A DNA stretch of 62,495 nucleotides from Pseudomonadota bacterium (GTDB lineage: Bacteria; Pseudomonadota; Gammaproteobacteria; Burkholderiales; Rhodocyclaceae). The notes below the pieces were generated by a model. It did no database searches. It worked only from the letters and a program-made list of their open reading frames with translations, and was not told the origin of the DNA. Both the position numbers and the translations under genes were made by a program. Positions 1-62,495 of this stretch are shown here, piece by piece (position 1 is the first letter of the stretch; the number at the start of each line of letters is the position of its first letter). The stretch covers positions 1-62,495 of the forward strand of contig JAFEDI010000020.1 of assembly GCA_018241725.1 (NCBI GenBank). The letters run 5' to 3'.

Positions 1-92
1 ACTTGAAGGATGTCCTCACCCGCCTGCCGACTCAGCCGCAGAGTCGGATCGGGGAGTTGTTGCCGCATCGGTGGCGGCCGGATTCAGTTTGA
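1..92 (+). CDS. IS66-family transposase (TnpC), C-terminal end only
   Basis: An open frame enters from the left edge (first full codon at 3) and ends at TGA 90-92. The 29 residues read LKDVLTRLPTQPQSRIGELL then PHRWRPDSV, which is the conserved C-terminus of IS66-type DDE transposases (LxDVLxRLPTxP...LLPHRW). Only the tail is in the window, so whether the element is complete cannot be judged. A terminal-repeat-like sequence follows directly at 101-125. Confidence 0.8.
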   Translation, partial: LKDVLTRLPTQPQSRIGELLPHRWRPDSV

Positions 93-100
93 GGCTCGGT

Positions 101-125
101 CAAGAAGGGATCGCCGGGGGCTTAC
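101..125. repeat. Probable right terminal inverted repeat of the IS66 element
   Basis: Read inward from 125 on the minus strand the sequence starts GTAAGCCCCCGGCGATCCCT. IS66-family ends begin GTAAG/GTAAGC, and the spacing of about 30 bp after the transposase stop is normal for the family. The left end is outside the window, so the repeat cannot be matched to its partner and the 8-bp target duplication cannot be tested. Confidence 0.55.
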
Positions 126-297
126 CCCCCCATCATCGCCTGCATGCCTCTCACCGGCACCTCACGCTCCTGGCCCAGCCCACAGATAATCATTCCGAAT
201 GAAAACTATCTGAATCAGGTCGTTGCCGCGGGGTAATTCGTCCGCAGTGAAGCGGCAGCGATGCCCCCGTCTTGATGGCATCACCGGGCTGTTTGAG

Positions 298-326
298 TTG
301 TCCAAGTGTAATCCATGGACTACACT
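298..326 (+). promoter_or_regulatory. Promoter and palindromic operator of the toxin-antitoxin operon
   Basis: A -35-like TTGTCC (298-303), a 17-bp spacer and a -10-like TACACT (321-326) precede the toxin. A 22-bp dyad with one mismatched pair lies at 305-326: left half AGTGTAATCCA, right half TGGACTACACT. It covers spacer and -10, so a bound protein would block RNA polymerase. Transcription should start near 332-333, that is at or next to the ATG at 333, suggesting a leaderless message. The antitoxin below has a helix-turn-helix and is the natural ligand (inference). Confidence 0.6.
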
Positions 327-332
327 CAGATC

Positions 333-632
333 ATGCTTGAAATCGTTCAAAGTACGACCTTCTCACGCTGGCTCACCAAGCTGAAGGATCGGGCGGCCGT
401 CATGCGCATCAATGCCCGAATCCGCCGTGTGGCAGAAACCGGTAACTTTGGTGATACCAAGCCGGTCAGAGATGGTGTCAATGAGATCCGCATCGACTAT
501 GGCCCGGGCTACCGGCTCTACTACCAGCAGCATGGCCCGATCATCGTGGTGCTGCTTGCCGGTGGGGACAAGAGCACCCAGGACGCCGATATCAACCGAG
601 CGATCGAGATTGCGAAGGAATGGAAACCATGA
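333..632 (+). CDS. higB: RelE/HigB-type toxin (phage Gp49-like family)
   Basis: Small basic protein (99 aa from 333) of the RelE/ParE superfamily, Gp49-like branch, typically ribosome-dependent mRNA endonucleases. Family blocks are visible: FSRWLTKLKDR near the start, GDTKPVRDGVNEIRIDYGPGYRLYY in the centre (given here as landmarks G-D-x-K-P-V and Y-G-P-G-Y-R), then VVLLAGGDKSTQDADI. An in-frame ATG at 315 would sit inside the promoter spacer and palindrome; family members start MLEI/MIEI, so 333 is preferred. The stop overlaps the antitoxin start (ATGA, 629-632), so the two are translationally coupled, toxin first as in HigBA/HI1419-1420 modules. Catalytic activity is inferred from family. 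Confidence 0.82.
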   Translation: MLEIVQSTTFSRWLTKLKDRAAVMRINARIRRVAETGNFGDTKPVRDGVNEIRIDYGPGYRLYYQQHGPIIVVLLAGGDKSTQDADINRAIEIAKEWKP

Positions 633-940
633 GCGAACAATTTTCCCGTTGGGACCCTGTTGATCACCTTCAATCCGAAGAAGACATGGCGATGTATCTG
701 GACGCCTGCCTTGAAGAAGATCCAGGTGATGGCAGCGTCGTGCGCGCGGCGCTCAATGACATCGCCCGGGCCCAAGGCATGACCCAACTGGCCAAGGCCA
801 CGGGAATCACCCGTGAAGGCCTCTACAAGGCACTTTCACCCGCCGGCAACCCGGAGTTCTCGACGATTCTGAAGGTCATCAAGGCGCTGAAGATCAAGCT
901 CCACGCGTCAGCCGGCGGCGAGCCCCTAGCGGCTGCATGA
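629..940 (+). CDS. higA: HigA-like antitoxin (HI1420-type addiction module antidote)
   Basis: 103-aa protein with a C-terminal helix-turn-helix: the family signature LNDIARAQGMTQLAKATG, REGLYKALSPAGNPEF and ILKVIKALKIKL is clear. The N-terminal ~40 acidic residues would bind and neutralise the toxin; the HTH would bind the operator at 305-326 (family knowledge). An ATG at 620 is in frame, but AAGGA abuts it with no spacing and fits the ATG at 629 better. The pair sits between an IS66 end and a tRNA-Asn fragment, consistent with carriage on a mobile element. Confidence 0.82.
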   Translation: MSEQFSRWDPVDHLQSEEDMAMYLDACLEEDPGDGSVVRAALNDIARAQGMTQLAKATGITREGLYKALSPAGNPEFSTILKVIKALKIKLHASAGGEPLAAA

Positions 941-1241
941 GCGGGACGTGCAATAACAAACTGTCCCCGCCTCCGGTTGCGGAACTGAATGCTCTGCGTA
1001 CCCGACCTGACGAGGCCATCGACCACTCGAACATTCCGACGAACACTCCAGCCGAGTGGCGGCAGGCTCAAATCGGACAGTTTTGCCGGCCGCTCAAGAA
1101 GCCCTCCGCCGGTTCATCGCAGGGGTGAGTTCGGCCATCTGGTTCATCTCTGGTCACGCAAAATCGACCACGTCGCACCGTACGGTGCCGCCAAGCCCTT
1201 GGAAATCCAGGCTGGGTATCTCATCCGCGGTGACACTTCTC
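941..1241. other. No supported gene
   Basis: Stretch between the antitoxin and the tRNA fragment. A 63-codon frame from 937 overlaps the antitoxin stop but has no recognisable motif or ribosome site of its own. I see no further structure; it is probably residual mobile-element DNA. Confidence 0.4.
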
Positions 1242-1290
1242 CGGACTGTTAATCCGTAGGTCCCTGGTTCGAGCCCAGGTCGAGGAGCCA
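1242..1290 (+). pseudogene. tRNA-Asn(GTT) 3' fragment, attachment-site relic
   Basis: The sequence matches the 3' part of a betaproteobacterial tRNA-Asn: anticodon arm with loop CTGTTAA (anticodon GTT, 1248-1250), variable loop, T arm with GGTTCGAGCCC, the 3' acceptor strand and encoded CCA (1288-1290). No 5' acceptor strand (expected TCCTCGA) or D arm occurs upstream, so it cannot fold as a tRNA. Such 3' fragments remain where integrases recombine into a tRNA gene and rebuild the functional copy at the other end. Confidence 0.75.
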
Positions 1291-1302
1291 AGACAAGCAA
1301 GC

Positions 1303-1334
1303 AAAAAAGCCAATCCGCGAGGGTTGGCTTTTTT
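1303..1334 (+). terminator. Rho-independent terminator of the ancestral tRNA-Asn
   Basis: Stem AGCCAATCC (1308-1316) and GGGTTGGCT (1321-1329) with one G-U pair, a GCGA tetraloop, preceded by an A tract and followed by T6. It lies 13 bp after the CCA of the tRNA-Asn fragment, so it belongs to that gene and marks the start of ordinary chromosome. Confidence 0.85.
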
Positions 1335-1742
1335 ACTTGCGACTACATGTCACCCGTCCCTCGCCAAGCTCTAGCCGTGATGCCACGGCGAGAAACACAG
1401 ACTCTTCAATACACTCGTCCGCAACAAGACCGGCACTCGTGCGGACTCCGGCCGATCATTCTCGGTGTTAATCTCGCCATGGGCGTCTATTGTAGTGTGG
1501 CCAATTGACACCATCTCTACCGACTCACCGCTCTGCCCCCCGCCACTAGCGCACAACAAGATCACCCTGGGTAGTCTCCACTCAAGCCCGGCGCAGGATC
1601 ATAGAAGCTGTACCGGTTGTCCGGATTACCCTGCCCTCCTCACGCGGCCCCCGCCCACGTTCTATGCGCGCGACCTGCCCACCCCATTCAGCAGTACAGC
1701 CGACCGGACGGACACTTCCGGCCCGCCTGCAGAGGGAGGGAG
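1335..1742. other. Intergenic, no supported gene
   Basis: Both strands carry only short frames with unconvincing composition and no ribosome sites. No RNA gene or clear repeat seen here; the 21-bp array begins at 1743. Confidence 0.4.
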
Positions 1743-1973
1743 TTCAGCTCACGGTTGAACCGGCTCAGGTCCCACCTAGACTTTTTCAGCGCCGGGGGCA
1801 GTGATTTCACCGCCGGGGGTAACCTCTTCATCTCCAAGCTGAACAGGTTCATCTCTGACGGCAACCGGTTCAGCACGAAGGTGAGCGGGTTCTCCTTGGA
1901 CGTGAGCCGCTTCAGTACGAACCCGAACACGTTCACCTCAGAGTTGAACCGGTTCCCCTCGGATTTGAACAAC
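1743..1973. repeat. Eleven-unit degenerate 21-bp tandem array
   Basis: The interval divides exactly into eleven 21-bp units with no indel. Ten of the eleven begin TTC (unit 2 begins CTC), and many end (T)GAACCGG or a near variant; typical start TTCA(G/C)CTC. Where a unit ending TGAACCGG meets TTCA, a TGAACCGGTTCA-like palindrome forms. Because 21 is a multiple of three, the plus strand reads heptads F-S/T-x-x-L/V-N-R (FTSELNR, FISKLNR, FSLDVSR) and the minus strand also reads open heptads (FNSEVNV, LTSKENP, FSLEMKR). The plus frame (1617-2051) starts only with TTG and lacks a ribosome site. I do not know whether it is translated. Confidence 0.8.
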
Positions 1974-2146
1974 GCGCCCTTCGGGAATAACTGTTACCCA
2001 GGCGTGTCAGATTCAAGACGGGGGCCCGCAAAGCAGCGAAGATCACCGTAGCTTTTCTTGATGCATCCCGCCGACGCAGGGGTCTGGCATCGTCGGTGAG
2101 CACAAGCAGAATCGCCTGATCGCGGGCCATGGCTCCGGCCTTACGT

Positions 2147-2161
2147 CGGGCAATTTCCCCG
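2147..2161. promoter_or_regulatory. Shared operator-like dyad upstream of the sensor kinase
   Basis: CGGGCAATTTCCCCG, an imperfect palindrome centred 55 bp before the kinase start. Two closely similar sites (7005-7019 and 7027-7041) lie upstream of the PQQ-dehydrogenase operon 5 kb away. The response regulator encoded here is a natural candidate ligand (inference). Confidence 0.45.
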
Positions 2162-2208
2162 GCGGTTTTGCGGCATCCTGTGGGGCAACCGAATTTGACC
2201 GCCCCGCC

Positions 2209-3618
2209 ATGCTCCCCGCCCCCCGCCTGCGTCCCCTCGATCTCAAGCGCCATCTCTTTGTCCGCGTCAGCCTGTTCGCACTGATCGTGCTGCTGCTGGG
2301 CGCGGTCGTAACGCTGCTGGAGGCGCGCTATCGGGTGCGCAATGACATCCAGCGCACGGGCATGGCGATCCGCCAGCTGATTACCGAAGAGGTCAACCGC
2401 AATTACTCTGCCTACGACGCCACCCTCGCCGAGCTCAACCTGGATCTCACCGCCCTCAAGGCGATGGGGCAAGTGCTCGATTTCTGCATCGAGATGAGCG
2501 ACTTTCACACCCACACCGCCCATCGCCAGTGCTTTGCCGAGGCCATCGACCTGCCTGCGCCGGTGGAAGCCTTCATGCGTCAGGTCGTCGGCAGCGGTGC
2601 GGAGTTCCGCGGCAGCATCGGACAGTACCCGGGCATTACCGGCGGACAACTGGTGGTCACGCCAAACTATGGACGGGAGGTGCTGGAACTTGCCCTGAAG
2701 CTGGGCAATCTGGTCGCAGTGAGCACGATGATCCTGTTCTTCAGCTACTTCGTGTATCGGCCGGTACGCAACGCGCTGGCGCCATCGGAGGCGATCCTCA
2801 GCACCCTAAGCCGGATGGAACGGGGCGACCTCGAGGCCCGCATGCCCGGCTTCGCACTCATTGAGCTCAACCGCATCGCCGAAGGCTTCAACCACCTGGC
2901 CGACCGCCTCGCCCGCACCATCCACAGCCAGCAGCGCCTCGCCCACCGGCTGCTGTCGGTGCGCGAGGAAGAACGCCAGCACCTGGCCCGGGAGCTGCAC
3001 GACGAGTTCGGCCAGTACCTGGCATCCCTCAATGCCGAGGCGGCCTTCGCCCGGGAGCTGGCCGACGAAAGCGTCCCGGCCCTGCGCCCGTGTGTGGACT
3101 CCATCGTCAAGACCGTCGCCCACATGATGGAAACCCTGCAGCAGATCCTCCACCGCCTGCGCCCCATCGGGCTCGAGGAGTTCGGGCTGGTGCCCAGCCT
3201 CCAGCAGCTCATCGCCGGCTGGAACCAGCGCAGCCGCGACACCCGCTTCACCCTCGCCGCCGACAACGGGCTCGACGGCCTGTCGGACAACATCAACGTG
3301 AGCCTCTACCGGATCATCCAGGAAAGCCTCACCAACGCCGTCCGCCACGGCCTGCCGGACCAGGTGGACGTGAGCCTGCGGCGGGAGCCGGCCGGTCTGG
3401 TCCTCGAGATCCGCGATGACGGCCAGGGTGTCCGCGGCGGAGAGGACGCCGGCCAGGCGGGCAAGCCCGGCGGCTTCGGGCGGCTGGGCATGGAGGAGCG
3501 GGTGCTCGCGCTGGGCGGCACCCTGCGTATTACCCCGGCACCAGATCGAGGCACACTGGTGAGCGTGCGTCTCCCCCTCGCGAACGCCGAAGAGACCACC
3601 ACCAAGGAGCCCTTGTGA
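2209..3618 (+). CDS. NarX-type sensor histidine kinase (HisKA_3/HPK7)
   Basis: 469-aa inner-membrane sensor. Transmembrane segments at about 17-38 and 165-183 flank a ~125-residue periplasmic sensing region; a HAMP-like linker follows (about 184-236). The dimerisation/phosphoacceptor motif is EERQHLARELHDEFGQ with His264. The ATP-binding domain has the N box (IIQESLTNAVRHG) and G boxes (DDGQGV, GFGRLGMEERV), the arrangement of NarX/DegS-class kinases that pair with LuxR-type regulators. Its stop overlaps the regulator start. The signal is unknown; the neighbouring PQQ dehydrogenase operon suggests an alcohol or redox cue. No strong ribosome site precedes 2209, so the exact start is uncertain. 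Confidence 0.88.
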   Translation: MLPAPRLRPLDLKRHLFVRVSLFALIVLLLGAVVTLLEARYRVRNDIQRTGMAIRQLITEEVNRNYSAYDATLAELNLDLTALKAMGQVLDFCIEMSDFHTHTAHRQCFAEAIDLPAPVEAFMRQVVGSGAEFRGSIGQYPGITGGQLVVTPNYGREVLELALKLGNLVAVSTMILFFSYFVYRPVRNALAPSEAILSTLSRMERGDLEARMPGFALIELNRIAEGFNHLADRLARTIHSQQRLAHRLLSVREEERQHLARELHDEFGQYLASLNAEAAFARELADESVPALRPCVDSIVKTVAHMMETLQQILHRLRPIGLEEFGLVPSLQQLIAGWNQRSRDTRFTLAADNGLDGLSDNINVSLYRIIQESLTNAVRHGLPDQVDVSLRREPAGLVLEIRDDGQGVRGGEDAGQAGKPGGFGRLGMEERVLALGGTLRITPAPDRGTLVSVRLPLANAEETTTKEPL

Positions 3619-4244
3619 TCCGAATCCTGCTCGTCGATGACCACGCAGTAGTCCGCGAAGGCTACCGCCGCCTTCTCGAGCGCCGCGCCGACCTGCGCGT
3701 GGAAGCCGAAGCCGGCTCTGCCGAGGAGGCGCTGCAGATCCTCCGTGAAAACCAGCCTGATCTCACCATCCTCGATCTGTCCCTGCCCGGCATGGGCGGC
3801 ATCGAATTGACCCGGCGCATCCTCCAGCGCCAGCCCGAAGCCTGCATCCTGGTGTTCAGCATGCACCGCGACCCACTTTTCGCCGCCCAGGCGCTCCGTG
3901 CCGGGGCGCTGGGCTACGTGACCAAGAGCAGCAGCCCGGACGTGCTGATCCAGGCGGTGTACAAGGTGGTCCGGCGCGAAAAGGTGCTGAGCCCCGATAT
4001 CGCCCCGGAGATGGCGCTCACCCTGCTGGAAGGCCCCAGCAATCCGGTCGAGGAGCTGAACCCGCGGGAGTTCGAGATCCTGCGCCTGCTCCTCGACGGG
4101 CGGGGCGTCGAGGAGATCGGCAACATCCTCAACATCAGCCCGAAGACCGTTCAGAACGTGCACTACCAGATCAAGACCAAGCTGGGCGTGCGCACGGACC
4201 TCGAGCTCGCCCGGCTGGCCATGAAGCTCAAGCTGATTGGCTGA
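3615..4244 (+). CDS. LuxR/NarL-family response regulator
   Basis: 209 aa. Receiver domain 1-120 with the acidic pair D8/D9, phosphoacceptor Asp54 (TILDLSLPG) and Lys104 (VTKSSS); LuxR-type HTH at about 145-207 (LNPREFEILRLLLDG, ISPKTVQNVHYQIKTKLGV). The GTG start overlaps the kinase TGA (GTGA) and is preceded by AAGGAG at 3604-3609. It should bind DNA as a phosphorylated dimer; the shared dyads at 2147, 7005 and 7027 are candidate targets. Regulators of this type control PQQ alcohol dehydrogenases in other proteobacteria (AgmR/ExaE, MxaB-like), which fits the convergent dehydrogenase operon. Confidence 0.9.
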   Translation: MIRILLVDDHAVVREGYRRLLERRADLRVEAEAGSAEEALQILRENQPDLTILDLSLPGMGGIELTRRILQRQPEACILVFSMHRDPLFAAQALRAGALGYVTKSSSPDVLIQAVYKVVRREKVLSPDIAPEMALTLLEGPSNPVEELNPREFEILRLLLDGRGVEEIGNILNISPKTVQNVHYQIKTKLGVRTDLELARLAMKLKLIG

Positions 4245-4260
4245 GGCCCGGAAGCGGGCC
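4245..4260. terminator. Stem-loop between convergent genes
   Basis: GGCCCG, loop GAAG, CGGGCC lies immediately after the regulator stop and six bases before the dehydrogenase stop on the other strand. There is no T tract on either side, so its role as a bidirectional terminator is plausible but not proven. Confidence 0.45.
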
Positions 4261-4265
4261 CGGCC

Positions 4266-6026
4266 TCACTTCTTGAGGGTGTAGACCTGGAAGGTATCGC
4301 CGGCCTTGTAGCCGAAGATCTGGTTGCCGCCGGCTGCCACGCCCACGTACTGCACACCGTCGATCTGCCACGTGATGGGCGGCGCATTGACGCCGGCGTC
4401 GAGCTGGTCGCTCCACAGCGTCTGCCCGTTGGCCGCGTCGTAAGCGTTAAAGCGGCCGTTTCCCTCGCCCATGAAGACGAGGTTTCCGGTGGTAGCCAGC
4501 ACCCCGCCCACCAAGGGCTGGGCAGTCTTGTGCTGCCATTTCATCTTGCCGGTGGCGAGGTCGATGGCCGACAGCACGCCCCAGCGGGGAGCGTCCATCA
4601 ACGGCTCAAGCGTCGTGTACTCCACCGCGGGCTTGGCCTCCGTGGCCGGGATCACACGCTTGGTGTACTTCACCGGCCAGTGGATGGCCGGCACGTAGGC
4701 CACCAGTTTCTTGGCATCCACCGACGTGGGCGACCAGTTGATGCCCCCCAGCACGCCGGGCAGGATCACCTGACCTTCAGGCGTGGGGTTGGTGAAAGTG
4801 TTCTGATGGACGACGAACTCGTCCGACTTCTTCAGCAACTCGCCCGTGAGGCGGTTGTGGATGTAGTACCAGCCGATCTTGGCGGCCTGGCCCACCGCCG
4901 GCACGAGCTTGCCGTTGTGGGGGTAGTCGAACAGCACCGCCGGGCTCGCCACGTCGTAGCCCCACTGGTCGTGGGGCACTTGCTGGTAATGCCAGCGGAT
5001 CTTGCCCGTCTCCACGTCCAGGCACACCAGCGACACGGTGTACAGGTTGTCGCCGGGCCGCGAGGTGCCGTCCATCTGCGGCGACGGATTGCCGGTGCCG
5101 AAGTAGAGCAGCCCATTCTCGGAATCGATGGCTGGTGTGGACCACGCCGAACCGCCACCATAGCGCGCCGCGTCGGGGTATTTGGACAGGTCGGCGCGTT
5201 CCCTTTCGATATCCCGATGGAGCGGCACGCCGTCGGGCGTGCTGCGGCGGAACTCGCCTTCCCAGTGGGTCGGGGCAACGGTATCGAACTGCCATACCCG
5301 CTTGCCGGTGTTCGCGTCGAAGGCCGCCAGGAAGCCCGGCCGGCCGTAGTTGCCGGCAAAGCCCACCACTGCCCCCAGCGGCGCTCCGTCCCGGTCGGAA
5401 TCCAGGTGCAGGCCGTAGCCCACGCCTGTTACCCCGATCAGCACCTTGCCCTTGTACACCACGGGCGCCATGGCAATGCCCACGCCGGACTGTCCGGCAA
5501 TGGTGGCCTTGCGCAGCGGATCCGACTCCGTAAGGGTGGAAACGGATTCCTGCCGGGCACTGTCGGCGTCGGCCACCTCCACGTCCCACAGCACCTTGCC
5601 GGACTTGGCATCCAGCGCCACCAGCCGCGCATCCACGGTGCCGATGAAGACCTTGCCGTCCGCCACCGCCACGCCCCGGTTGGCCGGCCCGCAGCACAGC
5701 GGGTAATCCTTCTTGCGCGGGTGCTCGTAGCGCCACAGTTGGCGACCAGTCACCGCATCCAGCGCCACCACGCCGTTGAAGGGCAACGACAGATACACGG
5801 TGCGATCCACCATGAGCGGTGTTGACTGGAAGGTGGCCTTGACGCCGCTGCGGTAAGCCCACGCTCGGGTGAGTCCGCCCACGTTGCCGGTGTTGATCTG
5901 GCTCGGCGTGGCGTAACGCTGGTTGCTGAGGTCGAGGCCGTAGGTTGGCCACTCGATATCGGCGGCGAAGGCTGGCGCGAGCGCCAGAGTACAGAGGGCG
6001 GGGAGCAGTCGGATGTAGGTGCGCAT
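4266..6026 (-). CDS. PQQ-dependent dehydrogenase (methanol/ethanol-type quinoprotein)
   Basis: 586-aa periplasmic eight-bladed propeller with a signal peptide (1-21, cleavage after AFA). Visible features are repeated W motifs (GRQLWRYE, GKVLWDVE, GKRVWQFD, GKMKWQHK), the vicinal Cys111-Cys112 pair typical of PQQ alcohol dehydrogenases, the GTGNPSP segment (310-316) that supplies a metal-ligand Asn, and GGSAWSTPAID. There is no C-terminal haem motif, so it is a type I enzyme handing electrons to a separate cytochrome c. Oddity: the usual W-D-Y/F segment holding the catalytic Asp reads HDQWGYD (352-358), with Gly in the Asp place and an Asp two residues on. It follows the substrate-binding-protein gene by 28 bp, an MxaJ/XoxJ-like pairing. 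Substrate unknown. Confidence 0.85.
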   Translation of the reverse strand: MRTYIRLLPALCTLALAPAFAADIEWPTYGLDLSNQRYATPSQINTGNVGGLTRAWAYRSGVKATFQSTPLMVDRTVYLSLPFNGVVALDAVTGRQLWRYEHPRKKDYPLCCGPANRGVAVADGKVFIGTVDARLVALDAKSGKVLWDVEVADADSARQESVSTLTESDPLRKATIAGQSGVGIAMAPVVYKGKVLIGVTGVGYGLHLDSDRDGAPLGAVVGFAGNYGRPGFLAAFDANTGKRVWQFDTVAPTHWEGEFRRSTPDGVPLHRDIERERADLSKYPDAARYGGGSAWSTPAIDSENGLLYFGTGNPSPQMDGTSRPGDNLYTVSLVCLDVETGKIRWHYQQVPHDQWGYDVASPAVLFDYPHNGKLVPAVGQAAKIGWYYIHNRLTGELLKKSDEFVVHQNTFTNPTPEGQVILPGVLGGINWSPTSVDAKKLVAYVPAIHWPVKYTKRVIPATEAKPAVEYTTLEPLMDAPRWGVLSAIDLATGKMKWQHKTAQPLVGGVLATTGNLVFMGEGNGRFNAYDAANGQTLWSDQLDAGVNAPPITWQIDGVQYVGVAAGGNQIFGYKAGDTFQVYTLKK

Positions 6027-6054
6027 TTGTCGGTCCAGGTCTCGAAGGGCGTAC

Positions 6055-6903
6055 TCAGTTGGTGCGCAGGGTCACGCCGTAGCGCTTGAAGATGGCTGCC
6101 ACGGTGCCGTCCTTCTGCAACTCGGCAAGCGCACCGCCGAGGGCCGTGGCGAGCTCGTCTGAGTCGGCTTTTACTGCCATGCCGATCGCCCAGCGCTTGG
6201 GGTTCAGCTCGCCCAACCTGGCCTCCTCGACGGCAAAACGGGGCTCGCCGACCAAGGCGCCCTCCAGCTCGGCCAGTGGCGCCATCACAGCAGCCACGCT
6301 GTCGTCCTGCAAGGCCTTGACGGCCTCGCCGATGGAGCGGAAATGGGTGACGTTGGAACGCAGCCGCCCTTGCAGCACGCTACCCAGGAAGGAATCGGCC
6401 AGCGTATCGCCCTCGACACCGATCTTCTCGCGGGTAAACACCTCCAGGGCCACCGCCGCAGAGCCCTTGGGCGCCGGGATGCGGCTGGCCACCCGCGCCA
6501 TGCCCATCACCTCCTGCTGGTAGGTGCCAAAAATGCGGGCCTGCTCGTTGTCCTTGGCGAACACCGGGTCCACCGGCACGCGCAGCATCACGTCCGCCGG
6601 CTCGCCCCGCAGATAATGGCCTTTCCAGACCATGTTGCGGAGGTCGTCCCCCGTATCGTCGCCGGCCTTGAAGCCAATGATCTCGGCCTGCAGCCCCAGC
6701 TTGGCCGCCAGCGCCTGGCCCAACTCCACGTCAATCCCCTTGTCTCCCTCGGAATAGGGCGGGAAATTGTTGTACACCGCGACCTTCAGCCGCCCCCGCT
6801 TGTGGATCGCATCCATTTGTTCGTCGGCGTGCGCCGGTAGATGACAGGTGAGCAGGACGGCGGCCAATCCCAGCAGAAGCTGGCGGCGAGGGGAACGTTT
6901 CAT
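6055..6903 (-). CDS. Periplasmic solute-binding protein, family 3 (XoxJ/MxaJ-like context)
   Basis: 282 aa with a signal peptide (MKRSPRRQLLLGLAAVLLTC, cleavage near AHA) and a family-3 extracellular binding fold (LKVAVYNNFPPYS, GIDVELGQALAAKLGL, AIFKRYGV). The frame extends upstream to 7062, but ATG 6903 followed directly by the signal peptide is the sensible start. No permease or ATPase genes are adjacent; instead it is first in an operon with the PQQ dehydrogenase. In methylotrophs the equivalent MxaJ/XoxJ proteins assist PQQ dehydrogenase maturation or activation rather than transport, and I infer the same here. Confidence 0.8.
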   Translation of the reverse strand: MKRSPRRQLLLGLAAVLLTCHLPAHADEQMDAIHKRGRLKVAVYNNFPPYSEGDKGIDVELGQALAAKLGLQAEIIGFKAGDDTGDDLRNMVWKGHYLRGEPADVMLRVPVDPVFAKDNEQARIFGTYQQEVMGMARVASRIPAPKGSAAVALEVFTREKIGVEGDTLADSFLGSVLQGRLRSNVTHFRSIGEAVKALQDDSVAAVMAPLAELEGALVGEPRFAVEEARLGELNPKRWAIGMAVKADSDELATALGGALAELQKDGTVAAIFKRYGVTLRTN

Positions 6904-7258
6904 CGGTAGTCTCCAGAAAGGCGAACGGGGTTGGGAATTGTTTTTTGTCGTTCGCCCGGATTCTAGGCGCCGCCTCCAGCGGCCGGAGCACACGAGCACG
7001 GGGTCGGGCAATTTTGCCGGACACGTCGGGCAAATTACCCGAGAGATCCAGGAGCCCCCCACAGCACCCCGGATCTGTCCTCCAGCTTGCCCCCCGTCCA
7101 GCGGCTAGACGTGGAGACAGACGCAAGCCGGGAACTGCGCAACCACGCCGCCGTCGATGATTAACGGCTCTACGCTTCGCAAAACCAAGGTCCTATCATC
7201 GACGCCAGGGGGCATATGGAATATCCACACCCTCCGCGGAAGGCGCCGGCTCATCCAC
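6904..7258. other. Intergenic region: upstream region of the PQQ operon, no gene
   Basis: 355 bp between the binding-protein start and the chemoreceptor stop. It contains the pair of dyads at 7005-7041 (separate entry) about 100-140 bp from the start codon. I see no convincing sigma-70 or sigma-54 hexamers, no T-rich terminator for the chemoreceptor and no coding frame. Confidence 0.5.
7005..7041. promoter_or_regulatory. Tandem operator-like dyads upstream of the PQQ-dehydrogenase operon
   Basis: Two 15-bp sites, CGGGCAATTTTGCCG (7005-7019) and CGGGCAAATTACCCG (7027-7041), lie 22 bp centre to centre, about two helical turns, on the same face of the helix. They share CGGGCAAWTT and the flanking GTC with the site at 2147-2161 before the kinase gene. 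The arrangement suits cooperative binding of a LuxR-type dimer. Confidence 0.5.
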
Positions 7259-9349
7259 TCACCCCACCCGCCGGGTTCTTTCAGATACCCCGCTCAGCTT
7301 GAAACGGGCGACGACCTCCATCAATCCCTGGGCCTGACTTTCCAGACTTTCCGCAGCAGCGGCAGCCTGTTCCACCAATGCGGCATTCTGCTGGGTCACG
7401 TCATCCATCCGGGTGATGGCGTGGGTTACCTGCTCGATTCCCTGGCTTTGCTCCCGGCTCGCCTCACTGATCCCGGCCAGCAGTTCGGCCACCTGCCCGA
7501 AGGCCGTCACGACCTCCTGCATCGCAGTCCCCGCCTCATCCACCTGCTTCGCGCCACCGGCAACCTTGTCGACGGACACGGCGATCAGCTCCTTGATCTC
7601 CCGCGCGGCCACCGCACTACGTTGCGCCAGCGCGCGGACCTCGTTCGCCACCACCGCAAATCCCCGCCCCTGCTCTCCAGCCCGGGCCGCCTCGACGGCG
7701 GCGTTCAGCGCCAGGATGTTGGTCTGAAAGGCGATACCGTCGATCACGCCAATGATGTCCGCAATCTTGCTCGAGCTCTCGCGGATGTCCGCCATGGTTG
7801 CCACGACGCGCTGCACGGCTACTCCGCCGTGCACCACCGCATCGTTGGACTGGCTCGCCAACAGGTTCGCACGCTGGGCGTTGTCGGCGTTCTGCCTGAC
7901 CGTGGCATTCAACTCCTCCATCGAACTGGCGGTCTCCTCAAGGCTGCTGGCCTGTTCTTCCGTCCTCCGGGACAGATCTGCATTACCAGCGGCAATCTCC
8001 TTGGTCGCGGTGTTGATCGCGACCGCAGCGCCCTGCAAGCCACCGATCGCCTCCCGCAGACGCGCCACTGTCGTGTTGGCATCATCTCTCAAGCGGCCAA
8101 AGTCGCCGTGGTACTCGCCCTCGATCCGCTGGGTAAGGTCGCCACGCGCCAGCGCCTCGAGAATCCGCGACACCTCGCCCAGCCCGACATCGCTGACCTC
8201 CATCAGGCGGTTCAGCCCCTCGATCATCCGCCGGAATTCGTACTGGAAGGCCGCGGTATCGCCCCGCGCCTGGAAATCGCCATTGGCCGCCGCGTCTACC
8301 AGCGCCTGAATCTGCGCATTCACGCTGTGCAGCGAGTCCTTCACCCCATCCATGGCTTCGGTGATACGGGCCTGATGACCGGGCAGGCGGTCCATGTCCA
8401 CAGACAGATCGCCCACCGCGTAGCGCTTGACGACCTCGACCACCTGCCTGCTGACCGCGATGTGGGTCTGCACCAAGCCGTTGATCGAGCGGGCCATCGT
8501 CCCATAGACCCCTGGAAAACACCCGGCATCGATCCGATGTTCGACCATCCCCCCCTCATGTTGCCGGGCGTTTTCCGCCTGTGCCTCGACAAACCCTCTG
8601 AACATCTCGACCATCCGCTGCATGGACTGCAGCAATTGCCCCGTCTCATCCCGGCTTGCCACCTCGATCCGGTCCGGCAGATTGCCTGCCGCCACCGCCT
8701 GGCTGATCGCCACGGCCTGGGCCAGAGGCCGGCTCACACTGCGGCTGATCCGCCAGGCGGCAAACGCACCGATCAGGACCATCAGGGCAGTGGCGGCCCC
8801 GAGCCCCCTCTGCGTATACGTCACTTCCGCATCGAAAGCCTGCTGCGCCTGCCGGGTTTCCGCCGACTGCAGCTCCAGGAGCTTCGCAAAAGCCACCCCA
8901 ATGGGCTTGTCGGCACCGGCAATCGCCTTGTCCACATCGGTCACCGTTGAACCGTTCGCCCGCATATCGACGACCTGCACGATTACCGCCCGATATTTCT
9001 GGCTGCCCGCAACAATCTCCTCCAGGACTCGCTGTGCCTCGCTGCTCATCGGCCCCAGGGCTCGATACTCGCCGACGATGCGGTCGATCGCCGCCATGCT
9101 GCCGGCGAATTTCTGCGGATAGTCCCCGCCCCGAAGCACCGTATTCTTGAAATGGTGAATGCCGTCACCGAGCGCTACCTGCCCTTGATAAGCAAGCCTC
9201 TCCCTCGCCACCATCCGGCCTTCAAATTCGCCGAAACGGGTGCGCAATTCCACGAGGTGGTAAGAAACCGTTATCGCAACGAACAGACCGAGCGCCAGCA
9301 CAAATCCGAATCCAAGTGCCAGGCGCTTGCCAATCGTCAAGTTGTTCAT
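7259..9349 (-). CDS. Methyl-accepting chemotaxis protein with multiple HAMP units
   Basis: 696 aa. TM1 about 11-31, a ~150-residue periplasmic four-helix-type sensor, TM2 about 183-203. HAMP-like junctions with a G-N/D-L/F signature recur at G222, G313, G357 and G403, so several HAMP units precede the signalling domain. The cytoplasmic hairpin tip reads [20 protein letters not shown], followed by [19 protein letters not shown], both universal MCP signatures. No CheR-tethering pentapeptide (NWETF) at the C-terminus. ATG 9349 is preceded by AGGAAA; the much longer upstream frame on this strand is a shadow of moaA. No chemotaxis genes are nearby, so it is an orphan receptor; ligand unknown. Confidence 0.9.
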
Positions 9350-9595
9350 GATGCATTTTCCTTTGCTGACAGATGCGGCGGATACCGCTCGTCGCGGCGA
9401 GCGCCCTGGCCTTAACGGCAGACGGCGGCGTTTTTTGATGTTGCGGTGTGTAGAACACACGACGACCGGCTTGTCCTTCCCCGCACCGCCCTCCATAATT
9501 TTTGCAGGAAGGCGCTCAGCGCCTTGCCCCAGAACAAGGCCACAGGCCAATGGGCGTCGTATAACGGCGCCTGTCCGTATCCGTCCCGCACAGAG

Positions 9596-10684
9596 ATGAA
9601 CCAGAGAGTCATTCCCCTCGCCGACGAGCGCCTGCTCGGGCAGCTGCCCAAGATCCCGCGGGAGCTCAACGCACCGACCGGCCACCTGCTCGACAGCCGG
9701 GGCCGGCCGGTGCGGGACCTCCGCATCTCGGTCACCGACCGCTGCAACTTCCGCTGCGTCTACTGCATGCCCAAGGCGGTGTTCGACAAGGACTACACCT
9801 TCCTGCCGCGGGAATCCCTGCTGTCCTTCGAAGAAATTACCCGCGTGGCCCGCCTGTTCGCCGCCCACGGCGTCAGCAAGATCCGCCTGACCGGCGGCGA
9901 GCCGCTGCTGCGCCGCAACCTGGAACAACTCGTCTCCCAGTTGGCTGCCATTCAGGGTATCGAGGTCACACTCACCACCAACGGCGTCCTGCTGCCGAAG
10001 AAGGCGGCAGTGCTGAAGGCCGCCGGCCTCAAGCGCGTCACCGTCAGCCTGGACTCCCTCGACGACGACATCTTCCGCGCCATGAACGACATGGACGTGC
10101 CGGTCGCCGACGTGCTGAAGGGCATCGACGCCGCCACCGCCGCCGGGCTCGGGCCGATCAAGATCAACATGGTCGTCAAGCGCGGCCTCAACGACCACGA
10201 GATCCTGCCGCTGGCCCGCTATTTCCGTGGCAGCGGCCACATCCTGCGTTTCATCGAGTTCATGGACGTGGGCAGTTCCAACGGCTGGCGCATGGACGAC
10301 GTGGTGCCGTCGGCAGAGGTCGTCCGGCGCATCCACGCCGAGTTCCCGCTGGAGCCTGTCGACCCCAACTACACCGGCGAGGTGGCGGAACGCTGGCGCT
10401 ACAAGGACGGTGCCGGCGAAATCGGCGTGATCTCGTCGGTCACCCAGGCCTTCTGCTCCACCTGTACGCGGGCCCGCCTGTCCACTGAGGGGCGCCTGTA
10501 CACCTGCCTGTTCGCCCAGAGCGGCCACGACCTGCGCACACTGCTGCGCAACGGTCGTAGCGACGCCGAGCTGTCGGCTGCCATCGGCCACATCTGGCGT
10601 GGCCGCGGCGACCGCTACTCGGAGATCCGCACCGCCGAGACGGCCGCCCTGCGCAAGATCGAGATGTCCTACATCGGGGGCTGA
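9596..10684 (+). CDS. moaA: GTP 3',8-cyclase MoaA (molybdopterin step 1)
   Basis: 362-aa radical-SAM enzyme that, with MoaC, converts GTP to cyclic pyranopterin monophosphate. The N-terminal cluster motif CNFRCVYC (CX3CX2C) and the glycine-rich LTGGEPLLR are present; the second 4Fe-4S site is CSTC then Cys after the 13-residue [11 protein letters not shown] stretch. The C-terminal GG needed for activity is present (SYIGG). The start follows a 246-bp leader; the frame opens earlier, but the N-terminal family sequence begins after 9596. First gene of moaA-mobA-moeA, which supports molybdoenzymes such as nitrate reductase. Confidence 0.95.
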
Positions 10685-10685
10685 C

Positions 10686-11291
10686 ATGACGCGGCCCAGC
10701 AGAGACGACATCACGGGCCTGCTCCTCGCCGGCGGCCTGGGGCGCCGCATGGGTGGCATCGACAAAGGGCTGGCCCTGCTCGACGGACAGCCGCTGGCCG
10801 CCCACGTGCTGACCCGCCTCGCGCCGCAGGTCGGCAGCGTGCTCATCAACGCCAACCGCAACGGCGAGGCCTACGCCAGCCTGGGCGCCGCCGTCATCCC
10901 CGACCTGCGGGGTGATTTCGCCGGCCCGCTGGCTGGCCTGGAGGCCGGGCTCACCGCCTGCCGGACGGCTTATCTGGCCTGCGCCCCCTGCGACTCCCCC
11001 TTCCTGCCGGCCGACCTGGTGCCGCGCCTGGCCGACGCGCTGGCCGCCGGCCAGGCCAGCGTGGCCGTTGCCCGCACCGGCGAACAGTTGCATCCTGTCT
11101 TCGCGCTGATGCGCAGCGACGTGCTGGCCGACCTGCAGGCCTTCCTGCACGCCGGCGGACGCCGCATGGAAAGCTGGCTGCAACGCCTGTGCTGGGTGGC
11201 CTGCAGCTTCGACGACAAGGCCGAGGCCTTCACCAACATCAACACGACGGACGAACTCCGCGCCCACCATCCTGGAGATATTCCGCAGTGA
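10686..11291 (+). CDS. mobA: Molybdenum cofactor guanylyltransferase MobA
   Basis: 201 aa. Transfers GMP from GTP to Mo-molybdopterin to make the MGD form used by DMSO-reductase-family enzymes. The nucleotidyltransferase N-terminus [19 protein letters not shown] carries the GxGxRMGGxDK loop; [11 protein letters not shown] contains the metal-binding Asp, and the C-terminus ends NINTTDEL as in MobA proteins. ATG 10686 comes one base after the moaA stop codon, so the pair is co-transcribed. Confidence 0.93.
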
Positions 11292-12562
11292 CGTCCCTGA
11301 ACCAGCAATTCACCTGCCACGACGCCTACGACCCGAACGCCCTGCCGGTCGCCGTCGGTCGCCAGTTGATCCTCGACGCGGTGACGCCGATCGAAGGCGT
11401 CGAACACCTGCCGCTCCGCGAGGCTCTCGGCCGCGTGCTGGCCGAGGCGGTCATCTCGCCGATCGATGTCCCCACCCACGACAACTCGGCGATGGACGGT
11501 TACGGGCTGCGCGGCACAGACCTGCTAGGCGACCGCGAAACGACACTGCAGGTCGTTGGCAGCGCCTACGCTGGCCGCCCCTTCCCACGAGCCGTCGGCC
11601 CCGGCGAAGCGGTCCGCATAATGACCGGCGCCGTGCTGCCCAACGGCGTGGACACCGTGGTGATGCAGGAAGTCGTCACCAGCCTCGACGATCAGATCAC
11701 GATCCCGGCCGGCCAACGTGCCGGTCAGAACGTGCGCAGAGCCGGGGAGGATCTGCGCACCGGCGTCCCCGCGCTGGCCGCCGGCAAGCTCCTGCGCCCC
11801 GCCGAACTGGGCCTGATCGCCTCCCTCGGCATCAGCGAGGTCAGCGTACGGCGGCGCCTGCGGGTCGCCATCTTCTCCACCGGCGACGAAGTCGTACCGC
11901 TCGGCACCATCGCCCGCGAGGGCGAGATCTTCGACAGCAACCGGTACACACTGTTCGGCATGCTCACCCGCCTCGGCGTCGAGGTCATCGACCTGGGCGT
12001 GGTGCGCGACGACCCGCTGGCGCTGGAAGGCTGCTTCCACGAAGCTGCGTCGATCGCTGATGTGGTCATCACCAGCGGCGGTGTGTCGGTCGGCGAAGCG
12101 GACTTCACCCGCGGCATGATGGCCAAGCTCGGCGAAGTGCTGTTCTGGAAAATCGCCATGAAGCCCGGCCGGCCGATGGCTTTCGGGCGCATCGGCGCGG
12201 ATGGCGACGCCGCCTGGCTGTTCGGCCTGCCCGGCAATCCGGTCGCCGTGATGGTGACCTTTTACCAGTTCGTCCGCCCGGCCCTGCTGCGCCTGGCCGG
12301 CGTCGACACCCCAGGCCTGCCGCCCGAACTGCGCGCCCTGTGCACCGTATCGATCCGCAAGGGCCGCGGACGCACCGAGTTCCTGCGCGGCGTGCTTTAT
12401 GCGGAAGACGGCGAATGGAAGGTGCGGACCACCGGTGCCCAGGGCTCAGGCATCCTTCGCTCGATGACCGAGGCCAACTGTTTCATCGTACTGGGCCCCG
12501 AGCAGGGCGACGTGGCGGCCGGTGACGACGTGACTGTACAAATTCTGGACGGATTAGTCTGA
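11288..12562 (+). CDS. moeA: Molybdopterin molybdenumtransferase MoeA
   Basis: 424 aa; inserts molybdate into adenylated molybdopterin. Family blocks: PTHDNSAMDGYGLR, GEAVRIMTGAVLPNGVDTVVMQE, FSTGDEV, ITSGGVSVGEADF, KPGRPMAFG and LPGNPVAVMVTF. The GTG start overlaps the mobA stop (GTGA at 11288-11291); longer in-frame extension upstream is within mobA and has no family homology. Last gene of the Moco operon. Confidence 0.93.
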   Translation: MTSLNQQFTCHDAYDPNALPVAVGRQLILDAVTPIEGVEHLPLREALGRVLAEAVISPIDVPTHDNSAMDGYGLRGTDLLGDRETTLQVVGSAYAGRPFPRAVGPGEAVRIMTGAVLPNGVDTVVMQEVVTSLDDQITIPAGQRAGQNVRRAGEDLRTGVPALAAGKLLRPAELGLIASLGISEVSVRRRLRVAIFSTGDEVVPLGTIAREGEIFDSNRYTLFGMLTRLGVEVIDLGVVRDDPLALEGCFHEAASIADVVITSGGVSVGEADFTRGMMAKLGEVLFWKIAMKPGRPMAFGRIGADGDAAWLFGLPGNPVAVMVTFYQFVRPALLRLAGVDTPGLPPELRALCTVSIRKGRGRTEFLRGVLYAEDGEWKVRTTGAQGSGILRSMTEANCFIVLGPEQGDVAAGDDVTVQILDGLV

Positions 12563-12606
12563 GACCGTGATGCAGCTGACGGGAAATTACAGAGGGGTTG
12601 CATTGG

Positions 12607-12623
12607 GCACTATTTTCTAGTGC
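12607..12623. promoter_or_regulatory. Inverted repeat before the gene at 12680
   Basis: GCACTA, spacer TTTTC, TAGTGC: a perfect 6-bp dyad in the gap after moeA, about 57 bp before the next start codon, overlapping a TTGCAT hexamer (12598-12603). Position suggests an operator, but no matching -10 was found. Confidence 0.3.
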
Positions 12624-12679
12624 AGAATTTCACCTTTGCAGTTTCCAGGCTGCTTCCGAACAACTGCCAAGAACGGACC

Positions 12680-13591
12680 ATGAACACCAACGTTCCCGAA
12701 GGCACCAAGCAGATCGTCGACGGACGTGAACGGGTCTTCTACTCCGGTTACTGGGTCAAGACCTACCAGGTACCCGAGGACACCCTCCAGGCCAAGCGCA
12801 AGCTGATCGGCGCCCTCACGCGCCGCCTGTTCAATCACGTCGAGCACGGACTCAATATCCCCGGCAGCCGTCTGACCGAGGCCCGCAAGAGCTACGAGGA
12901 AGAAACCAACGAAGACCGGCGCCGGGTCAAGGGCGCCATGCTGGCCGGCGCGCTGTTCAACCGGGCGGCGGACATCTTCACCAAGCTGGTGGAGCTGCAG
13001 AGCGTCGGTATCGAGATCCAGTCCGACAACGCCCTGATGCGCGAATGCGGGCGCTGCCTTCAGGAAGCCCTCGGCCTCGGCCGACTGGTCCTGCACCGCT
13101 CCGGCGAGGAAGGCATCGACGAACTGTGGGGCGAACCCTTCAAAGCCTTCTCGATCCCGCTGGAAGACTTCTACGAAAGCCGCTACGTCAAGATCGGCAT
13201 GACCCTGCGCGACGTGGACCGGATTGCCGACGCGATGGTCGAGACCTTCGAGCCGCTCCCCTGTTTCACGGGTATCGAGCCCCATGTCCGCGCCTTTGCC
13301 CGAGCCGCACAGGTCAAGACCGAAACCCTGCGCACCGACCCGGACATCTTCGACATCTGGACGAGCTTCGTGACCGCCGCCGAGCGCCTGTGCGGCCACT
13401 TCAACGAAGCCGCCATGCCTGCAAACATGGAAGATCAACACGTGGTCGCCGATGGCCGCCTGCTGATCCAGCAAGGGCGGGATCTAGTCAGTTACATCAC
13501 CCGTGCTCGGACGCCGATGCCCAAGAGCACCACCGACTATATCGAGCGCTGCAAGGCCTACGCCGAACGCTGCGCCCGCTTGGCGGGCTGA
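12680..13591 (+). CDS. Uncharacterised protein, probably helical and cytoplasmic
   Basis: 303 aa, not recognised. Soluble, no signal peptide or membrane segment, strongly helical and charged (long stretches such as ARKSYEEETNEDRRRVKGAM), with scattered cysteines (CGRC, CKAYAERC) that do not form a known metal motif. The frame opens at 12620, but ATG 12680 starts the charged N-terminus. It lies 43 bp upstream of the PPK2 gene on the same strand and may be co-expressed with it; no function can be given. Confidence 0.7.
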   Translation: MNTNVPEGTKQIVDGRERVFYSGYWVKTYQVPEDTLQAKRKLIGALTRRLFNHVEHGLNIPGSRLTEARKSYEEETNEDRRRVKGAMLAGALFNRAADIFTKLVELQSVGIEIQSDNALMRECGRCLQEALGLGRLVLHRSGEEGIDELWGEPFKAFSIPLEDFYESRYVKIGMTLRDVDRIADAMVETFEPLPCFTGIEPHVRAFARAAQVKTETLRTDPDIFDIWTSFVTAAERLCGHFNEAAMPANMEDQHVVADGRLLIQQGRDLVSYITRARTPMPKSTTDYIERCKAYAERCARLAG

Positions 13592-13634
13592 ACGCAAGCG
13601 CATCCGCCCTCGCCTTCCATCTCCCGAAGAGAAT

Positions 13635-14780
13635 ATGGCCATGACCGACAAGAGCAACAACACTTCCAGCACCTCCGGCAAGGGCGCCCGGCGCGTTGCC
13701 AGCGGCGACATCGCCCCACGCAGCACCCCTGCCGGCATTGAACGCTTCGTCGTCGACGAAGCCGTCGAGGCCGCCCAGGACGCCAAGGCCAGCGCGGTGA
13801 GCGACATCGTCGCCACCCTGGCCCGACATGACGCCCACAGCATCGCCGAAACCCTGCAGGCCATCATGGCCGGCGCCTCGCCCGACGATGCGGCGATCCT
13901 GCGCAATGCGCTGCTGGCCGAAGACGAAGCCGTCTACAAGAAACTGCCCTCCCACCCGGACGAGGAACTCGCCGAGGGCTGGCGCGAAGGCGGCTACCCA
14001 TACAAGAACCTGATGTCGCGCAAGGCGTACGAGAAGCAGAAGTATCGCCTGCAAGTGGAACTGCTCAAGCTGCAAGCCTGGGTCAAGGAGACGGGACAGC
14101 GCGTGGTGATCCTCTTCGAGGGCCGCGATGCGGCCGGTAAGGGCGGCACCATCAAGCGCTTCATGGAACACCTCAACCCGCGGGGTGCCCGCGTCGTCGC
14201 GCTGGAAAAACCCAGCGAAACCGAGCGCGGCCAGTGGTATTTCCAGCGCTACGTGCAGCACCTGCCCACCGCGGGTGAGATCGCGCTGTTCGACCGCTCC
14301 TGGTACAACCGTGCTGGCGTCGAGCGCGTGATGGGTTTCTGCAGCCCTGACGAATACCTCGAGTTCATGCGCCAGACGCCGGAGTTTGAGCGCCACTTGG
14401 TGCGCAGCGGCGTGCACCTGATCAAGTTCTGGTTCTCGGTCAGCCAGAAAGAGCAACGCCGCCGCTTCAAGGAACGCGAAACTCACCCGCTCAAGCAGTG
14501 GAAACTCAGCCCGGTAGACCTCGCCTCCCTCGACAAATGGGACGACTACACCAAGGCCAAGGAAGCCATGTTCTTCCACACCGACACCGCCGACGCCCCG
14601 TGGACGGTGATCAAGTCGGACTGCAAGAAACGCGCGCGCCTCAACGCAATGCGCTACGTACTCCACAAGTTGCCTTACGCCAACAAGGATCTGGAGCACA
14701 TCGGCTCGCTGGACCCATTGCTGGTCGGCCGCGCCCACGTGGTGTACGAGCGCGGCGAGCACGCCAGTCCACTGCTGTAA
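13635..14780 (+). CDS. ppk2: Polyphosphate kinase 2 (PPK2 family)
   Basis: 381 aa; PPK2 enzymes use polyphosphate to phosphorylate nucleoside mono- or diphosphates. Walker A GRDAAGKGG (163-171), Walker B/lid region ALFDRSWYNRAGVERVMGFC split as FDRSWYNR (219-226) and VERVMGF, then FWFSVSQKEQRRRF and SPVDLASLDKW, all class-typical. About 120 residues precede the kinase core, a low-complexity Ser/Ala-rich head then a helical acidic stretch. ATG 13635 or the ATG two codons later (13641) are both possible. Whether it prefers ADP or GDP cannot be told from sequence alone. Confidence 0.92.
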   Translation: MAMTDKSNNTSSTSGKGARRVASGDIAPRSTPAGIERFVVDEAVEAAQDAKASAVSDIVATLARHDAHSIAETLQAIMAGASPDDAAILRNALLAEDEAVYKKLPSHPDEELAEGWREGGYPYKNLMSRKAYEKQKYRLQVELLKLQAWVKETGQRVVILFEGRDAAGKGGTIKRFMEHLNPRGARVVALEKPSETERGQWYFQRYVQHLPTAGEIALFDRSWYNRAGVERVMGFCSPDEYLEFMRQTPEFERHLVRSGVHLIKFWFSVSQKEQRRRFKERETHPLKQWKLSPVDLASLDKWDDYTKAKEAMFFHTDTADAPWTVIKSDCKKRARLNAMRYVLHKLPYANKDLEHIGSLDPLLVGRAHVVYERGEHASPLL

Positions 14781-14873
14781 CTGCCCTCCGCCCCCTGCCA
14801 CCTGCACCCGCAGGGGCAGGGAGTAGTCCTTCACGCTTCTGCACGCCGTGCCGCGGCGCAGTAAACTCGGCCC

Positions 14874-16673
14874 GTGCCCATCGAATCCGCCCTCCCCCCT
14901 TTTGCCTTCTTCGATAACAACCTCGACGCCGACGGCGGCGCCTGGCTGCTCACCGGCCTGATCGAGGAAGTCGTCTGCGATCACCCCGACAACTGGCAGG
15001 CTTGCCTGCGACGCCTCGACGAAGCGATCCGCAATGACGCCTGGGTCGCGGTGGCCGCCGCCTACGAACTCGGCTACGCCATCGAGCCCCGCCTGCGCCC
15101 CTTGCTGCCGGCCGGAAATAGCCCGCTGCTCCAGGCCTGGATCTTCGAGCGTGGCGACTGGCTGGACGCCGCCGCCAGCGAAGCCTGGCTGACCGCCCAG
15201 GCCGGCGACGCGTCTTGCGGCGTCGGCGCACTGCAGGCGAACATCAGCGAAACGGTCTATCTCGAACACATCGAGCGCATCCGCCACTACATCGCCAACG
15301 GCGACTGCTACCAGGTCAATTACACCTTTCCGTTCAGCGGCCAGGCCTATGGCGCCCCGGCAGCCCTGTACCAGGCCTTGCGTACCGCCCAGCCGGTCCG
15401 CTACGGCGCCTTCATTCGCCACGCCGGCGGCAGCATCCTTTCGCGCTCGCCGGAGCTATTCCTGGAGCGCCGCGGCACGACGCTCAGCAGTCTGCCTATG
15501 AAGGGCACCGCACCGCGCCACGCCGACCCGACCACCCTCAGCACGTCCGAGAAGGACCGCGCCGAGAACGTGATGATCGTGGACCTGATCCGCAACGACA
15601 TGGGCCGGCTGGCCCCCGCCGGCGGCGTGCGGGTGGACGAACTCTTCCAGGTCGAGCCCTACCCGACGGTGTGGCAGATGATCTCCCGCGTCGTCGCCGA
15701 ACCGGTCACCGCCAGGCTGGCAGAGATCTTCCGCGCCTTGTTCCCCTGCGGCTCGATCACCGGCGCACCGAAGATCCGCGCGATGGAGATCATCCGCGAA
15801 CTGGAGGCGAGCCCCCGCGGCGTGTATTGCGGCGCGCTGGGCTTCATCCGCCCCGGCGGCGATTTTCGCCTGAGCGTGCCGATCCGCACGCTGCTGTTGG
15901 ATACGGACGGCCAGGCAAAACTCAACGTAGGCAGCGGCGTGGTCTACGATTCGAGCCCGGCCGGGGAGTGGGCGGAATGCCATCTGAAGGCCCGTTTCCT
16001 GACCGCCCTGCCAACGCCGCTGCGGCTGATCGAAACCCTGCGCTACGCACCGTCGGAAGAAAAGGCCTTCTCCTTCCTCCCCGAACACCTGGAACGCCTG
16101 GCGGACTCCGCCCGCTGGTTCGGCTTCCCCTTCGATGCCGGCGCCTTTCGCCGGACGCTCTCCAGCGTCAATGGCGACACACCGCTGCGGGTCCGCATCA
16201 CCCTCGGCCAGCAGGGCGACCTCCGCGTCGAGACCGCCCCGCTCAGTGCGGGTGCGCCTGCCGAAACACCGACGGTGGTGCTTTCGCCCCATCGGATTCG
16301 CAGCGACGATCCACTGCTACGCCACAAGACCACCGCCCGCCGGCTCTACGACCAGGAACTCGCGCGGGTCATGGGTGAAGGCCACTTCGACGCGCTGTTC
16401 CTGAATGAACGGGGGGAGCTGGCCGAAGGCGCACGCAGCAACCTGTTCGTACAGAAGAACGGGGAATTGCTGACGCCGCCACAGAAGGCAGGGCTGCTCA
16501 ATGGCGTCCTGCGACGCCGCCTGCTACGGAAAGGCCGCGCGCGGGAAGCCCGGCTGACCGTGGAGGATCTGCACCAGGCCGAAGCCCTCTTCGTCGGCAA
16601 CGGCCTGCGCGGACTCATCCGCGTGCAGTTCGCGCCCTGCGCGTGCGGGCTTGATCACCCGGCAGGCGACTGA
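14874..16673 (+). CDS. pabB: PabB-PabC fusion: aminodeoxychorismate synthase I / ADC lyase
   Basis: 599 aa with two folate-pathway domains. Residues ~1-385 are an anthranilate/para-aminobenzoate synthase component I: IANGDCYQVNYTFPF, SRSPELFLER, MKGTAPR, the catalytic DLIRNDMGR, and CGSITGAPKIRAMEII. Residues ~400-590 are a class-IV PLP enzyme (PabC-like): the PLP lysine lies in LLRHKTTARRLYD, with FDALFLNERGELAEGARSNLF following. One polypeptide therefore forms aminodeoxychorismate and cleaves it to p-aminobenzoate; a glutaminase (PabA) must come from elsewhere. Fusions of this type are common in betaproteobacteria. The last ~25 residues are unlike the family. Confidence 0.93.
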   Translation: MPIESALPPFAFFDNNLDADGGAWLLTGLIEEVVCDHPDNWQACLRRLDEAIRNDAWVAVAAAYELGYAIEPRLRPLLPAGNSPLLQAWIFERGDWLDAAASEAWLTAQAGDASCGVGALQANISETVYLEHIERIRHYIANGDCYQVNYTFPFSGQAYGAPAALYQALRTAQPVRYGAFIRHAGGSILSRSPELFLERRGTTLSSLPMKGTAPRHADPTTLSTSEKDRAENVMIVDLIRNDMGRLAPAGGVRVDELFQVEPYPTVWQMISRVVAEPVTARLAEIFRALFPCGSITGAPKIRAMEIIRELEASPRGVYCGALGFIRPGGDFRLSVPIRTLLLDTDGQAKLNVGSGVVYDSSPAGEWAECHLKARFLTALPTPLRLIETLRYAPSEEKAFSFLPEHLERLADSARWFGFPFDAGAFRRTLSSVNGDTPLRVRITLGQQGDLRVETAPLSAGAPAETPTVVLSPHRIRSDDPLLRHKTTARRLYDQELARVMGEGHFDALFLNERGELAEGARSNLFVQKNGELLTPPQKAGLLNGVLRRRLLRKGRAREARLTVEDLHQAEALFVGNGLRGLIRVQFAPCACGLDHPAGD

Positions 16674-16745
16674 GCCATCCCGGGCGGACAGCATCCCTCA
16701 ACGAGAAGCCGCCCCGGCGTTCACCGGGGACGGCCGTAGAACACC

Positions 16746-17495
16746 TTACTTCGCGCTCTTGCCCTTCGGCACCACCGACAGGCGCTCCACCAGCGCACGG
16801 GTACCAGCGGGGGATTCCTTCAGCAGAAGCTGCACACCCGCGCGCAGCAGTTCGGACTTGGTGCAGATCCGACCAGCCTTGGCCAGCGTCTCACGGAGGG
16901 TCTTGAGCTGGGCGTGCTCGCTCTTGGGCATCGAGAAGGAATCGCGCACGACCTTCTCGCGACTGGCCTTGACCGGCTTCTCGGCCTTTTCCACCTTGGC
17001 CGGCTTTTCCGCCTTCGCAACCTTGGCGGGCTTCGGCGCCTTCTCGACCTTCTCCGCCTTTTCCAGCTTGGCGGGCTTGTCGGCCTTCACCACCTTGGCC
17101 TTCTTGGCCGGAACCGGCACTTCTGCCACCACGGCCACCGGCTTGTCCTCAGCCTTGGCCTTCACGGCGGGGGCCTTGGCAACCTTGGCGGCAGCCGGCG
17201 CACGCTTGGGCGCAGCAGGCTTCGCGGCCCGTACCGGCTTCACGACGGTCTTGGCCGGCGCTTCAGCGGCAACCGCGACGACAGCCGGGGCCGCCACGGG
17301 AGCCGGAGCTGCAACCACGACCTCCGGCTTGCTCTCCACCACCGGGGCCGCGGCGGCCGAAGCGGCAACAGCGGGCTCACTCACCACCACGGCTTCCACC
17401 TTGGCGGGCGCGACGGGTTCCGGCAGACGCGTTTCGAGGGCTTCCGTTTCCTGCTGCAGCGTGGAACGCAGCGCAGACTTGACCTTGCTGTTCAT
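16746..17495 (-). CDS. Ala/Lys/Pro-rich protein with C-terminal ribbon-helix-helix-like domain, ParA partner
   Basis: 249 aa. Residues ~10-175 are a low-complexity, disordered tail with repeating Pro-Ala-Lys-Val and Lys-Ala-Glu-Lys steps, like histone H1/AlgP tails. Residues ~185-235 look like a ribbon-helix-helix DNA-binding unit: RDSFSMPKSEHAQL, LRETLAKAGRICTKSELLRA, GVQLLL. Its ATG overlaps the stop of the ParA-like gene (ATGA, 17492-17495), so the two are coupled. I infer a ParA/ParB-like pair in which this protein is the DNA-binding adaptor; cargo unknown. Confidence 0.75.
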   Translation of the reverse strand: MNSKVKSALRSTLQQETEALETRLPEPVAPAKVEAVVVSEPAVAASAAAAPVVESKPEVVVAAPAPVAAPAVVAVAAEAPAKTVVKPVRAAKPAAPKRAPAAAKVAKAPAVKAKAEDKPVAVVAEVPVPAKKAKVVKADKPAKLEKAEKVEKAPKPAKVAKAEKPAKVEKAEKPVKASREKVVRDSFSMPKSEHAQLKTLRETLAKAGRICTKSELLRAGVQLLLKESPAGTRALVERLSVVPKGKSAK

Positions 17496-18151
17496 ACTTT
17501 CTCTCCTGTCAGTTTCAAGACTTCCATAACCAGTTTGTCCACTTCCCGGGCCGCCTCGGCACCGGCGCGACCAAGCTGATACACCGTGCCGCCGATCACC
17601 GCGCTCTGCGCGAAAGCATTACGCTGGGACAGGGCCGCACCGAGCACCGGGAGGGTGAAATCACGCATCACCTCGAGGACGTCCCAAGCGAGATTGGTGC
17701 GCACCACACGGTTCGGCACCAGCGCCGCCTTAAGCCCCTTGCGACTGGCCTGCACCTGCAGGATCAAGCGCTCGACGCCCTTGGTGGACCACAGATCGGC
17801 CGGGCTCGGCACGACCGGCACCAGTGCCACGTCGGCCTCCTGCAGCGCGGCCAGCGTGGCGGCGTGTTCGATGGACGGCGGACAGTCGAGCAGAACCATG
17901 TCGGCACTCCGCGCCACCTGCTTGACGAAGGCATGCAGGCCCTCGGGCGGCACATTCAGCCGCGACACCTGGGCCGGGAAGCCCTCTACCGCAGACTGAG
18001 CCCAACGCAGAGCAGTTTCCTGGGGGTCGAGATCGATGATGGCGACCTTGCGCCCGCTTCGTGCGAGCCCACCCGCCAGTTGCATCGTGAGCGTCGACTT
18101 GCCCGCCCCCCCTTTTTGGGACAGGACGGTAATCACCCTTGGCTTGGCCAC
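17492..18151 (-). CDS. ParA/MinD-like ATPase (orphan)
   Basis: 219 aa, short ParA of the plasmid-partition/MipZ-like size class. Deviant Walker A QKGGAGKSTLT with the signature lysine, switch I region DLDPQETALRW, Walker B MVLLDCPPS. GTG start (VAKPRV) with GGGGG upstream. It is followed by and overlaps the ribbon-helix-helix protein. There is no oriC, repA or parS-like context here, so it probably positions a cellular cargo rather than a chromosome (inference). A perfect dyad at 18169-18181, 18 bp upstream, is a likely autoregulatory site. Confidence 0.88.
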   Translation of the reverse strand: MAKPRVITVLSQKGGAGKSTLTMQLAGGLARSGRKVAIIDLDPQETALRWAQSAVEGFPAQVSRLNVPPEGLHAFVKQVARSADMVLLDCPPSIEHAATLAALQEADVALVPVVPSPADLWSTKGVERLILQVQASRKGLKAALVPNRVVRTNLAWDVLEVMRDFTLPVLGAALSQRNAFAQSAVIGGTVYQLGRAGAEAAREVDKLVMEVLKLTGEKV

Positions 18152-18168
18152 TCAACCCCCTGATTGCG

Positions 18169-18181
18169 TAATACCGTATTA
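18169..18181. promoter_or_regulatory. Dyad operator before the ParA/RHH pair
   Basis: TAATACCGTATTA, a perfect 13-bp palindrome in an A/T-rich island of otherwise GC-rich DNA, 18 bp upstream of the ParA start. Its halves resemble -10 hexamers, so occupancy would repress. Partition operons are usually repressed by their own small DNA-binding protein; the RHH partner is the candidate. Confidence 0.5.
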
Positions 18182-18293
18182 TTTTTGCGCGAACAGGATC
18201 GCTTGGCAAGTCGAAATGAGGACGGCAGGATGGACGCCGCCACAGTCCTAGGCGCCACCATGCCTTGGGCAGGCATCCAACGAGGAGGAAGGA

Positions 18294-18800
18294 ATGAGTG
18301 CGAGAATCAGGAGCTGGCAGGGCGACATCACTGCACTGGCCGTCGACGCCATCGTGAATGCGGCCAATTCGTCGCTGCTCGGTGGTGGCGGTGTGGATGG
18401 AGCCATCCATCGGGCCGCTGGGCCTGAACTGAGGGCCTACTGTGCCGGCCTCGGCGGCTGTCCCACCGGCGAGGCGCGCATCACGCCGGGATTCCGGCTG
18501 GCGGCACGCCATGTGATCCACACCGTCGGCCCAGTGTGGCAGGGAGGCCAGCACGGCGAGGCCGAAGCCCTGGCGGCCTGCTACCGCAACAGCCTGCAAC
18601 TGGCCGTGGCCCACGTCCTGCGGACACTGGCCCTGCCGGCGATCAGTTGCGGCGCCTACGGCTTTCCGCCGCAGGAAGCCGTCCGGATTGCGGTCGCCGC
18701 CTGCCGCGCCACGGCAGACGCCAACCCGCTACTGGAAGAAATTGTGCTGGTCGCCTACGACCCGCAGCTCAAAGCATTGCTCGACGCAGCGCTGGCCTAG
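18294..18800 (+). CDS. Macrodomain protein, O-acetyl-ADP-ribose deacetylase-like (YmdB family)
   Basis: 168 aa, a single macrodomain. Binding motifs: [20 protein letters not shown] with the ADP-ribose Asp and the [18 protein letters not shown] loop, then [13 protein letters not shown] in the phosphate loop. Members hydrolyse O-acetyl-ADP-ribose or remove ADP-ribose from acidic side chains. Start at ATG 18294, with GGAGGAAGG directly upstream. Its stop overlaps that of the convergent gene (18797-18800). DraT elsewhere in this window also uses ADP-ribose chemistry but on arginine, so a functional link is speculative. Confidence 0.92.
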
Positions 18801-19183
18801 CACCCCTGCGGGACCAGGCACTGGGAGGCCACGACCCTGCTGGCGCGCGCCGGCGTCCCACGGCCGTTACAGACGCGTAGCCCGCGATTTCCCAGCCGCA
18901 TGCACTGCACGCCGGACTCACTCGGCAGAGCAACCGCATCGCCGTCCTCCACCTTGTCGATGCGCAGCAATTCGAGAAACCGCCGGGCAGCCTCCCGACA
19001 ATCGAAAATCGTCAGGCGCCCATCATTGGCGCACAGCCAGCGACCGTTCAGCGTGATACCGAGGCAGTTGTGGCAACCGCCCGTCAGCGCATGCAGGCGA
19101 ATTCGCACCTGCCCCAGCAGCGACAGGCGTGCAGCCGCCAGTTCTAGCCACGTGGCGTGGCGTTTCTTGATCTCCATGTTCAT
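18797..19183 (-). CDS. Uncharacterised small protein
   Basis: 128 aa from ATG 19183; GGAGGAG sits just upstream, inside a longer frame starting at 19192. No known domain is recognised. Six cysteines are spread through it (GGCHNCLG gives a CxxC-like pair), so metal binding is possible. Cytoplasmic by composition. Convergent with the macrodomain gene, sharing stop-codon bases. Confidence 0.6.
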
Positions 19184-19256
19184 CTCCTCCATCTTTTCTT
19201 ATCTGGCATCCGCCGGCCCTGCAATATCCACATAGGGCAAGGCGCAGCAAGGGGCA

Positions 19257-19331
19257 TTATCTACCAATGCGCGGGGCCTCGGCGAGGTGACGATTCCCGC
19301 AACGACCACCGGGAAAACCCGGAGTAGATAA
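19257..19331 (+). ncRNA. Candidate structured leader RNA upstream of metY
   Basis: Base pairing predicts a three-way junction: closing stem TTATCTAC (19257-19264) with GTAGATAA (19324-19331), a second stem GCGGG (19271-19275) with CCCGC (19296-19300) enclosing a CCTC-GGC-GAGG hairpin, and a third hairpin CCGGG-AAAA-CCCGG (19309-19322). It ends 57 nt before the metY start. It does not match SAM-I, SAM-II or SAH riboswitch consensus as I know them. Orientation and existence as RNA are inference; the transcription start is unknown. Confidence 0.35.
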
Positions 19332-19388
19332 ACGGCGTATCATTCGGCGGCCTGATGTAGTGCGCCTGAAAAACCGGAGAAAAACACA

Positions 19389-20672
19389 ATGAAACTGGAA
19401 ACACTGGCCGTCCATGGCGGCTACAGCCCGGACCCGACCACCAAGGCCGTCGCGGTACCGATCTACCAGACCACGTCCTACGCCTTCGACGACACCCAGC
19501 ACGGTGCAGATCTGTTCGACCTGAAGGTCGCGGGCAACATCTACACCCGCATCATGAACCCCACCCAGGCGGTGCTCGAAGCCCGCGTGGCGGCGATGGA
19601 AGGTGGCATCGCCGGCCTGGCCCTGGCGTCCGGCATGGCCGCCATCAGCTATGCGATCCAGACCATCGCCGAAGCCGGCGACAACATCGTGTCGGCCTCC
19701 ACGCTGTATGGCGGCACCTACAACCTGTTCGCCCACACGCTGCCGCAGATCGGCATCCATGTGCGCTTTGCCGACTACCGTGATCCAGCCTCCTTCGCGC
19801 CGCTGATCGACGAGCGCACCAAGGCAATCTACTGCGAGTCGGTCGGCAACCCGCTGGGCAACATCACCGATTTCGAGCCGCTGGCTGCCATCGCCCACGC
19901 CCACGGCATTCCTCTGATCGTGGACAACACCGTGCCGTCGCCCTACCTGTGCCGCCCGATCGAGCACGGCGCCGATATCGTGGTGCACTCCCTCACCAAG
20001 TATCTGGGCGGCCACGGCAACTCCATCGGCGGCATCATCGTCGACAGCGGCAAGTTCCCATGGGCAGAGCACAAGGAACGCTTCCGCCGCCTGAACGAGC
20101 CGGACGTGTCCTACCACGGTGTCGTGTATACGGAAGCCCTCGGCCCGGCAGCCTACATCGGCCGCGCCCGCGTCGTGCCGCTGCGCAACATGGGTGCCGC
20201 AATCAGCCCCTTCAATGCCTTCCTGATCCTGCAGGGCATCGAGACGCTGGCGCTGCGCATGGACCGCATCTGCGAGAACACCCAGAAGGTCGCCGAGTTC
20301 CTGAAGGGGCACGCCAAGGTGGCGTGGGTCAATTACGCCGGCCTGCCGGAGCATCCCCACAACGGGCTGGTCCACAAATACATGGGCGGGCGTGCCTCCG
20401 GCATCCTCAACTTCGGCGTAAAGAGTGCGGACGGTGACGGCAAAGCCGCCGGCGGACGCTTCCAGGACGCCCTCAAGCTGGTGACACGCCTGGTGAACAT
20501 CGGCGACAGCAAGAGCCTGGCCTGCCATCCGGCGTCCACAACTCACCGCCAGCTGTCGCCGGAAGAGATGGTCAAGGCCGGCGTGTCCGAGGACATGGTT
20601 CGCCTGTCCATCGGCATCGAGCACATCGACGACATTCTGGCCGATCTGGACCAAGCCCTGGCGGCAGTCTGA
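19389..20672 (+). CDS. metY: O-acetylhomoserine sulfhydrylase (aminocarboxypropyltransferase)
   Basis: 427-aa PLP enzyme of the Cys/Met-metabolism family; converts O-acetyl-L-homoserine and sulfide to homocysteine. PLP lysine K204 in [38 protein letters not shown] and the C-terminal [15 protein letters not shown] are diagnostic of MetY rather than cystathionine synthases. Ribosome site CGGAG ends about 10 nt before ATG. Monocistronic, with its own leader and terminator, suggesting separate regulation. Confidence 0.95.
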
Positions 20673-20682
20673 TCCCTGCCCG

Positions 20683-20723
20683 CGGTATCCAGCCCCCTGC
20701 TTCAAGCAGGGTGCCGGATACCG
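20683..20723 (+). terminator. Nested stem-loop after metY
   Basis: Outer stem CGGTATCC (20683-20690) with GGATACCG (20716-20723) and inner stem CCCTGCTT with AAGCAGGG around a single C. Lies between convergent stops (20672 and 20730), so it can serve both strands; no T tract follows. Confidence 0.6.
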
Positions 20724-20729
20724 TTCAGC

Positions 20730-22172
20730 TCACGCCAGCTGGCAACCAACGACCTGATAGCCGGGGCCTGCAAGCAAAGCCGGGCCGCTCTGCAACTTGA
20801 GCATGCGCGCGCCAAGCTTGACGAAGAGCACGCCACTGCGGATGGTGCCCGGCTCACAGACGATCCTCACCCCCCGCCCCCGCACCGGCGGATCGCACAG
20901 GATGCCGTTCCAGCTCCGCGCGCCATCATCGAGGATGACGGGCTGCGGATCGTCCGACAGCCGCTGAACGCCGACCGACGCTCCGCCTTTTTCATCCACG
21001 CGCACACGCCGGACAACACCCAGCACCCAGCGTCCGTTCTCCCCCAGATGCGCAGCCACCAAGGTCCCGACCCGGCACACCTCGGGGTCCATCACCGTCG
21101 CGCGGACGCCGAAACCGTTGCGGCTGGCATCCTGCAGAGTCCAGGCTGCGGCCGGCCTCAGCAGTGCCTCACCGGAAATCAGTGAACGAATGAAGCCGAG
21201 CCCCGTCGCCAACGATAGGGCCCCCCCCACCAGATGGCGCCGGAAACGCCGGGTTGGCGGTTGCGCCCCCCAATGCCGGACCAGATGACGGATGGCTGCC
21301 ACGACAGTCGAGTCATCCATGCCATCGAAGCCGCGACCGCCGCCTTCGGCTCCCCTCCCCAGTTCCCCAAGAACAGGCATGGCGTCGGCGGGATCGAAAT
21401 AACGCATCGTCGACGACGGCTCGGTCGGCTGCACCAGGCAACGCCGGGGCGGCGACAGGGCCTCCAGGTCGACCGCGAACAACTGGCCGCGGCCAGGCCT
21501 CTGGCGAAGGTCCAGAGCATGCTGTAGATGTCGTACCAGCTTGTCGGTCGCCTCGATACGCTCGGGGGCCAACTGGTCGAGACAAGCACTTTTCATCGCC
21601 ACCAGCCGCACGAACTCCCGCCGGATCGTCGAACGGGTCTCTCGCCCTTCACGGACCAGGACCGGGCTGTCCAGCTGATCCTGCTCGCAGGCGGTCCGGT
21701 ATGCTTCACCAGCCCGCCGCCAAGTGTCCTCCGACAGCTCCTGATAATCGAAAGCCGCCCACTTCATCTCTCCGTTGGCACAGCGCACCGAACGCAGCAG
21801 CATCTCGAGCCGCTGATCAGGCTCAAGTTCCTCTTCGGGCGATGCCAGCACGAGTTCATAGGCACGCCCGAGACTGGCGTGGAAATCCTGGCCGAGAGCC
21901 TTGTAGCGCACACTGCGCGCACCGAGGACATTGGAGAGATAGAGGCTGGCGGTCTGCCGCAGATGGGGCTGCGCGGCTTCATCGAGCTGCACCACGAGGC
22001 GAGCCAGTTCGGCCGGCGGCACAAGCGCTTCGTAATGAAAGGAGTCCAGCCAACGAATCAGTTCTATCAGCGCAGCCGGTGCCGCACCGGACGCGATCCC
22101 GCCAAGCACGTGCTTCAGCGACTCAGGCTGCTGGAGCGGGTGCGCCTCTGCGGCAACAGAATCAAGCACCAT
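20730..22172 (-). CDS. Uncharacterised ~480-aa cytoplasmic protein
   Basis: No confident family. The N-terminal half is helical (LKHVLGGIASGAAPAALIEL, LIRWLDSFHYE) and the C-terminal ~130 residues look beta-rich, with VRATVMDPEVCRVGTLVAAH and WVLGVVRRVRVDEKGGASVG. That RVxR..D/NxSxxG flavour is reminiscent of PilZ-like or similar beta-barrel domains in Rhodocyclales proteins, but the PilZ RxxxR/DxSxxG signature is not clearly met. Start chosen at ATG 22172, which has GAGAGG six bases upstream; ATG 22202 is also in frame (490 aa) but its ribosome site is poor. Convergent to metY and divergent from thyA. Confidence 0.7.
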   Translation of the reverse strand: MVLDSVAAEAHPLQQPESLKHVLGGIASGAAPAALIELIRWLDSFHYEALVPPAELARLVVQLDEAAQPHLRQTASLYLSNVLGARSVRYKALGQDFHASLGRAYELVLASPEEELEPDQRLEMLLRSVRCANGEMKWAAFDYQELSEDTWRRAGEAYRTACEQDQLDSPVLVREGRETRSTIRREFVRLVAMKSACLDQLAPERIEATDKLVRHLQHALDLRQRPGRGQLFAVDLEALSPPRRCLVQPTEPSSTMRYFDPADAMPVLGELGRGAEGGGRGFDGMDDSTVVAAIRHLVRHWGAQPPTRRFRRHLVGGALSLATGLGFIRSLISGEALLRPAAAWTLQDASRNGFGVRATVMDPEVCRVGTLVAAHLGENGRWVLGVVRRVRVDEKGGASVGVQRLSDDPQPVILDDGARSWNGILCDPPVRGRGVRIVCEPGTIRSGVLFVKLGARMLKLQSGPALLAGPGYQVVGCQLA

Positions 22173-22343
22173 GACGACCGCCCTCTCTCCCGTTACGGCC
22201 ATGCCGAAAAATTAGGTTCCTTGCGCGCGGCGATGGTAGCACAAAGGGCTTTGCGTCTCGCCCGCCCCACAGTCCCCGGATCGTGGAAAGCCCCACCCCC
22301 GCCCCCCGAAGGTATCGGTTAAGATTCAGGCTTTTGGCGCCCC

Positions 22344-23640
<1,297 letters not shown>

Positions 23641-23677
23641 GCCACGCCATGGGCAAGGCGCAACAGCCCGCTACACA

Positions 23678-23715
23678 ATGAAAAACGCCGCGCTTTCAGC
23701 CGCGGCGTTTTTCAT
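23678..23715. terminator. Strong bidirectional Rho-independent terminator
   Basis: A 15-bp perfect stem: ATGAAAAACGCCGCG (23678-23692) with CGCGGCGTTTTTCAT (23701-23715), loop CTTTCAGC. The A and T tracts make it function on both strands, between folA and the convergent decarboxylase gene. Confidence 0.9.
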
Positions 23716-23732
23716 GCGAGGCTCGGCAGGAC

Positions 23733-25982
23733 TCAGCCGCGCACGCAATCCACGTAGTAATGGATGCGCCCGTCGCGCTCTTCCTTCACGAGGCCATGCA
23801 CATCGGTCTCGAAGCCCGGGAAACGGTCGTTGAACTCCCGCGCGAAGCGCAGGTACTGGACCACGGTCTTGTTGAAACGTTCTCCCGGAATCAACAGCGG
23901 GATGCCCGGCGGATACGGGGTCAGCAGCACGCTGGTGACGCGGCCTTCCAGTTCGTCGATGGGCACCCGCTCGATTTCCCGGTGGGCCATCTTGGCGAAG
24001 GCGTCGGCCGGCTTCATCGCCGGGACCATGTCCGACAGGTACATCTCGGTGGTCAGGCGGGCCACGTCGTTCTGCTTGTAGATGTCGTGGATCTGCTGGC
24101 ACAGGTCGTGCAGGCCGATGCGCTCGTAACGCGGGTGCTTGGCGATGAACTCGGGCAGCACGCGCCACAAGGGCTGGTTCTTGTCGTAGTCGTCCTTGAA
24201 TTGCTGCAGCGCGGTCAGCAGCGTGTTCCAGCGGCCCTTGGTGATGCCGATGGTGAACATGATGAAGAACGAGTACAGGCCAGTCTTCTCGACAATGACG
24301 CCGTGCTCGGCCAGGTACTTGGTGACGATCGCAGCAGGGATGCCGAAGTCGTCGGCGAAATCGCCGTCCACGTCGAGGCCCGGGGTGATGATGGTGGCCT
24401 TGATCGGGTCGAGCATGTTGAAGCCCGCCGCAATGTTGCCGAAACCGTGCCAGCGCTCGGAGTCGCGCAGCATCCATTCTTCACGATCGCCCACACCTTC
24501 GTCAGCGAGGTAGTCGGGGCCCCACACCTTGAACCACCAGTCGACGCCCCACTCCTCGTCCACCTTGCGCATCGCGCGGCGGAAGTCGAGGGCTTCGGCC
24601 AGGGATTCCTCCACCAGCGCGGTACCGCCCGGCGCCTCCATCATCGCCGCTGCCACATCGCAGGACGCGATGATGGAGTACTGCGGCGACGTGGACGAGT
24701 GCATCAGGTAGGCCTCGTTGAAGATGTCCCGGTCCAGCCTGCGGGTCTGGGAATCCTGCACGAGGATCTGCGAGGCCTGGGACAGGCCGGCCAGCAGCTT
24801 GTGGGTGGACTGGGTCGAGAACACCATCGACTCGCTGCAGCGCGGGCGGTCGGCACCCATCGCGTGGTAGTCGCCGTAGAAGTCATGGAAGGCCGCGTGG
24901 GGCAGCCAGGCCTCGTCGAAGTGCAGGGTATCGATCTCGCCGTCCAGCATCTCCTTGATGGTCTCCACGTTGTAGAGGATGCCGTCGTAAGTGGACTGGG
25001 TGATCGTCAGGATGCGCGGCTTCTTGTCCTTCACCGCGCGGGCGAAGGGATTGGCCTCGATCTTGCGGCGGATGTTGTCGAGCTTGAACTCGTCCAGCGG
25101 GATCGGCCCGATGATGCCGAAGTGGTTGCGGGTCGGCGTCAGGAACACTGGGATCGCCCCGGTCATGATGATCGAGTGCAGGATCGACTTGTGGCAGTTG
25201 CGGTCCACCACCACGATGTCGTCCGGCGCCACAGTGGAGTGCCACACCATCTTGTTGGAAGTGGACGTGCCGTTGGTGACGAAGTACAGGTGGTCGGCAT
25301 GGAAGATCCGTGCCGCATTCCGCTCGGAGGCCGCCACCGGGCCGGTGTGGTCGAGCAGCTGGCCGAGCTCATCCACCGCGTTGCAGACGTCAGCGCGCAG
25401 CATGTTCTCGCCGAAGAACTGATGGAACATCTGGCCCACCGGGCTCTTCAGGAAGGCGACCCCGCCGGAGTGGCCGGGGCAATGCCAGGAGTACGAGCCA
25501 TCGGCCGCATAATGGGTCAGCGCGCGGAAAAATGGCGGCGGCAGGGAATCCAGGTAGGCACGGGCTTCCCGCACGATGTGGCGGGCAACGAACTCCGGCG
25601 TGTCCTCGAACATGTGGATGAAGCCATGCAGTTCGCGCAGCACATCGTTCGGGATGTGGCGGGAAGTCCGGGTTTCGCCGTACAGGAAGATCGGAATATC
25701 CGCATTGCGAAAACGGATTTCCTCAACGAAGGCGCGCAGATCGGCAATCGCCTTTTCGGTGGCTTCTGGAGACGAGAATTCCTCATCGTCGATGGACAGG
25801 ATGAAGGCCGACCCGCGGCTCTGCTGCTGGGCGAAGGACGCCACGTCACCGTAACTGGTCACCCCCAGCACCTGCAGGCCTTCCTTCTCAATGGCTTCCG
25901 CCAGGGCCCGGATACCCAGCCCGGACGTGTTTTCCGAACGGAAGTCCTCATCGATGACGATGACCGGAAAATTGAAGCGCAT
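23733..25982 (-). CDS. Orn/Lys/Arg decarboxylase (inducible, wing-domain type)
   Basis: 749 aa, fold type I PLP decarboxylase of the AdiA/LdcC/SpeF group, which makes the di- or polyamine and CO2. Response-regulator-like wing domain 1-~130 (VIVIDEDFRSENTSG), PLP core with the Schiff-base lysine about residue 395 in TQSTHKLLAGLSQAS, HFDEAWLPHAAFHDFYG for cofactor contacts, and the C-terminal domain with LTPYPPGIPLLIPGE, typical of this group. ATG 25982 has GAGGAG six bases upstream. The substrate (Arg, Lys or Orn) is not decided by what I can read; no antiporter gene lies next to it. Confidence 0.9.
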   Translation of the reverse strand: MRFNFPVIVIDEDFRSENTSGLGIRALAEAIEKEGLQVLGVTSYGDVASFAQQQSRGSAFILSIDDEEFSSPEATEKAIADLRAFVEEIRFRNADIPIFLYGETRTSRHIPNDVLRELHGFIHMFEDTPEFVARHIVREARAYLDSLPPPFFRALTHYAADGSYSWHCPGHSGGVAFLKSPVGQMFHQFFGENMLRADVCNAVDELGQLLDHTGPVAASERNAARIFHADHLYFVTNGTSTSNKMVWHSTVAPDDIVVVDRNCHKSILHSIIMTGAIPVFLTPTRNHFGIIGPIPLDEFKLDNIRRKIEANPFARAVKDKKPRILTITQSTYDGILYNVETIKEMLDGEIDTLHFDEAWLPHAAFHDFYGDYHAMGADRPRCSESMVFSTQSTHKLLAGLSQASQILVQDSQTRRLDRDIFNEAYLMHSSTSPQYSIIASCDVAAAMMEAPGGTALVEESLAEALDFRRAMRKVDEEWGVDWWFKVWGPDYLADEGVGDREEWMLRDSERWHGFGNIAAGFNMLDPIKATIITPGLDVDGDFADDFGIPAAIVTKYLAEHGVIVEKTGLYSFFIMFTIGITKGRWNTLLTALQQFKDDYDKNQPLWRVLPEFIAKHPRYERIGLHDLCQQIHDIYKQNDVARLTTEMYLSDMVPAMKPADAFAKMAHREIERVPIDELEGRVTSVLLTPYPPGIPLLIPGERFNKTVVQYLRFAREFNDRFPGFETDVHGLVKEERDGRIHYYVDCVRG

Positions 25983-26097
25983 TCTCGACTCCTCGATGCC
26001 CGACTTTCGGCCCGGGCGGATCAACAAAAAGCGTTGGGCGGACTTGCGTGCTTGCGCATAGTCCGCCCGGTGTCGGTGACGTTACAACAGAAATATT

Positions 26098-26667
26098 TCA
26101 GATCTTCGGCAGCGTTACGCCGGTCTGGCCGAGATACTTTCCGCCGCGGTCCTTGTAGGACGTGGCGCACACCTCGTCCGACTCGAAGAACAGCATCTGG
26201 GCTACGCCTTCGTTGGCGTAGATCTTGGCCGGCAGCGGCGTGGTGTTGGAGAACTCCAGTGTCACGTGGCCTTCCCACTCGGGCTCGAGCGGCGTCACGT
26301 TGACGATGATCCCGCAGCGCGCATAGGTGGACTTGCCCAGGCACACAGTCAGCACGCTACGCGGGATGCGGAAGTACTCGACGGTGCGTGCCAGCGCGAA
26401 GGAGTTCGGCGGAATGATGCACACGTCGCCGGTGAAATCCACGAAGTTGCGCTCGTCGAAGTTCTTCGGATCGACGATCGTGGAGTTGATGTTGGTGAAG
26501 ATCTTGAATTCGTTGGCGACGCGCACGTCGTAGCCGTAGCTCGATGTCCCATAGGACACGATCTTGCCGCCCTCATTCTGGCGCACCAGTTCGGGGGCAA
26601 ACGGTTCGATCATGCGCGCATCGCCTTCCGCCATGCGGCGAATCCACTTGTCCGATTTGATGCTCAC
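26098..26667 (-). CDS. dcd: dCTP deaminase
   Basis: 189 aa, full family length; forms dUTP from dCTP, feeding thymidylate synthesis. Signature [15 protein letters not shown] at the N-terminus, [27 protein letters not shown] and the active-site TLEFSN, then [14 protein letters not shown] start at 26667 gives MSIKSDKWI, the usual N-terminus; the frame extends further upstream but without family sequence. Confidence 0.95.
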
Positions 26668-26728
26668 GCGAGGGCCCCTGCACAAAAACGCGCATTCTAC
26701 ATGCAGAGGCCCGCCGTAGAGACGTCAA

Positions 26729-26755
26729 TTGCGGGCATTGATGCAATGCCCGCAA
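26729..26755 (-). terminator. Stem-loop terminating the mrp-lipoprotein operon
   Basis: Perfect 11-bp stem TTGCGGGCATT (26729-26739) with AATGCCCGCAA (26745-26755) and a 5-nt loop, abutting the lipoprotein stop at 26756. Few T residues follow on the minus strand, so termination efficiency is uncertain. Confidence 0.6.
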
Positions 26756-26950
26756 CTACTTCTTCTTATCCTCTTCCGGATCATCCTTGACCACGTCGTA
26801 GATGCCCTTGCCGACCTTGAACGGCACCTTCACCACCTCGACGCCGACATCCACCGCCGCACCGACGACGGTACCCACCACACAACCGCCCAGGCTCAGG
26901 CTGGCCAGCACCAGCAGGCCGCCGGCCACCATCCGTTGCAGGCCGCTCAC
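26756..26950 (-). CDS. Small lipoprotein (64 aa)
   Basis: GTG start at 26950 overlapping the mrp stop (GTGA). N-terminal signal [20 protein letters not shown] with lipobox LGGC, then a glycine/valine-rich mature part (VVGTVVGAAVDVGVEVVKVP) and a charged C-terminus KDDPEEDKKK. It resembles the small beta/gammaproteobacterial lipoproteins of the NF038104 type. Likely anchored in the outer membrane; role unknown. An ATG at 26932 (residue 7) is an alternative start. Confidence 0.75.
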   Translation of the reverse strand: MSGLQRMVAGGLLVLASLSLGGCVVGTVVGAAVDVGVEVVKVPFKVGKGIYDVVKDDPEEDKKK

Positions 26951-28038
26951 GTGTTCTGCACCACGATGTTGGGGAACTTGTGGCTCATGTCCTTGGCCCG
27001 TTCGGCGATGCTGATCGCCACCTTGCGGGCGATGCCCTTGTAGATCTCGGCGACGCGGCCGTCCGGATCGGCGACCACCGTCGGCACGCCGCTGTCCACT
27101 TCCTGGCGGATCTGGATGTCGAGGGGCAGCGCGCCGAGGAAGGGCACGCCGTAGTCGGCACACATGGCCTGGCCGCCGCCAGTACCGAAGATGTGCTCCT
27201 CGTGGCCGCAGTTGGAACAGATGTGGATGCTCATGTTCTCGACGATGCCGATGATCGGCACGCCGACCTTCTCGAACATCTTGAGGCCCTTGCGGGCGTC
27301 CAGCAGCGCGATGTCCTGTGGCGTGGTGACGATCACCGCGCCGGTCACCGGCACGGTCTGGGACAGGGTCAGCTGGATGTCGCCGGTGCCCGGCGGCATG
27401 TCGATGACCAGATAGTCCAGTTCGTCCCAGTTGGTCTCCTTCAGCAACTGCTGCAGCGCCCCGGTGGCCATGGGGCCGCGCCACACCATCGGCGTTTCCA
27501 CGTCCACCAGGAAGCCGATGGACATCACCTGCAGGCCATGGGCGTGCAGCGGCTGCATGGTCTTGCCGTCGAGGGAATCGGGGCGCTGGCCGCCGATGCC
27601 CAGCATTTGCGGCTGGGACGGACCGTAGATGTCGGCATCCAGCATGCCGACGCGGGCGCCTTCGGCCGCCAGCGCGAGGGCCAGGTTGACCGCGGTGGTG
27701 CTCTTGCCGACGCCGCCCTTGCCGGACGCCACGGCGATGATGTTCTTCACGCCGGGCAGCAGCTTGACGCCCTGCTGTACCGCGTGGGCGACGATCTTGC
27801 TATGTACGTTGGCGCTCACGTTGCCAACGCCGGGCAGGGTCTTGACCTGGGCGATCAGCGCCTGGCGGATCGCGTCGATCTGGGTCTGCGCCGGGTAGCC
27901 CAGCTCGATGTCGAAGGACACGTCGGCACCGCTCACGCGCAGGTTCTTCACCAGGCGGGAGGAGACGTAGTCCTTGCCGGTATTGGGATCGACGAACTGC
28001 TTCAGGCAGTCGAGGACACTCTGGTCGGTAAGGCTCAT
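26947..28038 (-). CDS. apbC: Mrp/ApbC iron-sulfur cluster carrier ATPase
   Basis: 363 aa. N-terminal DUF59/MIP18-like domain (1-~85), then a P-loop ATPase with Walker [42 protein letters not shown], and the conserved CxxC of [19 protein letters not shown] that binds the 4Fe-4S cluster for transfer. ATG 28038 matches the family length; in-frame starts at 28077 and 28131 would add unrelated residues. Divergent from metG, as in many proteobacteria. Confidence 0.93.
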
Positions 28039-28207
28039 GGTATCGGGGGCCGGCGAGCGGCGGAAAAATGAAAACATGGTGAACGGCACGCGGGGCGAGG
28101 TAAACCCGAGTAATTTTGTCCAGTTTACCAAAACGGGCAGGCTCCGCGAGGGCGGAATCGCTTTGCTAGAATGCCGGATTCAGAACAATCGTGCATCAGG
28201 CCCATCC

Positions 28208-30376
28208 ATGACCCCCCCGCGCAAGATCCTCGTCACCAACGCTCTGCCCTACGCCAACGGCGACATCCACCTCGGTCACCTGGTCGGCTACATCCAGGCC
28301 GACATCTGGGTGCGCTACCAGCGCATGCGCGGCAACCTGGTGCACTACGTCTGCGCGGACGACACCCACGGCACGCCGGTCATGCTGCGCGCCGAAAAGG
28401 AAGGCCTGACGCCCGAGCAACTGATCGACCGCGTGCATGGCGAACACTCCCGCGACTTCCGCGATTTCAGCGTGGAGTTCGACAACTACCACTCCACCCA
28501 CAGCGGCGAGAACCGCTGGTACGCCGAGGACATCTACACCCGTCTGCGCGACCAGGCCAAGCTCATCGACACTCGTGCCATCGAGCAGTTCTACGACCCG
28601 GTCAAGGAAATGTTCCTGCCCGACCGCTTCATCAAGGGCGAGTGCCCCAAGTGTGGCGCAGCCGACCAGTACGGCGACAACTGTGAGGCCTGCGGCGCCG
28701 CCTACGCCCCGACCGAACTGAAGAACCCGTACTCCGCGGTGTCCGGCGCCAAGCCGGTGCTGAAGACCTCCGAGCACTTCTTCTTCCGCCTGTCCGACCC
28801 GCGCGCCGTCGAGTTCCTGCGCGAATGGACCCAGGGCGTCACGCCCGACGGCGAGCGCCGCCTGCAGGCCGAAGCCGCCAACAAGATGAAGGAATGGCTC
28901 GGTGAGGCCGGTGAGAACAAGCTGTCCGACTGGGACATCTCCCGCGACGCGCCCTACTTCGGCTTCGAGATCCCCGGCGCCCCCGGCAAGTATTTCTACG
29001 TGTGGCTGGACGCACCTATCGGCTACTTCGCCAGCTTCCGCAACCTGGCCACCCGCCGCAAGGACATCGACGTCGCCGACTACACCGAGGCCGGCCCCGC
29101 CGCCGCCACGGGCACCGAGCTGATCCACTTCATCGGCAAGGACATCCTGTACTTCCACGCGCTGTTCTGGCCCGCAATGCTGCACTTCGCCGGCTACCGC
29201 ACGCCGACCCAGCTGTGCGTCAACGGCTTCCTGACCGTGGACGGCGCCAAGATGAGCAAGAGCCGCGGCACCTTCATCACCGCCCGCTCCTACACTGAGC
29301 AGAAACTCAACCCGGAGTGGCTGCGCTACTACTTCGCCGGCAAGTCCAACGGCACCATGGAAGACGTGGATCTCAACCTCGACGACATGATCGCCAAGGT
29401 CAATTCCGATCTGGTCGGCAAGTTCGTCAACATCGCCAGCCGCTGCGCCGGCTTCATCGCCAAGCGCTTCGACGGCAAGCTCGGCGCCCACGACAGCGCC
29501 GCCGCCCTCGACTGGGACCTGTCCGAGATCACCGCCGCCTACGAGACCCGTGACTTCAGCCGCGCACTGCGCAAGATCATGGAGTTCGCCGACCTGGCCA
29601 ATGGCTACGTCAACGACCACAAGCCCTGGGAGCTAGCCAAGCAGGAAGGCCAGGAAGCCCGTCTGCACGTCGTGTGCACCACCGCCATCAACATCTTCAA
29701 AGCCCTCACCGGCCTGCTCAAGCCGGTTCTGCCGACGCTGGCCGCCCAGGTCGAGGCCTTCCTCGCCATCGAGCCCCTCGGCTGGGACAGCCTGCTGGCC
29801 CCGCTGCCCGCTGGCCACGCCATCGGCGTCTACAGCCACCTGATGACCCGCATCGAGCGCAAGCAGGTGGACGCGCTCCTCGAAGCCAACCGGGACTCCC
29901 TGGCCCCCACCGCTGCCGCCGACACAAAGCCAGCCAAGGCCGCGAAAAACGGCAAGGACGCCCATTCCGAGCAGCGCCACGCCCAGCACCAGGCCCACGT
30001 GGCCGCCACCGAAGCCGAGCAGGCCGCGGAAACCGAGCCCTTCATCTCCATCGACGATTTCGGCAAGGTGGACCTGCGCATCGCCAAAATCGTCTCCGCC
30101 GAGCACGTCGAAGGCGCAGCCAAGCTGCTGCGCCTCCAGCTCGACATTGGCGAGGAGCGCCCGCGCCAGGTCTTCGCCGGCATCAAGAGCGCCTATGATC
30201 CGGCCACGCTGGTCGGCCGGCTGACCGTGATGGTCGCCAACCTGGCCCCCCGCAAGATGAAGTTCGGCCTGTCCGAAGGCATGGTGCTGGCGGCCTCCGA
30301 CAGCAACGGCGAAGTCCCGGGCCTCTTCATCCTGTCGCCGGACAGCGGCGCCACTCCGGGCATGCGCGTCAAATGA
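28208..30376 (+). CDS. metG: Methionyl-tRNA synthetase
   Basis: 722 aa class I synthetase. HLGH at 21-24 (HIGH), zinc knuckle pair [19 protein letters not shown] (CxxC...CxxC), and KMSKS at 348-352. A low-complexity Ala/Lys/His-rich linker (about 575-615) leads to a C-terminal OB-fold tRNA-binding domain ([20 protein letters not shown] to the end) that also dimerises the enzyme. ATG 28208 is the family start; the frame opens earlier within the mrp promoter. Confidence 0.97.
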
Positions 30377-30654
30377 GCGCCTCGCCCCTGCCCCGCCTGA
30401 CCCCGGCCTTCTGGGCCTGGGCGGCCATCGACATGATCGGCGTGCTGGTCCTCGCACTGGGCGCGGCCTACCTCATGGAAGACCGCGCGTCGCTGCTGCC
30501 AGGCTTTCCCGCCAACAGCCTGCAAGCCTGGATCTGCGTGGGCGGCGGCATCGTTGCCGTCTTCGTGGCGGCGGTGAAGATGCTGGTGGAAGTCATGCAC
30601 GCCGCCGCGTCCCGTGGCAAACAGGCCGCCAACGACAAGCACTTTTTCCGCTAA
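30373..30654 (+). CDS. Small inner-membrane protein
   Basis: 93 aa with two predicted membrane helices (about 14-36, [20 protein letters not shown], and about 50-72, [20 protein letters not shown]) and a basic C-terminus. The ATG overlaps the metG stop (ATGA, 30373-30376), so it is translationally coupled to metG. No known function. Confidence 0.7.
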
Positions 30655-30791
30655 GCCGAAGGAAACCACAACCATGCCCATGACCGCCCGCAAACGATGG
30701 TTCGTCCAACATCGCACCGGGCCCGGTCTCACCCCTCCGCAAGCAGCACCAGCCGGCGCACACCCGATATTCCTTCTTTTGCGGAGGCCTC

Positions 30792-32480
30792 ATGGCCAAG
30801 ATTGCGTTTCACCCCAAGCTTCTCGACACCCTGCCGGGTTATGACGGCACCCAATTCAGCCGCGATGCGTCCGCCGGCCTGACGGTCGGCGTCCTCGCCC
30901 TGCCCCTCGCGATGGCCTTCGCCATCGCTTCGGGCATGTCCCCCACCGCCGGCATCTGGACGGCCATCGTCGCCGGCTTCCTGATCTCCGCCCTCGGCGG
31001 TTCCCGTGTGCAGATCGGCGGGCCGACCGGCGCCTTCATCCCGATCATCTATGGCATCGTCGCCGACTACGGCGTGCAGAACCTGCTCGTCGCCACGATG
31101 CTGGCCGGCGCCATCCTCGTTGCGATGGGCGCGTTCCGCCTCGGCAACCTGATCCGCTTCATTCCCAAGACGGTGGTGATCGGCTTCACCAACGGCATCG
31201 CGGTGGTGATCTTCCTCGCCCAGATCAAGGACTTCCTCGGCCTGCGCGTCGAGCACATGCCCGGCGAGTTCTTCGGCAAGGTCGAAGCGTTGGCAGCCAA
31301 CCTGCACACCATCGATATCCCGACCGTCGCCCTGTCGATCGCCTCGCTCGTCGTGCTGCTGTCATGGAACCGGCTGGCCAAACGCTTCACGCTGCTGGCC
31401 CGTATGCCTGGCCCGCTGGGCGTACTGGTCGTTGCGACCGTTGCCAACGCGCTGCTGCACTTGCCGGTGGAGACCATCGGTAGCCGCTTCAACGGCATCC
31501 CGCAGGATCTGCCCGCCTTCGCACTGCCCGAGCTGTCGCTACCCATCCTCGGCAAGCTGATCTCGCCGGCCCTGACCATCGCCCTGCTCGGCGCCATCGA
31601 ATCCCTGCTGTCAGCGCGCGTCGCGGATGGCTCCATCGACGACCGCCACGACCCCAACCAGGAACTGATCGCCCAAGGCATCGCCAACATCGCCGCACCG
31701 CTGTTCGGCGGCTTCGCCGCCACAGGCGCCATCGCCCGCACCGCAACCAACGTACGCACCGGTGGCCGCAGCCCCGTGGCCGGCATGGTGCATGCGCTGG
31801 TATTGCTGGCCGTCGTGCTGGTGCTGGCCCCGTTCGCCAAGCACATTCCGCTGGCCACCCTGTCGGCGATCGTCGTCGTGGTGTCCATCAACATGGGCGA
31901 ATGGCACGAGTTCCGCGGGCTGGGGCGCTTCTCGCTGAATTACCGTGCGGTCCTGCTGACGACCTTCTTCGTCACCGTGGTCTTCGACCTGACGCTGGCG
32001 GTCGAACTGGGCATGGTGCTGGCCAGCCTGGCCTTCATCTACCGCATGTCGGACCTCACCCGCGTCGAACGCAGGCCCCTCGGCGAACTGGCGATGCTGC
32101 CGCAGTTCCTCTACCCGGACGGCACGCCGCGGGTGGTCGCCTATTCCCTCTACGGCTCCCTGTTCTTCGGAGCGATCCACAAGCTCGAAACCCTGCTGGC
32201 GCCCACCGAGCGACACCCGGAAATCGTCATCCTCGAAATGCAGCATCTGGTCAGCCTCGACACCACCGGCCTGGAAGGCCTCGAGAGCCTGTGCAAGAAC
32301 CTGCACAAAAGGGGCTGTGCGCTTATCCTGTGTAACCTCAACACGCAGCCCGGCTCGCTGATCGAGCGTTCCGGCTTCGCCGACGAAGTTGGCCCCAACA
32401 ACATCTGCGGCGACCTGTACGGTGCTCTTGCCCGTTCCAGAGAACTCCTCCCGAGGTTCATGGATGAAGACAACATCTGA
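30792..32480 (+). CDS. SulP-family anion transporter with STAS domain
   Basis: 562 aa; ~12 membrane spans then a C-terminal STAS domain (about 440-555, IVILEMQHLVSLDTTGLEGLE). SulP landmarks: ALPLAMAFAIASGMSPTAGIWTAIVAGFL, a GGPTGAFIPI motif and GAIESLLSARVADG. Substrates in the family include sulfate, bicarbonate and C4-dicarboxylates; sequence alone does not choose. The acyP gene overlaps its 3' end by 17 bp. ATG 30792 follows TTTTGCGGAGGCCTC, with GGAGG seven bases upstream. Confidence 0.92.
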   Translation: MAKIAFHPKLLDTLPGYDGTQFSRDASAGLTVGVLALPLAMAFAIASGMSPTAGIWTAIVAGFLISALGGSRVQIGGPTGAFIPIIYGIVADYGVQNLLVATMLAGAILVAMGAFRLGNLIRFIPKTVVIGFTNGIAVVIFLAQIKDFLGLRVEHMPGEFFGKVEALAANLHTIDIPTVALSIASLVVLLSWNRLAKRFTLLARMPGPLGVLVVATVANALLHLPVETIGSRFNGIPQDLPAFALPELSLPILGKLISPALTIALLGAIESLLSARVADGSIDDRHDPNQELIAQGIANIAAPLFGGFAATGAIARTATNVRTGGRSPVAGMVHALVLLAVVLVLAPFAKHIPLATLSAIVVVVSINMGEWHEFRGLGRFSLNYRAVLLTTFFVTVVFDLTLAVELGMVLASLAFIYRMSDLTRVERRPLGELAMLPQFLYPDGTPRVVAYSLYGSLFFGAIHKLETLLAPTERHPEIVILEMQHLVSLDTTGLEGLESLCKNLHKRGCALILCNLNTQPGSLIERSGFADEVGPNNICGDLYGALARSRELLPRFMDEDNI

Positions 32481-32757
32481 CCCCATCGCCCGCCTGTTGC
32501 GCATCCACGGCATCGTGCAGGGCGTCGGCTACCGCAACGCGCTGCACGCCCAGGCCCGTCAGCTGGGCCTGGCCGGCTGGGTGCGCAACCGCAGCGACGG
32601 GACCGTCGAAGCCCTGGTCGCCGGCCCGGCTGCGGCCATCGACACGATCATCGAATGGGCCCGGCGCGGCCCGCCGGCCGCCCGCGTCAGCAAGGTAGAC
32701 TGGGAAAGCACCTCACCACCCGACAGCCTCGGCTTCACGCGCGCCGACACGCTCTGA
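32464..32757 (+). CDS. acyP: Acylphosphatase
   Basis: 97 aa, typical length. Hydrolyses acyl phosphates. The phosphate loop and catalytic Arg lie in IHGIVQGVGYRNALHAQA, the catalytic Asn in GLAGWVRNRSDGTVEALVAG. The start lies inside the end of the SulP gene, so the two are coupled, but a functional link is not obvious. Confidence 0.93.
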   Translation: MKTTSDPIARLLRIHGIVQGVGYRNALHAQARQLGLAGWVRNRSDGTVEALVAGPAAAIDTIIEWARRGPPAARVSKVDWESTSPPDSLGFTRADTL

Positions 32758-32843
32758 GCCATGCCGGCGGCGTGCCTGGCGACAAATGGCGTTAGAATAC
32801 AGCGGTCGCCATCCCCCTCGACCTCAAGACGTCTCCTCCTACC

Positions 32844-35339
32844 GTGGCCCTTCCTTCCACTCCAGAAGACGCCGGCAGTCTCGATTTCTCGACCGCCCTG
32901 TTCGAGCGCTTTCCGACCCTGATCTGGCGATCTGGCGTCGATGCCAAATGCAGCTATTTCAATCAGACCTGGCTGGATTTCACCGGCCGCACGCTCGAAG
33001 ACGAACTGGGCGACGGTTGGACCATCGGGATCCACCCGGAGGATTTCGACCGTAGCATCGGCACCTATCTCGAACACTTTGCGGTGCAAACGCCTTTCGA
33101 GATGGAGTACCGGCTGCGCCGCCACGACGGCAGCTACCGCTGGATCATCAATACAGGCCGCCCGGTCTTCGACGGAAACGGCGAATTCACAGGCTACATC
33201 GCCTCCGGCCTGGACATCACCGACCGGCGCAACACCGAAGCCGAGCTCCGCGAGCGCGAAGAGAGCATGCGCACCCTGCTCGCCTCAATGGGTGAAGGGG
33301 TGATTCTGCGTGACGCCCACGGCAAGGTACTGCTGCACAACACCAGCGCAGAGAAGATCTTCGGCCTCAGCCCCGCGGAAATGCAAACCTGGGAACTCAA
33401 CCAGGACAGCGGCCTGGTGCGTTACCTCAACGAGGACGGTGGACCTGCCGAGCTCACCCAGATCCCATCCATGCGGGCACTGGCCAGCGGGCAGGCCCAG
33501 GCCGGTCCCCTCGGCGTGGAACGGCGGGATGGCAGCCTGCGCTGGGTGTGGGTCAATTCGGTCCCGCTCTATGAGGACGACAGCGACACACCACGCGGCG
33601 TCATCACCACCATCGCCGACATCACCGCTCGACGGGAGAGCGAGGAACAGCTCCGTCTGGCCTGGACGGTGTTCCGCAACAGCGTCGAGGCGATCATCGT
33701 CACCGACGCCAGCCAGCACATTCTGTCGGTTAACAAGGCCTTCACTGAAGTAACCGGCTACAGTGCTGAAGAGGCCGTCGGCCAGACGCCGAAACTGCTC
33801 AAGTCCGGCCACCACGATCCGGCCTTCTACGAAGCCATGTGGGCGGAGATCGAGGAGCACGGTTTCTGGCAGGGGGAAATCAACGACCGCCGCAAGAACG
33901 GCACGCTCTATCCGTCGGCCCTGTCGATCAGCGCCGTGCGGGACAACGCCGGGCGGATCAGCCACTACGTGGCCGTCTTTTCCGACATCACCGAACGCAA
34001 GGCCTCGGAGGCGCGCATTGCTTTCCTGGCACAGCACGACGCGCTGACCGGCCTCCCCAATCGAACGCTACTCCACGATCGCCTCGAACAGGCCCTTGCC
34101 AACGCGGTACGGCGGCAGAAGCGGATCGCCCTGCTGTTCCTCGACCTGGACCGCTTCAAGACCATCAACGACTCCCTCGGCCACATGATGGGAGATCAGT
34201 TGCTGCAAGGCGTCGCCCTGCGCTTGTCGGCCTGCGTCCGCGAGACCGACACTGTCAGCCGCCAGGGCGGCGACGAGTTCCTGATCGTCCTCACCGACGT
34301 GGAGGTCCCGGCCGACGCCGCCCGCGTCGCCGAGAAGATCCTCGACCGCCTGCGCGAGCCCTTCGAGATCGATACCCAGCAACTCGGCACCTCGTTCTCC
34401 ATCGGCATCGCCCTCTATCCGGAAGACGGCATCAACGTCGAGAGCCTGATGAAGAACGCCGACACGGCGATGTATCACGCCAAGGAAAGCGGACGGAACA
34501 CCTATCGCTTCTTCGACGAGGTGATGAACGTCAATGCGCTGGAACGCCTGCACCTGGAAAACGCCCTACGGCGCGCCCTTGAGAACAACGAATTCCAGCT
34601 CTATTACCAGCCCCAGGTGGACCTCGCGACAGGCCGCATCATCGGCATGGAGGCCCTGCTGCGCTGGTTCAGCGGCGCGCTGGGCGGCGTGCCACCAACC
34701 CGCTTCATCCCGCTGGCCGAAGAGTGCGGCCTGATCGTCCCGATCGGCCGCTGGGTGCTGCACGAAGCCTGCCGCCAGGCACGCCGCTGGCAGGATGCCG
34801 GCTTCCCGCCCATGCCGGTGGCCGTCAACCTGTCGGCGCTGCAGTTCCGTCGCGAAGACATCGTCGCCACTGTCCGCGACGTACTCGACGCCAGTGGACT
34901 GGACGGCCAGTGGCTGGAGCTGGAACTCACCGAATCCCTGTTGATGCAGTCCGGCAGCGCCGTCGAGGACATACTGGCGCGCCTGAAGGGTCTGGGCATC
35001 CGCATGTCCATCGATGACTTCGGCACCGGCTATTCCAGCCTGGCCTACCTGAAACGCTTTCCGGTGGACCGCCTGAAGATCGATCAGAGCTTCGTACGCG
35101 ATCTGAACGAGGACCCGGACGATGCGGTGCTCGTGCGGACCATCATCCAGCTCGGCCGCAACCTGCGCCTGGAAGTAATCGCCGAGGGCACCGAGACGCC
35201 GGAGCAGATGGAGTTCCTCCGCCAGGAAGGCTGCACCGCGGCGCAGGGTTACCTGTTCAGCCCACCCCTGCCGGCCGATGCCATCACCGGCCTGCTGCAC
35301 ATTGGCACGCTGCCGGCGGCACCGTTCACGACAGATTGA
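32844..35339 (+). CDS. PAS-PAS-PAS-GGDEF-EAL cyclic-di-GMP enzyme
   Basis: 831 aa. Three PAS/PAC units (about 10-135, 140-270, 275-395; PAC closers SGLDITDRR, ITTIADITARR, VFSDITERK), GGDEF domain about 400-560 with RQGGDEF and an inhibitory site RETD five residues before it, EAL domain about 575-825 with GMEALLRW and IDDFGTGYSSLAYL, DQSFV, EGTET. Both the synthase and phosphodiesterase motifs are intact, so it could do either. No membrane segment, so it is a cytoplasmic sensor. The start codon is GTG and lacks a clear ribosome site. It overlaps the convergent wbuC gene by 14 bp. Confidence 0.9.
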   Translation: MALPSTPEDAGSLDFSTALFERFPTLIWRSGVDAKCSYFNQTWLDFTGRTLEDELGDGWTIGIHPEDFDRSIGTYLEHFAVQTPFEMEYRLRRHDGSYRWIINTGRPVFDGNGEFTGYIASGLDITDRRNTEAELREREESMRTLLASMGEGVILRDAHGKVLLHNTSAEKIFGLSPAEMQTWELNQDSGLVRYLNEDGGPAELTQIPSMRALASGQAQAGPLGVERRDGSLRWVWVNSVPLYEDDSDTPRGVITTIADITARRESEEQLRLAWTVFRNSVEAIIVTDASQHILSVNKAFTEVTGYSAEEAVGQTPKLLKSGHHDPAFYEAMWAEIEEHGFWQGEINDRRKNGTLYPSALSISAVRDNAGRISHYVAVFSDITERKASEARIAFLAQHDALTGLPNRTLLHDRLEQALANAVRRQKRIALLFLDLDRFKTINDSLGHMMGDQLLQGVALRLSACVRETDTVSRQGGDEFLIVLTDVEVPADAARVAEKILDRLREPFEIDTQQLGTSFSIGIALYPEDGINVESLMKNADTAMYHAKESGRNTYRFFDEVMNVNALERLHLENALRRALENNEFQLYYQPQVDLATGRIIGMEALLRWFSGALGGVPPTRFIPLAEECGLIVPIGRWVLHEACRQARRWQDAGFPPMPVAVNLSALQFRREDIVATVRDVLDASGLDGQWLELELTESLLMQSGSAVEDILARLKGLGIRMSIDDFGTGYSSLAYLKRFPVDRLKIDQSFVRDLNEDPDDAVLVRTIIQLGRNLRLEVIAEGTETPEQMEFLRQEGCTAAQGYLFSPPLPADAITGLLHIGTLPAAPFTTD

Positions 35340-35805
35340 ACAACCCGGTCATCGCCGACAGGTAGGCCGTGGCGGCGGGCTCTGTCTCCGCTGGCGCCCA
35401 GCGCCCCCATTCGACGTCGCTCAGCGGCACATAGGGCCCCGCCTTGGCTTCGGCAAAGACCGTCCCGCTCTCCAGCGCCACGATGGCATGCCACACGCCG
35501 GGCGGCACGTCACAGCCCGGAAGCGCGCCACAAGCCCGGATGACCTGCGTATCTGTAACGGCACCGCCGGCATCGAAAGTCAGCACGCCCAGACTGCCGC
35601 GCAGCAGGATCAGGGTTTCCGCCTTGTCGGGATCCAGATGGCAATGGGGGCGCACATAGGAATCCGGCTCCATCGCCACCAGCAGGCGCTGGGCCGGCGC
35701 GCCCAGATCGGTGTGCAGGTTGTGGTGGGCACGGCGGCGCGGCACCGTACGCGCCTGCGCCACCAGCCCGTCGAGCAGGGCTACATCGAAGAAGTGGATG
35801 CCCAT
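35326..35805 (-). CDS. WbuC-family cupin metalloprotein
   Basis: 159 aa cupin: first motif SYVRPHCHLDPDKAETLILLRGSLGV has the metal His/Glu set, second VPPGVWHAIVALESGTVFAE. WbuC proteins occur near O-antigen and dnaE-type loci; function undefined. ATG 35805 is five bases after the dnaE stop on the same strand, so the two form an operon. Confidence 0.85.
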   Translation of the reverse strand: MGIHFFDVALLDGLVAQARTVPRRRAHHNLHTDLGAPAQRLLVAMEPDSYVRPHCHLDPDKAETLILLRGSLGVLTFDAGGAVTDTQVIRACGALPGCDVPPGVWHAIVALESGTVFAEAKAGPYVPLSDVEWGRWAPAETEPAATAYLSAMTGLFNLS

Positions 35806-35810
35806 GCCTG

Positions 35811-38800
35811 TCAGCTGTACAGCACTTCGACGGCCTCCGGCGGCAGCCAGTCGCGCAGGCTCTCCAGCAGGCTGTCGTCCGGGCGCACCCGCCAGCCCGG
35901 CCCGAAGGGCACGTCGCCTTCGGCGTTGGCATTGCGGTAGCGCACACGGATCGGGCATTCCCCTTCGCGGAACGGTTGCAGCAGGCTGGCCAGGCGTTCC
36001 GCTGCGGCCACAGCCCCGCCGGCTTCGCCGACCTCGCCGTTGAGCCGGAGTTGCAGCGCCTTGGCAAAACGGCCGCGGGCCTCACCGAGCGTAAGCAGCT
36101 TGTCGGCAACGATGCGCAGACCGCCGGAGAAGTCATCGTTGCTGACCTTGGCCTCGACCACCAGCACCTCATCCACCACGATGCGCTGGCGGTTGTTGTC
36201 GAAGACCTCGGAGAACACCGACACCTCCCGCGGCGTGGTGCCGTCGTCGAGCAGCACGAAGGCGATCTTGCCGCGGGCCGTCATCTTGGCACGCACCTCC
36301 ATCACCACCCCGGCCATCGTGATCAGTTCCTTGCTCGGTTCGACCTGGGACAGCGGGCGCCGCACGAAGCGCCTCACCTCTTCCTTGAAGGCGTTGAACG
36401 GATGGCCGGACAGGAAGAAGCCGATCGCCAGCTTCTCTTCCTTCAGCTTTTCGCGCTCGCCCCACGGCCGCACCTTGACGTAATCAACCATCGGCGCGGC
36501 GGCCTCGCCGGGCACGTCGAACAGGCCGCTCTGCAGCGCATTGGCGGCGATCTGCTCGGCTGCCTCCATGGCGATGCCGACGCTGGCCAGCAGCGTGTGG
36601 CGATCCACTGGCTGGGTCGGCGCGATGGTGTCGAAGGCACCCGCGCGGATCAGCGCCTCGATGACACGGCGGTTGGCCATGCGCTTGTCCACGCGGCAGG
36701 CGAAGTCGAACAGATCCTTGAACGGGCCGCCGGATTCGCGCGCAGCCAGGATCGCCCGCACCGCCGGCTCGCCGACGCCCTTCACCGCCCCCAGGCCATA
36801 CCGGATGGTCTTGGAGTCGGTGGGTACGAAGCGGTAGTCGGACGCGTTCACGTCCGGCGGCAGCACGGTGATGTGGTTGGCGATCGTGTCTTCGTAGAAG
36901 ATCTTGATCGTATCGGTGTTGTCCAGGTCGGCCGACATGGTGGCGGCCATGAAGGCCGCGCAGTGGTAGGCCTTGAGCCAGGCGGTGTGGTAGGTGACCA
37001 CCGCGTAGGCGGCCGTGTGCGACTTGTTGAAGCCGTACTCGGCGAACTTGGTCATCAAGTCGAAGAGCTGCTCGGCCAGCGCCGGGTCGTAGCCCAGCTT
37101 CTTGGCGCCGTCGGCAATCGTCTCCCGGTGCTTGGCCATTTCCTCGGGCTTCTTCTTGCCCATCGCACGGCGCAGCATGTCGGCGCCGCCAAGGGTGTAG
37201 CCGCCGATGATCTGGGAGATCTGCATCACCTGTTCCTGATACACGATCACCCCGTAGGTGGGTTCCAGGCAGGCTTTCAGGTCCGGGTGAAAATAGTCGA
37301 TCTCCTGCTGGCCTTTTTTCCGCAGGATGAAGTCATCCACCATGCCGGAGCCCAGCGGGCCCGGACGGTAGAGGGCCAGCACGGCGATGATGTCTTCGAA
37401 ACGGTCGGGCGCCAGCTTCTTGAGCAGCTTTTTCATCCCGTCCGATTCCACCTGGAAGATCGCGGTGGTGTTGGCGTCGCGGAGGATCTGGTAGGCAGCC
37501 TGATCTTCGAAACCCAGGCTCATCAGGTCGAGCCGCTTGCCGGTCAGGCGCGCCACGTAATCCAGCGCCAGCTCGATGATGGTGAGGTTGCGCAGGCCGA
37601 GGAAGTCGAACTTCACGAGGCCGACGCCCTCCACGTCGTCCTTGTCGAACTGGGACACCGGCGTGGCGTCCTCGCCGTCGGCGATATACAGCGGGCAGAA
37701 GTCGGTCAGCTTGCCGGGGGCGATCAGCACCCCGCCGGCGTGCATGCCGACGCCGCGGGTCAGGCCTTCGAGGGGCTCGGCGAGGCTCCACAGCTCCTGG
37801 ATCGACTCACCGTCGTTGCCGTCAGCCATCAGCTCGTTGATCTGCGGCTCCTGCTCGCGGGCATCCGCCAGCGACAGGGGCTTGTTCTGCACCACCGGGA
37901 TCAGCTTGGACAGGCGGTCGCACAGGCCGTAAGGCAGGTCGAGCACACGGCCGACGTCGCGCACCACGGCCTTGGAGGCCATCGTGCCGAAGGTGGCGAT
38001 CTGGCTCACCGCGTCCTTGCCGTAGCGCTCGCGCACGTATTCGATGACGCGGTAGCGGTTGTCCTGGCAGAAGTCGATGTCGAAGTCGGGCATCGACACC
38101 CGTTCCGGGTTCAGGAAGCGCTCGAACAGCAGCGCGTATTCGAGCGGGTCCAGGTCGGTGATGCGCAGGCTGTAAGCCACCAGCGAGCCGGCGCCGGAAC
38201 CCCGCCCCGGGCCGACCGGCACGCCGTTCTGCTTGGCCCAGTTGATGAAGTCCGCCACGATCAGAAAGTAGCCCGGGAAGCCCATCTGCACGATGGTGTC
38301 GGTCTCGAACTTCAGGCGTTCCTCGTAGCGCTGGCGCTGGGATTCGCGGACGGCCTCGTCCGGGTACAACTCGCCCAGACGCACCTCCAGGCCCGCCTTG
38401 GCCTCGGCGATCAGGTAGTCGTCGAGGGTCATGCCCTCCGGCGTCGGGAACAGGGGCAGGAAGTTCTTGCCGAGCTGGACCGTAAGTGAGCAGCGCCGGG
38501 CGATCTCGATGCTGTTCTCGAGGGCCTCGGGGATGTCGGCGAAGAGCTCGCACATCTCCGCCTGGGTCTTGAAGTACTGCTGCTCGGTGAAGTCACGTGG
38601 GCGCCGCTTGTCGGCCAGCACGTTGCCTTGGGAGATGCACACCCGCGCCTCGTGGGCCTTGAAGTCCTCGGGCTTGGTGAACTGGATGGGGTGCGTGGCG
38701 ACCACCGGCAGGTCGAGGCTGGCGGCGATCTGCAGGGCCTCGCGGATGTAGGTCTCGGTACCCGGATGGCCAGCGCGCTGGATCTCGATGTAGAAGCCGC

Positions 38801-39302
38801 CGGGGAACCGGCGCGCCCAGTCGGCGGCCAACTGTTCGGCAAGGCGGGTGTTGCCGTTGGCCAGCGCATGGCCAACGTCGCCATCCTTGGCGCCGGACAG
38901 GCACAGCAAGTCGCTGGCGCTTTCGGCGGTCAGCCATTCACGGCGGATCTCGGCGCGGCCGCGGTACTTGTTTTCCATGTAGGCCTGGGTCAGCAGCTCG
39001 CACAGCTGGCCGTAGCCCTTGCGGTTCTTGCAGATCAGCAGCACGCGGCTGGGTTTGTCCCGGTCCACGTCGTTGGTGATCCAGGCATCCACACCGCATA
39101 CCGGCTTGATGCCCTTGCCGCGGGCGCCCTTGTAGAACTTGACCATGCCAAACAGGTTGGCGAGGTCGGAAATGCCCAGCGCCGGCATGCCGTCGGCGAC
39201 GGCACGGGCAATGGCGTGGTCCACCTGCACGATCCCGTCGGAGATCGAATACTCGGTATGGAGGCGCAGGTGGATGAAGCGGGGGGAGTGAGTCTCAGGC
39301 AT
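35811..39302 (-). CDS. dnaE: DNA polymerase III alpha subunit
   Basis: 1163 aa replicative polymerase. N-terminal PHP domain (FIHLRLHTEYSISDGIVQVD, GMPALGISDLANLFG), polymerase core with FLIVADFINWAKQNGVPVGPGRGSGAGSLVAYSL and the catalytic triad region MPDFDIDFCQD, finger/tau elements ELWSLAEPLEGLTRGVGMHAGG, RPGPLGSGMVDDFI, then helix-hairpin-helix and OB domains to the C-terminus. Full length. Followed by the WbuC gene. Confidence 0.97.
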   Translation of the reverse strand: MPETHSPRFIHLRLHTEYSISDGIVQVDHAIARAVADGMPALGISDLANLFGMVKFYKGARGKGIKPVCGVDAWITNDVDRDKPSRVLLICKNRKGYGQLCELLTQAYMENKYRGRAEIRREWLTAESASDLLCLSGAKDGDVGHALANGNTRLAEQLAADWARRFPGGFYIEIQRAGHPGTETYIREALQIAASLDLPVVATHPIQFTKPEDFKAHEARVCISQGNVLADKRRPRDFTEQQYFKTQAEMCELFADIPEALENSIEIARRCSLTVQLGKNFLPLFPTPEGMTLDDYLIAEAKAGLEVRLGELYPDEAVRESQRQRYEERLKFETDTIVQMGFPGYFLIVADFINWAKQNGVPVGPGRGSGAGSLVAYSLRITDLDPLEYALLFERFLNPERVSMPDFDIDFCQDNRYRVIEYVRERYGKDAVSQIATFGTMASKAVVRDVGRVLDLPYGLCDRLSKLIPVVQNKPLSLADAREQEPQINELMADGNDGESIQELWSLAEPLEGLTRGVGMHAGGVLIAPGKLTDFCPLYIADGEDATPVSQFDKDDVEGVGLVKFDFLGLRNLTIIELALDYVARLTGKRLDLMSLGFEDQAAYQILRDANTTAIFQVESDGMKKLLKKLAPDRFEDIIAVLALYRPGPLGSGMVDDFILRKKGQQEIDYFHPDLKACLEPTYGVIVYQEQVMQISQIIGGYTLGGADMLRRAMGKKKPEEMAKHRETIADGAKKLGYDPALAEQLFDLMTKFAEYGFNKSHTAAYAVVTYHTAWLKAYHCAAFMAATMSADLDNTDTIKIFYEDTIANHITVLPPDVNASDYRFVPTDSKTIRYGLGAVKGVGEPAVRAILAARESGGPFKDLFDFACRVDKRMANRRVIEALIRAGAFDTIAPTQPVDRHTLLASVGIAMEAAEQIAANALQSGLFDVPGEAAAPMVDYVKVRPWGEREKLKEEKLAIGFFLSGHPFNAFKEEVRRFVRRPLSQVEPSKELITMAGVVMEVRAKMTARGKIAFVLLDDGTTPREVSVFSEVFDNNRQRIVVDEVLVVEAKVSNDDFSGGLRIVADKLLTLGEARGRFAKALQLRLNGEVGEAGGAVAAAERLASLLQPFREGECPIRVRYRNANAEGDVPFGPGWRVRPDDSLLESLRDWLPPEAVEVLYS

Positions 39303-39334
39303 CCCGCGATTTTACCCGTCCGACGGGAGCGGGA

Positions 39335-40654
39335 TCACTCCTTGGCGGAGATTTCTCCGTCAGCTCCCAAACGGCTGACCAGCAGTTGGTCAATGCGGTG
39401 GTTGTCCACGTCGAGCACCTCGAAGCGGTAACCTGCAAAGTCCACACGGTCGGTACGGCGCGGGATCTTGCGCAGGTGGTACATCATGAAGCCGGCGATG
39501 GTCTCGTAGTGCTCGCTGCCGTCCTCATCGTCGATGTCGAGCACGCGCATCACGTCGCTGGCAGCCGTTGCCCCATCCACCAGCCAGGAGTGCTCGTCCC
39601 GGCGCAGTATCTGCTCCTCCTGCACCTGGTCCACGTCGTCGCCGACCAGCGCGCGGATGATGTCGTTGAGGGTAATCACGCCAACCACCAGCGCGTACTC
39701 GTTGATGACCACAGCAAAATCCTCGCGGGCCTCGCGCAGACGTTCCAGTACCTCGGCCAGCGTCAGCGTATCAGGCAGTGCCAGCAGCGGGTTGATCGGC
39801 GCGTCGGCCTTCATCGACAGGGACTGGCCGGCCAGTACGCGGTTGAGCAAATCCTTGGCATCCACATAGCCAACCACGTGGTCGATGTCACCGTCACAAA
39901 CGGGGAAACGGTTGAACGGCCGGCTCGTGATCTTCTGGCGGATGCTCTCCTCGCTCTCCTGTAGCGTGAAGAAGACCACACTGTCACGGGTCGTCATCGC
40001 CGACGGCGCACTGCGTGCGTCCAGGCCGAACACGTTCTCGATCAGCGCATGTTCCTGCTCGGCAAGCACGCCGGCGTCAGCACCGGCCTGCACCACCGCG
40101 ATGATCTCATCCGGGGTCACCGTCTCGTTGCGCGTCGTCGGCACGCCCAGCAGGCGGAACAACAGGTCCGCCGCCGAGTTATAGAACCACAGCAAAGGCC
40201 GCAGCCAGCGGATCAGCAGGCTCATCGGCCCCGACACGGTCATGGCCAACCGCTCCGGCGAAGCCATGCCGAGTCGCTTGGGCATCAGGTCGGCGAACAG
40301 GATGAACAGGGACGTCACCCCCGTGAAAGACAGCGCAAAAGCGACGGTTTCCAGATAGGTGTCCGGCAGCAATGGGGTCAGCGCCGTCGTCAGCCACGGG
40401 GAGAACACCCCTTCGCCGACGATGCCCCCCATGATCGCCACTGCATTGAGGCCAATCTGCACCAGCGTGAAGAAAGGCCCTGGCTGGGCCTGCAAGGCCA
40501 GCACGCGGGCAGCGGCGGCATGGCCCTCTTCTGCCAGCACCGACAGGCGCACCGGACGCGAGGCCGCAATGGAAATCTCGGACACCGCAAAGAAGGCGCT
40601 GATCGCCACCAGCACGCCGATCAGCAGAAGATTTTCAAGCAGGTCCATGCTCAT
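39335..40654 (-). CDS. CNNM/CorC-type membrane protein with CBS pair
   Basis: 439 aa. DUF21 membrane domain (1-~200, four helices; FFAVSEISIAASRPVRL), tandem CBS domains (about 215-345; TTRDSVVFFTLQESEESIRQ, VINEYALVVGVITLNDIIRALVGD), and C-terminal CorC_HlyC domain (GFMMYHLRKIPRRTDRVDFAGYRFEV). The family (YtfL/YoaE, often labelled hemolysin) is linked to Mg2+/Co2+ or polyamine efflux. ATG 40648 (two codons in) is an equally good start. Confidence 0.88.
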   Translation of the reverse strand: MSMDLLENLLLIGVLVAISAFFAVSEISIAASRPVRLSVLAEEGHAAAARVLALQAQPGPFFTLVQIGLNAVAIMGGIVGEGVFSPWLTTALTPLLPDTYLETVAFALSFTGVTSLFILFADLMPKRLGMASPERLAMTVSGPMSLLIRWLRPLLWFYNSAADLLFRLLGVPTTRNETVTPDEIIAVVQAGADAGVLAEQEHALIENVFGLDARSAPSAMTTRDSVVFFTLQESEESIRQKITSRPFNRFPVCDGDIDHVVGYVDAKDLLNRVLAGQSLSMKADAPINPLLALPDTLTLAEVLERLREAREDFAVVINEYALVVGVITLNDIIRALVGDDVDQVQEEQILRRDEHSWLVDGATAASDVMRVLDIDDEDGSEHYETIAGFMMYHLRKIPRRTDRVDFAGYRFEVLDVDNHRIDQLLVSRLGADGEISAKE

Positions 40655-40670
40655 GGGTCTCCATCCGGCT

Positions 40671-41792
40671 TTACTGCCCCGGCTCTTCCACCGACTTGCG
40701 CAGACGCATCTGCAACAGAATTGAATCAGCCTGCTGCTGCAGATTGCGCGAACGCTCGATCCATTCAGCGTCGCGGGTCTGTAGCGCCTGGAGCAAGGCC
40801 TTCAGCGCATCGCGCCGGGCCGTCGCGTACTGGATCAGCTCATTCCTTTGCCATTCGCGGGGGGGAGGCGCCATGCGCCACGACAGTTGCAGTACCTGCC
40901 GGTCCCAACGGGGAATCAACTCCCGTTCAAGGACCTCCAGCGCCGCCACCTCGGTCATCCGGTGAGCCCGCACGGCCTCCAGAAGCTGAGTCTGCTCCCG
41001 TTGCAGGTCCTGCTCTTCGATGGCAAAGCGCTGGACGGTCTGCTGATACAGCGTATCCACCTCCCGTTCATGGGCGACATCGGGAGTCGCACGCCACATG
41101 CTTACCCCGATGAGCACGACGGCCACACCCCCCGCCAGCGCGCGCCAAGTCAACCAGCGGACCGGCAACTGGGAAAACACCGGCTCAGCCAGTGCCGCCC
41201 CCAGAATCAGGCCACCGAGCAATCCTCCCAGGTGCGCCGCATTGTCGATACCCGCAATGGCAAAGCCGGCGAACAGGGAATAGCCGAGAAACCCGAGCGT
41301 CCCCGAACGCATCTCGCGGAACACCTCGACCGGCACCGAGCCCCGCTGGACCGTCAGGTATGCCAGCAGCGCGCCGTACACCCCGAAGATTGCGCCCGAT
41401 GCACCGATGCTCACCGCGCCCTGCCGCCACCACAAGCTGGCCACATTGCCGAGCAGGCCCGCCCCCAGATACACCACCACGAACCCGGCCCGCCCGAACA
41501 GCCGCTCAACGACCTGCCCGGCCTGGTAAAGGGCGAACATGTTGAGCCCAACGTGGAGCAGTCCGCCATGCAGGAACAGGGCCGTCAGCAAACGCCAGCT
41601 CTCGCCATCCTGGGTCCGCAGCGCAAAATTACCGCCAACGCGGATCAACAGTTCGGAGGGAATGTGCAGCGGACTCATGGACACCGCCGCCAGCCCGACA
41701 AAAACCAGGATGTTGACCGCCACCAGGGCATATGTGACGGTCGCACGCGGCACCCGTACAAACAGCAGGTCGATGAAATTATCGTAATTCAA
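40671..41792 (-). CDS. Rhomboid-family intramembrane serine protease with C-terminal helical extension
   Basis: Six-helix rhomboid core with catalytic Ser in GASGAIFG (S132 from the chosen start) and His in NAAHLGG (H187), plus the L1-loop WRLLTALFLHGGLLHVGLNM. After the last helix (~residue 250) comes ~120 residues of charged helical sequence (REVDTLYQQTVQRFAIEEQD, LQREQTQLLEAVRAH), probably a coiled coil in the cytoplasm or periplasm. No ATG precedes TM1: the frame starts at TTG 41912, TTG 41792 or GTG within TM1 flank; 41792 is chosen because the core begins a few residues later. Confidence 0.8.
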   Translation of the reverse strand: MNYDNFIDLLFVRVPRATVTYALVAVNILVFVGLAAVSMSPLHIPSELLIRVGGNFALRTQDGESWRLLTALFLHGGLLHVGLNMFALYQAGQVVERLFGRAGFVVVYLGAGLLGNVASLWWRQGAVSIGASGAIFGVYGALLAYLTVQRGSVPVEVFREMRSGTLGFLGYSLFAGFAIAGIDNAAHLGGLLGGLILGAALAEPVFSQLPVRWLTWRALAGGVAVVLIGVSMWRATPDVAHEREVDTLYQQTVQRFAIEEQDLQREQTQLLEAVRAHRMTEVAALEVLERELIPRWDRQVLQLSWRMAPPPREWQRNELIQYATARRDALKALLQALQTRDAEWIERSRNLQQQADSILLQMRLRKSVEEPGQ

Positions 41793-41972
41793 GGCGCGAC
41801 AATGGCTTGGCAGAACGGTGCCGCCGATTATACGCAAGCCGGTCGCCTCGTCCGTCGAGGCCGGGACATGACACTCATCTGCGACAGATTCCTCGTTTGG
41901 GTATCGCTGCAATCACCCAATCCGGGGCTCTGCGCTAATATGCCGACTCAAGCTGGTTGGCTCTGGATACCC

Positions 41973-43019
41973 ATGATCCACGTTCTCAAACACGTCGAAT
42001 CCATCACACAACATCGCGACCGTACCTTGCTGGAACTGGGCGTCGCATCGGCCCTGTTCGAACTGGTCAAAGCGCTGGAGGTCAATCTCTACAAAGTCAC
42101 CGAGCATGGCAACGACAACTTCCTGACTCAGGTCGTACACGTGGCCCCCGAAGGCGTGCGCTATGTCCAGGAGGCGCTCGATGACGTCACTGAGACGATG
42201 CCGGTTTCCCAACGGCCGGAAATGGCAGCCTGCGTCGAACAGAACCACATCGTGCTTCGCCACCTGGAAGCCACGGGCCAATACCTGCACTGTTTCCCCA
42301 TCCTGGCCGAACGTCGGGTACTGGGCGTACTGGAAGTAGTCTGCAACACCCAGCTCAGCGAGGAGAATCTCGGCACGGCGGAGGGCTTTCTCGGGCTGTA
42401 CCGCAACTACATGAGCCTGCTGGACTACAGTGAGCGGGACACGCTTACCGGCCTGCTCAACCGCAAGACCTTCGACGAAAACCTGGGAAAAATCCTCAAT
42501 GCGCTGGCCGTTCAGCATGCTGCCTCGATGAATGACAGCCCGATGCGGCTGCGTCAGCAGGACGACGGCACCCACTGGCTGGCAGTACTGGACGTGGACC
42601 ACTTCAAGCGCATCAACGACCAGTTCGGCCACTTGTACGGAGACGAGGTACTCCTGCTGCTGGCCCGCCTGATGCGGGACAGCTTCCGTCACCAGGATCG
42701 CCTGTTCCGCTTCGGCGGCGAAGAGTTTGTCGTCGTACTGAGAGCCGGCAACGAAAGCGAGGTCGCCCAGGCCCTCGAACGGCTGCGTGAAACGGTCGAG
42801 CACTACCCGTTTCCTCAGGTCGGACAGGTCACCATCAGCACGGGCTATACCTACATTCGCTCCCAGGACACCATCCCGGAAATCGTCGGGCGGGCAGACG
42901 AAGCACTCTACTTCGCCAAGGAAAACGGCCGCAACCGGACGGCCTGCTACGAAACCTTGCTGGCCGATGGACTCATCGCCCTCCGCGAGCAACCGAGCGG
43001 CAGCATGGAACTGTTCTGA
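41973..43019 (+). CDS. Diguanylate cyclase (GGDEF) with N-terminal sensor domain
   Basis: 348 aa. An N-terminal ~150-residue region resembling a GAF sensor, then a GGDEF domain (about 160-330): ERDTLTGLLNRKTFDENL, DVDHFKRINDQFGHLYGDEVL, active site RFGGEEF with inhibitory site RHQD five residues ahead. Makes cyclic-di-GMP; product feedback likely. ATG 41973 gives MIHVLKHVES; ATG 41940 is in frame, but TAATAT there looks like a -10, so 41973 is preferred. A second c-di-GMP enzyme lies at 32.8 kb. Confidence 0.87.
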   Translation: MIHVLKHVESITQHRDRTLLELGVASALFELVKALEVNLYKVTEHGNDNFLTQVVHVAPEGVRYVQEALDDVTETMPVSQRPEMAACVEQNHIVLRHLEATGQYLHCFPILAERRVLGVLEVVCNTQLSEENLGTAEGFLGLYRNYMSLLDYSERDTLTGLLNRKTFDENLGKILNALAVQHAASMNDSPMRLRQQDDGTHWLAVLDVDHFKRINDQFGHLYGDEVLLLLARLMRDSFRHQDRLFRFGGEEFVVVLRAGNESEVAQALERLRETVEHYPFPQVGQVTISTGYTYIRSQDTIPEIVGRADEALYFAKENGRNRTACYETLLADGLIALREQPSGSMELF

Positions 43020-43113
43020 ACGCCCGGATCCGCCGCATCTCCCGACCAACCAACCTCCGCCGGCGGAAACCCAGCCCCCCGCAGCAGACTACACCCAGTG
43101 GATGAACGCTCCT

Positions 43114-43497
43114 TCACTTGGTGGCCGCCAAGGCCGGCAGGTCCTTCAGAGCCTGCTTGCGCTCCTCGTCGGCAGCAAACATAAGCGCCTTCTGCTCCGG
43201 AGTCAGCTGGACTTTCAGGACATACTCCAACGAGCTGTAGATCCGTGCCATACGCTCCGTCAGCCGCCCCTTGGCGGGAATTGCACGTATCACCTGCTCA
43301 CGGCTCGCCCCTGAAATCATCATCAACTTCTGGATGAAAGTCTCGTCGATACGGCGGGTCTCCGCCTGCAGGTAAGCCATCTGCACCGGCGTCAGCACTA
43401 CGGCCGGCGCAGGAGGAGCGGCAAGGACGGCGGGCCCAGAGGCCAGCAGACTCACGACGACGAGCCCGGCACGGAAGAAGAAAAATGTCATGTTCAC
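43114..43497 (-). CDS. Small periplasmic protein with signal peptide
   Basis: 127 aa with an N-terminal signal (FFFFRAGLVVVSLLASGPAV, cleavage after VLA) and a helical mature part containing LTPVQMAYLQAETRRIDETF and LTPEQKALMFAADEERKQA, a two-fold LTPxQ pattern like Spy/CpxP-type periplasmic stress proteins (inference, weak). The GTG start overlaps the qor stop (GTGA), so expression is coupled to qor; ATG 43491 is the alternative start. Confidence 0.75.
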   Translation of the reverse strand: MNMTFFFFRAGLVVVSLLASGPAVLAAPPAPAVVLTPVQMAYLQAETRRIDETFIQKLMMISGASREQVIRAIPAKGRLTERMARIYSSLEYVLKVQLTPEQKALMFAADEERKQALKDLPALAATK

Positions 43498-44468
43498 GGA
43501 ATCAGAACGGTGGAGCCCGTCGTCCGTCGCGCCTCCAGCTCACGGTGGGCCGTGGCTGCATCGCACAACGGATAACGCTGGTTGATGTTGATACGGACCT
43601 GGCCCGACGCCACGATACCGAACAGTTCGTCCGCCATCGCCAACAGGTCTTCACGGCGGGCCGTATAGGTGAACAGCGTCGGCCGGGTCAGGAACAGGGA
43701 CCCCATCCTGGCCAACAGTCCGGGATCGAAGGGCTCGACCGGGCCGGAGGCGTTGCCGAAGCTCACCATCATGCCGAGGGGCCGCAGGCAGGCCAGGGAA
43801 TCCAGGAAGGTGTCCTTGCCGATGGAGTCGTAAACCACATGGACGCCAGTACCGCCGGTCAGCACCCGCACACGCTCGGAAACCTTTTCGCGTGTAGACA
43901 CGATGACGTGGTCGCAACCGTGTCGACGGGCCAGCTCGGCCTTCTCGTCCGAACTGACAGTGCCGATCACCGTTGCGCCGAGGGCCTTTGCCCACTGGCA
44001 GACGATCAGGCCGACGCCGCCAGCCGCGGCATGGATCAGGATGGTCTCGCCGGGCTGGACCCGGTAGGTGCGGCGCAGCAGATACTGGGCGGTGAGGCCT
44101 TGCAGCATCATCGCCGCCCCCTGCTCGAAGGACAGGCTGTCAGGCAGCTTCACCAGATGAGGGGCCTCGATGTTGCGAAGCTCCGCGTAGGCCCCGAGCG
44201 GACCGCCCGCATACGCAACCCGGTCTCCCGTCTGGAATTCGGTGACGCCCTCCCCGACCGCCTCGACGACGCCGGCTGCCTCTTGCCCCAGACCGGACGG
44301 CAGCGGCAGCGGATAAAGGCCGGAGCGGTGATAGGTATCGATGTAATTGAGGCCGACCGCATGATGGCGGACCTGCACCTCGCCCGCTGCGGGCGGCGGC
44401 ACATCGACCTCTACCCACTGCAGGACCTCGGGGCCGCCGGTACGCTCGAAACGGATCAGATGGGACAT
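43494..44468 (-). CDS. qor: NADPH:quinone oxidoreductase, zinc-independent MDR family
   Basis: 324 aa. Medium-chain reductase fold lacking the zinc cysteines; N-terminal GPEVLQWVEVDVPPPAAGEV, quinone-reductase motif NYIDTYHRSGLYP and GLGQEAAGVVEAVGEGV, NADPH-binding AAAGGVGLIVCQWAKALGA. Matches E. coli QorA in length. The frame extends upstream to 44525, but ATG 44468 gives the normal N-terminus. First of two genes with the small periplasmic protein. Confidence 0.93.
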   Translation of the reverse strand: MSHLIRFERTGGPEVLQWVEVDVPPPAAGEVQVRHHAVGLNYIDTYHRSGLYPLPLPSGLGQEAAGVVEAVGEGVTEFQTGDRVAYAGGPLGAYAELRNIEAPHLVKLPDSLSFEQGAAMMLQGLTAQYLLRRTYRVQPGETILIHAAAGGVGLIVCQWAKALGATVIGTVSSDEKAELARRHGCDHVIVSTREKVSERVRVLTGGTGVHVVYDSIGKDTFLDSLACLRPLGMMVSFGNASGPVEPFDPGLLARMGSLFLTRPTLFTYTARREDLLAMADELFGIVASGQVRININQRYPLCDAATAHRELEARRTTGSTVLIP

Positions 44469-44550
44469 GCTGCACCTCGCACAGGCATCAGTTGTAACTG
44501 AATTGTACCGGAGGCGCATAAGCATCGTGATCCCGGAGGACGAATGAATT

Positions 44551-44581
44551 CGCCCCTACGTGGCAAGCCACAGTAGGGGCG
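44551..44581 (-). terminator. Stem-loop downstream of maeB
   Basis: CGCCCCTAC (44551-44559) pairs with GTAGGGGCG (44573-44581), with an inner TGGC/CCA step. It lies 66 bp after the maeB stop in the direction of maeB transcription. No T tract; a weak terminator or RNA-stability hairpin. Confidence 0.5.
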
Positions 44582-44646
44582 TTCATGCATCCATCCCTGG
44601 CGTTGCGGAGAGGCGGAACCGCCCCCGCCGCAACGGCAGCGCTGAC

Positions 44647-46941
44647 TCAGACCGACTTTTCGGCGCGCTGCTCGAGGGCATCCACGACGGCCAGGGCCGT
44701 CATGTTGACCAGGCGGCGCACGGAGGCCGACGGGGTCAGGATGTGCACCGCACGGGCCGCACCGAGAAGGATCGGGCCAACCGACACACCCTCGCCATGA
44801 GCCACCTTCAGCAGGTTGAAGGCGATGTTGGCAGCATCCAGGTTGGGCATTACCAGCAGGTTGGCTTCACCGGTGAGGGTGGAGTCCGGGTGCAGGCGGT
44901 CGCGGATCTCGGCGGACAGTGCGGAGTCGCCGTGCATCTCGCCGTCGCACTGCAGTTCCGGCGCCTTGTCGCGCAGGATGTCGCGGGCCGCGCGCATCTT
45001 GAGGGACGAGGTACTGCGGGCGCTGCCGAAGTTGGAATGGGACAGCAGAGCCACCTTCGGCTCGATGCCGAAGCGCTTCATCTCCTCGGCCGCCATCAGG
45101 GAGATCTCGGAAATGTCCTCGGCGCTCGGCAGTTCGTTCACGTAGGTGTCGGCAATCGCCAGAATGCGCTTGGGCAGCAGCAGCATGTTCATCGCAGCGA
45201 ACAGCTTGGCGCCCGGCTTGAGGCCGATCAGATTTTCCACGTGGCGGTAGTGGTGGTCGTAGGAACCGGTGGTGCCGCACACCAGTGCATCGGCGTCGCC
45301 ACGGCGCAGCAGCATGCAGCCGATCAGCGTGGAGTCGCTGCGCAGGGCCTCGCGGGCGGAATCCGGCGTCACGCCGTCGCGGCCCATCAGGCGGTAATAC
45401 TCCTGCCACAGCTCGCGATAGCGCGGATCGGATTCGACGTTCACCACGTCGAAGTCACGGCCGGCCTGCAGGTTGAGGCCGAACTTCTCGATGCGCATGT
45501 CGATGACCGCCGGACGGCCGATGAGGATAGGACGGGCCAGGTGTTCGTCGACCACGGCGCGCACGGCGCGCAGCACGCGCTCGCTCTCGCCTTCCGCGTA
45601 GAGCACGCGCTTCTGCTCGACGGGAACCGCCTTGGCAGTGGTGAACACCGGCTTCATGATGATGCCGGACTGGTACACGAACTCGTTGAGGCTCTGGACG
45701 TAGGCGTCCATGTCGATCTGGCGGGTCGCCACGCCGGAGTCGATGGCGGCCTGGGCCACAGCCGGTGCGATCTTGACGATCAGGCGCGGATCGAAGGGCT
45801 TCGGAATCAGGTAGTTCGGGCCGAAGTTGAGGTCGGCACCACCGTAAGCCTGAGCCACCACGTCGGACTGCTCGGCCTCGGCCAGCTCGGCGATGGCCTT
45901 CACGCAGGCCAGCTTCATCTCTTCATTGATCTTGGTGGCGCCGGCATCCAGCGCACCACGGAAAATGAAGGGGAAGCACAGCACGTTGTTGACCTGGTTC
46001 GGGTAATCCGAACGGCCGGTGGCGATGATCGCGTCGGGACGCACTTCCTTGGCCAGCTCCGGCAGGATTTCCGGCGTCGGGTTGGCCAGTGCGAAGATCA
46101 GCGGCTTATCAGCCATGGTCTTGACCATGTCCTGCTTCAGCACGCCAGCGGTGGACAGGCCCAGGAACACATCGGCGCCGACCATCGCATCGGCCAGCGT
46201 ACGGTATTCGGTGTTCTGCGCGTAGCGGGCCTTGTTGGCTTCCATCTTCTCGTCGCGACCGACGTAGATCACGCCTTTCGAGTCACAGACGAAAACGTTC
46301 TCGCGTTTGATGCCGAGGCCACACCACAGGTCCAGACAGGCGATGGCTGCGGCGCCGGCGCCGGAACACACCACCTTGACCTCGTCGATCTTCTTGCCGA
46401 CCACTTTCAGGCCGTTGAGCATGGCCGCGGCGGAAATGATCGCGGTGCCATGCTGATCATCGTGGAAGACCGGGATGTTCATCCGCTCGCGCAACTTCTG
46501 CTCGATGTAGAAGCACTCCGGCGCCTTGATGTCCTCCAGGTTCACGCCACCAAGCGTCGGCTCGAGGGCCGCGATCATGTCGATCAGCTTGTCCGGGTCG
46601 TTCTCGGCCAGCTCGATGTCGAAAACATCGATGTTGGCGAACTTCTTGAACAGACAGCCCTTGCCTTCCATCACCGGCTTGGCGGCCAGCGGGCCGATAT
46701 TGCCGAGGCCCAGCACCGCGGTACCGTTGGTGATCACCGCCACCAGGTTGCCCCGGGAGGTGTATTCCTGCGCGTCGGCCGGATCGGCCACGATCGCATC
46801 ACAGGCAGCCGCCACGCCGGGCGAATAAGCCAGCGCCAGATCGCGCTGGTTGGTCAGGCCCTTGGTGGGCACCACTGCAATCTTGCCGCGGGTCGGTGCG
46901 CGGTGGTACTCGAGGGCGGCGGCAATGAAATCCTTATCCAT
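44647..46941 (-). CDS. maeB: NADP-dependent malic enzyme (MaeB-type, phosphotransacetylase-fused)
   Basis: 764 aa. Residues 1-~410 form the malic enzyme: [56 protein letters not shown] with metal ligands, and [11 protein letters not shown] for the dinucleotide. Residues ~430-764 are a phosphotransacetylase-like domain that in MaeB enzymes is regulatory (acetyl-CoA/CoA sensing) rather than catalytic. Converts malate to pyruvate with NADPH formation, a source of reductant. Confidence 0.95.
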
Positions 46942-47277
46942 GTTCTCTCTTCTCTCAATACGGGTATATCGCTTCCGTCCCCGAAACCGAAATCAGGTCG
47001 GCAACGGCGGCAGCGAAAGCGATATGTGCCGGAAGTCTGAAATATGTGGAGCCCGGATCGGGCACGAGTCTTATATATGACAGCCGGGCGCCGGGATCGC
47101 CGGAAGCTCGACTGGAGCTGGCATGCCGGGAGGTGGCATACCCGCTACGTCTTGTTTGCCGGGATTTTAACCGAGCAAGCGCGATTACGCACCTTCGGTA
47201 AATACGGACTCCCCCCGATTGCGTGGCACAATCGCACCCGCCTGAAAATGCACGGACAGACAAACAGAGGAACGAAG
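46942..47277. other. Divergent intergenic region, no gene
   Basis: 336 bp between maeB and the second ParA gene. GAGAGAAGAGAG just before maeB is its ribosome site. An open frame from 47044 merely extends the ParA gene upstream and lacks ParA sequence. No convincing promoter motif or repeat noticed. Confidence 0.4.
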
Positions 47278-48048
47278 ATGCGACGCGTGGTGTTCAATCA
47301 GAAAGGTGGCGTAGGCAAGTCCACCATCACCTGCAACCTGGCGGCGATCAGCGCCCAGCAAGGCCTGCGCACGCTGGTCGTGGACCTGGACCCGCAGGGC
47401 AACTCCACCCACTACCTGCTCGGCGACGCCTCCGACAACGCGGATGACACCCTCGCCGGCCTGTTCGAGCAGACCCTGTCCTTCAAGTTCAGCCCCAAGA
47501 AGACCGCCGAGTTCGTCCACCCGACGCCCTTCGACAAGCTGTCCATCCTGCCGTCGCACCCGATGCTGGAGGAACTGCAGAGCAAGCTCGAATCCCGCTA
47601 CAAGATCTTCAAGCTGCGCGACGCCCTCGACGAGCTGGCCGACGACTTCGACGCGGTGTTCATCGACACCCCGCCGGCGCTCAACTTCTACACCCGCTCG
47701 GCGCTGATCGCGACGCAGCTGTGCCTGATCCCCTTCGACTGCGACGACTTCTCCCGCCGGGCGCTCTATTCGCTACTGGAGAACGTGCAGGAGATCAGGG
47801 CCGATCACAACCGCGGTCTCGAAGTGGAAGGCATCGTCGTCAACCAGTTCCAGCCCCGCGCCAGCCTGCCCCAGAAGCTGGTGCAGGAACTGATCGACGA
47901 AGGCCTGCCGATCTTCAAGACCTACCTGTCCAGCTCGATCAAGATCCGTGAAAGCCACGAACAGGCCAAGCCGATGATCCACCTGGACCCGAAGCACAAG
48001 CTGGCCCAGGAATTCACCGCCCTCCACGCCGAACTGCGCAGCGCCTGA
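47278..48048 (+). CDS. ParA-family ATPase, orphan
   Basis: 256 aa. The Walker A is [19 protein letters not shown], followed by VVDLDPQGNSTHYL and Walker B AVFIDTPPALNFYT; residues such as SSSIKIRESHEQAKPM at the C-terminus are typical of ParA/Soj-like proteins. Start ATG 47278 with GAGG seven bases upstream, beginning MRRVVFNQKGG. No parB, parS-like site or other partner gene follows, so this is not an obvious partition locus. A large stem-loop follows at 48089. Confidence 0.9.
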   Translation: MRRVVFNQKGGVGKSTITCNLAAISAQQGLRTLVVDLDPQGNSTHYLLGDASDNADDTLAGLFEQTLSFKFSPKKTAEFVHPTPFDKLSILPSHPMLEELQSKLESRYKIFKLRDALDELADDFDAVFIDTPPALNFYTRSALIATQLCLIPFDCDDFSRRALYSLLENVQEIRADHNRGLEVEGIVVNQFQPRASLPQKLVQELIDEGLPIFKTYLSSSIKIRESHEQAKPMIHLDPKHKLAQEFTALHAELRSA

Positions 48049-48088
48049 TGCGGCCCCACATCAGGCTGGCAGGCGAACTCCGGCTATC

Positions 48089-48111
48089 ACCGGCCGGCAT
48101 TCCCGGCCGGT
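48089..48111. terminator. Stem-loop between convergent genes
   Basis: ACCGGCCGG (48089-48097), loop CATTC, CCGGCCGGT (48103-48111): perfect 9-bp GC stem between the ParA stop (48048) and the asparagine-synthetase-like stop (48127). No T tract. Confidence 0.6.
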
Positions 48112-48126
48112 AAACCTGGCGCCCGA

Positions 48127-49968
48127 TCAAACGCCGTCGAAGCGCCACTGCGGCGCATGGGCCTGCAGCCAGAACTCCAGGACCATGACGATCCACACCA
48201 TTTCGCCGTAATAGCCAGGGTGCTCCGGCAGACGCTTCTCGAGCACCTCCCGCAGGAATGCCGGGGACATGACCCCGCGGGCGGCGAAGGACTCCAGCGC
48301 ATCGGTGGCGAGCTTGCGCAGGCCCGGATGCTTGATCGCCCAGACGCCGAAGGGGAGGCCGAAGCCGTGCTTCTTCTTGGTGATGATCTCGTCGGGCAGG
48401 AAACCGCGCAGCGCCTCCTTGAACATCCAGCGCAGCTTGAGCCCCTTGAGCTTCCATTCCGTCGGCAAGGTCAGGGAAAAGTCGAGCAACTCGTCACTCA
48501 GTAGCGGGAAACCCACATCCAGCCCTGCCAGGCGGGTCGTTCCGACGACCTTGGGCAGATCGTTGTCAGCCAGGGTGTATTTCCAGTCGAAGGCGAGCAT
48601 GTGATTCACCAGGCTGGCCCCTTCGACCTCGTTCCAGGTAGCTCGCTGCAACTGGCCGGGCCCATGCACATCGATCCCTTTGAGGAAACCCGGCGTAAAC
48701 ACCTTGTCCATCCCGAGGCGGATCAGCAGATTGTAGATCTCGAGTCGATCTGGCATCGGAATGGACGCCTGTTCGACGTAGCTCACGCCCTTGCGTACCA
48801 AAGGAATCCGCTTCATCCCCGGCAGCGCGGAAATGGGTTCGACGACCGCCGCACGCAAGAGCGACGGGATGGTGTTGTACCAGCCGAAAATGCGCTGCGT
48901 CGCGTAGCGGGAATTGCCACCGAAGAGTTCGTCACCACCATCGCCGGCCAGCAGCTTGGTGACCCCATCCTCGCGGGCCCGGGTCGCGCAGATCCACGCG
49001 GGCACGGCGGAGGAATTGCCGAAGGGCTGGTCGTAGGAACACGCCACCTTCGGAATGCCATCGAGCAGATCGTCGGGGGTGACGTAATACTCGTGGTGAT
49101 CGGTCTTGAAATGGCGCGCCGCGATGCGCGCATATTCCATCTCGTCGTAGCCCTGGGCGTCGAAGCCCATGGAATAGGTCTTGGCCGGCTTGCCGCTGAT
49201 GCGGCAGAGCATGCCGGAAACAGAGGAGCTATCGGTTCCGCCGGACAGGAAGGCGCCCGTGCCATCACCCGTGTATTCCCGCTCGACGGATGCCTGCACG
49301 ATGTCCAGGAAACGCCCCTTGGCCTGTTCGAGGCTCAGGCCGGGATGCTCGTCGAAACGCGGTGTCCAGTAGCGCGCAAGCTGAAGCGCCCCGCCCTTCC
49401 AGTCCAACCGTGAGGCGGGGAGAAGGCGCCGGACCTCGTTGAAGACGGTATCCGGCGACGGAATGACGTGGAAATAGAGATAATTGAAGATCGCCTGGGT
49501 GCTCACCGTACGGCTGCGGACAGGAACGCCATTGGCCCGGTCCGACAGTGCCAAGGTGCCCTTCTCCTCCGCGTAGCACCACGGTTCGGTATCGAAACGG
49601 TCGTTGAACAAAGTGACCACATTGCGGCGGGTATCGATCAAGGCGATCGCGAAGCGCCCCCGGATATCCGCGATGGCCTCACTGCCCCGGCTGGCGAAGA
49701 GGCCCAGCCAGTGCTCTGCTGAACGGGCATCCCCTCCCGCCACGCTACGCGGACTGCCACGCACGATGCACACCAGTCCATCGCGCTCGGCCAGAACAGC
49801 CGGACGCCGGACGCGCAAACGCCCCCCCTGCCATTCCCCCACCCACTGGTCGCCATCCTGGCGGAGCACCAGTTCGGCCGCAGGGGTGGCGGCGGTTTCA
49901 ACGCGCACCTCGATCAAGGACTTGCTATCCAGTTCCGACTCCAATTCGCCGCCTCCAAATGAATTCAT
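48127..49968 (-). CDS. Asparagine-synthetase-like protein lacking the glutaminase cysteine
   Basis: 613 aa. The ATP-pyrophosphatase domain (about 215-600) is intact: PP loop AFLSGGTDSSSVSGML (about 239-254), LLAGDGGDELFGGNSRY, FDWKYTLADNDLPKV, and a C-terminal KKKHGFGLPF. Residues 1-~200 resemble a degenerate class II amidotransferase, but the protein starts MNSFGGGEL with no Cys2, and only the later strands (IRGRFAIALIDTRRN, LFNDRFDTEPW) are recognisable. Such proteins amidate or cyclise substrates using ammonia or an internal amine. No EPS, PEP-CTERM or lasso genes are adjacent, so substrate unknown. Confidence 0.85.
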   Translation of the reverse strand: MNSFGGGELESELDSKSLIEVRVETAATPAAELVLRQDGDQWVGEWQGGRLRVRRPAVLAERDGLVCIVRGSPRSVAGGDARSAEHWLGLFASRGSEAIADIRGRFAIALIDTRRNVVTLFNDRFDTEPWCYAEEKGTLALSDRANGVPVRSRTVSTQAIFNYLYFHVIPSPDTVFNEVRRLLPASRLDWKGGALQLARYWTPRFDEHPGLSLEQAKGRFLDIVQASVEREYTGDGTGAFLSGGTDSSSVSGMLCRISGKPAKTYSMGFDAQGYDEMEYARIAARHFKTDHHEYYVTPDDLLDGIPKVACSYDQPFGNSSAVPAWICATRAREDGVTKLLAGDGGDELFGGNSRYATQRIFGWYNTIPSLLRAAVVEPISALPGMKRIPLVRKGVSYVEQASIPMPDRLEIYNLLIRLGMDKVFTPGFLKGIDVHGPGQLQRATWNEVEGASLVNHMLAFDWKYTLADNDLPKVVGTTRLAGLDVGFPLLSDELLDFSLTLPTEWKLKGLKLRWMFKEALRGFLPDEIITKKKHGFGLPFGVWAIKHPGLRKLATDALESFAARGVMSPAFLREVLEKRLPEHPGYYGEMVWIVMVLEFWLQAHAPQWRFDGV

Positions 49969-50005
49969 TCAAACAACATTCGAACAATATTGTCATTGAA
50001 ATCCA

Positions 50006-52216
<2,211 letters not shown>

Positions 52217-52532
52217 GGAGCGATACGAAATGCGGCGAAGGCCGCCATTCTACCGCCCGCCCGAAGCTCAACCGAGGCCCAGGTTTTTTGTGACAAATTA
52301 CCTCGCCGAAAATGAAAAAAAGGCCGCGATAACTTGCAGTCGGCGTCGCAAGCACCTAAACTTGAGTTGTGCAATGCAGCAAACAAATCGTATCGAGGGC
52401 TAACAAAGCTACACAGAATCAGGGAAATGCGCCGTAAAACACCGTTTTGCAGCGCACCACAAAGCCGCCAGCGAGCGGCTGTCAGAAGTAGCCCCGCGTT
52501 GTTTGATGCTCCCCATACCGGAGTAACAGCAA
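52217..52532 (+). promoter_or_regulatory. Intergenic region with a candidate promoter and long leader
   Basis: 316 bp upstream of the 108-aa gene. TTGCAG (52334-52339), a 17-bp spacer and TAAACT (52357-52362) form a plausible sigma-70 promoter, which would leave a ~165-nt untranslated leader. No strong secondary structure recognised in it. On the other strand the 5' end of uvrD has no evident promoter. Confidence 0.45.
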
Positions 52533-52859
52533 ATGAAGACACCCAAAACCTTACCCTGGCACGCCCGCAAGGCCGGCGTGTCCGTTGAAAGAGCAGAAGT
52601 ACTGTGGCGCAAGGCGCTGCGCGAAGCCACCGCCGATACCGGCTGGGTCGGCACGTCCGAATTCTGGGGCGCTGCCGAAGGCCGCTTCCTCGAGCTTCTG
52701 AAAGAAGAGCAGAACACCCTCTGTACCCCGCACATGGAAACCTTCATGCGCAGCCAACACCGCATGGGCCTCCTGCCCTTGCTGGCTGCCGAGCAAATGT
52801 TTTCTGCAATGTCCGCCAACTGGCAGCGGTTTTGCGACGAGATGAGCAAGGCAGCCTGA
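52533..52859 (+). CDS. Uncharacterised 108-aa protein
   Basis: No family recognised. Soluble, helical, Trp-rich for its size (four W), with one pair of Cys far apart; the N-terminus MKTPKTLPWHARKAG is basic. ATG 52533 is preceded by GGAG nine bases upstream. It has its own promoter-like sequence and a strong terminator, so it is a well-delimited monocistronic gene. Composition loosely recalls phasin-like granule proteins, but that is weak. Confidence 0.6.
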   Translation: MKTPKTLPWHARKAGVSVERAEVLWRKALREATADTGWVGTSEFWGAAEGRFLELLKEEQNTLCTPHMETFMRSQHRMGLLPLLAAEQMFSAMSANWQRFCDEMSKAA

Positions 52860-52930
52860 GCGCTGCCAGACGGCCCCCAGAGGCCGAGCCAACCGGGTTT
52901 TTCTCCCTCCTCTCCCTCGTGGAGATTGAC

Positions 52931-52963
52931 GGCGTCTGTCGCAAGGCAGACGCCGCTTTTTTT
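52931..52963 (+). terminator. Rho-independent terminator after the 108-aa gene
   Basis: GGCGTCTG (52931-52938) pairs with CAGACGCC (52947-52954), followed by GC and T7. Textbook stem plus U tract; isolates the small gene from yajC. Confidence 0.9.
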
Positions 52964-53064
52964 CGTCATTCCCGCCAGCCTCCATGCCGGGCGTGGCCGG
53001 TCGAAAGCCTGCCGCGGGCTGCTGCTATAATCCGGGGCTTTGCATCTGCCCACCGGAGTTTAAT

Positions 53065-53397
53065 GTGCTGATTTCCAACGCCTTTGCCCAGGCCGCACCG
53101 GCCGCCGGACAGGATCCCCTGTCCAGCCTCACCGGCGTCCTGCCGCTGATTTTCATGTTCGCGGTGCTGTGGTTCCTGATGATCCGCCCGCAGATGAAGC
53201 GCGCCAAGGAACATAAGGCCCTGCTCGAAGGTCTGCAGAAGAACGACGAAGTCCTGACCCAGGGCGGCATCGTCGGCAAGGTCGTCGCCCTCAGCGACGC
53301 CTACGTCACCGTCGAAATCGCCGCCAACACCCAGATCGTCGTGCAGAAGGGCGCCATCAGCGCCGTGCTGCCGAAGGGCACCCTGAAGTCGATCTGA
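53065..53397 (+). CDS. yajC: Preprotein translocase subunit YajC
   Basis: 110 aa, single-span membrane accessory of SecDF. LISNAFAQAAPAAG at the N-terminus, TM PLIFMFAVLWFLMIRPQMKR, then the conserved HKALLEGLQKNDEVLTQGGIVGKV. GTG start at 53065 with GGAG upstream. First gene of yajC-secD-secF. Confidence 0.95.
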   Translation: MLISNAFAQAAPAAGQDPLSSLTGVLPLIFMFAVLWFLMIRPQMKRAKEHKALLEGLQKNDEVLTQGGIVGKVVALSDAYVTVEIAANTQIVVQKGAISAVLPKGTLKSI

Positions 53398-53482
53398 TCC
53401 GGCTGACGGCCGGGGCCCCACCCCGGCCGTGCTGATGCGCCGCTGCGCCACCGCGCCTGTCATCCACCCTTTCCGCCCGACC

Positions 53483-55342
53483 ATGAACCGCTACCCTCTC
53501 TGGAAAAACCTCCTCATCGGCCTCGTGCTGCTGTGGGGTCTGATCTACACCCTGCCGAATTTCTACGGCGAGGTGCCCGCTGTCCAGGTATCCAGCGGCA
53601 AGGCCACCCTCAAGCTGGACACCGCCGCCACCCTCAAGCGCGTGGAAGAAAGCCTCGCCGCAGCCGGGCTCCAGCATGACGGCCTGTTTGCCGACCTCAA
53701 CAGCGTGCGCATCCGCTTCCATGACACCGACACCCAGCTGAAGGCCAAGGACGCCGTCGAAAAGGCCTTCAACCCCGACGCCAGCGACCCGTCCTACGTC
53801 GTCGCCCTCAACCTGCTGTCGGCCAGCCCCCAGTGGCTCACCAGCATCCACGCGCTGCCCATGTACCTGGGCCTCGACCTGCGCGGCGGCGTGCACTTCC
53901 TGCTGCAGGTCGACATGAAGGGCGCCGTCACCAAGCGCCTCGACGCCACCACCGGCGACCTGCGCACCCTCCTGCGCGACAAGAACGTCCGCCACATCGG
54001 TATCACCCGCGAGGGCCAGACCGTCGTCGTGCGCTTCCGCGACACCGAGAACCAGTCCCGCGCCAAGGCCGTGATCACCGCCAACACCAACGACCTGCAA
54101 CTGGTCGAAGGGCAGGATGGCGCCGACTTCAAGCTCACCGCGACCCTCACCCCGCTGGCCCAGAAGACCATCCAGGAATTCGCGATCAAGCAGAACATCA
54201 GCACCCTGCACAACCGGATCAACGAACTCGGCGTGGCCGAACCGGTGATCCAGCAGCAAGGCCTCGACCGCATCGTGGTCCAGTTGCCCGGCGTGCAGGA
54301 CGTGGCCAAGGCCAAGGACATCCTCGGCCGCACCGCCACCCTCGAGATCCGCATGGTGGACGACACTCCGGGCGCCCTCGAAGCCGCCATGACCGGCAGC
54401 GTGCCGCCCGGCACCGAGCTCTACAACGAGCGCGGCGGCCGCCCGCTGCTGGTCAAGAAGCAGGTCGTGCTGACCGGCGAGCGCCTCACCGACGCCCAGC
54501 CCGGCTTCGACGGACAGACCCACGAGCCCGCCGTGCACCTCACGCTGGATGCCGCCGGCGCACGCATCTTCAAGGACGTGACCCGCGAGAACGTCAACAA
54601 GCGCATGGCCATCCTGCTCATTGAAAAGGGCAAGGGCGAAGTTGTCACCGCCCCGGTCATCCGCGGCGAGATCGGCGGCGGCCGCGTGCAGATCTCCGGC
54701 CGCATGAGTTCCGAAGAAGCCACCGACACCGCGCTGCTGCTGCGCGCCGGCTCACTGGCCGCGCCGATGGAGATCATCGAGGAACGCACCATTGGCCCGA
54801 GCCTTGGCGCCGACAACATCAGCAAGGGCTTCCACTCCACGCTGTGGGGCTTCATCGCCATCGCCGTCTTCATGTGCATCTACTACATGCTGTTCGGCTT
54901 CGTGTCGGTGATCGCCCTGGCTTCCAACCTGCTGCTGCTGGTGGCCCTGCTGTCCCTGCTGCAGGCCACGCTGACCCTGCCCGGCATCGCCGCCATCGCC
55001 CTCACGCTGGGTATGGCGATCGACGCCAACGTGCTGATCAACGAGCGCATCCGCGAGGAACTGCGCAACGGCTCCAGCCCGCAGGCGGCCATCCACGCCG
55101 GCTACGACCGCGCCTTCGACACCATTCTCGACTCCAACGTCACCACGCTGATCGCCGGCATTGCGCTGCTCATCTTCGGTTCCGGCCCGGTGCGCGGTTT
55201 CGCGGTGGTGCACTGCCTGGGCATCATGACCTCCATGTTCAGCGCCATCCTGGTCTCCCGCGGCCTGGTGAACCTGATCTACGGCAAGAAGCGCAAGCTC
55301 GAGAAACTGGCCATCGGCCAGGTCTGGAAGCCGGGCGTCTGA
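53483..55342 (+). CDS. secD: Protein translocase subunit SecD
   Basis: 619 aa RND-superfamily translocase subunit that uses the proton gradient to drive export late in Sec secretion. TM1 near 8-28 (LLIGLVLLWGLIYTLPNFYG), D1 with LGLDLRGGVHFLLQVD, large periplasmic P1 domain, then five TMs with GMAIDANVLINERIREEL containing the essential Asp and the FDTILDSNVTTLIAG motif. ATG 53483 is the family start. Confidence 0.96.
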   Translation: MNRYPLWKNLLIGLVLLWGLIYTLPNFYGEVPAVQVSSGKATLKLDTAATLKRVEESLAAAGLQHDGLFADLNSVRIRFHDTDTQLKAKDAVEKAFNPDASDPSYVVALNLLSASPQWLTSIHALPMYLGLDLRGGVHFLLQVDMKGAVTKRLDATTGDLRTLLRDKNVRHIGITREGQTVVVRFRDTENQSRAKAVITANTNDLQLVEGQDGADFKLTATLTPLAQKTIQEFAIKQNISTLHNRINELGVAEPVIQQQGLDRIVVQLPGVQDVAKAKDILGRTATLEIRMVDDTPGALEAAMTGSVPPGTELYNERGGRPLLVKKQVVLTGERLTDAQPGFDGQTHEPAVHLTLDAAGARIFKDVTRENVNKRMAILLIEKGKGEVVTAPVIRGEIGGGRVQISGRMSSEEATDTALLLRAGSLAAPMEIIEERTIGPSLGADNISKGFHSTLWGFIAIAVFMCIYYMLFGFVSVIALASNLLLLVALLSLLQATLTLPGIAAIALTLGMAIDANVLINERIREELRNGSSPQAAIHAGYDRAFDTILDSNVTTLIAGIALLIFGSGPVRGFAVVHCLGIMTSMFSAILVSRGLVNLIYGKKRKLEKLAIGQVWKPGV

Positions 55343-55372
55343 CGCGTACAGAACACGAAACGGACACGCAAA

Positions 55373-56305
55373 ATGGAATTCTTCCGGATCCACAAAGACA
55401 TCCCCTTCATGAAGCACGCGCTGGTGTTCAACGTCATTTCGTTGATCACCTTCCTGCTGGCGGTGTTCTTCCTCGCCACCAAGGGGCTGCATTTCAGCGT
55501 TGAATTCACCGGTGGCACGCTGATGGAAGTCAGCTATAGCGAACCGCCGGCCCTCGAAAAGCTGCGCGACGCCCTGGCCAAGGAAGGCTATCAGGACGCC
55601 CAGGTACAGAACTTCGGCAGCTCCCGCGATGTATTGATCCGCCTGCCGAACCGTGACGGCGTCGAGACCGGCAAGGTCAGCGAGAAGGTCATCGCCAGCC
55701 TCGGCGCCATCGAGGGTCCCAAGCCCGAGTTGCGCCGCGTCGAGTTCGTCGGCCCGCAGGTCGGCAAGGAACTCGCCTCCGACGGCGCCATGGCCCTGCT
55801 GCTGGTGATCGGCGGCATCGTGGTGTATCTGGCGATGCGTTTCGAATGGCGCTTCGCAGTATCAGCCATCATCGCCAACCTGCACGACGTGATCATCATT
55901 CTGGGCTTCTTCGCGCTGTTCCAGTGGGAGTTCTCTCTGCCGGTGCTAGCCGCCACCCTCGCGGTGCTCGGCTACTCGGTAAACGAGTCGGTGGTGGTCT
56001 TCGACCGCGTCCGCGAGACCTTCAAGAAGAAGCGCGGCCTCACCACCCCGCAGGTCCTCGACCACGCCATCACCAGCACCATCAGCCGGACCATCATCAC
56101 CCACGGCTCCACGCAGATCATGGTGCTGTCGATGCTGGTTTTCGGCGGCGAGACCCTGTTCTACTTCTCTCTCGCGCTGACCATCGGCATCTGCTTCGGC
56201 ATCTACTCCTCGGTGCTGGTCGCCAGCCCGCTGGTCATGTGGCTCGGCGTGTCCCGCGAACAGTTCATGCAGCCCAAGAAGGAAAAGCAGGAAGCCGTCG
56301 TCTGA
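55373..56305 (+). CDS. secF: Protein translocase subunit SecF
   Basis: 310 aa, six membrane spans, partners SecD. FSVEFTGGTLMEVSY, GYSVNESVVVFDRVRET with the functional Asp, ISRTIITHGSTQIMVL and the terminal FGIYSSVLVASPL are SecF hallmarks. Follows secD by 30 bp in the same operon. Confidence 0.96.
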   Translation: MEFFRIHKDIPFMKHALVFNVISLITFLLAVFFLATKGLHFSVEFTGGTLMEVSYSEPPALEKLRDALAKEGYQDAQVQNFGSSRDVLIRLPNRDGVETGKVSEKVIASLGAIEGPKPELRRVEFVGPQVGKELASDGAMALLLVIGGIVVYLAMRFEWRFAVSAIIANLHDVIIILGFFALFQWEFSLPVLAATLAVLGYSVNESVVVFDRVRETFKKKRGLTTPQVLDHAITSTISRTIITHGSTQIMVLSMLVFGGETLFYFSLALTIGICFGIYSSVLVASPLVMWLGVSREQFMQPKKEKQEAVV

Positions 56306-56310
56306 TCCAC

Positions 56311-56997
56311 ATGGATCGGAGCGTCACCCTGTGGGTGCTGGACCTCGACAGCCCCACCCAAGACTGCGCCCGTGCCTGGCCCCTGCTCGATGCGGGGGAG
56401 CAGGCACGGGCGCAGCACTTTTTGCGGGAGCGTGACCGGACACGCTTCATACTGCGTCGAGCCGGACTACGCGAGATCCTGGCGCTGCACACGGGGCTTC
56501 CGCCCTGCGCCCTGCCCTTCATCCACAGTTCTTTCGACCGCCCTTCCCTGGCCGGCATCGAGCTGGACTTCAATACTTCCCACAGCTCTGGCCTCGCCGT
56601 CGTTGCTGTCACTCGCCATGGACGGGTTGGTATCGACGTGGAGCGTCGATTGGACGAAGAACTCGATCCCGCCATACTCCAGCCCCATCTCACCCCGACC
56701 GCCTACACCGCCTTCCTCGATTGCCCACCCACCCGGCGACGGCAAGCCTTCTACGACTGGTGGGCCCGCGTGGAGGCCTTCGCCAAGGCGCGCGGGACCG
56801 GCATCGTGATGTCACCGCCACAGCCCCTCGACGGCAGCGAAGCCGACACCGCCCCCCGCTTGCTCCCCGATGACCTGGGCAGGATGCGGACCTGGCATCC
56901 GCAGAGCATGGCATTGGTGCCCACCCACGCAACCAGCCTGGTGGTTTCCGACGCGGTACGCCCGGTCCAGGTCAGGCGCTGGCCTGTCTCGGCGTGA
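56311..56997 (+). CDS. 4'-phosphopantetheinyl transferase (Sfp/EntD superfamily)
   Basis: 228 aa. Loads phosphopantetheine onto acyl or peptidyl carrier proteins. Core motifs: FNTSHSSGLAVVAVTRHG, the Mg2+-binding GIDVERR, and WWARVEAFAKARG, in which Glu and Lys of the W-x-x-x-EA-x-x-K motif are kept. ATG 56311 lies five bases after the secF stop, so it may be co-transcribed, although a functional link to Sec is not expected. No polyketide or NRPS genes are in the window. Confidence 0.88.
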   Translation: MDRSVTLWVLDLDSPTQDCARAWPLLDAGEQARAQHFLRERDRTRFILRRAGLREILALHTGLPPCALPFIHSSFDRPSLAGIELDFNTSHSSGLAVVAVTRHGRVGIDVERRLDEELDPAILQPHLTPTAYTAFLDCPPTRRRQAFYDWWARVEAFAKARGTGIVMSPPQPLDGSEADTAPRLLPDDLGRMRTWHPQSMALVPTHATSLVVSDAVRPVQVRRWPVSA

Positions 56998-56998
56998 T

Positions 56999-57018
56999 CC
57001 GGCTCGAAGTCAAGCCGG
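56999..57018. terminator. Stem-loop between convergent genes
   Basis: CCGGCT (56999-57004) with AGCCGG (57013-57018), overlapping the stop of the Gcr gene. No T tract; weak. Confidence 0.35.
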
Positions 57019-59091
57019 CTGCGGCAGGCGCGGCGGCATCAGGAAATCCCGCGGCTGACGACACAGGCGCTGCCACAGGCGCCGCCGCAGCTCCTTCAGG
57101 TCCGATTTCGGCAGGCTGTAGGCGCGTACGGCGGTCAGCAGCGACAACGCGAAACTTACTCCCAGATTAAGCACGAACATCACCGCCACCCCGGCGATCG
57201 CCAGCACCAGCAGACTGGTGCTGGGCTCCACGTCCAGCGCTGACGCAGCGAGGCTGAGGATGCCGGAGTTCAACGTCACGTGGCGCACATCCAGCGGAAG
57301 CCCGAAGAAGCGCCCCAGCACTGGTGTCATGCCGAGCATCAGCCCCAGGGAGATGTTGGTTGCCCAACCCGACATGTTGCGCGACACGATGCCGGCCAAG
57401 CGGATCATCCGCATGCGGCCGAAACGGTGGCCGAGGCGGTGTTCGGCAATCGCCTGTGGCAGACGGTGATAGACCGCCCAGTTATCGACCCAGCCACCGG
57501 CCAGTGCCGCCAGGTACAGGATCCCGCCCGTCAGCGCAGCGTAAAACACCGTGCCGCTGTCCACAGGGCTCAGCGCATGGAAGACGTAATCCGCCTCGGC
57601 ACGGTTCAGGTAGGAATGACCGGTTGCCCATTGCCAGGCCGCATCGAAGGCATAGGCGCCGCAGGCCACCACGATCACGTTGGCGATGGTGGCCGCGAGC
57701 TGTGAGCGGCAGATGCAGGCGGCGTAATCGACGATGCGTTCGAGACGCGCCTCACCCTTGCTGTCGCGGATGATCGCCGCGAAGGTCGCCGCCGTCATCG
57801 CCGGTTGCTTGGTCGCCAGCATCAGGCCGAGCACCTGCAGCAGCAGGAAGCTGAACGCGTAGTTGAGGCCGGAGCCCAACCCCTCCAGGAACAAGGCCAG
57901 GCCGGCACCGGCAATCGCCATCTTCATCGCGGCGGTCGCCACGGTAAGCAGACCACCGCCGGCCGCCGCCAGCCAGATATGGCGATAGTCCTTCGGTGTC
58001 TCGGCAATGTAGTGCTCGCCGGTCTCGCCGGCCCGATCCACGATGCGCCGCTGAAGGCGGCGCAGGTTGCTACGCACCACATGCCACAGGCTGGTGCTCT
58101 CGTGGGCCGCGAAGGCCAGTTGTTGCAGCAGCGCCAGCGCCGGCGCCGGGCTCTCACGCCCGGCCTGCATCACCGCGACGATGGCCTCCAGGCGCGCCAG
58201 GCAGCGCTCCAGCACATCGAGGCCATAGACGATGTCCACGCTGATGCCTTCCGCTTCGAGGCGCGTGGAGATCACATGCATCTCGTCCCGGCAGGCGGCC
58301 ACGCCGGCCGACCAGGCCTCCAGCAGCGGGCCTGGCAGACTCCCACGCTCCCACGCGCATAGCAGGTTCTCGCCGCTGTCGGCCAGGCGCCGGAACGGCG
58401 AGCGGGACACAGGCCCCGGCTGGCTGCGCGTGCGCAACTTCTGGGACAGGCCCTGGCCCTGGATCCGCGCCAGCAGCAGGCGGACGCCGTCGGCCATGGC
58501 ACGCTCCAGCGCCGCCGTCATTTCCGGCTCCTCGACCGGAAACAGGATGTCCACCAGCCGCTGGAAGGACGACGGCTGCAGCCCGCGGACCAGCGTCAGG
58601 TCCCGCGTCCGCGTGTAGCTGCGGCTCATCAGGTGGCCCAGATCGTGGTCGTCCCGCGGCGACGGAATCAGCCGCGTGGTCAGACGGTCGCCGAATTCGG
58701 ACAGGAAGCCCCGGTCGCTGGGGATGCCCACTTCGCCAAACAGGTTGGCCCCGTCGGTCTCGTCGAGCATCTGACAAAGGGCGCGGCGGACTTCCTTTGC
58801 GAGCTCCGGATGAGCGGCCAGCACGTCCATCAGCACCGCGAAACGCTGGGTGGCCGAACCGTGGACGTCGGCCGAGTCGATATAGACGTCGTTCCACAGG
58901 GCACCGCCGGCCAGCCAGCCGTTGAGGGCCCGCCACGCGTCCATACGGTCGGGAAGATCGTCGGCGATCAGCAACGCCTGCAGGTGGATGGCCAGTTTGC
59001 GCAGGTCGCGCGGCCCCTGGCGATGGTTCGGGAGCACCGCATGGACGCATGCCAGCAGCGCATCAATGGAGGGGGTCTGTGTATTCTGCAT
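57010..59091 (-). CDS. Gcr/COG4389 membrane protein (labelled site-specific recombinase)
   Basis: 693 aa. Residues 1-~370 are soluble and helical; ~375-660 hold several hydrophobic stretches (IWLAAAGGGLLTVATAAMKM, NYAFSFLLLQVLGLMLATKQ, VFYAALTGGILYLAALAGGWVDNW, TSLLVLAIAGVAVMFVLNLG). No tyrosine- or serine-recombinase motif is visible, so the historical name site-specific recombinase is doubtful; it is better described as a membrane protein of unknown role. It follows the SIR2-like gene by 70 bp on the same strand and could be the end of that transcript. Confidence 0.82.
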   Translation of the reverse strand: MQNTQTPSIDALLACVHAVLPNHRQGPRDLRKLAIHLQALLIADDLPDRMDAWRALNGWLAGGALWNDVYIDSADVHGSATQRFAVLMDVLAAHPELAKEVRRALCQMLDETDGANLFGEVGIPSDRGFLSEFGDRLTTRLIPSPRDDHDLGHLMSRSYTRTRDLTLVRGLQPSSFQRLVDILFPVEEPEMTAALERAMADGVRLLLARIQGQGLSQKLRTRSQPGPVSRSPFRRLADSGENLLCAWERGSLPGPLLEAWSAGVAACRDEMHVISTRLEAEGISVDIVYGLDVLERCLARLEAIVAVMQAGRESPAPALALLQQLAFAAHESTSLWHVVRSNLRRLQRRIVDRAGETGEHYIAETPKDYRHIWLAAAGGGLLTVATAAMKMAIAGAGLALFLEGLGSGLNYAFSFLLLQVLGLMLATKQPAMTAATFAAIIRDSKGEARLERIVDYAACICRSQLAATIANVIVVACGAYAFDAAWQWATGHSYLNRAEADYVFHALSPVDSGTVFYAALTGGILYLAALAGGWVDNWAVYHRLPQAIAEHRLGHRFGRMRMIRLAGIVSRNMSGWATNISLGLMLGMTPVLGRFFGLPLDVRHVTLNSGILSLAASALDVEPSTSLLVLAIAGVAVMFVLNLGVSFALSLLTAVRAYSLPKSDLKELRRRLWQRLCRQPRDFLMPPRLPQPA

Positions 59092-59161
59092 ATCACGGAT
59101 GGACCCGGTCCGCGATCATTGGTTCGGCAGGACGGCCTGGCGGCCGCCCTGCCCGTACGGA

Positions 59162-60022
59162 TCAGGCGGCGGCTAGCGCCTCGCCGTAGAGGGCCGAGAT
59201 CGGTGCCTCGATGATCTCGATGCCGAGACGCGCGCAGAAGCGGCGCTCCTTGGCAGTGGGCTCCTCGATCATCGCCCAGGCGGCCGGACCGGTCGCACAG
59301 TCGTAGATGATGTCGCTCATCACCATCCGCTCGGTGTCGCGATTGAGACGCAGGCCGAGGAACAGGTAGCGCTTACCCACCCGGCGGGCCTTCAGGAAGG
59401 GCGGAATGGAGAAGCCCCCCATCAGCTCGGTAATGTAATCCACATAGTCGGCATCGGAGGCGATGAAGTCCGGTTGCGGCCACGGCGTACCCATCGGCTT
59501 GAAGAGCACCGGCAGCGAGCTGTCCACGCCTTCGTTGCTGACTTCCGCGTACTTCTCGCCGTCGTGCTGGTACAGCCGGTAGCGGAAGGCCGTACCGGCC
59601 ATGCGGGCGATGCCCACCACCAGGATGTGCGGCGTCTTGGACCACAGGCGCTGCAGCTGAGTGTCCCGGTTGATGTCGATCACGTAATCGGGATTGAAAC
59701 CGGTCAGCCAGCCGTGGAAGGCCGAGTCGGTCCATTCGTCCGAGCCGTAGGTGGCGATCAGGAACTTGTTCACCGCCGCGCGGCCGCGCTTCAGCTCGAC
59801 GTTCATCGCCGCCCGCGGGAATTCGTACATCAGCCGCGGCGCCATCGGCTGGCCGTTGTTCATGGCCAGGATGAGGCTGTTGCTGTCAGCCGGGATCGGC
59901 TTGCCGGAGACCTTGTGGGTGACGTGCGAGAGCGCGCCGGCGCCCAGGTAGGGAACGATGTCGCCGGAAGCGAGGCCCGCATGCAGGCTGGCCAGGAGAT
60001 CGGCAGGAATGGTCTGACTCAT
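59162..60022 (-). CDS. SIR2-like NAD-binding-fold protein in the nif cluster
   Basis: 286 aa. SIR2_2-type fold: IVPYLGAGALSHVT (GAG dinucleotide loop, about 27-29), PDYVIDINRD (111-120; Asn118 and Asp120 in the TTNYD-like position), LFKPMGTP (about 173-180) and YLFLGLRLNRDTERMV (219-234). The usual H-G after the KLHG lysine reads M-G, so the catalytic histidine of SIR2 NADases seems missing. ATG 60022 with CGGAG six bases upstream; the frame opens earlier. Third gene after the sigma-54/NifA promoter of nifQ. Function unknown; candidate NAD or ADP-ribose sensor (inference). Confidence 0.78.
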   Translation of the reverse strand: MSQTIPADLLASLHAGLASGDIVPYLGAGALSHVTHKVSGKPIPADSNSLILAMNNGQPMAPRLMYEFPRAAMNVELKRGRAAVNKFLIATYGSDEWTDSAFHGWLTGFNPDYVIDINRDTQLQRLWSKTPHILVVGIARMAGTAFRYRLYQHDGEKYAEVSNEGVDSSLPVLFKPMGTPWPQPDFIASDADYVDYITELMGGFSIPPFLKARRVGKRYLFLGLRLNRDTERMVMSDIIYDCATGPAAWAMIEEPTAKERRFCARLGIEIIEAPISALYGEALAAA

Positions 60023-60069
60023 GGATGACTCCGTGGGGATGGAGAAAAAGGAGGGCAAACGCGGAAATC

Positions 60070-60099
60070 GCGGCAAGCGCCGCACCGGCCGCTTGCCGC
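60070..60099 (-). other. Intercistronic stem-loop between nifQ and the SIR2-like gene
   Basis: GCGGCAAGCG (60070-60079) pairs perfectly with CGCTTGCCGC (60090-60099), loop of 10. No U tract follows on the minus strand, so it probably stabilises or attenuates the nifQ message rather than ending it. Confidence 0.5.
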
Positions 60100-60133
60100 G
60101 GCCGGCGGACAAACGAGCCGGTGCGTACGGAAA

Positions 60134-60760
60134 TCAGGCATGCAGGGCCATTGCGGGCGGCGCGAAGGCCGCCAGCGGCAGCCCATCCTCGGGACCGAAG
60201 CAGGTCGGGCGGTCATTGCACACCGTGCAGCTCGGCGCCCGGCAGGCATGCACCTCGGCCCGGTCGCAGAGCTGTTTGTAGAAGAATTTCTTCCACTTCA
60301 TGTCGCCGCTGTTGAGGCCGTGGAGGACCGGGAAGTGGCTCTGCAGCACCTCACCGAGCATGTGGCGGGACGGCAGGCCCATGTCCTGCCACAGGTGGTT
60401 GGCCGACATGCAGGCGGTGGACACCGCGCAGGCCAGCCACAGGCTGCGCGTGTCGTCCTCGGCGCGGTGGTCCCACAACAGGGCCAGCAGGTCGGAAAAC
60501 TCGTCGAGGGAATTGGACGGGCGCGGCGCCGACTTCTGCATTGCACGCAGGGCCAGGTGGGTATTCCACTCCAGGTAGGGGAATTCGCTCTCCAGCAGCC
60601 AGGCGAATTCCTCGACGCCCAGGCCGGCGATCGGCGCCGAATATTCGGCCGGGCGCAGCGCGGCGCCGGCGATCACACCGGCCAGCGCGATGGTGGTCAC
60701 GTCGGACGGATCGCCGGCTGCAGCGAGGAGTTGCAGGTTCAGGTTGGCTGGGCTCGCCAT
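60134..60760 (-). CDS. nifQ: NifQ, molybdenum donor for FeMo-cofactor synthesis
   Basis: 208 aa. The C-terminal cysteine set C173-x4-C178-x2-C181-x5-C187 (ACRAPSCTVCNDRPTCFG) is the NifQ signature that holds the Mo-Fe-S cluster passed to NifEN/NifH; MKWKKFFYKQLCDRAEV precedes it as in the family. ATG 60760 has GGAGG five bases upstream. It is transcribed from a sigma-54 promoter with two NifA sites. In this genome it would draw on the same molybdate as the moaA-mobA-moeA pathway. Confidence 0.9.
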   Translation of the reverse strand: MASPANLNLQLLAAAGDPSDVTTIALAGVIAGAALRPAEYSAPIAGLGVEEFAWLLESEFPYLEWNTHLALRAMQKSAPRPSNSLDEFSDLLALLWDHRAEDDTRSLWLACAVSTACMSANHLWQDMGLPSRHMLGEVLQSHFPVLHGLNSGDMKWKKFFYKQLCDRAEVHACRAPSCTVCNDRPTCFGPEDGLPLAAFAPPAMALHA

Positions 60761-60801
60761 GATGGCCTCCGAAAAGATTGACCTCGAATGCCAGTCTTTA
60801 C

Positions 60802-60816
60802 GCAAAGCCCGTGCCA
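60802..60816 (-). promoter_or_regulatory. Sigma-54 promoter of nifQ
   Basis: On the minus strand TGGCAC-GGGCT-TTGC, a perfect -24/-12 element with 10 bp between GG and GC. Start expected near 60791, about 30 nt before the nifQ ATG. Very few such matches are expected by chance in 62 kb. Confidence 0.9.
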
Positions 60817-60876
60817 TACCCGGAATGGTCCCCTCCGCGCCGCCAATGCCGCGCCCGGCGCGGGATTCCGACTGTT

Positions 60877-60892
60877 TGTCGGTCGCCGCACA
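60877..60892. promoter_or_regulatory. NifA upstream activator site, proximal (nifQ)
   Basis: TGT-CGGTCGCCGC-ACA, an exact TGT-N10-ACA site about 70 bp from the -24 element of nifQ. Paired with a second site at 60922. Confidence 0.75.
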
Positions 60893-60921
60893 CAGCCCGC
60901 CGACGCGGGCTTCCCGCCAGT

Positions 60922-60937
60922 TGTCGTATTCGCGACA
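60922..60937. promoter_or_regulatory. NifA upstream activator site, distal (nifQ)
   Basis: TGT-CGTATTCGCG-ACA, an exact TGT-N10-ACA site with a longer dyad TTGTCG/CGACAA, about 115 bp from the -24 element. The two sites are 45 bp apart. Confidence 0.8.
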
Positions 60938-60994
60938 AGCCCCGTACGGAACGATTCGGCAGGGACGCGGGGACGCGCCCCTGAACGCAACCGC

Positions 60995-61834
60995 CTAGAA
61001 GGTGGTGACCTGCACCGAGTAGAGGCCGCCGATCACCGCGAACTCATCCTCGCCCTTCAACATGCCGGGCAGCAGGTGGTTATAGAAGAAGATCTTGGTC
61101 AGCGGGACCTCAGCCTGCAGGATGTAGTCACCGAACTCGCTGGCCCGCTCGCGGGACGTGGAGAAGGAATTGAGATTGTTGAGCAGGTAGATGCTGTCGG
61201 AGCGGCCTCCGCCGGCAATCCGCTCATGGGTATCGAGCTTGTTCACGCCCCGGTACAGCGTCAGGTGCGTGCGGTCCGGGTCCGGCCGGTGCAGCTCGTA
61301 CTGCGTATAGGCATATAAGAGATCGAGCTGCGCCTCAAGGGCGTTGGTGCCATACAGCCCGGCTGACCTCGCCTCCAGGTAGCGCCAGTAAACCTCGCTG
61401 CCGGTGTCGGCCAGCGAGCCCCGGTGGTAGCGCGGCGTCAGCCCGAAGCGCGACTCCACCCAGCCCTTCAGCACTGCCGCCTCGCGACCGTCCGCATCGA
61501 AAGCCCAGCCGCGCACCACACGCTGGTAATTGCTGTTGCCACGCGCCGGCGCGCGGTTGCGGCACGGCGCCAGGCGCCCGAGATCCGGGCTCAGCCCGGC
61601 ATCCTCCAGCGCCTCCAGGCGGAAGCTCACCACCATGTAGTCAACGAAACGCTGGGCCCTCAGAGCTACGTCGGGCAGCGCATCGAGCATGTCGAACAGG
61701 CTGCGGTGCAGTTCCCACACCCCGTCGATGACCAGCGGCGCCGGATTCCGCTGGTAGGTCAGGCCGCCGATGATCGCCGCCGGCAGGTTGCAGCGGTTGA
61801 TCGGCAGGCGCGCGCCCCTCGGCAAGGCCGGCAC
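60995..61834 (-). CDS. draT: NAD+-dinitrogen-reductase ADP-ribosyltransferase DraT
   Basis: 279 aa from GTG 61834, close to the 276-aa R. rubrum enzyme. Transfers ADP-ribose from NAD to NifH Arg101 to switch nitrogenase off. ART motifs: LYRG with Arg195, the NNLNSFSTSRERASEFGDY block, and the E-x-E catalytic pair near GEDEFAVIGG (E262/E264). The frame continues upstream to ATG 61909, but GGGGAGGAAC sits 3-9 bases before GTG 61834 and the extension overlaps a NifA site, so GTG is preferred. No draG occurs in the window. Confidence 0.9.
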   Translation of the reverse strand: MPALPRGARLPINRCNLPAAIIGGLTYQRNPAPLVIDGVWELHRSLFDMLDALPDVALRAQRFVDYMVVSFRLEALEDAGLSPDLGRLAPCRNRAPARGNSNYQRVVRGWAFDADGREAAVLKGWVESRFGLTPRYHRGSLADTGSEVYWRYLEARSAGLYGTNALEAQLDLLYAYTQYELHRPDPDRTHLTLYRGVNKLDTHERIAGGGRSDSIYLLNNLNSFSTSRERASEFGDYILQAEVPLTKIFFYNHLLPGMLKGEDEFAVIGGLYSVQVTTF

Positions 61835-61985
61835 GCGTTCCTCCCCTTTCACTCCGACGACATCCTCCAAGCTGTGAAACTCCTTACAAAGCGTGGGGTC
61901 TTGTCGCATCCCACACGCGACAAGAGCACCCTACAAAAACAATTTAATCAAATAAATTCAATAACTTGAATAAACAAAGAGAACA
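61835..61985. promoter_or_regulatory. Divergent draT-nifH regulatory region
   Basis: Short stretch between draT and the nifH promoter. It holds one exact NifA site (61873-61888, next entry), a TGTCGC/GCGACA inverted repeat (61902-61922) and a very A/T-rich run (61930-61982) suited to IHF-induced bending, though the IHF consensus is matched only approximately. No clear promoter for draT was identified. Confidence 0.55.
61873..61888. promoter_or_regulatory. NifA upstream activator site (nifH)
   Basis: TGT-GAAACTCCTT-ACA, exact TGT-N10-ACA, about 105 bp before the nifH -24 element, the usual distance. It also lies within 40 bp of the draT start, so NifA binding could affect draT. Confidence 0.75.
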
Positions 61986-62000
61986 TGGCACAGCGCTTGC
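61986..62000 (+). promoter_or_regulatory. Sigma-54 promoter of nifH
   Basis: TGGCAC-AGCGC-TTGC, near-perfect -24/-12 element with the GG and GC 10 bp apart. Start expected about 62011, with AAGGAGA (62049-62055) before the ATG. Confidence 0.93.
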
Positions 62001-62025
62001 GATTAGGTAATCACACGAGGCATAG

Positions 62026-62495
<470 letters not shown>

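Follow-up and report, generated by a model that had tools for sequence, protein, structure and literature searches.

A gene encoding a SIR2-fold protein, probably of the pnfA family (59162..60022, minus strand; 286 aa, 31.6 kDa), lies on the divergent side of nifH in the window, by which the whole analysed stretch of 62,495 nucleotides is meant, with draT and nifQ located between both genes. The finding is real, and much of the biology of this gene is probably in print already under another name. The reading favoured here, held with roughly even confidence, is that of an accessory gene driven by NifA and sigma-54, whose non-catalytic product binds a ligand and a partner and keeps nitrogenase active under oxygen or nitrate respiration. 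It draws on the gene itself, its promoter sites, its linkage, the predicted fold and the loss of the catalytic His in sequence comparisons, and also on the NifA/RpoN dependence, residual nitrogenase activity and unchanged nifH transcription published for Pseudomonas stutzeri PnfA (accessible passages of PMC2820453); orthology with PnfA, the ligand, the partner and a coupling to DraT are its presumed components. The additions made here are the predicted whole-protein SIR2 fold, the likely His loss, the linkage to a draT locus in which the gene has NifA sites apart from draT, and its retention in genomes that lack draT. The available passages of the open-licence literature on SIR2, sirtuins or PnfA together with nitrogenase or draT mention neither the fold nor the loss of the His, nor the promoter pattern seen across relatives.

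The SIR2-like gene and its neighbours in the window

On the minus strand, reading outward from nifH, the gene order is draT (60995..61909; PF07357, E 5.9e-95), nifQ (60134..60760; PF04891, E 5.5e-47), the SIR2-like gene and a PF10136 gene (57010-59091) that begins 70 bp past it. The nifH gene (62062..62495, plus strand) is an ORF truncated by the window end, which was named from its sequence and served as the NifH query. The start of the SIR2-like gene was set at the ATG at 60022, the mechanically called ORF (59162-60112) being a longer TTG-start version. Its product, P0001, passes the Pfam cut-off for SIR2_2 (PF13289, E 1e-6, 29.3 bits against a curated cut-off of 24.5), which bears out the SIR2-like assignment made in the first-pass annotation; the comparison of four window proteins with NCBIfam, the draT and nifQ products included, gave no match for any of them. 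The closest genus-named relative among the matches listed is Zoogloea sp. LCSB751 (98% identity). Codon differences between the gene and its counterparts in five relatives were 0 to 33 non-synonymous and 36 to 91 synonymous, and the gene is under strong purifying selection.

The sigma-54 promoter that the first-pass annotation had placed before nifQ was confirmed, with the -24/-12 element TGGCACGGGCTTTGC at 60802-60816 of the minus strand matching at 10/10 fixed positions. This putative promoter of nifQ, and presumably also of the SIR2-like gene, is one of only two perfect -24/-12 matches in the window, the other being located before nifH (61986..62000, plus strand). Among relatives, four loci (L093-L096) keep the element before nifQ in perfect form, and in L097 it departs at a single position. 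The two TGT-N10-ACA sites reported together with it are also exact NifA-type sites, located at 60877..60892 (with a counterpart in L094 and L095) and, in palindromic form, at 60922..60937 (with a counterpart in L093-L096), and a third exact copy at 61873..61888 would be, from its position, an upstream site for nifH. This motif was found 4 times in the whole window for 6.4 expected and is not significant by itself, so that the weight of these sites lies in their position and conservation.

No NifA/sigma-54 sites were found directly before the SIR2-like gene in the window and five close relatives; equivalent elements stand before nifQ, within the draT-nifQ gap. The nifQ-SIR2 intergenic region (60023..60133, minus strand) yielded no sigma-54 or NifA site and shows a strong predicted hairpin (z -3.1) without a T run, which on comparison by eye is similar in L093 and altered in the other four relatives. 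The earlier statement that a stem-loop and no evident promoter separate both genes agrees with this analysis, in which no sigma-70-like promoters and no terminator-like sites were found in 59000-62060, an absence that is weak evidence because few were expected from shuffled sequences (0.5 and 1.9, respectively). The simplest history would be an insertion of nifQ between the SIR2-like gene and its promoter. NifA and sigma-54 would turn on the SIR2-like gene at the same time as nitrogenase, using the nifQ promoter in this genome and mostly the gene's own sites elsewhere, the signs of this control being sequence sites, those of nifQ in the window and those of the gene itself in relatives. Downstream, the PF10136 gene keeps its place after the SIR2-like gene in L093-L097, no terminator-like site was found between them, and the nifQ transcript could read on into it.

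The nifQ-SIR2 pair, taken as a meaningful unit in the first-pass annotation, did not hold up beyond this lineage: nifQ is located between draT and the SIR2-like gene in 5 of the 80 named loci analysed (best 80 of 580), only in Zoogloea and near relatives, and a functional pair was rejected on this distribution. Another Zoogloea-titled locus (L124) has no nifQ between these genes. The draT-nifQ-SIR2 order is also present in a Rhodocyclales MAG (L097:223-3055), whose copy forms a branch external to the other three copies of the Zoogloea type and may help in dating the nifQ move.

Carriers, promoter pattern and linkage to draT

Matches to P0001 were found in 82 of 199 genomes of the same family and were divided at 150 bits into 66 strong and 16 weak ones, 15 of the latter being of a distant type (25-30% identity) and one (G158) a decayed strong-type copy. 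The draT gene was found in 63 of the 66 strong carriers and in 20 of the 133 other family genomes (Fisher 4e-30), nifQ in 64 strong carriers and a nifH match in 58; nifH counts are lower bounds, nifH having been unmatched in the window's own genome (G000) though its start lies at the window end. Of the 66 strong carriers, 53 have draT upstream on the same contig and strand, 27 of them within 400 bp, and the three strong carriers lacking draT (G065, G140, G170) also gave no nifH match. Among the 15 distant-type genomes nifH was found in all and draT in 12, and 8 of the 83 family draT genomes carry neither SIR2 type. In G158, nifH is present, no draT match was found and the SIR2-like gene survives beside nifH just as decayed fragments, one of which contains stops (L084:4490-4870); draT and the SIR2-like gene were possibly lost jointly. 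The tally left out second match pieces of SIR2 (G059, G149, G158, G030) and DRAT (G079, G098, G176, G050), as well as a 37-residue DRAT fragment (G035) and the sub-cut-off nifH of G197, giving 83 instead of 84 draT genomes and 83 instead of 84 nifH genomes.

In the named genome collection at least 580 relatives of P0001 were confirmed, and the loci analysed (the best 80 of 580) include members of Rhodocyclaceae, Zoogloeaceae, Gallionellaceae, Chromatiaceae, Sedimenticolaceae and Oceanospirillaceae. Upstream draT on the same strand was observed in 41 of these 80 loci; no draT was present in the available stretch of the other 39, 12 of which have little upstream sequence, and in 10 of the 80 the SIR2-like gene is opposite nifH with no draT between. 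A genome-wide draT search carried out for 24 of the 39 loci, several of them from partial MAGs, found draT in 17 genomes and not in 7, so that the gene is not confined to genomes with a DRAT match. Five of the ten nifH-opposite genomes have no draT genome-wide, and eight of the ten nifH-opposite genes belong to one supported gammaproteobacterial group in the tree. In the phylum sample (398 genomes, with up to six candidates scored per genome), either SIR2 type was found in 17 genomes, nifH in 38 and both in 13; of the genomes carrying both nifH and draT (n=25), 4 had a SIR2-like gene of either type and in 21 none was found. All 25 nifH genomes that had given no SIR2 match, these 21 among them, were searched again with P0001 as the only query, which yielded one partial match (G315, E 2.8e-4). 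Three genomes of this sample (G262, G266, G274) have the strong type without draT. The SIR2-like gene is thus strongly associated with nif and, in the family and neighbouring groups, commonly with draT, but depends strictly on neither of them.

The promoter census covered the 400 bases that precede strong-type genes (125 distinct sequences), allowing up to two mismatches in the -24/-12 element. TGT-N10-ACA was present in 102, the -24/-12 element in 74, either in 113 and both in proper order in 54. A NifA site at an upstream distance of 80 to 160 bases from the start was present in 82. As loci opposite nifH could borrow nifH sites, the count was repeated without them (n=113), giving 91 with a NifA site, 69 with a -24/-12 element, 102 with either and 49 with both. 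In 5280 random windows of the same loci the frequencies were 9.6% for the NifA site, 14% for -24/-12 and 1.9% for both. The draT upstream set was limited to loci with all 400 bases available, an almost complete match and a distinct sequence (46 of 94 draT loci), and yielded a NifA site in 3, a -24/-12 element in 6 and both in 1; 28 upstream regions of hemerythrin genes gave 2, 2 and 1. The counts are far higher for the SIR2-like gene than for draT, and therefore the sites belong to the former and not to draT.

These distributions bear on the possibility that the protein serves specifically to regulate the DraT/DraG switch, in which case it would bind NAD+ or ADP-ribosylated NifH and restrain or trigger DraT. 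Such a role is considered unlikely, although draT is upstream in 41 of the 80 named loci and 53 of the 66 strong family carriers, accompanies the gene in all 58 strong carriers that gave a nifH match (against 20 of the 25 nifH genomes lacking the strong type), and a draG relative is found in 36 of the 80 named loci (best 80 of 580); the decay of the gene in draT-less G158 would also fit. The 7 draT-less genomes among the 24 tested (five of them among the ten nifH-opposite ones) and G262, G266 and G274, some of all these being partial MAGs, argue against it, as do the phenotype of the pnfA mutant (PMC2820453) in P. stutzeri, which has no DraT/DraG, and the induction under nitrogen fixation of the neighbour of draT, but not of draT, in strain BH72 (PMC8467165). 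Since no SIR2-like gene was found in 21 of the 25 genomes of the phylum sample that carry both nifH and draT, any coupling to DraT would be at most partial. Of the role beside DraT proposed in the first-pass annotation, the frequent linkage in related diazotrophs stands (draT in 63 of 66 strong family carriers, upstream in 41 of the best 80 of 580), and a DraT-specific role is weakened by the draT-less carriers and the gene-less draT genomes; co-occurrence in Rhodocyclaceae was found for draT and for nifQ (63 and 64 of 66), with adjacency to nifQ being rare.

Gene maps were built from greedy ORF picks, and some draT copies found by the draT search are absent from them. Two further genes recur in these maps. 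One encodes a protein of about 185 aa with no Pfam match (L166:8856-9410; cluster c38, 33 loci), immediately follows the SIR2-like gene in 10 of the loci mapped and has NifA and sigma-54 sites upstream in 10 of 29 copies. The other encodes a 77 aa protein with several cysteines and no Pfam match (L134:8879-9109; cluster c60, 16 members) and occupies the same position in 12 mapped loci, several of them from gammaproteobacterial symbionts.

Predicted fold and putative active site

The whole P0001 protein was modelled as a SIR2 NADase fold, and this predicted structure and the PF13289 score both place it in the SIR2_2 fold family; no relatives of solved structure were found by sequence with P0001 as the sole query. 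A residue census was carried out on 121 distinct strong-type sequences, leaving out L001-L032. The catalytic Asn of the TTNxD/TQNxD motif (Asn118) is present in 121 of 121, as are Glu76, Arg81, Asp116, Arg119, Asp120 and Lys175, and Asp192 is present in 120. His was found at the catalytic place in none of the 121 sequences, and P0001 has Met there in an alignment of modest quality, with the KPxG of the SIR2-like family aligned with the K-x-H-G of SIR2 NADases. The GAGxS nucleotide loop and the GYS serine are not conserved either: P0001 reads GAGAL, variable in relatives, and has Arg225 at the Ser position. In the distant type the catalytic Asn is replaced by Trp in 20 of 25 sequences, none of 26 loci has both the catalytic His and Asn, and six still carry PHG at the His place.

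The His comparison was based on the hhalign/ThsA alignments and these six PHG loci, a joint MAFFT alignment that included four true SIR2_2 proteins being unreliable in its C-terminal half and not used for this purpose. The His-to-Met pairing was obtained by hhalign with A2 (E 3e-4, probability 38%) and A4 (E 8e-4, 25%); the strong-type alignment A3 alone (E 0.75) did not extend to the His, and the ThsA stretch holding the pairing scored 0.3 bits. The catalytic His is likely lost, and the modest alignment of His with Met counts against the favoured reading.

An active enzyme with a rearranged active site (NADase, deacetylase or ADP-ribose hydrolase) would be compatible with the seven fully conserved residues, the almost invariant Asp192 and the modelled NADase fold, and a deacetylase was suggested by the Zymomonas mobilis authors for ZMO1821; with no His in 121 sequences, the GAGAL loop, Arg225 at the GYS serine and Trp for Asn in the distant type, such an enzyme is quite improbable. 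In the favoured reading of a non-catalytic accessory protein, the SIR2-type NADase fold would have lost its catalytic His and had its pocket remodelled, and the product would most likely bind a ligand and a partner rather than consume NAD or deacetylate proteins. NAD(H), ADP-ribose or another nucleotide may be the ligand. From the anti-phage SIR2-domain NADases ThsA, KomC and DSR2, P0001 differs in its replaced catalytic His and GYS serine and in its nif context. A defence role was rejected, P0001 having no PADLOC family and most mapped loci having a nif context; a few members of A4 gave weak ThsA, LmuA and ZorC matches. Two more SIR2_2 matches are located inside larger proteins of the window's genome (G000:C128:103641-104030 and G000:C115:111402-111923), and at least one of these proteins (C128, L226) retains the TTN-D and K-L-H-G motifs.

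Relation to PnfA and to other nif-linked relatives

According to the accessible passages of the 2010 study, the P. stutzeri A1501 gene PST1325 was named pnfA, is divergent from nifH, is activated by NifA and sigma-54 and encodes a 31.7 kDa product; homologs were listed in P. azotifigens, Azotobacter vinelandii, Azoarcus BH72, Dechloromonas aromatica and Halorhodospira halophila, a second subfamily was described at 20% identity, and PnfA was reported in diazotrophs only (PMC2820453). PST_1325 is labelled as a SIR2 family protein in a 2024 table (PMC11332353). The SIR2-like gene resembles pnfA in its predicted NifA/sigma-54 control, nifHDK linkage, divergence, size (31.7 kDa for PnfA, 31.6 kDa for P0001) and SIR2 label, and its position, promoter, size and label, together with the published homolog list, suggest that both genes are orthologous. 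It differs in that draT and nifQ separate it from nifH, in the apparent sharing of the nifQ promoter and in the presence of draT, A1501 having neither DraT nor DraG.

The non-polar pnfA mutant retained 23% of nitrogenase activity at 0.5% oxygen with normal nifH transcription, was wild-type-like under argon and lost fixation with nitrate (PMC2820453, same passages), so the absence of any described role assumed in the first-pass annotation is contradicted. In the open-licence literature found, as far as its available passages go, a requirement for full microaerobic nitrogenase activity is published for A1501 only. The 2010 authors proposed electron transfer or oxygen protection from a short UspA/ETF-like similarity, with no SIR2 fold given in those passages (PMC2820453). 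That the product is such an electron-transfer or oxygen-protection protein for nitrogenase is highly improbable, the whole protein being modelled as a SIR2 fold with no sign of a redox cofactor; the oxygen- and nitrate-dependent phenotype would fit it, as would the hemerythrin relative found in 32 of the 80 named loci (best 80 of 580), encoded immediately downstream of the SIR2-like gene in 18 mapped loci. The non-catalytic product favoured here would maintain nitrogenase activity post-synthesis during oxygen or nitrate respiration; in bacteria with draT, where the gene is often in the draT locus and sometimes by a hemerythrin gene, it may also temper the switch-off triggered by redox or energy status.

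In Azoarcus olearius BH72, RpoN and NifA sites are listed for azo0536 (PMC3916325), and under nitrogen fixation azo0536 and dcrH1 were induced and draT was not, a second promoter being suspected by the authors (PMC8467165, accessible passages of both); no passage on azo0536 was found in the available main text of the BH72 Tn-Seq paper. The location of azo0536 directly after draT, its RpoN/NifA sites, its induction and the dcrH1 gene that follows recall the loci studied here, with the difference that the published BH72 order has no nifQ between draT and azo0536. The name dcrH1 is presumably of the hemerythrin type. From its position, azo0536 appears to be the BH72 PnfA homolog, and the NifA/sigma-54 sites located between both genes in relatives are offered as an explanation for its induction without that of draT.

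The distant type belongs to the same fold family as the strong type (hhalign E 1.9e-39, A1 against A2), with about 25-31% identity to P0001, and follows nifB-fdx-nifZ-nifT in Rhizobium etli p42d (RHE_RS30545) and a Mesorhizobium plasmid. Position and annotation suggest that three published proteins are of this type: Rcc03262 of Rhodobacter capsulatus, not detected in the proteome of the nifA mutant (PMC6925177), ZMO1821, induced in the draT-less host Z. mobilis and suggested to be a deacetylase (PMC8594446, PMC8600466), and msi351 of M. loti, whose disruption gave no symbiotic phenotype, the mutant being fully effective (PMC3538637, accessible passages in all cases). Fold family, nif linkage and, in R. 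capsulatus, NifA dependence are shared with the strong type; the low identity, the nifB-fdx-nifZ-nifT context in R. etli and Mesorhizobium and the Asn mostly replaced by Trp are not. The msi351 result counts against the favoured reading and would suit a passenger gene in nif clusters that matters little to most of its hosts, as would the 8 of 83 family draT genomes without a homolog; this is the most improbable of the readings considered, given the strong purifying selection, the conserved promoter sites of the gene itself and the 23% activity of the A1501 mutant.

Most likely, the gene encodes a non-catalytic, ligand-binding accessory protein or regulator of nitrogenase acting under oxygen or nitrate respiration. 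A broader version, in which PnfA proteins are silenced sirtuins that sense NAD+/NADH or ADP-ribose and gate nitrogenase, and DraT wherever it occurs, by respiratory state across Pseudomonadota, is rather doubtful. A gene described in 2010 in one strain, with a strong nitrogenase phenotype, now has apparently hundreds of relatives (at least 580), those examined being mostly in or near nif clusters and often in the draT locus, with the predicted fold of an NAD-consuming enzyme and probably without its catalytic His. The likely loss of this His argues against the deacetylase idea for Zymomonas, and PnfA would be reframed from a vague electron-transfer or oxygen-protection factor into a testable ligand-binding regulator.
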